This document shows, in pieces, positions 1 through 32,767 of a DNA stretch of 32,767 bases. A program made the position numbers and the translations under genes. The notes beneath the pieces were generated by a model, which saw nothing but the letters and a program-made list of their open reading frames with translations, was not told the DNA's origin and did not search any database. The stretch comes from Nitrospirota bacterium (lineage in GTDB: Bacteria > NPL-UPA2 > JAADIA01): the NCBI GenBank assembly GCA_013151555.1, contig JAADIA010000015.1, positions 1-32,767 on the forward strand, given 5' to 3'. How positions within the stretch are numbered: the first letter of the stretch is position 1; each line of letters opens with the position of its first letter.

Positions 1-12
1 CATAGTTGGGCT

Positions 13-71
13 GTTCCGGGGACAGTCCCGATTCTACGAGCTACGCTCCGTAAATCGGGACAGTCCCCTCT
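13..71. repeat. REP-like palindromic repeat, copy A
   Basis: Long imperfect palindrome. The outer arms GGGGACAGTCCCGATT and AATCGGGACAGTCCCC pair with a single central mismatch, and an inner GAGC/GCTC stem closes a TAC loop. A nearly identical copy in the same orientation lies at 1001-1060, on the other side of the toxin-antitoxin genes. The structure is seen directly; calling it a REP-type element is inference. Confidence 0.8.
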
Positions 72-83
72 CCATAAAATAAA

Positions 84-104
84 GGGGACAGGCTACTTTT
101 TTTT
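84..104 (+). repeat. REP-associated tail (GGGGACAG plus T run)
   Basis: GGGGACAGGCTAC followed by eight T residues. It begins with the same GGGGACAG word as the neighbouring palindrome. From memory, similar GGGGACAG-CTAC-T(n) strings accompany REP-like elements in candidate-phylum genomes. It could be one end of the same element. Confidence 0.45.
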
Positions 105-159
105 AAAAAAAATGAAAGAGGGTCGGACCAAGCTAAGTGTTGAATATTTAGTAAGAAAG

Positions 160-205
160 CCTCAAAAAGCAGGCTGATTTTAACCTTAGAGGGCTCTTTT
201 TGAGG
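160..205. repeat. Hairpin upstream of the toxin-antitoxin promoter
   Basis: Perfect 10-bp inverted repeat, CCTCAAAAAG at 160-169 and CTTTTTGAGG at 196-205. No T-tract follows on either strand, so it is not a convincing terminator. No gene is seen in 1-324 apart from this hairpin, the repeats and the promoter. Confidence 0.5.
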
Positions 206-275
206 GTAAAAAGGGTATTCTAAGAATTATGAATAGGGTAATGAATGGGGTGATCAAAAATTCTTACTTTCGTTC

Positions 276-304
276 TTGACGATTTCCTTACTTTGTGGTA
301 TGTT
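276..304 (+). promoter_or_regulatory. Sigma-70 promoter of the toxin-antitoxin operon
   Basis: -35 TTGACG (276-281), 17-nt spacer, -10 TATGTT (299-304). The predicted transcript starts near 311, about 14 nt before the antitoxin ATG at 325. The upstream in-frame ATG at 295 would therefore lie outside the mRNA. Confidence 0.7.
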
Positions 305-324
305 TGATATGGGAGGTGATGAGA

Positions 325-582
325 ATGACAGTTAAAATGACGGCAAAACATCAAATAACAATTCCCAAAAAAGTAGCAGATGTGCTTGGGCTGGGGAAAG
401 GTTCTATGTTTGAGATCATGGTTTCTAAGAATAGGATTGAGCTTATTCCTCTTGAGACTGTAGAAAAGGTATTCACAGAAGAGGAATACAAAAAATTAGA
501 GACCCTTTCGAGGAAAGAAAAAGGGAAAGAAAAACGAGTAACAAGAAAGTTCGTTGAGAATTTAAAGAGAGAAAGGGGTTGA
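325..582 (+). CDS. AbrB/SpoVT-type antitoxin (swapped-hairpin DNA-binding protein)
   Basis: An 85-aa protein whose first about 45 residues are a classic AbrB/MazE swapped-hairpin domain: 'AKHQITIPKKVADVLGL' followed by 'GSMFEIMVSKNRIELIPL'. The C-terminal half is basic and helical and is the likely toxin-binding tail. Start chosen at ATG 325 because GGAGGTGA sits at 312-319 and the promoter predicts a transcript start near 311. The stop is 3 nt before the toxin GTG, a typical type II toxin-antitoxin arrangement. The protein is expected to repress its own promoter and neutralise the toxin at 586-888. The fold assignment is strong; the antitoxin role is inferred from the neighbour. Confidence 0.82.
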   Translation: MTVKMTAKHQITIPKKVADVLGLGKGSMFEIMVSKNRIELIPLETVEKVFTEEEYKKLETLSRKEKGKEKRVTRKFVENLKRERG

Positions 583-585
583 TTC

Positions 586-888
586 GTGCCTTTACACCTT
601 TATTTTAGGCCTTCTTTTAAAAGGAGCCTCAAGTGCCTTGGCTACGAACAGAAAAGAATAGTCGGAGTAATATTAGAAGCTTTGAACGTTTATTATGCCA
701 GTGGGTGTGAGCTATCAGAAGTACAAAAGGTAGCGCCTCGGTTTTTTTATAAACAGTTAAGGAAACCTTATTATGAAGCCGGCACAGAAAGTAACATTCG
801 TGTTGTTATAAGAAGAGAAGGCGAGAGATGCATTGCGATATTAGCGGGGAACCACAACCAAATAAAACAATTTTTGGCCAGCCTATAA
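586..888 (+). CDS. RelE/ParE-fold toxin
   Basis: A 100-aa basic protein beginning at GTG (586), 3 nt after the antitoxin stop and preceded by AAAGGGGT. The C-terminal part, 'NIRVVIRREGERCIAILAGNHNQIKQFL', has the beta-strand order and the 'R-V-V-x-R ... L-x-x-G-x-H' pattern of RelE/YafQ/ParE toxins. The N-terminal part supplies the two expected helices. RelE-type members are ribosome-dependent mRNA nucleases and ParE-type members poison gyrase; the sequence does not let me choose. The small AbrB-like partner immediately upstream supports a toxin-antitoxin pair. The cassette lies between two near-identical palindromic repeats, which hints at mobility. Confidence 0.75.
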   Translation: MPLHLYFRPSFKRSLKCLGYEQKRIVGVILEALNVYYASGCELSEVQKVAPRFFYKQLRKPYYEAGTESNIRVVIRREGERCIAILAGNHNQIKQFLASL

Positions 889-902
889 CAAAATGGTGAA
901 AC

Positions 903-921
903 AAAGGGACACGCCCTTTTT
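903..921 (+). terminator. Probable terminator of the toxin-antitoxin operon
   Basis: AAAGGG-ACACG-CCCTTT hairpin, 15 nt after the toxin stop, extended by further T residues. The stem is short (6 bp) and only half GC, so it is moderately convincing. Confidence 0.5.
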
Positions 922-974
922 ATGGGTAGCAAAAGCGGGAGTAAACAATGAAGACTGATGGTGAGAAGGGTTGC

Positions 975-1006
975 GGGTGCTTCGGGGTGCTTCGGGAGGT
1001 GTTCCG
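975..1006. repeat. Short tandem repeat GGGTGCTTCG
   Basis: Two exact 10-bp units (975-984 and 985-994) and a degenerate third (995-1006) run directly into repeat copy B. No coding frame is supported here. Confidence 0.6.
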
Positions 1007-1060
1007 GGGACAGTCCCGATTCTACGAGCTGGCGCTCCGTAAATCGGGACAGTCCCCTCT
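1001..1060. repeat. REP-like palindromic repeat, copy B
   Basis: Same sequence and orientation as the element at 13-71. The only difference I see is GAGCTGGCGCTC here against GAGCTACGCTC in copy A. The pair brackets the toxin-antitoxin cassette. Confidence 0.8.
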
Positions 1061-1067
1061 GAGTAAT

Positions 1068-1096
1068 GCTCCGTAAATTGGGGATAGTCCCTGGGG
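1068..1096. repeat. Decayed half-copy of the REP-like repeat
   Basis: GCTCCGTAAATTGGGG followed by ATAGTCCCTGGGG matches the right half of copies A and B with several substitutions. It lies between copy B and the 3' end of purD. Confidence 0.55.
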
Positions 1097-1114
1097 ATAA
1101 GCTGAGATGCTTCT

Positions 1115-2380
1115 TTATAGGGCTTTGGCGCCGATGTCTTTTCGGTAGTACATATCCTGGAAGGATATTTTTTTTACTGCTTGGTAGGTTTTTTCAATGG
1201 CTTCTCTGATGTCGCTGCCCCGGCCTGTTACTCCCAGGACTCTTCCTCCGGCGGTAACTACCTTCCCGCCTTCAAGGGTAGTGCCGGCATGAAAGACGAT
1301 GACGTCTTCTTCCTCGGCTAATTCTTCTAATCCGTAAATCTCTTTACCGGTCTGGTATTTTCCCGGATAGCCTCCCGAGGTGATGACCACGCAGACGGCT
1401 GTTCCTGGGTTCCATTGTAGGGTGACCTGGCTCAGGTCTTCGGTGAGACAGGATTCCAGCAGTTCTATGAGGTCCGATTCCAGAAGCGGCAAAATGGCTT
1501 GGGTCTCGGGATCGCCTAAACGAACATTGAATTCCAGGACCTTCGGTCCGTCAGAGGTAAGCATCAGTCCGGCATATAAGATTCCCTGGAACTTTCTTCC
1601 TTCTTCCTTCATCCCTTTTACAGTGGGAACGAATATCTTCTCCATTACCTCAGCGGTCATCTCCGGGCTGACAAGGCGAGCGGGAGCATATGCTCCCATG
1701 CCGCCGGTGTTCGGTCCTTTATCGCCGTCGTAAATGGGCTTGTGGTCCTGGGAAGGAATTAAGGGAACGATGGTATCTCCGTTAGTGAGAGCGATGAAAG
1801 AAGCTTCTTCTCCCTGGAGGTACTCTTCTACAATAACCAGGTTACCGGCTTCCCCGAAAGCTTTTTTTACCATAATCAGGTTGACGGCTTCCTCGGCTTC
1901 TTCAACGGTCCGGCAGACGATAACCCCTTTTCCTGCCGCTAACCCGTCGGCTTTGACCACCAGGGGAGGGCCCTTTTCCCGGATATAAGCGATAGCTTCC
2001 TGCGGCCGGGCAAAGATTTCTCCTTCTCCTGTGGGGATACCGTATTTTCGCATCATTTTCTTGGCAAAGACTTTGCTGGTTTCAAGCTCGGCGGCAACTT
2101 TGGTGGGCCCGAAAATTTTTAAATTTTCTTTCCCGAACTCGTCCACGATTCCCGCTGCCAGGGGAGCTTCCGGTCCCACTACAGTGAAAGCAATTTTCTT
2201 CTCCCGGGCAAAGTTGATTAAGGCCGGGATGTCGGTGGCTTCGATAGGCACACATTGTGCTACCTGGGAAATCCCTCCGTTCCCCGGAGCACAATAAATC
2301 TTCTTCACCCGGGAACTCTGAGAGATCTTCCAGGCCAGGGTATGTTCTCGTCCGCCACTACCGATTATGAGAATATTCAT
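1115..2380 (-). CDS. purD: Phosphoribosylamine-glycine ligase
   Basis: Joins phosphoribosylamine and glycine with ATP (second step of IMP synthesis). The 421-aa length is normal. The N-terminal domain opens with 'MNILIIGSGGREHTLAWKIS'. The ATP-grasp region contains 'PLVVKADGLAAGKGV', the signature 'GPNTGGMGAYAP', and the metal-binding stretch 'LEFNVRLGDPETQ'. ATG 2380 is preferred over an in-frame ATG at 2398 because GAAGGTG lies just upstream and 'MNILIIGSGG' is the family N-terminus. It is the last gene of the purB-purM-phosphatase-small ORF-purH-purD series, all on the minus strand. No convincing terminator follows; REP-like repeats begin within about 20 bp of the stop. Confidence 0.95.
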   Translation of the reverse strand: MNILIIGSGGREHTLAWKISQSSRVKKIYCAPGNGGISQVAQCVPIEATDIPALINFAREKKIAFTVVGPEAPLAAGIVDEFGKENLKIFGPTKVAAELETSKVFAKKMMRKYGIPTGEGEIFARPQEAIAYIREKGPPLVVKADGLAAGKGVIVCRTVEEAEEAVNLIMVKKAFGEAGNLVIVEEYLQGEEASFIALTNGDTIVPLIPSQDHKPIYDGDKGPNTGGMGAYAPARLVSPEMTAEVMEKIFVPTVKGMKEEGRKFQGILYAGLMLTSDGPKVLEFNVRLGDPETQAILPLLESDLIELLESCLTEDLSQVTLQWNPGTAVCVVITSGGYPGKYQTGKEIYGLEELAEEEDVIVFHAGTTLEGGKVVTAGGRVLGVTGRGSDIREAIEKTYQAVKKISFQDMYYRKDIGAKAL

Positions 2381-2400
2381 TAATGCACCTTCATACAAAG

Positions 2401-2463
2401 AGGCACAAAGGAAAGATTAAAGCCAATAGGCAGTTACTGTTGGGTTCTTTCAACTTTGCGCCT
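2401..2463. repeat. Inverted word pair AGGCACAAAG / CTTTGCGCCT
   Basis: AGGCACAAAG at 2401-2410 and CTTTGCGCCT at 2454-2463 are inverted copies with one mismatch, filling the purH-purD spacer. The same GGCACARAG word recurs at 8003-8018 and 18891-18920. Confidence 0.5.
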
Positions 2464-2472
2464 GAGTTTAAA

Positions 2473-4041
2473 CTAATGCCTAAAATGTCTCATTCCGGTG
2501 AAGACCATGGCCAGGTTGAATTCGTCACAAGCTGCGATTACTTCCGGGTCTTTTTTTGATCCTCCCGGCTGGATGATGGCGGTAGCTCCTGCCCTGGCGA
2601 TTTCCTCAATTCCGTCCCTCTGGGGGAAGAAAGCATCTGAGGCTACCACTGTTCCCTTAATCGGTAAATTGGCTTTCATCACGGCTATTTTACAGGAATC
2701 CACCCGGCTCATCTGGCCGGCTCCGATACCTACTGTCTGGTCTGGAGTTGTGAAGATGATCGCATTCGATTTTACGTGTTTAACCACGCGCCAGGCGAAA
2801 AGAAGGGCCTGGAACTCTTTTTCGGTTGGTTTCCTTTTGGTGACTACTTTCACTGCGGAAGTCTCCACCTGACGTCTGTCTGCTTCCTGAACCAATAAAC
2901 CGCCACTCACCTTTTTCAAATCCAGTTCGGTTGGTTGCCGTTGGTTATCGGGCTTGTTCAAGTCGACCTCCAGCAGTCGGATGGCTTCTTTTCCTTTCAA
3001 TATTTCTAAAGCTTCTTCTTCGAAACCGGGAGCGATAACCGCTTCCACGAAGGTCTTGTTTATCTCTGCGGCCGTATCTTTATCGACTTTTCTGTTTAAA
3101 CCCACGACACTTCCGAAGGCGGAGACCGGGTCGCATTCCCGGGCTTTCCGGTAGGCTTCTACGAGGCTTTCCCCGGAGGCCAGGCCACAGGGATTGGTAT
3201 GTTTGATGACTACGGCAGCTATATTCGAAAATTCCTTTACTGCTTCCAGGGCTGCATCCAGGTCGATGATATTGTTAAAAGAGAGGTCTTTACCATGGAG
3301 CTTGCGTACTCCTGCCACCGTATCTCCCGTTGCGGTTGATTCTTTGTAGAAAGCAGCTGCCTGATGAGGGTTCTCCCCGTACCTCAAGTCCTGAACCTTC
3401 TCGAAAGTAGGATGGAAAAGGAGCGGGAAGGGGGAAGGGGTTTCTTCCCCTATTTGTCCCTGAAGGAAATTGCTGATAGCGGTATCATATTTAGCCGTCT
3501 GCCGGAAAGCCGCCGTTGCCAGACGCCGGCAGGTTTCCTGACTGATTTCGCCATCTTTTTTCTTTAGCTCCCGGAGGAGATTATCATATTCAGTCGGCTC
3601 GGTGACCACAACTACACTCTCGTAATTCTTGGCTGCCGAACGCAACATGCTCGGTCCGCCGATATCGATATTCTCTATGGCTTCTTCTAATTTCACTTCC
3701 GGTTTGGCAACCGTTTCCTCAAAAGGATAGAGGTTAACCACGACCATATCAATGAGCTCTATCCCTTGCTCCTGCACTTGCTTCATATGTTCCGGGTTGT
3801 CTCGCCGGGCCAGCAAAGCTCCGTGCACCCGGGGGTGGAGCGTCTTTACTCTTCCATCGAGCATCTCCGGGAATCCGGTATAGTCGGATACCGAGCGGAC
3901 GGGAATTCCGGCTTCCTTAATTGCTCTTGCCGTTCCTCCCGTGGAGAGAATCTCTATTCCCAGTTCATTGAGACCTTTAGCAAACTTTACTATTCCCTTC
4001 TTATCCGAAACGCTAATCAAAGCTCGTCTTACCTTAACCAC
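2473..4041 (-). CDS. purH: Bifunctional AICAR formyltransferase / IMP cyclohydrolase
   Basis: Catalyses the last two steps of IMP synthesis. The N-terminal MGS/cyclohydrolase domain (about residues 1-195) has 'STGGTA', 'RVKTLHPRVHGALLARR' and 'NIDIGGPSMLRSAAKN'. The formyltransferase domain follows with 'RYGENPHQ', catalytic 'KHTNPCG' and 'SDAFFPQRDGI'. Total 522 aa, the usual size. I choose GTG 4041 as start because AAGGAGG lies 5 nt upstream of it (4053-4047). The ATG at 4059 has no ribosome site of its own, and its lysine codons form that ribosome site. Start codon choice is inference; enzyme identity is firm. Confidence 0.95.
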   Translation of the reverse strand: MVKVRRALISVSDKKGIVKFAKGLNELGIEILSTGGTARAIKEAGIPVRSVSDYTGFPEMLDGRVKTLHPRVHGALLARRDNPEHMKQVQEQGIELIDMVVVNLYPFEETVAKPEVKLEEAIENIDIGGPSMLRSAAKNYESVVVVTEPTEYDNLLRELKKKDGEISQETCRRLATAAFRQTAKYDTAISNFLQGQIGEETPSPFPLLFHPTFEKVQDLRYGENPHQAAAFYKESTATGDTVAGVRKLHGKDLSFNNIIDLDAALEAVKEFSNIAAVVIKHTNPCGLASGESLVEAYRKARECDPVSAFGSVVGLNRKVDKDTAAEINKTFVEAVIAPGFEEEALEILKGKEAIRLLEVDLNKPDNQRQPTELDLKKVSGGLLVQEADRRQVETSAVKVVTKRKPTEKEFQALLFAWRVVKHVKSNAIIFTTPDQTVGIGAGQMSRVDSCKIAVMKANLPIKGTVVASDAFFPQRDGIEEIARAGATAIIQPGGSKKDPEVIAACDEFNLAMVFTGMRHFRH

Positions 4042-4095
4042 CGCTGCCTCCTTTTTCATTCTGAATTAAATTATTTCCCGGGATTTGAATAACCC

Positions 4096-4129
4096 GTTCC
4101 TTCAGGAATCACCAAGCGATTCCTGGAAC
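4096..4129. repeat. Stem-loop in the purine operon spacer
   Basis: GTTCC and AGGAATC pair with GATTCCT and GGAAC around a 7-nt loop: 12 bp with a 3-nt bulge, symmetric on both strands. It lies between the 72-aa gene and purH and has no T-tract, so it is more likely a processing or mRNA-stability hairpin than a terminator. Confidence 0.6.
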
Positions 4130-4133
4130 TTTA

Positions 4134-4352
4134 TCAGATATCGGTTCCGCAAGGTCTTAGCCTAATCACAAACATATGCTTCGCGCCCTCAAAGGCGATA
4201 TCTTCTACTATTCCCTCTTCCGGGGAAAGAACAGAGTTGTTCAGATCGGGGGATAGACCTACTTTTTCACCCTTTTTAACTCTATCTCCAACTTTTATCT
4301 TTATTCCCGGGGTAGCCTCTACCTGTAAGGTGAAAGGCTTTGTCATCGTCAT
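4134..4352 (-). CDS. 72-aa barrel-sandwich-hybrid (biotinyl/lipoyl-like) protein
   Basis: Unassigned small protein. The pattern 'GIKIKVGDRVKKGEKVGL' then 'VLSPEEGIVEDIAFEG' is the beta-hairpin layout of barrel-sandwich-hybrid domains (as in RnfC N-termini, HlyD and biotinyl carriers). The usual modified lysine context (MKM or DKA) is absent, so it is probably not a biotin or lipoyl carrier. The start ATG overlaps the phosphatase stop as ATGA, implying translational coupling. A second ATG two codons in (4346) is also possible. Its position inside the purine operon suggests co-expression, but its function is unknown. Confidence 0.6.
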   Translation of the reverse strand: MTMTKPFTLQVEATPGIKIKVGDRVKKGEKVGLSPDLNNSVLSPEEGIVEDIAFEGAKHMFVIRLRPCGTDI

Positions 4353-5620
4353 TTACTCTCGGGAGGAAAAGGGGTAATCCTCAAGACCTTAGCTATTATC
4401 CCGGGGACATCGGTGTTATCATGGAAACCCATAAATTTTTCTGCCTGAGGACCAAAAGCAGAAAGAGGGACGGGAGGAGGAGTGTGCCCTTTGGTAGCCC
4501 AACTCACCCTCAGGTTTGCCCCGTCTAAACTACCACCGATTATCTCCAGCCCTCCGGTCTCGTGGTCTGCGGTAACTATAACTAAGGTATGTTTATCTTT
4601 AAGGGCAAAGTCTATAGCGACCTTAACGGCTTCGTCAAAAAGCAGGGTTTGCTTAATATTGTTATCTATATCATTGGCATGGCCGGCCCAGTCTATCTGG
4701 CTTCCTTCTATCATCAGGAAGAAGCCTTTTTTGTTCCGGCTGAGCAAGCTAATAGCCTTACCGGCCATTTCCGCTAAACTCGGCTCAGGAGGATTTGTCG
4801 TTAGGGGACCTAACTCAAATAGTCCCAGGAGATAATCTGAGTTAGCTTTTTCCAGCTCTTCCCTGGTCTGGACGAAGAGGTATCCTTTTCTTTTTGCCTC
4901 ATCTATCAGGTTGCGTGCGTCTTTTCTTTTCCCACCCGGGGATGAGGAAGGAAGAAAATCTCTTTTCCCGCCTCCCAAAAGAATATTAACCTTGTTTTCT
5001 AAGAGTTGAGGAGCTATTTTTTCTTGCTTGTACCGGTAGTTTACATGGGAGGCAAAGGCCGCCGGGGTTGCGCCGGTGATGACATCGGTGACCACTAAGC
5101 CTGTAGCCAGACCTCTTTTATTGGCTTCTCCCAAAATGCTCGTCAGGTTTTTCTCCTCCGGGTTCATCCCGATCATCTTGTTGTTAGTCTTATAACCTGT
5201 CGCCAGAGCCGTACCGGCAGCAGCAGAGTCGGTTATTAATTCATTGGCTGAATAGGTGGTTATCAAACCGGTTACCGGCATCCTATCCATATAAAGTTTT
5301 CCTTTTGCCCCTAAGGCCCTTATTCTGGCTGCCGCTCTTTCAGAGATACCCAGGCCATCTCCGATAAGAAGGATAACATTCTTTACCTTCGAGGGCGGAA
5401 GTAAAGGATAAGGTTTTCTTTGAGGGGAAGAAGTATACCAGGAGGTGGAAATGGTAACGGGAAAGGTAGAAGGAGCAACGGTAGCAGCCGGCTTTTCCTG
5501 AGAAAAAGTATTTACAGTTCCATAAATGCCATTTGCGATAATCAGGCTTAAAGAGGCAAATAGGTAGATGGCAATACGTAATGAGAGCCTGAGGCTCCGG
5601 CTTTCTTTCCTCGCATTCAT
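4349..5620 (-). CDS. Alkaline phosphatase, PhoA family, signal-anchored
   Basis: Exported metal-dependent phosphomonoesterase of 423 aa. The N-terminus is basic, then a hydrophobic segment at about residues 15-34 (signal peptide or anchor). Catalytic features in order: metal aspartate in 'NVILLIGDGLG' (D88), serine nucleophile in 'TDSAAAGTALATGYKT' (S132), 'EGSQIDWAGHAND' near 310, 'VTADHETGG' near 355, and the final histidine in 'TKGHTPPPVP'. Start ATG 5620 is preferred because GAGGAAAG precedes it and it falls 13 nt after the purM stop; the longer in-frame option overlaps purM. It sits inside the purine operon, which is unusual. A role in scavenging phosphate or nucleosides from nucleotides is inference. 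Confidence 0.88.
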   Translation of the reverse strand: MNARKESRSLRLSLRIAIYLFASLSLIIANGIYGTVNTFSQEKPAATVAPSTFPVTISTSWYTSSPQRKPYPLLPPSKVKNVILLIGDGLGISERAAARIRALGAKGKLYMDRMPVTGLITTYSANELITDSAAAGTALATGYKTNNKMIGMNPEEKNLTSILGEANKRGLATGLVVTDVITGATPAAFASHVNYRYKQEKIAPQLLENKVNILLGGGKRDFLPSSSPGGKRKDARNLIDEAKRKGYLFVQTREELEKANSDYLLGLFELGPLTTNPPEPSLAEMAGKAISLLSRNKKGFFLMIEGSQIDWAGHANDIDNNIKQTLLFDEAVKVAIDFALKDKHTLVIVTADHETGGLEIIGGSLDGANLRVSWATKGHTPPPVPLSAFGPQAEKFMGFHDNTDVPGIIAKVLRITPFPPESK

Positions 5621-5633
5621 TATCTTTCCTCTT

Positions 5634-6665
5634 CTATATAACTTTAATTTCCTTGTTCCCTTTTCCAACTTCCCCGAGAAGATAAGGGGTTTCCCCCTGT
5701 TCGGTCAATTCGGCTTTTAGGTCGTCCACTTCATCCTTGGAGACAATGGCTACTATCCCTATCCCCATATTGAAGACTTTAAACATCTCCTCCTCTGAGA
5801 TTTTTCCTTCCTGCCGGAGGAGAGAGAAAATGGGCAGGATGGGCCAATTACCTTTATGGATAATAGCGTTACAACCCTCGGGCAGGATGCGGGGGATGTT
5901 GCCTACCATCCCTCCCCCGGTGATGTGAGCCAGGCCGCGAATTTTAAACCTTTCCAGAATTTTTAAGATAGGCTTAACATATATCCGCGTCGGTTCCAGA
6001 AGTTCTTCCCCCAGGGTCTTCCCCAGACTTTCTACCCGGTGGTTAAGCCGGTCTGACCCATCTACTTCATCCAGACCGAAAATCTTCCTTACCAGGGAAT
6101 AGCCGTTGCTATGAAGACCCCGGGAAGCCAGACCGATTAGCTTATCCCCGGCTTTTATGTTTGAACCATCGATAATCTTATCTCTTTCCAGCACCCCTAC
6201 GGCAAAACCGGCCAGCTCGTATTCCCCTTCCCGGTAGACCCCGGGCATCTCAGCCGTTTCTCCTCCCAGGAGAGTACAGTTGGCCATCCGGCAGCCTTGG
6301 GCAATTCCCTTAATCAATTCCTCGGCCCAGGCCGGTTCCAGTTTCCTCACTGCCAGATAATCCAGAAAAAAAAGGGGTTCAGCCCCGGAAGCAAGCAAAT
6401 CGTTAACACACATAGCTACTAAATCTATACCTATCGTATCAAACCGGTTACATAAAGTAGCTACTTTCAGTTTGGTTCCGACTCCATCCGTTCCTGCTAC
6501 CAGCACGGGGTCTTTATATTTCTCAGCGGGGAAGCGGAATAGCCCTCCGAATCCTCCAATGCCGCTGATAACTTCAGGACGGGAAGTAGATTCCGCTAAT
6601 GCCTCTATTCTCTTTACTAACTTCTCTCCGGCCTCTATGTCCACGCCGGAATCTTTATATTTCAC
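5634..6665 (-). CDS. purM: Phosphoribosylformylglycinamidine cyclo-ligase (AIR synthetase)
   Basis: Closes the imidazole ring (FGAM to AIR, ATP-dependent). 343 aa, full length. Diagnostic stretches are 'AGTDGVGTKLKVA', 'MCVNDLLASGAEPLFFLDY', 'LLGGETAEMPGVY' and 'HITGGGMVGNIPRILP'. The start is GTG at 6665, sharing GTGA with the purB stop, so translation is probably coupled to purB. The alkaline phosphatase gene follows after 13 nt. Confidence 0.95.
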   Translation of the reverse strand: MKYKDSGVDIEAGEKLVKRIEALAESTSRPEVISGIGGFGGLFRFPAEKYKDPVLVAGTDGVGTKLKVATLCNRFDTIGIDLVAMCVNDLLASGAEPLFFLDYLAVRKLEPAWAEELIKGIAQGCRMANCTLLGGETAEMPGVYREGEYELAGFAVGVLERDKIIDGSNIKAGDKLIGLASRGLHSNGYSLVRKIFGLDEVDGSDRLNHRVESLGKTLGEELLEPTRIYVKPILKILERFKIRGLAHITGGGMVGNIPRILPEGCNAIIHKGNWPILPIFSLLRQEGKISEEEMFKVFNMGIGIVAIVSKDEVDDLKAELTEQGETPYLLGEVGKGNKEIKVI

Positions 6666-7954
6666 AGACCTAACCTTTTAAATATTGTCTCTACGTTTCG
6701 CAAATTATGTTTCAAATCAAAGCAACGTTCAACCTCGTCTTTGTTAAGATGCTTGCCTATTTCTTTATCCTGAAGAAGCAATTCCTTAAAATCGGTTTCC
6801 TTGTCCCAGGCTTGCATAGCGTTTCGTTGCACCAGCCGGTAAGCTTTTTCCCGGCTCAATCCTTTTTTGGCTAATTCCAGAAGAACCGTTTCCGAGAAGA
6901 TGAGTCCCCCGGTCTTCGCTAAATTCTTTTTCATGTTCTCTGGATAGACGATTAAATCCTGCATAACGGCAATAAATTTTTTCAGCATGTAATCGATAAG
7001 AATGCAACTGTCAGGAATGATAATCCTTTCTACGGAGGAATGGGTCAAATCTCTCTCATGCCACAGAGGAACGTTTTCCAACGCCGTCCGGGCATGGCTG
7101 CGCACTACCCGGGCGAGCCCGGAGACCCTTTCAGAGATGATAGGATTGCGTTTGTGAGGCATGGCGGAGGAACCCTTTTGCCCCCGGGAAAAATATTCCT
7201 CTACTTCCAGGATATCCGTCCTTTGCAGGTTGCGAATCTCCAGGGCAAACTTATCCAGGGAGCTGGCCAGGAGAGCGAGAACAGAAAGATAATGAGCGTG
7301 TCTATCCCGCTGGAGAATTTGGGTGGATACGGGAGCGGGAGTGAGGTTTAGTTTCCGGCACACATACTCTTCCACCCGGGGATCGATATGAGCATAGGTG
7401 CCGACAGCTCCCGAAATTTTGCCATAACTTATGAGTCGCCGGGCTTCCTCTACTCTTTCCCGGGTTCGCTCTATTTCCTCCCACCAGAGGGCTAACTTCA
7501 GACCGAAGGTGATGGGTTCGGCATGGATCCCATGGGAACGTCCTACCATCACCGTCTCTTTATACTCTCCGGCTTTCTTCTTCAGAACCTCAGATAGTTC
7601 TTTTAAACTTTTGAGAATAAGGTCGGCAGCTTCCCGCATCCTTAAAGACAGGGAAGTATCCACTACATCGTAGGAGGTAAGTCCTAGGTGAATATACCGG
7701 GATTCTTCGCCTACCTGTTCTCCCACCGCCGTGAGGAAGGCAATGATATCATGCCGGACTTCTTCTTCTATCTCCCGGACTCGTTTTAAATCAAAGTCCG
7801 CCTTATCCTTTATCTTAGCTACCGCTTCCCGGGGAATCTCTCCCAGCTCGGCCAGGGCTTCACAGACGAGGATTTCCACCTCCAGTATTTTCCGGAATTT
7901 GTTCTCTTCGCTCCAAACCTTGCCCATCTCCGGCAGGGTGTATCTTTCGATCAT
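6662..7954 (-). CDS. purB: Adenylosuccinate lyase
   Basis: Cleaves SAICAR to AICAR and adenylosuccinate to AMP, releasing fumarate. 430 aa, the compact bacterial form. The fumarase/lyase superfamily signature 'GSSAMPHKRNPI' is present, with 'SHGIHAEPITFG' and 'TQILQRDRHAHY' as further family markers. GGAG lies about 8 nt before ATG 7954. First gene of the minus-strand purine operon. I see only a weak promoter-like sequence upstream, and the spacer is occupied by an inverted-arm repeat. Confidence 0.95.
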   Translation of the reverse strand: MIERYTLPEMGKVWSEENKFRKILEVEILVCEALAELGEIPREAVAKIKDKADFDLKRVREIEEEVRHDIIAFLTAVGEQVGEESRYIHLGLTSYDVVDTSLSLRMREAADLILKSLKELSEVLKKKAGEYKETVMVGRSHGIHAEPITFGLKLALWWEEIERTRERVEEARRLISYGKISGAVGTYAHIDPRVEEYVCRKLNLTPAPVSTQILQRDRHAHYLSVLALLASSLDKFALEIRNLQRTDILEVEEYFSRGQKGSSAMPHKRNPIISERVSGLARVVRSHARTALENVPLWHERDLTHSSVERIIIPDSCILIDYMLKKFIAVMQDLIVYPENMKKNLAKTGGLIFSETVLLELAKKGLSREKAYRLVQRNAMQAWDKETDFKELLLQDKEIGKHLNKDEVERCFDLKHNLRNVETIFKRLGL

Positions 7955-8002
7955 TGCTAAAGCTCCCGTTTTATAAATATTCTGCGAACTATGTTGTGAA
8001 TA

Positions 8003-8155
8003 GGCACAGAGGCACAGGGTTTGCGAAAAATCCGAAATACTAAATCCGAAACTCGAAACAAATTCTAAACTATAATTCCCGAAACCTTAATCAGGGTTTT
8101 GATCCTTCGTATTTTGGTCATTTGAGTTTGTTTCGGATTTCGTGCTTCGAATTTC
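8003..8155. repeat. Inverted-arm intergenic element (AAATCCGAAAC words)
   Basis: The left arm (8028-8062) repeats AAATCCGAAA and CGAAACAAA. The right arm (8121-8155) contains the same words inverted (TTTGTTTCGGATTT, TTCGAATTTC). A GGCACAGAGGCACAG direct repeat (8003-8017) precedes the left arm. The element occupies the spacer between tRNA-Glu and purB. I recall similar words in intergenic regions of unrelated bacteria, which would need a search to confirm. Confidence 0.65.
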
Positions 8156-8186
8156 TATTTTTTCTAATGTTGCTTGAAGATAAGAA

Positions 8187-8259
8187 TGGCCCCACGGGGA
8201 ATTGAACCCCGGTTTGATGGCTGAGAACCACCCGTCCTAGTCCACTAGACGATGGGGCC
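8187..8259 (-). tRNA. tRNA-Glu (anticodon CTC)
   Basis: A 73-nt cloverleaf on the minus strand. The 7-bp acceptor stem is GGCCCCA/TGGGGCC, the D-stem is GTCT/GGAC, the anticodon stem is GGTGG/CCATC around TTCTCAG (CTC at positions 34-36), and the T-stem CGGGG/CCCCG holds a TTCAATT loop. Discriminator A; CCA is not encoded. CTC reads GAG (glutamate), and the acceptor and D-arm resemble bacterial tRNA-Glu. A promoter lies directly upstream. Confidence 0.95.
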
Positions 8260-8278
8260 ATTTGTGTAAATCATGGGT

Positions 8279-8307
8279 ATCCTATCATATTCAAAGACAG
8301 GTAGCAA
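8279..8307 (-). promoter_or_regulatory. Promoter of tRNA-Glu
   Basis: On the minus strand, -35 TTGCTA (8307-8302), 17-nt spacer, -10 TAGGAT (8284-8279). The predicted start is about 10-13 nt before the mature tRNA 5' end at 8259. The same -35 hexamer is used by the promoter at 17215. Confidence 0.7.
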
Positions 8308-8318
8308 GAAAAATAATA

Positions 8319-8500
8319 ATCACGAATAACAGTCACGAATAATAGTCACTTCGTGACGGGATAGTCCGACTGCGTCGGACGGGATTAGCCCTTCGGGCGG
8401 GGAAAAATAGTCGCTACGCGACGGGACGAGGGTTTTCCCGTCAGCATGAGCTGACTATACCCGTCCGCCTGAGGCGGACTATCCCGTGAGCGGAGCGAAC
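8319..8500. repeat. Cluster of seven REP-like mini-hairpins in opposing orientation
   Basis: Perfect or near-perfect hairpins at 8345-8357, 8364-8380, 8388-8398 and 8410-8422 mostly have the form ATAGTC...GACGGG. Those at 8440-8455, 8463-8479 and 8486-8500 have the mirror form CCCGTC...GACTAT. The stems differ in sequence but each is self-complementary (for example GTCCGAC-TGC-GTCGGAC, GTCCGCC-TGA-GGCGGAC). A GACGGGA/TCCCGTC pair joins the two halves. Direct words AATCACGAATAA precede the cluster. It fills the tRNA-leuD spacer. Confidence 0.75.
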
Positions 8501-8530
8501 TATTTTTTGTTTACGGATGGGGCGTAGTTA

Positions 8531-8539
8531 TGGTATACT
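8531..8539 (+). promoter_or_regulatory. Extended -10 promoter of leuD
   Basis: TGG directly followed by TATACT (8534-8539), an extended -10 element. The -35 region 17 nt upstream (TTACGG, 8511-8516) is weak. The 5' leader would be about 20 nt. Confidence 0.45.
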
Positions 8540-8566
8540 CAAATAAATGAGAGAGGGAGGTCTTTT

Positions 8567-9052
8567 ATGCAAGGAAAGGTCTGGAAATTTGGGGACAATA
8601 TCGATACCGATGCGATCATTCCGGCTTCTTATCTGGATACTACCGATGAGAAAGAGTTGGCCAAACATTGCCTGGAGGGAGCAGATACGGATTTCCCTCT
8701 CAAAGTGAGCCAGGGAGATATAATTGTTGCCGGCGAGAACTTTGGCTGTGGTTCCTCGCGGGAACATGCGCCTCTGGCTATCAAAGGAGCCGGAGTTCCT
8801 TTCCTCATCGCCAAGAGTTTTGCTCGTATCTTTCAGCGCAATGCTATTAACATTGGCCTTGCTATCCTGGAATGTCCGCCGGCAGTGGAAGGGACGCGAC
8901 AAGGAGATGCCCTTGAGATAGACCTTTCCCGGGGGGAGATTAAGAACTTAAGAAGCGGAGAATCCTGGTTAGCTCAACCCCTCCCGGAATTTATGCGTGA
9001 GCTGATAGCCTGCGGCGGGCTCATGAACTATGTGAAAAAGAAGTTGTCATAG
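8567..9052 (+). CDS. leuD: 3-isopropylmalate dehydratase small subunit (LeuD/homoaconitase type)
   Basis: Swivelling small subunit of an aconitase-family hydro-lyase. 161 aa, the short form found in archaea and anaerobic bacteria. N-terminal '[18 protein letters not shown]' and the loop '[14 protein letters not shown]' carry the substrate-recognition and active-site residues. GGGAGG (8555-8560) sits 6 nt before the ATG. The large subunit is encoded 5.8 kb downstream at 14807, with seven unrelated or oppositely oriented genes between, instead of the usual adjacent leuCD. The short paralogues also include homoaconitase and dimethylmalate dehydratase; the leucine-pathway role is the most likely but not proven. 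Confidence 0.88.
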
Positions 9053-9067
9053 CTGAAGGCAAGCTCT

Positions 9068-9112
9068 ACCTGCAGCAGGGAGGATATTCATTTCTCTTCC
9101 TCCCAGGCAGGT
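9068..9112. repeat. Long stem-loop after leuD
   Basis: ACCTGC (9068-9073) pairs with GCAGGT (9107-9112) and GGGAGGA (9078-9084) with TCCTCCC (9098-9104): 13 bp with a small internal loop and a 13-nt apical loop. No T-run follows. It may protect the leuD mRNA 3' end or be part of a larger structured RNA. Confidence 0.6.
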
Positions 9113-9148
9113 CGGTGGTTGCTTTGATGATGCTATCATAATATCCAA

Positions 9149-9163
9149 ATCAGCGACGCTGAT
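9149..9163. repeat. Solitary REP-like mini-hairpin
   Basis: ATCAGC-GAC-GCTGAT followed by ATTCCCG. This matches the layout (hairpin plus [AT]AT[AT]CCCG) of the mirror-form hairpins at 8440-8500. The 9053-9446 stretch otherwise holds stem-loops, a terminator and a promoter, but no convincing gene before the 50-aa ORF. Confidence 0.45.
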
Positions 9164-9287
9164 ATTCCCGAACCTGAGTAGATAACACTACGATGCCGGC
9201 ATAGAGGGTAATGTTCAGCTGAAGGATGAGGAGGATGAAAGTTTTGACGGAACCTGTCTTTGAGGAAGTACTGAGGATGATAATGAG

Positions 9288-9324
9288 CGGGCCATGGGAT
9301 TAATCCTGGGGCCCGATTTTTTTT
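9288..9324 (+). terminator. Strong rho-independent terminator
   Basis: CGGGCC pairs with GGCCCG around an inner GGATTAATCC palindrome, then A and eight T residues. It ends the leuD transcript or a structured RNA encoded at about 9053-9287. Confidence 0.85.
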
Positions 9325-9343
9325 CACAGCCACGATAAAACGC

Positions 9344-9372
9344 TTGACTTATATTGAGGGGTATGGTAATTT
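9344..9372 (+). promoter_or_regulatory. Sigma-70 promoter of the 50-aa basic protein
   Basis: -35 TTGACT (9344-9349), 17-nt spacer, -10 TAATTT (9367-9372), immediately downstream of the strong terminator. The predicted start is near 9379. A 21-codon ORF (9389-9454, ATG preceded by GAAGG) would be the first reading frame on the mRNA. Confidence 0.65.
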
Positions 9373-9388
9373 TTAAAGAAGGTAAAAA

Positions 9389-9454
9389 ATGAAAGAAGAA
9401 GTTCAATTTGTAACTACTATTATTCGGAGAGGGGGTGACGAAAAGAATGGCTGA
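9389..9454 (+). CDS. Possible 21-aa leader peptide overlapping the next gene
   Basis: ATG with a GAAGG site 6 nt upstream opens a short frame 'MKEEVQFVTTIIRRGGDEKN' plus one residue. Its stop lies inside the start of the 50-aa gene (the stretch ATGGCTGA is shared). It could couple translation of the downstream gene. It may equally be fortuitous, since the main gene has its own GGGGGTGA site. Confidence 0.3.
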   Translation: MKEEVQFVTTIIRRGGDEKNG

Positions 9455-9599
9455 AAAAGTACAGAAAGTTGGAGTGAAGAAAGAGGCGGGTTATCTTTAC
9501 TTCGTCGATAAGCAAGGGGATATCTCCAGGGCAAAGATGGCCCGGGGTGGGAAAAAGAAGAAAAAGAAGAAGGCTGCTAAGAAAAAAAAGAAGAGATAA
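9447..9599 (+). CDS. 50-aa lysine-rich small protein
   Basis: Too short for most gene callers but well framed: own promoter (9344), ribosome site GGGGGTGA (9431-9438) and a terminator (9612). The N-terminal half 'GVKKEAGYLYFVDKQGDISR' looks like a small beta-hairpin; 'AKMARGG' is followed by a tail of almost pure lysine (residues 36-50). I recall similar short proteins in several uncultured phyla, with no known function. The basic tail suggests nucleic acid or ribosome binding, which is inference only. Confidence 0.7.
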   Translation: MAEKVQKVGVKKEAGYLYFVDKQGDISRAKMARGGKKKKKKKAAKKKKKR

Positions 9600-9611
9600 A
9601 AGTTTTTAAGT

Positions 9612-9657
9612 GAGCAGGCTGAATCCCTTTTTTAAAAAATTGGCCTGCTCTCTTTTT
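9612..9657 (+). terminator. Terminator after the 50-aa protein gene
   Basis: GAGCAGGC (9612-9619) pairs perfectly with GCCTGCTC (9643-9650) and is followed by TCTTTTT. It overlaps the last codons of the convergent moaB gene. Confidence 0.8.
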
Positions 9658-10153
9658 GGCAAGAATTCTGAGCACATTCTCCTTTTTCTCCCCGGAGAAT
9701 CTCTATCCCGTGAGGAATAACATCGAGTATTGCCTCGAGCGATTCTTTCACTCCCCGGGGACTGCCGGGAAGATTAATAATTAAAGTCCGGTCTCTTATC
9801 CCGGCCCTGGCTCGGGAGAGAACGGCATAGGGAGTGGATTTCCTGCCCTGTGAGCGGATGAGCTCGGTCAAGCCGGGAACTTCTCTCTGAATGACGGCCA
9901 GAGTTGCTTCCGGGGTAACGTCCCGGGGACTTAAGCCTGTTCCCCCGGTAGTAAGGATGAGGTCCACTTCGAGTTCATCGGCCATCTTCTTCAACTTTTC
10001 CTCAATACATTTTCTTTCATCGGGCACTACCTCGCATACTACCACCCGGGATTCTATTTTTTCCAGGAGTTCTTTTATTAGTTCCCCGCTCCGGTCTTTC
10101 CTCTTTCCCTGCCAGGCCTTATCGCTAATGGTGATTATTCCTACCTGAATCAT
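9632..10153 (-). CDS. moaB: Molybdopterin adenylyltransferase MoaB/MogA family
   Basis: Activates molybdopterin by adenylylation before metal insertion. 173 aa from ATG 10153, chosen over an in-frame TTG two codons earlier because GAGG (8 nt spacing) fits it better. Family signatures: 'VGIITISDKAWQGKRKDRSG', 'LILTTGGTGLSPRDVTPEA' (the MPT-binding glycine loop) and 'LINLPGSPRGVKE'. Single-domain protein, so MoaB or MogA rather than MoeA. It follows moaC by 44 nt on the same strand. The last codons lie within the convergent terminator of the 50-aa gene. Confidence 0.88.
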   Translation of the reverse strand: MIQVGIITISDKAWQGKRKDRSGELIKELLEKIESRVVVCEVVPDERKCIEEKLKKMADELEVDLILTTGGTGLSPRDVTPEATLAVIQREVPGLTELIRSQGRKSTPYAVLSRARAGIRDRTLIINLPGSPRGVKESLEAILDVIPHGIEILRGEKGECAQNSCQKESRPIF

Positions 10154-10197
10154 TTCCAATACCTCAATTTTATCTTTAACCTTGATGGGGCCGTTCT

Positions 10198-10677
10198 TTA
10201 TAATTTTTCCCGAGCGCTTCCAGACGCTTCACTTCTTCCTCCCGTCTTCTTTATTAATTTAATCCGGGAGATAGTCATTCCCTTATCCATGCTCTTGCAC
10301 ATATCATAGATGGTGAGAGCCGCTACTGCTACGGCTGTTAAAGCTTCCATCTCTGCCCCTGTTTTTCCTTCCAACTCCACCCGGCTTTCTATCCTTATTC
10401 CTTCCTTACCCAAATCAAAACTTAGGTCTATACAAGTTAGATTCAAGGAATGGCAAAGAGGGATAAGCCCGGCCGTTTTCTTTGCTGCCAGGATACCTGC
10501 TACCCTGGCTACTGCCAGGACATTCCCTTTGGCAACTTTATCTTCTTTAATTATCTTCAGCGTCTCTCTTTCCAGGGAGATCAGCCCTTGGGCTATAGCC
10601 GTTCTTTTGGTAACGGGTTTGGCTGCAATGTCTACCATCTTTACCCGTCCTTTATCGTTGAGATGACTGAACATCAT
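10198..10677 (-). CDS. moaC: Cyclic pyranopterin monophosphate synthase
   Basis: Second enzyme of molybdenum cofactor synthesis, acting on the MoaA product. 159 aa. 'KGNVLAVARVAGILAAKKT', 'LIPLCHSLNLT', 'ALTAVAVAALTIYDMCKS' and 'MDKGMTI' are the conserved MoaC blocks. ATG 10677 (or the adjacent ATG 10674) follows AAGG at 11 nt, a rather long gap. First gene of a two-gene unit with moaB; moaA, moaD and moaE are not in the window. A stem-loop lies in its leader at 10716-10780. Confidence 0.92.
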   Translation of the reverse strand: MMFSHLNDKGRVKMVDIAAKPVTKRTAIAQGLISLERETLKIIKEDKVAKGNVLAVARVAGILAAKKTAGLIPLCHSLNLTCIDLSFDLGKEGIRIESRVELEGKTGAEMEALTAVAVAALTIYDMCKSMDKGMTISRIKLIKKTGGRSEASGSAREKL

Positions 10678-10715
10678 AAATTAATGTACCTTATTTCTTC
10701 AATTGCCTTAAGGAT

Positions 10716-10780
10716 GGCTAAACCCTGTTGTTTAATCAGGGCCAATGGGCGGAGCAGGGGGAAACAACGAGCTTTAGGCC
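10716..10780 (-). promoter_or_regulatory. Stem-loop in the moaC leader
   Basis: On the minus strand, GGCCTAAA pairs with TTTAGCC (one bulge) and GTTGTTT with AAACAAC, enclosing about 28 nt and ending 38 nt before the moaC ATG. I cannot match it to the known Moco riboswitch consensus. On the plus strand the stem is followed after GGGTTCC by a T-rich run, so a terminator reading is possible. The rest of 10678-11041 holds a short tandem repeat and a start-less coding-like frame. Confidence 0.4.
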
Positions 10781-10830
10781 GGGTTCCTTTTTATTTATTC
10801 TATCCTATTTTTCTCAATAGTGTCAAGGGA

Positions 10831-10873
10831 TATAAAGGAGAGATATAAAGGAGATATAAAAGAGAGATAAAAG
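10831..10873 (+). repeat. Purine-rich tandem repeat TATAAARGAGA
   Basis: Three units begin at 10831, 10844 and 10855, followed by a shorter GATAAAAG. Each contains a ribosome-site-like AAGGAGA or AAGAGA. It lies in the moaC-apbE divergent spacer and no ORF is positioned to use it convincingly. Confidence 0.55.
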
Positions 10874-10901
10874 TCTTGCTTCCCCTGCGGCTTTATGATA
10901 A

Positions 10902-11039
10902 CCTGTATTATCCATTAAAGCTGTTCTGGAATCGGGTAAAAGGTTATCTTATGAGGATGAACCTGTCCTTTCTCCCAAACACGTTGCCGGTATCGCGATA
11001 GGTGTCTCTAAGAGCGGGAAGGATAAGGGTTTGATCTGA
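10902..11039 (+). pseudogene. Coding-like fragment without start codon, abutting apbE
   Basis: A 45-codon open frame without ATG, GTG or usable TTG. Its C-terminal part reads 'SYEDEPVLSPKHVAGIAIGV' then 'SKSGKDKGLI', ending in TGA 2 nt before the apbE ATG. ApbE lacks a well-spaced ribosome site of its own, which fits an ancestral coupled upstream gene. It may be the degraded 3' end of a lost gene or chance. Protein family not recognised. Confidence 0.3.
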
Positions 11040-11041
11040 GG

Positions 11042-12067
11042 ATGAAAAAGTTATTATTGACAATTGGCTTTGGTCTTTTCCTCCTTGGTGGTTGCCGGGA
11101 AGTGGGCGTTTCTCCGGAGAACCGGACGTTCACAGAGACGAAACTTCTCATGGGTACCACGGTCGAGATTACTATTAGGGGAGAAAATAAAGATTTAGCC
11201 GGGAAGGCGGCCGAACAAGCTTTCCGGGAAATAGAAGCTGTCGATTCCTTGATGAGCACCTTCAAAAAGGATAGTGAGATCTCCCGAATCAATCGGGAGG
11301 GAGCACGGCAGCCAATAAAGGTTAGCCGGGACACTTTCCGGGTTGTCCGGGAATCCATCCGCTTGTCCGAATTAAGCGGGGGAGCCTTCGATATTACTGT
11401 CGCTCCTCTTGTGAACCTTTGGCGTTCCGCCAGGAAGAATAAACGCTTACCCGGGCAACAGAATTTAAAGAAAGCATTAGCTTTAGTCGGCTATCAAAAT
11501 ATCCTGCTTGATGAAAAAAACGGAACGGTCGGATTTCGGAAAAAAGGAATGGAGATAGATTTAGGAGGTATAGCCAAAGGCTATGCTGTAGACAAAGCAG
11601 TAGAAAAATTAAGGCAGGAGGGAGTAAAGCGGGCTATCATAAATGCGGGAGGAGATCTTTATCTCCTTGGACGTCCTCCCGATAAAAATTTCTGGAAAAT
11701 CGGTCTTCGGAATCCTTATAAGAAGGATGAGATTTTGGGAACAATCAAGGCAAGGGATGAAGCAATAGCTACCTCTGGAAATTATGAGAACTATTTTACC
11801 TTGGGTGGTAAGAGGTACGGCCATCTTCTCGATCCCCGTACCGGGAAGCCGACGGAGAGAGTGTTGAGTGTAACTGTCCTGGCTAAGGATGCTTTAAGCG
11901 CCGATGGTTTAGCCACGGCTATTTTCGTCCTTGGGGTAAAGAAAGGTTTGGGGTTGGCTAACCGTCTCGAAGATGTAGAAACTATAATAGTAAGCGAAGA
12001 TGATAACGGCAAAATGGTTGTTTCAACCACGAAAGGTTTAAAAGATAGACTATCCCTTAATCTTTAG
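11042..12067 (+). CDS. apbE: FAD:protein FMN transferase, lipoprotein
   Basis: Attaches FMN covalently to Ser/Thr of partner proteins (for example Rnf/Nqr subunits) outside the cytoplasmic membrane. 341 aa. Lipoprotein signal with lipobox 'LLGGC' (Cys18). Conserved blocks: 'MGTTVEITI', 'MSTFKKDSEISRIN', 'SGGAFDITVAPL', 'IDLGGIAKGYAVDKA' (172-186), 'INAGGDLYLLG', 'HLLDPRTGKP' (261-270) and 'SADGLATAIFVLG'. No flavinylation target or Rnf gene is seen nearby. Upstream a start-less coding-like frame ends 2 nt before the ATG. Confidence 0.93.
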   Translation: MKKLLLTIGFGLFLLGGCREVGVSPENRTFTETKLLMGTTVEITIRGENKDLAGKAAEQAFREIEAVDSLMSTFKKDSEISRINREGARQPIKVSRDTFRVVRESIRLSELSGGAFDITVAPLVNLWRSARKNKRLPGQQNLKKALALVGYQNILLDEKNGTVGFRKKGMEIDLGGIAKGYAVDKAVEKLRQEGVKRAIINAGGDLYLLGRPPDKNFWKIGLRNPYKKDEILGTIKARDEAIATSGNYENYFTLGGKRYGHLLDPRTGKPTERVLSVTVLAKDALSADGLATAIFVLGVKKGLGLANRLEDVETIIVSEDDNGKMVVSTTKGLKDRLSLNL

Positions 12068-12131
12068 TAAATTGTCTCGGCTCTCTAACCGGGAGATGAA
12101 TTAAAACCGGATAGTCGGAGGAGAGAAAAAA

Positions 12132-12578
12132 TTGAAAGAGAATCTTAAGGTAAGAGAAATAAATATTCTTAGCGATATCAAAAATTTGTCTGAGGTAAGG
12201 ACTTCGGTTTCTCGATTCCTTCTTGCAGAGGGTATGGATGAGTCCCAGATAGTGGATGAGGTTAAACTGGCCATTGATGAGGCGCTAACTAATATTATTG
12301 AACATGCCTACCAGTTGCAAAAAAGAAAGAAAATAAATATCCGGTTGAAATTTGCTAAGGACAAGCTTACCGTTATTCTCCGCGACCGGGGCCGGAGTTG
12401 CGCCTGGGAGGAAATCCCTGAACCGGATCCAAAGAGGTACATGAGAGAAGAGAGAGAAGATGGATGGGGAGTATTTCTTATAAAAAAATTGATGGACGAA
12501 ATAACCTATCGTCCCAACAAAGGAGAGCATAACGAAATGGTAATGGTAAAGTATCTTAAAGGGGGTGAGGGAAGATGA
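12132..12578 (+). CDS. Anti-sigma factor serine kinase (RsbW/SpoIIAB-like ATPase)
   Basis: 148-aa GHKL-type ATPase. The N-box 'DEALTNIIEHAY' (E50, N54), the G1 motif 'LRDRGRS' and the lid/G2 'EDGWGVFLIKKLMDE' are intact. Such proteins hold a sigma factor, or another partner, and phosphorylate the STAS antagonist. TTG start at 12132 follows GGAGGAGAG. The stop overlaps the next ATG as ATGA, coupling it to the STAS gene, as in spoIIA/rsb operons. No sigma factor gene is in the window, so the target is unknown. Confidence 0.87.
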   Translation: MKENLKVREINILSDIKNLSEVRTSVSRFLLAEGMDESQIVDEVKLAIDEALTNIIEHAYQLQKRKKINIRLKFAKDKLTVILRDRGRSCAWEEIPEPDPKRYMREEREDGWGVFLIKKLMDEITYRPNKGEHNEMVMVKYLKGGEGR

Positions 12579-12931
12579 ATACGTTGCATATTTCCACCTC
12601 TACGGACGAGGAAACGGCAATCACCACCGTAAGCTTGGAAGGTTTCCTTGATGCTGATACAGTGCTTCGCCTTCGGAAGGTTCTGTTTGACCTGATTAAG
12701 GAGGGCCATTACAAGCTAATCATTGACTTGAAGAAACTGCAATATATCTCCAGCGCGGGGGTGGGAGTTTTCATCGGAGTGATTAAACGGGTGCGGGAGA
12801 ATAGTGGAGATATAATATTCCTTCAACCCCTTCCCACTGTCTACCGGGTTCTGGATATCCTCGGATTGACAAAAATCTTCAAGATACTCGAGCAAGAAAA
12901 AGAAGCTGTGGATGAGCTTAACAAAATTTAG
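12575..12931 (+). CDS. STAS-domain anti-sigma factor antagonist
   Basis: 118-aa SpoIIAA/RsbV-like protein. The single STAS domain has the phosphorylation loop 'LQYISSAGVGVF' with Ser59/Ser60 (Ser60 aligns with the phosphorylated serine of RsbV). It is the expected substrate and release factor of the kinase encoded just upstream with ATGA overlap. Ribosome site GGGGGTGAGG precedes the ATG. Confidence 0.87.
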   Translation: MNTLHISTSTDEETAITTVSLEGFLDADTVLRLRKVLFDLIKEGHYKLIIDLKKLQYISSAGVGVFIGVIKRVRENSGDIIFLQPLPTVYRVLDILGLTKIFKILEQEKEAVDELNKI

Positions 12932-12943
12932 TAGTTACCCAGG

Positions 12944-14113
12944 ATGATTAAAAAAGGTAAAGAGGCACCTTGTTTTAAGATAAACTCCCGGGAAATCGTG
13001 GATTTGACCAGGAAGTTAGTGCGGAAAGAGACGGTTAATCCTCCCGGAAAGGAATATTTAACTAAAGATATTGTCCTGAAGAGCCTGGAAAGATTGGGGG
13101 CCGGGATAACCATCTGTGGCAATCGAAAAAGACCCAATATCTTAGGGACGATCGGGGAAGGGAAACCTTCCATAGCTATTATTTCTCATATGGATGTCGT
13201 CCCTCCGGGCGATGGTTGGAAAAATCATCCTTTTAAGCCGGTAGTCAAGAGAGGGCGAATATATGGTCGGGGAGCCGTAGATGATAAGGGTCCCTATGCT
13301 GCCGGTTGGGCGGCGGTAAAAGCTGCTCTTGAGTATGGTCTGCCGAGGAAAGGCACGATTATCCTGGGAGCTGTATCCGATGAGGAAAGGGGATCGGAAG
13401 AAGGAGTTAAACTCCTTATTAAAGAAGGTTTTCATCCCGATTTCTGTTTAATTCCCGATGGCGGAAAAATAAATCAAGCTGTCATCGGGGAAAAAGGGAT
13501 GCTTTGGATAAAGTTAGAGAGCCGGGGAAAGCAAGCTCATGGCTCGAGTCCTTCCCAGGGAATAAACGCCATCGCGAAATTGAGCAAATTCATTCTCCAT
13601 TTAAGAGATTCGGACTTTGGGAAGAATTATCATCCCCGGTTTACCAAAACTACCTTGAATTGGGGAGAAGTAAAAGGAGGCGTAGCTCCTAATATCGTTC
13701 CCGGCTGCTGCGAAGCTACTTTGGATATTCGCTATCCCCTGGGACTGACCCGGGGTGTTGTCCTGAGGAGAATCCGGGAAGAACTCCGGGAATTTAAACG
13801 AGGGGATTCTCAGGCGGATATCCGAATAAAAGAAATCCTTCTCGGAACGAAGCCTCACCTGATTAGAGAGAATTCTAAAATGGTCAAGGCTTTCTTAAAA
13901 GCAGCCCGGGATGTCCGGCTGCGCTTGATCCTGAAGACTATCGGGGGAAATTCTCTCGCTAAAGAACTTTATTTTGCCGGGATCCCTTCCCTGAGCCATT
14001 CTCCGGAGGAGGGAGAGTCCTCAGCTCATCGGGCAAACGAGTCCGTTAAGATAGATAATTTAGTAAAGTGCGCCCGGCTCTGGGCCACTTTTCTCTGGGA
14101 ATTAACCGGTTGA
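12944..14113 (+). CDS. M20-family metallopeptidase/deacylase (ArgE/DapE/CPG2-like)
   Basis: 389-aa di-zinc amidohydrolase. Metal and catalytic residues are visible: 'ISHMDVVPPGDGW' (H82, catalytic D84), 'GRGAVDDKGP' (D113/D114), 'AVSDEERGSEEG' (E147/E148), 'IPDGG', 'KQAHGSSPSQG' (dimerisation-domain histidine) and C-terminal 'SAHRANE'. It resembles the PepV/DapE branch (dipeptidase or succinyl-diaminopimelate desuccinylase); the substrate cannot be decided from sequence. It begins 12 nt after the STAS gene with a poor ribosome site (CCAGG adjoining ATG), so translation may depend on read-through from upstream. No signal peptide, so cytoplasmic. Confidence 0.85.
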   Translation: MIKKGKEAPCFKINSREIVDLTRKLVRKETVNPPGKEYLTKDIVLKSLERLGAGITICGNRKRPNILGTIGEGKPSIAIISHMDVVPPGDGWKNHPFKPVVKRGRIYGRGAVDDKGPYAAGWAAVKAALEYGLPRKGTIILGAVSDEERGSEEGVKLLIKEGFHPDFCLIPDGGKINQAVIGEKGMLWIKLESRGKQAHGSSPSQGINAIAKLSKFILHLRDSDFGKNYHPRFTKTTLNWGEVKGGVAPNIVPGCCEATLDIRYPLGLTRGVVLRRIREELREFKRGDSQADIRIKEILLGTKPHLIRENSKMVKAFLKAARDVRLRLILKTIGGNSLAKELYFAGIPSLSHSPEEGESSAHRANESVKIDNLVKCARLWATFLWELTG

Positions 14114-14238
14114 AACAGATTAGAGCGAAAGGGAAAGAAGAGGTAAATGGTTTAAATAATTAAGGGCTCTGTAATCTCTATGCCTTTGTGCGGAAAGTTT
14201 TTTAAATTTTACTTTTAGGAAGAAGGGGGTGATTTATA

Positions 14239-14745
14239 ATGCAACAGACTCTGGTTCTCATTAAACCGGATGGGTTGAAGAAATCTCTTACCGGTAATAT
14301 CCTCACTCGCTTGTCGGAGACCAAGCTGGAGATTGCTGCTGCTAAAATGGTTCGGGTATCGAAGGAACTGGCCGAAAGTCACTATGGCCATATGAAAGAC
14401 AAACCTTTCTTCGGGGAACTGATCGGGTATATCATGGGAGAACTCCACGATCGCCGGAAGGTGTTGGCCTTGGTTTATTATGGCGAAAATGCCATCAAAA
14501 AAGTGAGAGAATTGTCCGGGGCCACCAATCCGGAAGAGGCTGACCCTGTTTCCATTCGAGGAGCTTATGGACGGGTGACTACCAAGGGTGTCTATGAGAA
14601 TGTCTTACATACGTCTACCAACGAAGAGGAAGCGGAACGGGAGATTAAACTTTGGTTCAAGCCGGATGAAATAATCTTCGATGTCTATGAGACGGAAATA
14701 ATCACGAGAGAAGTTGTTAAAGAAAGAGTATGGAAGAAGAAGTGA
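14239..14745 (+). CDS. ndk: Nucleoside diphosphate kinase
   Basis: Transfers gamma-phosphate between nucleoside di- and triphosphates through a phosphohistidine. 168 aa, longer than the usual about 140 because of insertions and a C-terminal extension. 'TLVLIKPDGL' at the N-terminus, 'GATNPEEADPVSIRGAYGR' (94-112) and the catalytic histidine in 'YENVLHTSTNEEEAEREI' (H124) are conserved. The motif reads NVLHTS instead of the common NxxHGSD. GAAGGGGGTGA lies upstream of ATG. It is separated from the M20 gene by 125 nt containing a single TGCCTTTGTGC word of the GGCACAAAG repeat family. Confidence 0.92.
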   Translation: MQQTLVLIKPDGLKKSLTGNILTRLSETKLEIAAAKMVRVSKELAESHYGHMKDKPFFGELIGYIMGELHDRRKVLALVYYGENAIKKVRELSGATNPEEADPVSIRGAYGRVTTKGVYENVLHTSTNEEEAEREIKLWFKPDEIIFDVYETEIITREVVKERVWKKK

Positions 14746-14806
14746 GGCGGCATGAAAGTGCTGTCCTTGATTGTACAGATTAAATACTCGAAGGAGAAAA
14801 AATTTC

Positions 14807-16072
14807 ATGGGGATGACTATCACTGAGAAAATCTTAGCGGCTCATGCAGGAAAAAAGGAAGTAAGCCCGGGAGAGTTTATTGAAGCGGAATTGGACCTTA
14901 TTCTGGCTAACGATATCACGGCCCCTTTAGCTATAAAAGAGTTTGAGAAAGTGGGAGCCGAGAAGGTGTTTGACCGGGAGAAGATAGCTCTTGTCCCTGA
15001 CCACTTTACCCCTAACCGGGATGCCCGGGCGGCTGAGCAGTGTCGTCTCCTTAAAGATTTTGCCCGGAAACAAAAAATAAAACATTATTTTGAAGTCGGC
15101 AGGATGGGAATAGAGCATGCCCTGCTTCCGGAAAAGGGTTTGGTTCTCCCCGGGCAGGCTATAATCGGAGCCGATTCCCACACCTGCACTTATGGAGCCT
15201 TAGGAGCCTTTGCCACCGGAGTGGGCAGTACGGATTTAGCTGCTGCTCTGGTTACCGGCCGGGTCTGGCTGAAAGTGCCCGAATCCATTAAATTGATTTA
15301 CCGGGGGAAATTAAAGAAGTGGGTAACGGGCAAAGACCTCGTCCTTTATACCATTGGCGATCTGGGAGTTGACGGAGCTAATTATAAAGCCCTGGAATTC
15401 CGGGGGGAGACTATTACCCGTCTCTCTATGGAAGGAAGACTCACCATGGCCAACATGGCTATCGAAGCCGGAGCCAAAAACGGCATTTTTGAAGCTGATG
15501 AGATTACTTTAAACTATGTTCGACAAGTTACGGGGCGCGAATTGCCGGCTGGGGACTATACAAGTGATGAGGATGCCGGCTATTCGGAAACGAGGGAATA
15601 TGATTGTACTAAAATAGACCCTCAGGTAGCCCTGCCTCCTTTACCCTCTCGTAGCAAGCCGGTACAGGAAGTGCCGGATATCAGGATAGACCAGGTTGTC
15701 ATCGGTTCTTGCACCAATGGAAGAATAGAAGATTTGAGATTAGCCGCTCAGGTTCTGAAAGGGCACAAGGTTCATCGGAAAGTGAGGCTGCTCATTATCC
15801 CGGCGACTCAGAAAATATATCTTCAGGCTCTCCAGGAAGGATTGATGGAGATTTTCCTCCAGGCAGGAGGAGTGATTACTACTCCCACCTGTGGTCCTTG
15901 CCTGGGAGGACATACGGGAGTCCTGGCTGCCGGGGAGAGAGCTGTAGCTACTACCAATCGTAACTTCGTTGGCCGTATGGGCCATCCTCAAAGTGAAGTT
16001 TATCTTTCCAATCCGGCTGTCGCTGCCGCCTCAAGCATTGCCGGGCAGATAATCCATCCGGAGAAAGTATGA
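14807..16072 (+). CDS. leuC: 3-isopropylmalate dehydratase large subunit (LeuC/HacA type)
   Basis: Iron-sulfur catalytic subunit partnering the LeuD at 8567. About 421 aa, the short archaeal/clostridial-type form. Cluster ligands lie in 'GSCTNGRIEDL' (C302) and 'TPTCGPCLGGHTG' (C362 and C365); 'GADSHTCTYGALGAFATGVG' is the substrate and aconitase signature. AAGGAG (14791-14796) selects ATG 14807. An ATG two codons later is also possible; a longer in-frame ORF from 14771 lacks a ribosome site. Homoaconitase or related substrates cannot be excluded. Confidence 0.9.
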   Translation: MGMTITEKILAAHAGKKEVSPGEFIEAELDLILANDITAPLAIKEFEKVGAEKVFDREKIALVPDHFTPNRDARAAEQCRLLKDFARKQKIKHYFEVGRMGIEHALLPEKGLVLPGQAIIGADSHTCTYGALGAFATGVGSTDLAAALVTGRVWLKVPESIKLIYRGKLKKWVTGKDLVLYTIGDLGVDGANYKALEFRGETITRLSMEGRLTMANMAIEAGAKNGIFEADEITLNYVRQVTGRELPAGDYTSDEDAGYSETREYDCTKIDPQVALPPLPSRSKPVQEVPDIRIDQVVIGSCTNGRIEDLRLAAQVLKGHKVHRKVRLLIIPATQKIYLQALQEGLMEIFLQAGGVITTPTCGPCLGGHTGVLAAGERAVATTNRNFVGRMGHPQSEVYLSNPAVAAASSIAGQIIHPEKV

Positions 16073-16137
16073 AGTAACTCACGGAGGAGCTCTTAATTGC
16101 AAGAGGATATCTTTAAGAGGAGGTAAGGAAGATAGTT

Positions 16138-16323
16138 TTGGAATCTATAATAAAATGTCCTCAATGTGAGTTCGAGAGCAGGGAGACTATCCCTCAGGAT
16201 TCCTGCCAACTCTTCTATAAGTGCCCTCACTGTCAAACGATCCTTAAACCCCGGAAAGGCGATTGTTGCATATTTTGTTCTTATGGCAGCGTTAAATGCT
16301 TCCCAAAACAGGAGGCCGAATGA
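16138..16323 (+). CDS. 61-aa cysteine-rich (zinc-ribbon-like) protein, GDCCIFCSYG family
   Basis: Small protein with 'CPQC' and 'CPHC' pairs forming a probable zinc ribbon, followed by the striking conserved-looking block 'RKGDCCIFCSYGSVKCFP'. I recall GDCC-F/Y-CSYG mini-proteins as a widespread uncharacterised family. TTG start at 16138: AAGGAAG lies about 6 nt upstream and a strong GAGGAGGT a little further (16117-16124). It sits between leuC and the ComEA-like gene with short spacers, so it is probably co-transcribed. Eight cysteines in 61 residues suggest metal binding. Confidence 0.65.
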   Translation: MESIIKCPQCEFESRETIPQDSCQLFYKCPHCQTILKPRKGDCCIFCSYGSVKCFPKQEAE

Positions 16324-16338
16324 GATTTTTCTCTCATT

Positions 16339-16935
16339 ATGTTTAATCTGACCCGACAGGAACAAATGGTGGTTATTGTCCTGATAGGGGCAATTATCCT
16401 GGGAGGAGGAAAGCTCTTTTATCGGAATGTCGTTCAAGAGCGGGTGGCTCCGGGAATAAGCGAAGAGAAGGGGAAGGATATCCCTGAGGTGGAGATCGTT
16501 GTGGATGTCGCCGGAGCTGTATGGAGACCGGGAGTTTACACTCTTAAATCCGGAGCCAGGGTTAAGGATTTGGTAGATAAAGCTAGTCCCCGGGGTGATG
16601 CTAACTTAGAGATTCTCAACTTAGCGGCCCTCTTGAAGGATGGGCAAAAGATAGTGGTACCCGTCAAGCCCAGGGAATTAGCTCCCGGTAAAGGTTCGAA
16701 AGGAGCAATGTCCCCCTTACTCTCAGCTCAAGGTCCGGGGGGAAAGGTGAATTTGAATACGGCTACCATGACGGAGCTGGAGAATCTTCCCGGAATCGGG
16801 CCGGTACGGGCTCAGGCTATCATTAGTTATCGTAATCAACATAACGGATTTAAAAATGTCGAGGAGATCAAAAATATCGAGGGAATTGGAGAGCTGACTT
16901 TCCAGAAGATAAAGGCATTGATTGCTATTTATTGA
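16339..16935 (+). CDS. ComEA-like DNA-binding protein (TM + SLBB + helix-hairpin-helix)
   Basis: 198 aa. An N-terminal membrane segment (about residues 10-27) is followed by a linker, an SLBB domain (about 50-115, 'VVDVAGAVWRPGVYTLKSG'), and a C-terminal helix-hairpin-helix pair (about 133-198, 'KVNLNTATMTELENLPGIGP' and 'IEGIGELTFQKIKAL'). This is the exact architecture of ComEA, the periplasmic receptor for transforming DNA. It starts 15 nt after the cysteine-rich gene. No comEC or pilus gene is nearby, so a competence role is inferred from architecture only. Confidence 0.87.
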   Translation: MFNLTRQEQMVVIVLIGAIILGGGKLFYRNVVQERVAPGISEEKGKDIPEVEIVVDVAGAVWRPGVYTLKSGARVKDLVDKASPRGDANLEILNLAALLKDGQKIVVPVKPRELAPGKGSKGAMSPLLSAQGPGGKVNLNTATMTELENLPGIGPVRAQAIISYRNQHNGFKNVEEIKNIEGIGELTFQKIKALIAIY

Positions 16936-17214
16936 AGGGGCAAGAGAAAGATAACCTTTCCTGCTCTTCAGAATCTCTTTCCGTCTGCAATTTACTTTCC
17001 CCATCCCTGTTTGCTTGATAAAGGGGTGAAACTCTTCGCCCCGGCAAATTCTTCCCCTAATGTCCCCTTGGAAGTAGCGCAACATAAATAGAAAAGACCT
17101 TTCTCCTTTATTCTGCTTGGACAAAATAAAAAAATGGTTTTTCACTCCGTAATAAAATACCCTCGGTAGGGGTTTAAAAGTAGAGGGATGTTGCCCTTAG
17201 GGCCTACTGGAATC
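16936..17214. other. Spacer between ComEA-like gene and the DUF4159 operon promoter
   Basis: No supported gene. Contains a weak stem AAGAGAAAG...CTTTCCTGCTCTT just after the comEA stop (possible terminator without a T-run) and a GGGG...CCCC pair near 17022-17042. Open frames on the minus strand here run into the ComEA coding region and lack family features. Confidence 0.5.
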
Positions 17215-17243
17215 TTGCTAAAGTTGAACAAAAAGGATATAAT
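17215..17243 (+). promoter_or_regulatory. Sigma-70 promoter of the DUF4159/MoxR gene block
   Basis: -35 TTGCTA (17215-17220), 17-nt spacer, consensus -10 TATAAT (17238-17243). The predicted start near 17250 leaves a 40-nt leader before ATG 17290 and rules out the upstream in-frame ATG at 17188. Confidence 0.75.
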
Positions 17244-17289
17244 TACTTCGGTGAGATGGGACCGGGAGAGAAAAAAGAGGAGGAAGAGA

Positions 17290-18807
17290 ATGGGGGGAAC
17301 TATTAACAAGCCTTGGAGTTCTTTCTTTCCCGGGCATACGTTCCCCTTTTTCATTATCGTCTTCCTCCTTTTGGTTAATGTCCCTGCTTTTGGAGAGGAA
17401 GAAGGCTGGTGCCCGGATTCCCTTCCTCCTCCTCCGAGACCTCAGCGTCGGGCTGGAGGAGAATCTCTCGCGCCGTTGCCTCTTCCGGTTACCCCCCAGC
17501 GTCGCACGGAGAAGAAACGTCCGCCGCGTCCGCCTGCCCTCATCGGTAAAATTGCTCAGGGAAAAGAAAGAGACTGGCTCATTAATAGGAATGATGCTCG
17601 TAACCTTCTCCGCTGGTTTGAAGCTAAGGCCGGATTTAAGTTCGGCGGACGGATGGTAAGGCTAAGAAAATTTTCTTTCGACCCTGCCGACATTCCCCTT
17701 CTTTATCTTAGCGGACGGCATTCCTTCCGGTGGACTGAATCCGAAAGGGCCAAGATTAGAGAATACCTTATCCGGGGCGGCTCGCTGATTATAACCAATT
17801 GCTGTGCCAGCAAGAAGTTCCGCCAGTCCGCTCGCCGGGAGATAGCAGCGCTCTTTCCGGAGAAAAAGCTTCATCCCGTAGGGATAGACAACCCCCTTTA
17901 CCGTTCCTTTTACGATATTACTGGAGATAAATATACCCGCAAAGCAGTTTCCAAACCAATGGTCGAAGGGATAGATATCGGCTGGCGGACCGTTTTAATC
18001 TATAGCGAATACGATCTGGGGTGCGGCTGGGATCCTCGCGAGCCTCTTGAGACTTGTCCTGCTTATCGGAAGGAGCACATAACCGATCTCTGGACCAGAG
18101 AACTGGGGACTAATCTGCTCGCTTATGTTTTAGCTAACAGAAAGACGGCTCAGGCTTCTTTTGAATTTCCGGTCTATGTTGATAAGGTTAAAACGGAAGG
18201 GAATGGTTTTACCATCGGTCAAGTAATCCATGCCGGCCAGTGGGATCCGGATCCGTCCGCTATCTCATCTCTTCTCAAAGCTGTCGGGGATGTGACAAAG
18301 GTCCCGGTCAGTCTTCGGAACAAGAATGTCGAGTTGACCGGGGCGGACTTATTCTCTTATCCTTTCCTTTATCTAACCGGTCACAATGATTTTAAACTCT
18401 CTAAAACCGAAGTTAAAAATCTCCGCTTCTACCTTCTTAACGGCGGCTTTCTCTTTGCGGATAGTGCCGACGGCCGGGAAGTTTTTGATGCTGCTTTCCG
18501 AAGAGAAATCAGGAGAGTCCTGCCGGAATTTTTCCTCTCTCCGCTGCCGGTAAACCATCCGATTTATTCCGCTTATTATAAAATTAAAAAGGTGGATTAT
18601 TCTTTAGCTGTTGAGACCAAAGATGGCAATTTAATCCGACCTCGCCTGGAAGGGATAACCGTGAATGGTAACTTGGCTGTGGTCTATAGTCCTTATGACC
18701 TCAGATACGGCTGGAATTTTAACGATCATCCTTACCGGAAGGGATACAGCCCTGAAGATAGCCTGCGCCTGGGAGTTAATGTTATCGTTTATGCTTTGAC
18801 ACATTAG
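17290..18807 (+). CDS. Secreted protein with two tandem DUF4159 domains
   Basis: 505 aa from ATG 17290 (ribosome site GAGGAGGAAGAG; promoter at 17215). Signal peptide with core 'FFIIVFLLLVNVPAFG'. A proline/arginine-rich linker (about 45-85) precedes two copies of a DUF4159 domain. Copy one has 'IPLLYLSGRHSFRW' and 'EYLIRGGSLIITNC'; copy two has 'YPFLYLTGHNDFKL' and 'FYLLNGGFLFADSADG'. Each ends in a 'YDL-x-x-GW' plus 'LGxNxxxYAL' block. DUF4159 has a class-I glutamine-amidotransferase-like fold and is usually found beside MoxR/VWA genes, as here. No catalytic Cys-His pair is evident. It lies about 1 kb upstream of moxR on the same strand. Function unknown. Confidence 0.8.
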   Translation: MGGTINKPWSSFFPGHTFPFFIIVFLLLVNVPAFGEEEGWCPDSLPPPPRPQRRAGGESLAPLPLPVTPQRRTEKKRPPRPPALIGKIAQGKERDWLINRNDARNLLRWFEAKAGFKFGGRMVRLRKFSFDPADIPLLYLSGRHSFRWTESERAKIREYLIRGGSLIITNCCASKKFRQSARREIAALFPEKKLHPVGIDNPLYRSFYDITGDKYTRKAVSKPMVEGIDIGWRTVLIYSEYDLGCGWDPREPLETCPAYRKEHITDLWTRELGTNLLAYVLANRKTAQASFEFPVYVDKVKTEGNGFTIGQVIHAGQWDPDPSAISSLLKAVGDVTKVPVSLRNKNVELTGADLFSYPFLYLTGHNDFKLSKTEVKNLRFYLLNGGFLFADSADGREVFDAAFRREIRRVLPEFFLSPLPVNHPIYSAYYKIKKVDYSLAVETKDGNLIRPRLEGITVNGNLAVVYSPYDLRYGWNFNDHPYRKGYSPEDSLRLGVNVIVYALTH

Positions 18808-18842
18808 CCCGCCAGCGGTGGGGGCAACAGCTACGGAGGCAT

Positions 18843-19790
18843 ATGAACAGGCACAGAGCGATTAAACGCACCCAGAGGCACGTTCAAACAGGCACAAAGG
18901 CACAGAGGCACAGAGGCACAAAGTTAAAGAACCTAAAAAAACTGCGCCTGTTAATCTTTGGTCTTATATCCTTTGTGCCTGTTATTTTTTCTGCTTTCAG
19001 CCAGGAAACGGGCGGAAGGGGAGAAACAGATGCTTTGGAGACAGAAGCTTTCTTCTCCCTGGCGGCTAAAGCGGACAACTATGTGAAGAAAGGGGATTAT
19101 AACCAAGCGGAAGTCTGCTCCCGGAAATTCCTGGAACAGTATCCGCAAAGCCGCTACTCGGCCTTTTCCTACCTCCGGATAGCAGGAATATACCAGGATT
19201 ACCTCCGGAACTATGGTCGGGCCAAGGAGCTATATGAGAAGGTATTAACCCTGCCAGGAGAAGATAAGCTGACTCGATTGTCCCGGAAGATAGCCGGGAT
19301 ATGGAGGGAAAGAATGGGATTGGCCCTCATTGAGCAGGCTCTTAACCGCTATTATGCCCGGGAGGTGGAATACCCGGCAAGTTTAAAAGTCCTCTTCCTT
19401 AAAGGCTATCTTAAGAAAGATTCCCTGAAGGATTCCCGGGGGAACGATTACTTCTACAGGTTAAAGGATTCCAGCCTTTTCTCTAAGCTTAGAGGGCAGG
19501 AGTATACTCTCTACTCTACCTCTGCCCCGGGGGAGAGGAAGCCTCTGTCTTTTCTCATCGAGAGAAGGAAAGCTTTTTCCCGTCAATTCTCCTTGCAGGG
19601 ATTGATCGGAGGTCCCGAGGGCAAAAAGGCAGTTATTAACTATAGCCCTGAATCTTCTGCTGCTGAACAAAGCCGGGAAATCCTCGCCGAAGGGGAGGAA
19701 ATAGGCGGAGCTCAGGTGGTGGAGATAACGAGTGCCGGAGTTATTCTTAAGGAGGGAGAGACCCTTTTGGTTTTAACTATGGGGAGATAA
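18843..19790 (+). CDS. Membrane-anchored TPR protein with GspC/PilP-like C-terminus
   Basis: 315 aa, not assigned to a named family. Very basic first 36 residues, then a hydrophobic segment ('LLIFGLISFVPVIFSAF', about 36-53) acting as signal or anchor. A TPR-like helical repeat region (about 68-130, 'DNYVKKGDYNQAEVCSRKFL', 'YGRAKELYEKVL') follows. The C-terminal about 50 residues end in 'GGAQVVEITSAGVILKEGET', resembling the beta-domain of GspC/PilP secretion proteins. GGAGG lies 3 nt before the ATG, which is tight. The first codons consist of the GGCACARAG repeat, so the N-terminus (...TGTKAQRHRGTK...) is repeat-derived. The next gene starts 2 nt after the stop, implying an operon with moxR. 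Confidence 0.65.
   Translation: MNRHRAIKRTQRHVQTGTKAQRHRGTKLKNLKKLRLLIFGLISFVPVIFSAFSQETGGRGETDALETEAFFSLAAKADNYVKKGDYNQAEVCSRKFLEQYPQSRYSAFSYLRIAGIYQDYLRNYGRAKELYEKVLTLPGEDKLTRLSRKIAGIWRERMGLALIEQALNRYYAREVEYPASLKVLFLKGYLKKDSLKDSRGNDYFYRLKDSSLFSKLRGQEYTLYSTSAPGERKPLSFLIERRKAFSRQFSLQGLIGGPEGKKAVINYSPESSAAEQSREILAEGEEIGGAQVVEITSAGVILKEGETLLVLTMGR
18887..18983. repeat. Inverted-arm GGCACAAAG element inside a coding region
   Basis: AACAGGCACAAAGG (18887-18900) is perfectly inverted at 18970-18983 (CCTTTGTGCCTGTT). The left arm continues as tandem GGCACAGA/GGCACAAAG words to about 18921. The element overlaps the signal-anchor region of the TPR gene and would form a strong hairpin in its mRNA. 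Confidence 0.75.
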
Positions 19791-19792
19791 AC

Positions 19793-21043
19793 ATGGCGAA
19801 GAAAGAAGCTGTAGATAGTGAGGGAACGCTGATTGTCCCGGAAGGCAAGGTCATTACCTGTCCGGGATGTGGAGTTAAATTGGACGTTACCAAGGTGGAG
19901 GAAGGAACTACTATCCAATGTCCTAAGTGCGACGTTTCCTTCCCTATCTCTTTTGAAGAGGGGAAAGCAGTGGAGGTAAACCCGGTTAAAAGAGAGATAA
20001 CTGCGGCCCCTTTGACACAGGCTTCTACCGGGGTAAAGGAGACGGATATTGAGGCAATCCGGGATTTAGCCGGGAAGAGGGATATCCTTTTGGAGGCTAT
20101 CGGGAAAGTAATCGTTGGACAGCATCAGGTAATAGATGAGATGTTAATTTCTGTCTTCTCCCGGGGTCACTGCTTGGTAGTTGGGGTTCCCGGCTTAGCC
20201 AAGACGCTCCTGGTAAAGACTATTGCCAAGCTCCTCGCTCTCAATTTCAAACGTATCCAGTTTACCCCCGATATGATGCCCTCGGATATTACCGGGACGG
20301 ATATCATCGAGGAAGATAGCTCCACGGGGAAGAGAGCATTCAAATTTATCAGAGGTCCTATTTTTGCTAACATCATCCTGGCTGATGAAATAAACAGGAC
20401 TCCTCCCAAGACTCAGGCTGCTCTTCTGGAGGCTATGCAGGAGAGTCGGGTAACCGCTCGGGGAATAACTTATCTGCTGGAGCCTCCTTTCTTTGTCCTG
20501 GCTACTCAGAATCCCATTGAGCAAGAAGGAACTTATCCTCTTCCGGAGGCTCAGCTTGACCGTTTTATGTTCAACATCTACATCGATTATCCGGATAAAG
20601 ATGAGGAATGTGCAATTGTCAAGAGGACGACCACCGAGGAAGAAAAAGAGTTCTCCAGTGTCCTTTCCCGGGAAGATATCCTTACCATCCAGAGGGTTGT
20701 GAGAAAGATTCCGGTATCGGACCATCTGATTAACTATGCGGTGAATTTAACCAGAAGTACCCGGCCTCATAACGCTGACTGTCCCGATTTTGTGAAGAAA
20801 TGGGTCAGCTGGGGAGCCGGCCCTCGTGCTGCCCAGTATCTGGTTCTCGGCAGCAAGGCCCGGGCGGTAACCCAGGGAAGGTACAATGTCTCCTGCGACG
20901 ATATCCGGGCAATTGCCAAACCTGTCCTCCGGCACCGGTTGGTAACTAATTTCAATGCCGAAGCAGAAGGGATAAGCACCGATGAGATAATTGATAAACT
21001 CCTTGAACTTATCCCGGAGCCGGGGGAAAAAGATTATAAATGA
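19793..21043 (+). CDS. MoxR-family AAA+ ATPase with N-terminal zinc ribbon
   Basis: 416 aa. An unusual N-terminal zinc-ribbon motif ('CPGCGVKL', C23/C26 and 'CPKCDVSF', C43/C46) is joined by a linker to a full MoxR module. Walker A 'GVPGLAKTLL' (131-140), Walker B 'IILADEINRTPPKTQAALLE' (194-213), sensor-1 'ATQNPIEQEGTYPLPEAQLD' (237-256), and the C-terminal lid. MoxR ATPases act as chaperones with VWA-domain partners; partners are encoded next door (DUF58 and two VWA genes). Starts 2 nt after the TPR gene. The zinc ribbon resembles the MJ0042/thioredoxin-type cysteine pairs and may mediate protein contacts (inference). Confidence 0.92.
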   Translation: MAKKEAVDSEGTLIVPEGKVITCPGCGVKLDVTKVEEGTTIQCPKCDVSFPISFEEGKAVEVNPVKREITAAPLTQASTGVKETDIEAIRDLAGKRDILLEAIGKVIVGQHQVIDEMLISVFSRGHCLVVGVPGLAKTLLVKTIAKLLALNFKRIQFTPDMMPSDITGTDIIEEDSSTGKRAFKFIRGPIFANIILADEINRTPPKTQAALLEAMQESRVTARGITYLLEPPFFVLATQNPIEQEGTYPLPEAQLDRFMFNIYIDYPDKDEECAIVKRTTTEEEKEFSSVLSREDILTIQRVVRKIPVSDHLINYAVNLTRSTRPHNADCPDFVKKWVSWGAGPRAAQYLVLGSKARAVTQGRYNVSCDDIRAIAKPVLRHRLVTNFNAEAEGISTDEIIDKLLELIPEPGEKDYK

Positions 21044-21054
21044 AGGTGCGAGAG

Positions 21055-21127
21055 ATAGGATTAAGGATTAAGACACTTACTTCGTTTGCTTTAAGAATTA
21101 AGTTTTTTACTTAATACTTAATCCTAT
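21055..21127. repeat. Inverted-arm intergenic element (GGATTAAG words)
   Basis: ATAGGATTAAG (21055-21065) is perfectly inverted at 21117-21127; a tandem GGATTAAG (21065-21072) extends the left arm. Just downstream are the words CTGTGCCTGAG and TCCGTGCATTCCGTGGC (21168-21184), the latter an internal repeat of TCCGTG. The element separates moxR from the DUF58 gene. Confidence 0.65.
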
Positions 21128-21220
21128 TTTCTGTGCCTGAGGGCAGCTGGTTAATTTCTCAACGGGTTCCGTGCATTCCGTGGCAAAATTAATAGTATAG
21201 ATTAGGGAGAGGGAGAAAAA

Positions 21221-22115
21221 ATGCCTAACAGTCAGCGGTTCCTGAAGCCGGAAGCATTGAGGAAGTTGGCTAACATGAACTTGGTGGCCCGGCTGGTAGT
21301 GGAGGGATTTATTTCCGGATTGCATCGCAGCCCTTACAAAGGTTTCAGCGTGGAATTCTCCCCAGCATCGGGAATATTCCCCCGGTGATGACCTGAAACA
21401 TCTGGATTGGAAGGTATATGCCCGGTCTGATAAATACTATGTGAAACAGTATGAGGAAGAGACTAACCTGAAAGCCTACATTCTTCTCGACTCCAGCAAC
21501 TCAATGAATTACAAGTCTAAGGGGCTGAGCAAGTTCGAGTATGGCTGCTACTTAGCTGCTTCTTTAGCTTATCTGATGATCAGACAGCAGGATTCGGTAG
21601 GATTGGTAGTCTTCGATGAGGTCATCAGAGAACTTGTCCCGCCCAAATCGACGGCCACGCACCTGAAAGTGATCTTAGAACATCTGGAAGGCGCCAAGGT
21701 AGGGAGGCAAACTAATCTCAGCCAGACCTTTCATGATTTAGCCGAGAGGGTCAGGCGCAGGGGGTTGATTATCGTTATCTCCGACCTCTTAGCTGACCCG
21801 CCGGAAGTTTTAAGAGGACTGAAACATTTTCGCCACCGTAAACATGAAGTCATCGTCTTCCATCTTTTAGATCATGAGGAGTTGACCTTTCCTTTTACCA
21901 GGATGACCGTCTTCCGTGACCTGGAGACCAACGAAAAGATGCCGGTCGACCCTAACAGCATCAGGCAGGAGTATCTTCAGTCTATCCGGGAATTCCTGAA
22001 AGAGTATAAACAAGGATGTTATGAAAGCAAGATAGATTACCTCAACGTGGATACATCCGTCCCCTTTGACCTTTGCCTGACTTCCTATCTGGCTAAGAGA
22101 CAGAAGGTGAGATAA
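21221..22115 (+). CDS. DUF58 protein (VWA-like MoxR partner), frame broken by one extra base
   Basis: The gene starts at ATG 21221 (ribosome site AGAGGGAGA) and reads '[20 protein letters not shown]' ... 'YKGFSVEFS'. It then runs into a CCCC run at 21360-21363 and would stop at about 21386. Removing one C restores the DUF58 signature: '[20 protein letters not shown]' continuing into '[20 protein letters not shown]'. The repaired protein is 297 aa, the usual DUF58 length. The VWA-like core has 'LLDSSNSMN' and '[13 protein letters not shown]'. Without repair only a fragment from ATG 21441 (224 aa) is available. It may be a sequencing/assembly error, a true mutation, or a slippery site. Its stop overlaps the next start as TAATG. 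Confidence 0.8.
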
Positions 22116-24274
22116 TGGCAGGACTCTTCTTCCTCAGTCCGATGTTCCTCTGGGGCTTGGCAGCCATCTCCATCCCGGTTATTATCCACTTAATCCATAC
22201 CCGGAAAGCTCAGGTCAAATCTTTTACCACTCTCCGCTTCCTCAAGCTTTCCTACCGGAGGACAGCCCGGAAATCGAAACTGACAAACCTCCTTTTACTC
22301 CTTTTGAGGATAGGGATCATCGTCCTCCTGGCCTTAGCCTTAGCCAGACCCATCCTGAAGGTCTCCCCTTCCGCAATAATCGGAGCTAATGCCCGCTCCA
22401 GTGTAGTTCTTATTCTTGATAATTCCTATAGCATGGGTTATCGGGAGGAAGGACTATCCCGTTTTCAACGAGCTCAAAAAGCGGGAATCGCTATCCTGGA
22501 TACCCTGAAAGAAGGCGATGAGGTAGCCATTATCTTCATGAACGAGAACGCCGATTCCTTTTTCAAAGAATTCACCTACGATATCCCCGCGGCCAAGGAA
22601 GCTCTCCGCCAGGTGAAGTTATCTTCCCGGGGAACGGAGGTGAAAAAGTCTCTGGAGAAGGCCTATGAACTTCTGCGGAACTCGGATAAGGTAAACCGGG
22701 AGATTTATCTCCTCACTGACCTTCAGAAAAATAGCTGGCAGTCGATGTTCGAGAACAATTTTCTTGCCAAAGAGGAAAAGGCCGGAGAGAAAACATCCGT
22801 CTATATTACCTCTTTTGACCAAGCGGAGGCCGACAATGTTTTTATAGAAAAGATCGAACTTCCTCCTCAAGGCCGGGCCGTTGGCCTGCCCGTAGAACTT
22901 TCCGTTAAGGTAGTCAATCTTGGCCCGAAGCCAGTGAACGAAATCTTAACTCTAACTGTGGATGGGGTGAAAAAGCTCCAGCAGCCGGTTCTTCTTCCTT
23001 CCGGCTCTCCCCGGACCGTCAAGATGAGTTATACCTTCTCTACTCCGGGGACACATACCGGTAAAGTTACCATAAAAGGGGACCAACTGAGCCAGGATGA
23101 CAGCCGCTATTTCCAGACTCGGCTGGAAGATAAGCTTCCGATCCTTTGTGTTGATGGTGACCCTTCGGAAGTTCCCGCCTTATCGGAGAGCTTTTATCTC
23201 TTAGCGGCCCTCAATCCCGCTGCTTTCCCGGGGGCTGAAAGAGAATCAGCCTTTCTTCCCCGCCGCATTGAACTCCCGGAGTTGGGAGATCAAAACCTGC
23301 TTCAGTACCGAATCGTTATCTTTGCCAATGTTCCCTATCTAAAAGAGACGAAGGTAATGAAGGTTGAAGAGTATCTGAAGGCGGGCGGTAACCTGATCAT
23401 TTTCCTGGGCGGGAAAGTGCAGCCGAAAGAATATAACCGGTGGGAGTTTCTCCCCGCTCTCCTGGTTAGCCCTCAGGGCTCTCCGGATAAGAAAAATCCC
23501 TTCTATCTAAGCGATATAGACTATAGCAATCTTCTTTTCCGTCCCTTTAGCCTCCCGGGAAACGGAGACCTGACCATCCCCAAATTTTATCAATGTTATT
23601 CTCTTAAGGAGACCGGGAAGAATCCCCCGGCTCAGGTGCTGGCCCGGTTCACTAATGGCTATCCCGCCATTATCGAACGTAGTTACGGGGCGGGAAAAGT
23701 CCTTATGGTAAACACTACTGCCGATGAAGATTGGACCAATCTTCCCCTGCGGGCGGTGTTCCTTCCCCTGGTTCATCAGATGGTCTATTACCTATCGGGC
23801 CGGAAAGAGGTAAGCGAAAGATATTATGTGGGAGATTCCGTGCCGTTCACATCTACCCTGAGTGGGTACAAAGGGAAGCTCACAATAACCAACCCCCGGG
23901 GGAGGAAATTTGTCTTAACTCCTTCGCCCCGGGAAGGCTACAGCGTCGCCACCTTCAAGGAAACAAAGCTGCCGGGGATATATACCGTTTCCTGGGAAGG
24001 AGGTTACTTCGGCCCCGATACGGCCTTTGCCGTTAACCTGAATACCCGGGAATCTCTTCTGTCCCCAGCTTCCCCTGACAAGATCAGGAAATTATTCGGC
24101 AAGATTCCTTTAACCTTGGTTAGCAATCCTGAGAAGTTGTCCACTGTTATAAAAAGATCCCGGCAGGGAGTTCAACTCTGGCCGAGACTTCTTTCGTTAG
24201 CTCTAATATTTTTTATCGCCGAGCTTCTCTTGTCAAACAGGTTCAGTCATCCTGGAGGGAGGGAGAAAGAATAA
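22115..24274 (+). CDS. BatA-like VWA membrane protein
   Basis: 719 aa. The N-terminal double-transmembrane BatA domain ('LSPMFLWGLAAISIPVIIHL', then 'TLRFL', second membrane segment about 58-80) precedes a VWA domain with MIDAS-like 'LILDNSYSMG' (D102) and 'IYLLTDLQKNSWQ'. A beta-rich domain (about 235-340) and an amidotransferase-like region ('ILCVDGDPSEVPALSES', 'YLKAGGNLIIFLGG') follow. A final membrane segment ('LLSLALIFFIAELLL') lies near residue 700. Translation is coupled to DUF58 (TAATG). In the MoxR/Bat systems such proteins display a VWA domain in the periplasm. Substrate unknown. Confidence 0.85.
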   Translation: MAGLFFLSPMFLWGLAAISIPVIIHLIHTRKAQVKSFTTLRFLKLSYRRTARKSKLTNLLLLLLRIGIIVLLALALARPILKVSPSAIIGANARSSVVLILDNSYSMGYREEGLSRFQRAQKAGIAILDTLKEGDEVAIIFMNENADSFFKEFTYDIPAAKEALRQVKLSSRGTEVKKSLEKAYELLRNSDKVNREIYLLTDLQKNSWQSMFENNFLAKEEKAGEKTSVYITSFDQAEADNVFIEKIELPPQGRAVGLPVELSVKVVNLGPKPVNEILTLTVDGVKKLQQPVLLPSGSPRTVKMSYTFSTPGTHTGKVTIKGDQLSQDDSRYFQTRLEDKLPILCVDGDPSEVPALSESFYLLAALNPAAFPGAERESAFLPRRIELPELGDQNLLQYRIVIFANVPYLKETKVMKVEEYLKAGGNLIIFLGGKVQPKEYNRWEFLPALLVSPQGSPDKKNPFYLSDIDYSNLLFRPFSLPGNGDLTIPKFYQCYSLKETGKNPPAQVLARFTNGYPAIIERSYGAGKVLMVNTTADEDWTNLPLRAVFLPLVHQMVYYLSGRKEVSERYYVGDSVPFTSTLSGYKGKLTITNPRGRKFVLTPSPREGYSVATFKETKLPGIYTVSWEGGYFGPDTAFAVNLNTRESLLSPASPDKIRKLFGKIPLTLVSNPEKLSTVIKRSRQGVQLWPRLLSLALIFFIAELLLSNRFSHPGGREKE

Positions 24275-24325
24275 GTTAACAAGTGTTCCAGTGCTTGAGT
24301 GCTCCAGGGGAGGAGAGGAATCAAG

Positions 24326-24898
24326 ATGTTAAAATATATTTTATCTTTACTGATGCTTTTGATAAGCACGCCTGCCTTTGCCGGGTCAAACCTGATCAAG
24401 AATCCCGGTTTTGAGGAGGGCCGGCAGGACAACCGGAACCTGCCCCGCTATTGGGAAGCTACCGAGGAGAAACATGTTTCTCCGGAATATGTTGCTGAGA
24501 ATGTCTCTCTGGTACCTGCCGGCAGGAAAGGTAAGTCCTTAAAAATTAACCTGACCAAAAGGGTGGCCAACGGACCGGGGCTCGGTTTCCTCAGCGACTG
24601 GATAGAGATAACGCCGGGGAAGGAGTACGAACTCAAAGTAGATGTTAAAAGCCGGGGGCCGAAACCCATCATCTTCGCCATAGGATACGGTCTGGAGAAA
24701 GAAGAAAGAAAAATCATCTATAGAGCCCAGAAACAACTCCGGCCGCAATCGAACGATTGGGAAACTTTCTCCAGAAGTTTTCCTTCTCAGTCCGGGAGCA
24801 AGAGATTCCAGAAAGTAAAATGGCTCCGCATTAAACTGTATGCTTATCATCCTCAAGGAGATGTTTATTTTGATAATGTGAGTTTGAAAGCTAAATAA
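24326..24898 (+). CDS. Secreted carbohydrate-binding-module-like protein
   Basis: 190 aa from ATG 24326 (ribosome site GGGAGGAGAGG; an earlier in-frame start at 24299 lacks one). Signal peptide 'LSLLMLLISTPAFAG', then 'NLIKNPGFEEG', the hallmark opening of CBM4/9-type beta-sandwiches, and a closing strand 'GDVYFDNVSLKAK' typical of the same fold. No catalytic domain, so it is a stand-alone binding module. Placed between the two VWA membrane-protein genes, it may be a periplasmic accessory recognising glycan or polymer (inference). Confidence 0.72.
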   Translation: MLKYILSLLMLLISTPAFAGSNLIKNPGFEEGRQDNRNLPRYWEATEEKHVSPEYVAENVSLVPAGRKGKSLKINLTKRVANGPGLGFLSDWIEITPGKEYELKVDVKSRGPKPIIFAIGYGLEKEERKIIYRAQKQLRPQSNDWETFSRSFPSQSGSKRFQKVKWLRIKLYAYHPQGDVYFDNVSLKAK

Positions 24899-24902
24899 GA
24901 AG

Positions 24903-25013
24903 TTTTGACAGGATGAATACGATGAACCGGATTAAATTTATTGAGAACCAAAAAACCTATTAAGCGCTTACCATTGAAGAATAAAAATCTTGTTAATCCA
25001 GTTAATCCTGTCA
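24903..25013. repeat. Inverted-arm intergenic element (TTAATCC words)
   Basis: Left arm GACAGGATGAA (24907-24917) and GGATTAA (24929-24935). Right arm TTAATCC (24993-24999) and TTAATCCTGTC (25002-25012). The outer pair matches 10 of 11 bases inverted. The words TTAATCC-n-TTAATCCTGTC look like a repeat I recall from intergenic DNA of diverse bacteria. Confidence 0.65.
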
Positions 25014-25074
25014 GAGGAAAAATTTTAAATCTTTTATCTTTGTATTAAATCAGAGTTTTTTTAGGAGCTGAACG

Positions 25075-27303
25075 ATGCAGTTGTTTTTTGAAAGAGCAGG
25101 GAATCCTTTTCTGATTTTCTTCCTCATCGTGGGCTTTATCGTCCTGGCCTATCTGTCTTATCGAGGGGTTTATCAAACGGTTTCCCGGAAGGTCGGCCTG
25201 ATGCTTCTCACCTTCCGGATTTTAGCTTTCCTGCTTCTCTTCTTCGCCCTCTTCCAGCCGGTGGTGAAGTTCACGGAGACGAAGAATCTGAAACCTTACC
25301 TTGTCTTGCTCCTGGATAGCTCGAAGAGCATGGGGATTAAAGAGGGGAAAGATTCCCCGTCGAGGCTCGTAAAAGCCGAGGAGGCTTTAAGGAAAGGAGC
25401 CATTATAAAAAAATTACAGGCAAAAGGCATAGTCAAACTCTTTGAATTTTCTTCCGGGATAACCGCGCGCAACCTTCAGGATATTGATAACCTCAAAGAG
25501 GCTCAGGGAAATCATACGGATATTGCCAAATCCCTGAAGGCAGCCGTAAACGAACTCCGGGGACAACCCCTTTCCGCCCTGATTCTCCTCTCCGACGGTC
25601 AGAATAACGGCGGCGAGGACCCGGTAAAGACGGCCGGGAATCTCCAGGTTCCCATTTATACCGTGGGTGTGGGAGAGAAGAAAGGAGAAGGGGGAAAGGA
25701 TATAGAAGTCTCTCACATATCATTTAGCAAAAGGGTCATGGTCAATAATCTTACCGAAATCGAAGCTACCATAAAAAGCAGAAACTACGAAAATAAACTT
25801 CTCCCCGTGGACCTTACCCTGGGAGAGCAAATTTTGGCCAGCTCGGTTATCACTCTGAGCGAGGCTCAACCAACTCAGAAGGTAAAACTCTCCTTCGTTC
25901 CCCGGAAAGTGGGTCGGTTTGTCTATACGGTGACAGTTCCTCTGGACCGGGAGGAAGTCATTGCCGAGAATAACCGGAAATCCTTCTCCCTGCGCGTTAC
26001 CAATCCCCGCATTAAAGTCCTCTACTTCGAAGGGGCTCCCCGCTGGGAATATAAGTTCCTGAAGAGAAAATTGGAAAGCGATCCCAATATTGAACTGGTC
26101 TCCTTCCTGCGCACCGGCCGGGAAAGAATCCTCCGTCAGGGGACTACCTTAGAGACTGCCTCTCTAAAGATTCCCCAAAGTCCGGAAGAATTCTCTGAAT
26201 ATGATGTCATCATCTTTGGCAATATTAAACGGGATTTCTTTACCTCCGCCCAGTTGGCAGCCATAAAGACCATGGTGGAGGAAGGGGGAGCCTTTATCAT
26301 GCTGGGAGGAAAGAACTCCTTCGGAGCGGGCAATTATAGAGGCACTCCCATAGAAGAGATTCTCCCCGTCTCCCTCGGAGCCGGCGGATGGATATCCTCT
26401 AAGTTCAAGATGGAGTTAACCGCCGAGGGCCGGGCGTACCCAATCTTCCGTTCTTCCTCAAAGGGATGGGAAAACCTTCCCGCTCTCTCCGGAGGCAATA
26501 TCGTTGACTCAGCCAAGCCGGGAGCGACTGTTTTGGCTACCTATCCTTATCGAAAGAACAGGAACGGGAAACTCATCGTCATGGCCGTTCAGAATTACGG
26601 CCAGGGGAAGACCGTGGCCATCACTACCGATTCCACCTGGCGATGGACATTTTCCGGCCGGGGCGGCGACGAATACTCCCGGTTCTGGAGTCAACTCTTC
26701 CGCTGGCTTTATCCCGAGAAAAAGGAGAAAGAAAAAGAAGGAAAACTGGTTCAGGTAATTACTGACAGAGATAACTATTTTTCCGAGGATACCATCTATA
26801 TCACCGCCCGGGTCCGGGATGAGGATGGAAGGTTGATTCCCGACGTTCAGGTGAGTTGTCTAATTGATACCCCGGATGGCAAAGAGGTCCAGTTGAAGAT
26901 GAATCCCAATTCTTCCTCAGCTACCGATTCTCTCTTGGGGGAAGATTACTCCTTAACTTTTGTTCCCAAGAAAAGGGGAACTTATAAGATCACTGTTAAA
27001 GCCTCCCGCAAGGAGCAGCTCCTGGGTGAGGATACCCTGTCTCTTCTGGTGGGAGACCCCTCCCTGGAGTTTCGAAATACCTGGTTGAACGAACGCCTCT
27101 TGCGCCGGTTAGCCACGGAGAGCCGCGGTCGATACTATGATCTGGAGACCGTGGATAAACTCCCCGATGATATCGTCGTTCAGGGAAAAGTTGTTACCCA
27201 GGTTCGGGAAAAGAAGCTCTGGGATAGCCCCTGGTTATTTATAAGTTTCTTAGTTCTGCTTACCCTGGAATGGTCGATTAGAAAGACCCAGCAACTCATT
27301 TAA
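25075..27303 (+). CDS. VWA-domain membrane protein with glutamine-amidotransferase-like domain
   Basis: 742 aa. Two N-terminal membrane segments (about 11-29 and 41-62) precede a VWA domain with MIDAS motif 'LLLDSSKSMG' (D81) and 'LILLSDGQNNGG'. A beta-sandwich region (about 205-315) and a GATase1-like domain ('VLYFEGAPRWEYKFLKRKL', 'EEGGAFIMLGGKNSFGAG', 'NYGQGKTVAITTDSTWRW') follow, then an Ig-like beta domain (about 565-665) and a C-terminal membrane helix (about 722-738). It is a partner of the BatA-like protein encoded upstream. The 'PRWEYKFL' block is typical of this family of large Bat-associated proteins. ATG follows AGGAGCTG. Confidence 0.83.
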   Translation: MQLFFERAGNPFLIFFLIVGFIVLAYLSYRGVYQTVSRKVGLMLLTFRILAFLLLFFALFQPVVKFTETKNLKPYLVLLLDSSKSMGIKEGKDSPSRLVKAEEALRKGAIIKKLQAKGIVKLFEFSSGITARNLQDIDNLKEAQGNHTDIAKSLKAAVNELRGQPLSALILLSDGQNNGGEDPVKTAGNLQVPIYTVGVGEKKGEGGKDIEVSHISFSKRVMVNNLTEIEATIKSRNYENKLLPVDLTLGEQILASSVITLSEAQPTQKVKLSFVPRKVGRFVYTVTVPLDREEVIAENNRKSFSLRVTNPRIKVLYFEGAPRWEYKFLKRKLESDPNIELVSFLRTGRERILRQGTTLETASLKIPQSPEEFSEYDVIIFGNIKRDFFTSAQLAAIKTMVEEGGAFIMLGGKNSFGAGNYRGTPIEEILPVSLGAGGWISSKFKMELTAEGRAYPIFRSSSKGWENLPALSGGNIVDSAKPGATVLATYPYRKNRNGKLIVMAVQNYGQGKTVAITTDSTWRWTFSGRGGDEYSRFWSQLFRWLYPEKKEKEKEGKLVQVITDRDNYFSEDTIYITARVRDEDGRLIPDVQVSCLIDTPDGKEVQLKMNPNSSSATDSLLGEDYSLTFVPKKRGTYKITVKASRKEQLLGEDTLSLLVGDPSLEFRNTWLNERLLRRLATESRGRYYDLETVDKLPDDIVVQGKVVTQVREKKLWDSPWLFISFLVLLTLEWSIRKTQQLI

Positions 27304-27310
27304 AATATAG

Positions 27311-27540
27311 TTATAAGTTAATAGTTACAAGTTATTAGTTAAAATCATCTCCCTGTGGAGGGGTTATGGGGTAAGCAAGGTCGACATAGTCACTTCGGGT
27401 ATAATCTGCTACCCCTACCCGAACGAATGAGCGAACGGGGACATAGGTAACGAAGTAAAGGCCAACATATCGCATGAAATCTCAAATATGCCGAAGGCAT
27501 ACCTTAACTAATAACTGATAACTAATAACTGATAACTAAA
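27311..27540. repeat. Composite inverted-arm element (TAACTAATAAC words) with nested repeats
   Basis: The left arm 27311-27343 (TTATAAGTTAATAGTTAC and further AGTTATTAGTTAAA) is inverted at 27504-27540 (CTTAACTAATAACTGATAAC and repeats). Between the arms lie short hairpin-like strings related to the 8345-8500 cluster (AGTCACTTCGGG; GAACGAATGAGCGAACGGGG). Nothing in this 276-bp spacer looks coding. Confidence 0.65.
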
Positions 27541-27579
27541 TTAACGACTGTAGGGAGTTAACTTGTCGGAGATGAGACT

Positions 27580-30500
27580 TTGAGTGTTCAGACCTTAGAT
27601 AATTATCAGCGGTTAATTGCCCGGGTAAGGAAAGTTCGTTCTGCCTGGAGAAGAGGACTCCTCTTAGAAGGGCTGATGCTTATCATCATCAGCGCCCTCT
27701 CTTTCCTGGCCCTCTCCCTTCTGCTGGATAATTTCTTTCATCTGCCTGCCTGGGGAAGAAGCCTTCTCCTGGCGATATTTTTGAGTTTGATCCTGGCCGT
27801 TCTCCTCCGGACAGTCATCCCCATCCTGAGCAGCTCTTTCAGCGATGAGAAGGTAGCTGTCCACATCGAGAAGAGGTATCCGGAACTTCACAATAGACTT
27901 ATAAACGCCATCCAGTTAGGAAGGGAAGGATCCGGGAATCCCTTAATTGAGGCCATTATCGAAGAGAGCTTGAAAACATCGGGAAAGATTGATTTAGGCA
28001 AAGCCGTCTCCCGGACTCGCCTTAAAAGACGCAGTCTCTTTTCTCTTCTTACCATCTCTGTTATTCTCCTCTACGGATTGCTCTTTCCAAACCATTTCCA
28101 CAATGCCTTAACTCGTTTCCTGTCCCCGGGAGCTGATATTGCTCCCCTTACCCTGACCGGGCTTACCGTTCTCCCGGGCAACCTTACCGTTCTCTCCGGC
28201 GATGATGTGGAAGTGAAAGCCCTTCTCTCCGGGAGGGTTCCCCGGCTCGCCCAGATTGCTTATAAGATAGAGGGGAAAGATTGGGAGTTGAAAGAGTTAA
28301 GAAAAGATAAACCCGGTGAATATATCTATACTTTCAGGGAAGTCTCTAAAAAGATTGGTTATTACCTCATTGCCGGAGATGCTAAGTCTCCTTCTTACAC
28401 CATCAGGGTGAAAGAGAGACCCGGCATTCTTAACCTCAAGGTTTCTTTGAAGTATCCCGATTATACCGGGCTGCCTCCCCTGGTCGAAAATAACTCCAAC
28501 GGCAATATAAAGGCCTTAAAGGGTACCCGGGTGGAGCTGGAGGCCAAGGTCGATAAGGCCGTAGAAAAAGCCGAAATCATCTATGACGGCGAGACCCCGG
28601 TTCCCATGCTGATTAAAGATAAACATACCCTGAAGACAACCATGGAAGTTTCCGGCAACCGGATTTACAATCTTCACATCACCGATACGGACGGTTATAC
28701 GAACAAGGATATTCTCAATTATTCCCTTGAAGCCATAGCCGACTATCCTCCTTCCCTGCAAATAATTAATCCGGGCAAGGACCTCTCTGTAGAGCCTACG
28801 GCTACAGTACCGCTGAAAATCAGAGTCACCGATGACTATGGGATAAAAGAGGTCTCCCTGTTGCTCAAGCTCCCGGGGAAGAAAGAATCCCTTCTCTCTT
28901 CCTGGGAGAAGGACAAGACCACGAAGACGGCTACTTGTACTTATACACTCTCCCTAACTGACTTGGGAGCAAAGCCCGGTCAGGTGATAACTTATTATGC
29001 CCGGGCCCGGGACTGGAACGACATAAGCGGTCCGGGGATAGGAAGGTCTCGTTCTTATACCCTCACTGTTTTAGCTCCGGAGAAGATAAGAGAACTTGGC
29101 CGGGCCGAGATTAAATCTGCCCGGGAGACACTTCTCCGGATTATAGAGAAGCAGGAAGTCAACCGGAAAAAGACCGGAGATATTTTTAAGATGGAGGTCA
29201 AAGATAACAATTTTCTCTTGAATAATCCCGTTCCTCTGAAGGAGGCAAAGGAACTCCAGGTGACGATAAGGGAGCTTACCCGGAAGCTTGCCGACAGTTT
29301 GAAAGAAGAATCTCTTCCCCTGAAAGAAGCCCTGGACAGGCTTGTTGCCAATGAGATGTTCCAGGCTATAAAGGGGTTCAAAGAGATAACCGACTATGTT
29401 ACCCCTTCTGGTAGCCGGGCTGATAAATTAACCGGGGTCATCCGCCTTCAGGAAAGCATTCTCCGGCAACTTAAGAAGTTAACCGGGCAAATAGAAGGAA
29501 CAGAGGCCCAACTGGAGATGCAGAACCTCTTCGGTTCCTTAGAGGCGATAATCAAGAAAGAGAAAGAGATAAAGGCTACTTCCACGGCTCTCCGGCGAGC
29601 GGTGGGGGAGAAGCTCCTTCCTCAAGAAGTTCTCTCTCTGCAAGAGACTGCCCGGGCTCAGGAAGGTCTGGCCCAGGCTCTTACTGAGTTTCAAGCCGAT
29701 TTAAAAGACTATGTGCGCGGTCTCTCTGTCTCAAAAGAGTCCCTGGCGCCCGAATTTTCTCTGGTAGCCGATAAAATTACCGAGAAGAGAATTCCTTCTC
29801 GGATGATGAGGGTGGCTTCTTATCTTAATAATCGGAATCTCAAGGAAGCTTTGCCTCAGGAGGAAACAATTATAGAAGATTTGGAATTTCTTCAGAAAGC
29901 TCTCCAGTCCATCCTTCTCAGCCAGGCTGAAGACTGGATGAAAAACTTCCAGGAGGCTCTCAAAGAGACCAAGGAAAGGTTGGAAAAGCTTACTCCCATT
30001 CAGGAATCTATTACCGAGCTCACGGAACAACTCAACCGGACAAAAGACCTCTCCGAGGCAGAGAAAGCCAAGGTTGGGAAGATGGCCGAGATGCAGGAAA
30101 AGATGAAAGATGTAATCGAACAGTCAGCCGAGGACCTGAAACTCTTTCCCGAATCTCCTATTTCCAATGAACTTCTTACTCAGATGCGGGAAATCTACGC
30201 GGATGTGGAGAAAGCCATTGAAGCTAAAGACATGAAAGCCATAGAAATCGCTGTAGCCCGGGACGAAGCTGTCCTGGAAGCCTTGAAATCTACTACCAAA
30301 AGGGTGGAGGACTTTGAGATGTGGCTGCCCGATGAGCCGGATAATATCAAGTGGAACTTAGAGAGCTTTGACCCCGCGGAGATTCCTGAGATTCCTCTCG
30401 TTGACCTTCCTGATGAGCTTGAGGATTTGGTGGGAGAGCTCATCGAGAGTCAGAAAGATGCCAATGAGTTAACCGACGATGCTACCTCTAACTGGGTAAG

Positions 30501-31209
30501 TGCCGATATGCCTATGGGCTGGGGAGTCGCCGCCGGAGGTATCAGCAACTTCAGCGCCAAAGGGAAATCGGGAAACCGGTTGCCAAATTCCGATGAGATA
30601 ACCGGACGCAGCGGGGCCGGCCGTTCCGGAAAGACTTCGGGGGAACTGGTGGAAAATTTTGCCAAAGACCTGGAAGGTTCCCCGACCCCTCCCCGAAGGA
30701 CTTCTGACCCTTACCAGAAAGGTCACGTGGAGGAAGAGAATCCCTCGTCTCCGTCAGGGGCTACCGGGGGTGGAAAACAGTCCGGCTACGGCGAGGAAGG
30801 CTTCAGCGGGTTAGCCCCGGCCCAGAACGAACTGGCCCTTCAAGCAATGGCCCGCCGGCAATCCCAAATCCGCTTCAATACTCAAAACCTGAGAGTAGCT
30901 CTGGACCTGCTCTTTTTGCCCTCGGGAGACCTGGATAATTCCCTCCTTCTTATGGAACAGGCAGAGAAGGAAATCCGCAACTCCGACTTAAAGAACCTTC
31001 CCGAGACCCAGAAGCTCATCCTCCACAGCCTGAAGAATACCTACCGGTACCTGACCGGTAATACCTACATCCAGTTGGATGCCCAGATGAAAATTCCCCG
31101 CCGGCTTAAGGAAGAAATTCTTGATGCCCGGGACGAAACTTATCCCCCTGAGTATAAAGACCTTATCTCGGAATATTACAAAGTTCTTTCCCAATCGAGC
31201 TTTGAATAA
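27580..31209 (+). CDS. Giant membrane coiled-coil protein, DUF4175-like
   Basis: 1209 aa. Start TTG 27580, with GGAG 8 nt upstream. Three membrane segments near the N-terminus (about 27-50, 58-82, 150-168). The cytosolic-loop motif 'VAVHIEKRYPELHNRLINAI' between TM2 and TM3 is typical of DUF4175-type proteins. Then Ig-like beta domains (about 180-500), a long charged helical/coiled-coil region (about 505-930), a Gly/Ser/Pro-rich linker (about 965-1090) and a helical C-terminus (about 1090-1209). It is the last gene of the MoxR/VWA block. The family is uncharacterised; the architecture suggests a large periplasmic scaffold acting with the VWA proteins. Family assignment is from memory of motif and layout, so moderately sure. 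Confidence 0.75.
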   Translation: MSVQTLDNYQRLIARVRKVRSAWRRGLLLEGLMLIIISALSFLALSLLLDNFFHLPAWGRSLLLAIFLSLILAVLLRTVIPILSSSFSDEKVAVHIEKRYPELHNRLINAIQLGREGSGNPLIEAIIEESLKTSGKIDLGKAVSRTRLKRRSLFSLLTISVILLYGLLFPNHFHNALTRFLSPGADIAPLTLTGLTVLPGNLTVLSGDDVEVKALLSGRVPRLAQIAYKIEGKDWELKELRKDKPGEYIYTFREVSKKIGYYLIAGDAKSPSYTIRVKERPGILNLKVSLKYPDYTGLPPLVENNSNGNIKALKGTRVELEAKVDKAVEKAEIIYDGETPVPMLIKDKHTLKTTMEVSGNRIYNLHITDTDGYTNKDILNYSLEAIADYPPSLQIINPGKDLSVEPTATVPLKIRVTDDYGIKEVSLLLKLPGKKESLLSSWEKDKTTKTATCTYTLSLTDLGAKPGQVITYYARARDWNDISGPGIGRSRSYTLTVLAPEKIRELGRAEIKSARETLLRIIEKQEVNRKKTGDIFKMEVKDNNFLLNNPVPLKEAKELQVTIRELTRKLADSLKEESLPLKEALDRLVANEMFQAIKGFKEITDYVTPSGSRADKLTGVIRLQESILRQLKKLTGQIEGTEAQLEMQNLFGSLEAIIKKEKEIKATSTALRRAVGEKLLPQEVLSLQETARAQEGLAQALTEFQADLKDYVRGLSVSKESLAPEFSLVADKITEKRIPSRMMRVASYLNNRNLKEALPQEETIIEDLEFLQKALQSILLSQAEDWMKNFQEALKETKERLEKLTPIQESITELTEQLNRTKDLSEAEKAKVGKMAEMQEKMKDVIEQSAEDLKLFPESPISNELLTQMREIYADVEKAIEAKDMKAIEIAVARDEAVLEALKSTTKRVEDFEMWLPDEPDNIKWNLESFDPAEIPEIPLVDLPDELEDLVGELIESQKDANELTDDATSNWVSADMPMGWGVAAGGISNFSAKGKSGNRLPNSDEITGRSGAGRSGKTSGELVENFAKDLEGSPTPPRRTSDPYQKGHVEEENPSSPSGATGGGKQSGYGEEGFSGLAPAQNELALQAMARRQSQIRFNTQNLRVALDLLFLPSGDLDNSLLLMEQAEKEIRNSDLKNLPETQKLILHSLKNTYRYLTGNTYIQLDAQMKIPRRLKEEILDARDETYPPEYKDLISEYYKVLSQSSFE

Positions 31210-31488
31210 ATCTTTTACCATCGCTTCTTCCCCTTGATGTCTACCTATATATAGAAAGAGGCGGACATTTGTTGAAAATCTTAAACATCTTGATACGACA
31301 GGCTAATAGTCTGCCTGATATAGAGTTGCCCTGGGATTTCTTTTCCTTACGTTTAAATAATTCAACATTTAAGGTTTGCCGGGAAAGTTAAGGGGGAGTG
31401 AGGCGGGAATAAAAAGTTCTTCTCTATAATATTGTATAGCAATAAGTTGCAATTGGAAAGAAAGAAAGAATGTTGATTTTGAAGAGGC
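31210..31488. other. Regulatory spacer upstream of the sigma-54 promoter
   Basis: No coding frame supported. Holds CTATATATAG (31241-31250) and small inverted pairs such as TTG-TATAG-CAA near 31433-31443. Enhancer sites for a sigma-54 activator would be expected in this interval, but I cannot identify a motif with confidence. No clear terminator follows the 1209-aa gene. Confidence 0.4.
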
Positions 31489-31504
31489 TGGCATGAAACT
31501 TGCA
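31489..31504 (+). promoter_or_regulatory. Sigma-54 (-24/-12) promoter of the PEP-CTERM gene
   Basis: TGGCATG-AAAC-TTGCA, matching the sigma-54 consensus TGGCACG-N4-TTGCW at all but one position, with exact -24/-12 spacing. The start would fall about 12 nt downstream, giving a leader of roughly 80 nt before ATG 31596. PEP-CTERM genes in other bacteria are often placed under sigma-54 control with PrsK/PrsR-type regulators. Confidence 0.82.
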
Positions 31505-31547
31505 AGAGTAAGGCCTTAGGTACAGGAAAAAACTGTTCACAAACTAG

Positions 31548-31586
31548 TCCTGGCGGACACGATGATATTTCCGCTTCGGGACAGGA
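31548..31586 (+). promoter_or_regulatory. Leader hairpin overlapping the PEP-CTERM ribosome site
   Basis: TCCTG (31548-31552) pairs with CAGGA (31582-31586) and GCGGA (31553-31557) with TCCGC (31570-31574). The 3' strand CAGGA overlaps the ribosome site AGGAAAGGG, so the fold could modulate translation. The pairing is seen; regulation is inference. Confidence 0.4.
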
Positions 31587-31595
31587 AAGGGAATA

Positions 31596-32378
31596 ATGAA
31601 AAAAACAATGGTAGTGTTTACGGCCTTTTTTTTGACTGCTCTGACGTTGACTTTTAGCGGGGGGAACGCCCAGGCTGCAGCGTTCTCAGGGGGCGAGGCA
31701 TGGATTGATTGGACGACCTTCACTATAGATGGGAATATTTCCTTGACGGAGGGGGTCAGTCAGTCTTCGGTCCATGTGGAAAGTGATATAGGCGGAGATG
31801 AAGATGGAGATGTTACCCTTGGGTTCTCTCCGTGGGGAAATACTTATGCTTTCGCCTCGATTCCACCTAATATGGAAGGAACCGCCTGGACTGATGAGAG
31901 CGATCTATACGCAACGGCGAATGTAGATGTATATGGAATTGACAGTACATCGGCGTCCTCCAAGGCAGATGCGTACCGCCGAGGGGACTTTGTAGCAAAC
32001 TCGGATACCTTGGTAACAATCTCAGCAGAACACTTTCTTTCGCAGTCTTTGAGTTCTGACGATATGGGGGAGTGGGCATGGAATCTTGCCGAAGCAGGGC
32101 TGCGGTTAAAGAATGGGAACACGCTTGAGTCGGGTGAAGACATTGGGCAACTTGCCAACTATGCTCCGGATGGTGATTATATATACGATACATACCATGA
32201 TTCCCTGTTGTTGGAAGTGTCAGTACCCTTTAGTGCCGGGGAGATGGGTTTTTTTGAGGCCTGGGCACATAATGGGGCGCAAGCAGAAGCGAATGTTATC
32301 CCTGAACCGACAACGCTCCTCCTTCTCGGCTCCGGCTTAGCGGGGATATTCGGGCTGAGGAGAAAAACAACTATTTAG
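31596..32378 (+). CDS. PEP-CTERM exosortase-sorted secreted protein
   Basis: 260 aa. N-terminal signal peptide ('MKKTMVVFTAFFLTALTLTF' ... 'AQAAA'). The acidic, Ser/Thr/Gly-rich middle lacks recognisable domains. The C-terminal sorting signal is 'VIPEPTTLLLLGSGLAG' (PEP motif plus membrane helix), closed by 'LRRKTTI'. Such proteins are cut by exosortase and usually go to extracellular matrix or biofilm. Directly downstream of a sigma-54 promoter. Ribosome site GGAAAGGG. No exosortase gene is in the window. Confidence 0.87.
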   Translation: MKKTMVVFTAFFLTALTLTFSGGNAQAAAFSGGEAWIDWTTFTIDGNISLTEGVSQSSVHVESDIGGDEDGDVTLGFSPWGNTYAFASIPPNMEGTAWTDESDLYATANVDVYGIDSTSASSKADAYRRGDFVANSDTLVTISAEHFLSQSLSSDDMGEWAWNLAEAGLRLKNGNTLESGEDIGQLANYAPDGDYIYDTYHDSLLLEVSVPFSAGEMGFFEAWAHNGAQAEANVIPEPTTLLLLGSGLAGIFGLRRKTTI

Positions 32379-32469
32379 AAAAATGTGATAACTCAACAAT
32401 TCGGGAACTTTACCTGATGGAGATGCTGTTTGTGTTCCATTTCCATTGAGGTGATGAAAGGAGAGTGCG

Positions 32470-32767
32470 ATGGAAAGAACGACGAAAAAGATGGGTGTGT
32501 TACTTGCGATACTGGTAATGATCTTTGGATTAACGGGCTATGCACATGCGACATCTTTTGCTGCTGCTGTAATTTCTTATACTATAGGTTCTCCGAATGA
32601 TGCCCCTCTTGCCACTGATGCATCGGTACCTCAGGGTGTTACCGGAGCCCCGGATTGGAATATTTCTCTTCCTTTCTCCTCTCCACCCAGCCCGTTGGAC
32701 CCATACTACCAGTCTTATGTTAATCTTGGCATAAGTGGTGAGATGGTGTTAAAGATGGACAGTTGGA
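32470..32767 (+). CDS. Exported protein, cut by the window end (possible second PEP-CTERM protein)
   Basis: Open from ATG 32470 (AAAGGAGAG upstream) to the window edge, 99 codons visible. Signal peptide 'MGVLLAILVMIFGLTGYAHA' from residue 8, then a Ser/Pro/Asp-rich mature part. Start 91 nt after the PEP-CTERM gene with no clear terminator between, so probably the same sigma-54 transcript. The C-terminus is off-window, so the sorting signal cannot be checked. Confidence 0.68.
   Translation, partial: MERTTKKMGVLLAILVMIFGLTGYAHATSFAAAVISYTIGSPNDAPLATDASVPQGVTGAPDWNISLPFSSPPSPLDPYYQSYVNLGISGEMVLKMDSW

Follow-up and report, generated by a model that had tools for sequence, protein, structure and literature searches.

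A sigma-54 regulon of PEP-CTERM genes, apparently outside the Proteobacteria, with a paired palindrome as its putative enhancer

The sequence TGGCATGAAACTTGCA, which precedes a PEP-CTERM gene near the end of contig C49 of a 1.81-Mb genome (94% complete, 99 contigs), raises the questions of whether it is a sigma-54 promoter, whether it belongs to a wider regulon, and which enhancer-binding protein might act on it. The analysed stretch of this contig, 32,767 nucleotides in length, is called the window here. Sigma-54 control of PEP-CTERM genes is already known in Proteobacteria since 2006, when Haft et al. reported a sigma-54 motif, accompanied by an activator motif, upstream of 99 out of 167 PEP-CTERM genes of Proteobacteria, the regulatory motif being stated for Proteobacteria only (PMC1569441). 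PrsK-PrsR control in Zoogloea has been summarised (PMC9012009), and sigma-54 has been argued to control the bacterial exterior generally (PMC3162934). The host of the window apparently belongs to a candidate phylum outside the Proteobacteria, likely NPL-UPA2, as judged from one gene: its LeuC has 78% identity to a metagenome-assembled genome of candidate division NPL-UPA2 and at most 69% to others.

In sigma-54 promoters, the GG of the -24 element and the GC of the -12 element are canonically separated by ten nucleotides. The same geometry is found at the end of the window, where GG (31490-91) and GC (31502-03) are 10 nt apart within an exact match to TGGCAYR-N4-TTGCW, and the ATG at 31596 lies 91 nt past the element. 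An earlier note on this DNA, which had proposed TGGCATG-N4-TTGCA with exact spacing about 90 nt before a PEP-CTERM gene, thus described the site correctly. It is the single exact match in the window; when two mismatches were allowed, 5 matches were found there versus 3.96 expected, no excess over chance. The genome-wide scan proposed in that note gave 24 exact matches to TGGCAYG-N4-TTGCW and 1 to the reversed pattern, so that the promoter pattern occurs far above chance. The genome also has rpoN, whose absence would have spoken against the reading, in one copy (444 bits; cut-off 277), as well as ten sigma-54 AAA+ activators, and the known sigma-54 targets nifH and the ammonium transporter gene amt, which served as internal positive controls, carry sites. 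The sequence comparisons strongly support a real sigma-54 promoter before the PEP-CTERM gene. We also noticed that the nifH and amt promoters (L216 1353 and 10515, L003; contigs C76 and C28) have an identical CTAT spacer, unlike the AAAA often present in this place upstream of PEP-CTERM genes, and that groES-groEL lies behind an exact sigma-54 site (L012 ~1501-1516, reverse strand, contig C68), which is unusual for a chaperonin operon.

The protein encoded behind the promoter ends in VIPEPTTLLLLGSGLAGIFGLRRKTTI and exceeds the cut-offs of PF07589 (31.3 bits, cut-off 20.7) and TIGR02595 (25.7 bits, cut-off 16). The second exported protein that had been noticed behind it was found as well, as an open reading frame with a signal-peptide-like start. 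It has no Pfam match, and a terminator-like site, looked for in the gap between the two genes, was not found; the second gene may possibly be an operon partner of the first. Elsewhere in the window (17188-27303), there is a cluster of genes for DUF4159, MoxR-type ATPase, and VWA-domain proteins in a BatA-like arrangement. The features of the locus and of the candidate activator operon are collected in Table 1.

Table 1. Features of the promoter region in the window and the operon of the candidate activator.
Feature	Position	Strand	Basis or remark
Distal activator-site-like palindrome, GTTGAAAATCTTAAAC(A)	31271..31286	+	-218 from the -24 element; dyad enumeration versus shuffles, position table
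Proximal activator-site-like palindrome, GTTTAAATAATTCAAC(A)	31351..31366	+	-138 from the -24 element; dyad enumeration, position table
Sigma-54 -24/-12 core promoter, TGGCATG-AAAC-TTGCA	31489..31504	+	Pattern match; 24 exact versus 1 reversed genome-wide
Predicted transcription start	31514..31516	+	~12 nt past the GC of -12; from canonical sigma-54 geometry
PEP-CTERM gene, 260 aa, with signal peptide	31596..32378	+	PF07589, TIGR02595; PEP-CTERM tail coded by 32298-32366
Second exported-protein open reading frame	32470..32767	+	Signal-peptide-like start; cut by contig end; possible operon partner
Kinase/activator operon, contig C16 of the same genome (G000)	L337 1567-4930		Own sigma-54 site and paired GTT-N10-AAC

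The genome encodes an exosortase/PEP-CTERM sorting system with two exosortases and 17 matches to PF07589 over the cut-off. One exosortase adjoins EpsB_2, the XrtA/PEP-CTERM glycosyltransferase (TIGR03013, 455.6 bits, cut-off 393). A sigma-54 site lies upstream of 13 of the 16 PEP-CTERM genes with enough readable upstream DNA; these include weaker members found by sequence, and the remaining genes are cut by contig ends. The count is slightly inflated because it was the sigma-54 site of the C90 gene that drew attention to this gene; when C90 is left out, the count is 12/15. Eleven of the 13 sites are exact, those on C33 and C22 differ at one or two positions, and two of the 13 genes (C32 and C59) are not the first in their sigma-54 operons. 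At two PEP-CTERM loci (C21:28443 and the pair on C75), both a sigma-54 site and the palindrome described below are absent. On contig C97 (L047 813-2400), a frameshift or an assembly error apparently separates the signal-peptide part of another PEP-CTERM gene from its PEP-CTERM part. Together with rpoN, these counts bear out the proposed tie between sorting-signal proteins and enhancer-dependent transcription, and extend it to the regulon. In a second genome of the same phylum (G008), ten PEP-CTERM genes were found with neither of the two elements, and the wiring is therefore lineage-specific rather than phylum-wide.

We enumerated all palindromic dyads with half-sites of 3-4 nt and gaps of 2-17 in the 250 nt upstream of the 13 PEP-CTERM promoters, using 200 dinucleotide-preserving shuffles. 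TGTT-N10-AACA was the top-ranked dyad, found in 10 of the 13 promoters versus 0.095 expected, and GTT-N10-AAC occurs within 250 nt upstream in 13/13 (1.06 expected). There are mostly two copies, at about -136 and -218 from the TGG of the -24 element, with the proximal copy at -134 to -138 in most sister promoters; on C64 and C50 the copies are instead about 31 bp apart, and some promoters have a mismatch to GTT or AAC in one of the two arms. All 25 copies have A directly after AAC, though this base was not selected for. As spacing controls, N9 was found in 1/13 and N11 in 0/13 promoters, and reversed dyads were rare. GTT-N10-AACA was absent from all 12 other sigma-54 promoters (nifH, amt, groES, cytochromes, a DOMON protein, lpxD-like and others; Fisher p = 1.9e-7, with nine of the palindrome-bearing promoters being kin). 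The longer TGTT-N10-AACATT has 12 matches genome-wide versus 1 for the control, 9 of them at known palindrome promoters, and the palindrome also stands before truncated exported-protein genes (C85, C81), at a contig-edge site (C80), and before operons on C50 and C16. Nine palindrome-bearing promoters are homologous over a longer stretch; since they are kin by descent, the counts are only partly independent. By sequence, the upstream regions form about seven groups, each with the palindrome, and shared descent therefore does not account for the spacing. We rejected a GTT-N10-AAC at -32 of the sigma-54 site on C91 as an activator site, as it resembles a terminator hairpin followed by T. Two sigma-54 promoters of cytochrome clusters (L211 ~640 and L099 ~2410; contigs C20 and C84) share another palindrome-like element, TGTGnTAAAACACGCAG, which suggests a second activator-specific sub-regulon.

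The genes behind these promoters look like a programme for matrix polysaccharide and sorted surface proteins, because of the contents of two operons and the exosortases with TIGR03013. The C50 operon, which has the same promoter and palindromes, contains genes for an HddA-like heptose kinase, for a GmhA-like/nucleotidyltransferase fusion protein, and for an export protein similar to TIGR03027 (XrtA/PEP-CTERM exopolysaccharide export; 116 bits, below the cut-off of 180). In the C59 operon, a gene for a TPR protein with weak similarity to PrsT is joined by one for a FecR-domain protein and one for a subtilase that carries a PEP-CTERM tail. A matrix role has been proposed for PEP-CTERM systems (PMC1569441), and a role in flocs has been shown (PMC9850573).

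Among the activator operons whose upstream regions were examined, only that on C16 has the palindrome pair at a sigma-54 site: the site is TGGCACGAAAAATGCA, with GTT-N10-AAC at -214 and -125. This operon encodes a GAF-PAS histidine kinase and a regulator that belongs to the NtrC family by its domains, with an intact receiver, a sigma-54 AAA+ domain with the GAFTGA loop, and HTH_8. The palindrome pair before its own operon suggests autoregulation, and because of this shared enhancer the C16 regulator is, we infer, the best candidate for the PEP-CTERM activator, an assignment resting on one promoter in which the proximal site is at -125 and not at -136.

We consider it quite probable that the locus belongs to an enhancer-dependent sigma-54 regulon for a cell-surface and matrix programme, activated via the paired GTT-N10-AAC and likely by the C16 circuit. 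The C16 circuit appears the most likely one because the same pair of sites precedes almost all of the PEP-CTERM genes with enough upstream DNA, the C50 operon, and the C16 operon. RNA polymerase with sigma-54 would sit at TGGCATG-N4-TTGCA as a closed complex, and a dimeric Fis-type (HTH_8) enhancer-binding protein would bind the paired 16-bp palindromes near -136 and -218, about eight helical turns apart. The bound activator would loop to the polymerase, and ATP hydrolysis would open the promoter. The C16 histidine kinase might phosphorylate the C16 response regulator, which would jointly activate its own operon, the PEP-CTERM genes, and the matrix-polysaccharide genes. That the palindrome binds an activator, that this activator is the C16 protein, and that the promoters are transcribed in this manner are what the sequence patterns point to. 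The fuller proposition that a self-amplifying kinase/activator pair other than PrsK/PrsR runs the whole PEP-CTERM and matrix-polysaccharide programme through this new paired element seems to us evenly balanced.

It is rather unlikely that the palindrome binds a repressor or an architectural protein and that the sigma-54 activator is another enhancer-binding protein. The activators on C57, C55, and C82 also have no close orthologues in relatives, which would be compatible with such an arrangement; however, the position, the near-helical-repeat pairing, and the 16-bp dyad symmetry are typical of activator sites, the palindrome is confined to one sigma-54 subset, and the C16 operon is the only activator operon examined to carry the pair.

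The earlier note had placed the promoter in line with PrsK/PrsR control, and this part of its reading was not supported, whereas the sigma-54 promoter of PEP-CTERM genes was, regulon-wide. We used the profiles TIGR02915 for PrsR (cut-off 502.6 bits) and TIGR02916 for PrsK (cut-off 300). None of the ten activators was over the PrsR cut-off, the best scoring 440.9 bits. In trees built from nine PrsR sequences over the cut-off from other genomes and the activators of the present genome, eight of the nine formed a clade with a support of 1.0 that excluded every tested activator of this genome, including the best-scoring one; the ninth, from a genome without PEP-CTERM matches (G035), fell outside the clade. 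In genomes with PrsR (mostly G050 and G195), the top dyad at PEP-CTERM promoters was TGTC-N9-GACA, in 8 regions versus 0.06 expected, and the PrsR-type GTC-N9-RAC was found in 0/13 promoters here, versus 13/13 for GTT-N10-AAC, the element that also precedes the operon of the non-PrsR pair on C16. PrsK/PrsR might still run the regulon as in Proteobacteria if PrsR were encoded in the 6% of the genome that is missing or had diverged below the cut-off, and the PrsR palindromes are likewise paired and similar in their half-site end (GACA versus AACA). Moreover, the best match to the PrsK profile (160 bits, positions 227-679) is a PrsK-like kinase that has a GAF domain and is incomplete, being cut at the start of contig C52. 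But the receiver proteins that follow this kinase have no AAA+ domain, and with half-sites and spacing that differ and activators that all fall outside the PrsR clade, we regard such control as distinctly improbable. Two of the receiver proteins without AAA+ are alike in another respect: that on C91 (L098 2561-3154), whose gene follows a sigma-54 site, has a Fis-type helix-turn-helix at its end, and that beside the PrsK-like kinase on C52 (L093 1607-2254) ends in a similar-looking tail.

We discarded the activator with the highest PrsR-like score, on C92, as a candidate for the PEP-CTERM genes. Its neighbour is an lpxD-like gene that has a sigma-54 site of its own, and orthologues of this activator occur throughout the phylum, also in G008, where the motif is missing before the PEP-CTERM genes. 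Three genomes of the phylum have the lpxD-like gene preceded by a sigma-54 site (C92 L097 2327-5119; L239 in G008; L198 in G003), with an adjoining activator gene in at least two cases. Finally, we give almost no credence to the promoter being a chance match or to the shared upstream sequence reflecting recent PEP-CTERM gene duplication. Nine upstream regions are detectably homologous, and in the window relaxed matches do not exceed chance expectation; even so, the genome-wide excess is 24 to 1, and the spacing of both elements is conserved in about seven upstream groups that are unrelated to one another and stand before unrelated genes.

The wiring resembles the PrsK/PrsR/PrsT system of Haft et al. 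in having a -24/-12 motif, there on average 71 nt before genes, and an upstream activator motif, at 13/16 genes here versus the 99/167 there; it differs in that the proteobacterial motif 1 is 17 nt long, ends in TTTACA, and lies about 63 nt upstream of motif 2 (PMC1569441), whereas the present genome has the paired GTT-N10-AAC and no PrsR over the cut-off. The RpoN1-dependent pepA of Aquincola tertiaricarbonis likewise has its mapped start behind a GG/GC -24/-12 element (TGGCAC...CTGCTT), but Aquincola is a proteobacterium, and the motif and control were discussed as PrsK-PrsR type (PMC9850573). In Desulfovibrio vulgaris, the sigma-54-type response regulator DVUA0057 binds upstream of five PEP-CTERM genes by DAP-chip; its gene is plasmid-borne, within an exopolysaccharide operon, and it has no validated motif (PMC3333781). 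The C16 regulator is encoded elsewhere. With its adjacent kinase gene and its domains, the C16 regulator is like NtrC-family enhancer-binding proteins with a cognate kinase; its target palindrome and GAF-PAS kinase do not match those of PrsK/PrsR.

In the open-access literature searched, we did not find a prior description of a GTT-N10-AAC enhancer or of PEP-CTERM regulation in this phylum. What is new is the sigma-54/PEP-CTERM wiring apparently outside the Proteobacteria, with another enhancer and probably another two-component system. The analysis provides a well-defined enhancer that can be searched for, along with a single named candidate for its activator, and indicates that a sigma-54 regulon is divisible into sub-regulons by sequence alone, even in an uncultured organism. 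Because phylum, enhancer, and probably the two-component system are different, the same sigma-54 logic suggests repeated recruitment for surface and matrix proteins. If a C16-type circuit is true, evolution would have brought exosortase substrates under sigma-54 control on more than one occasion.
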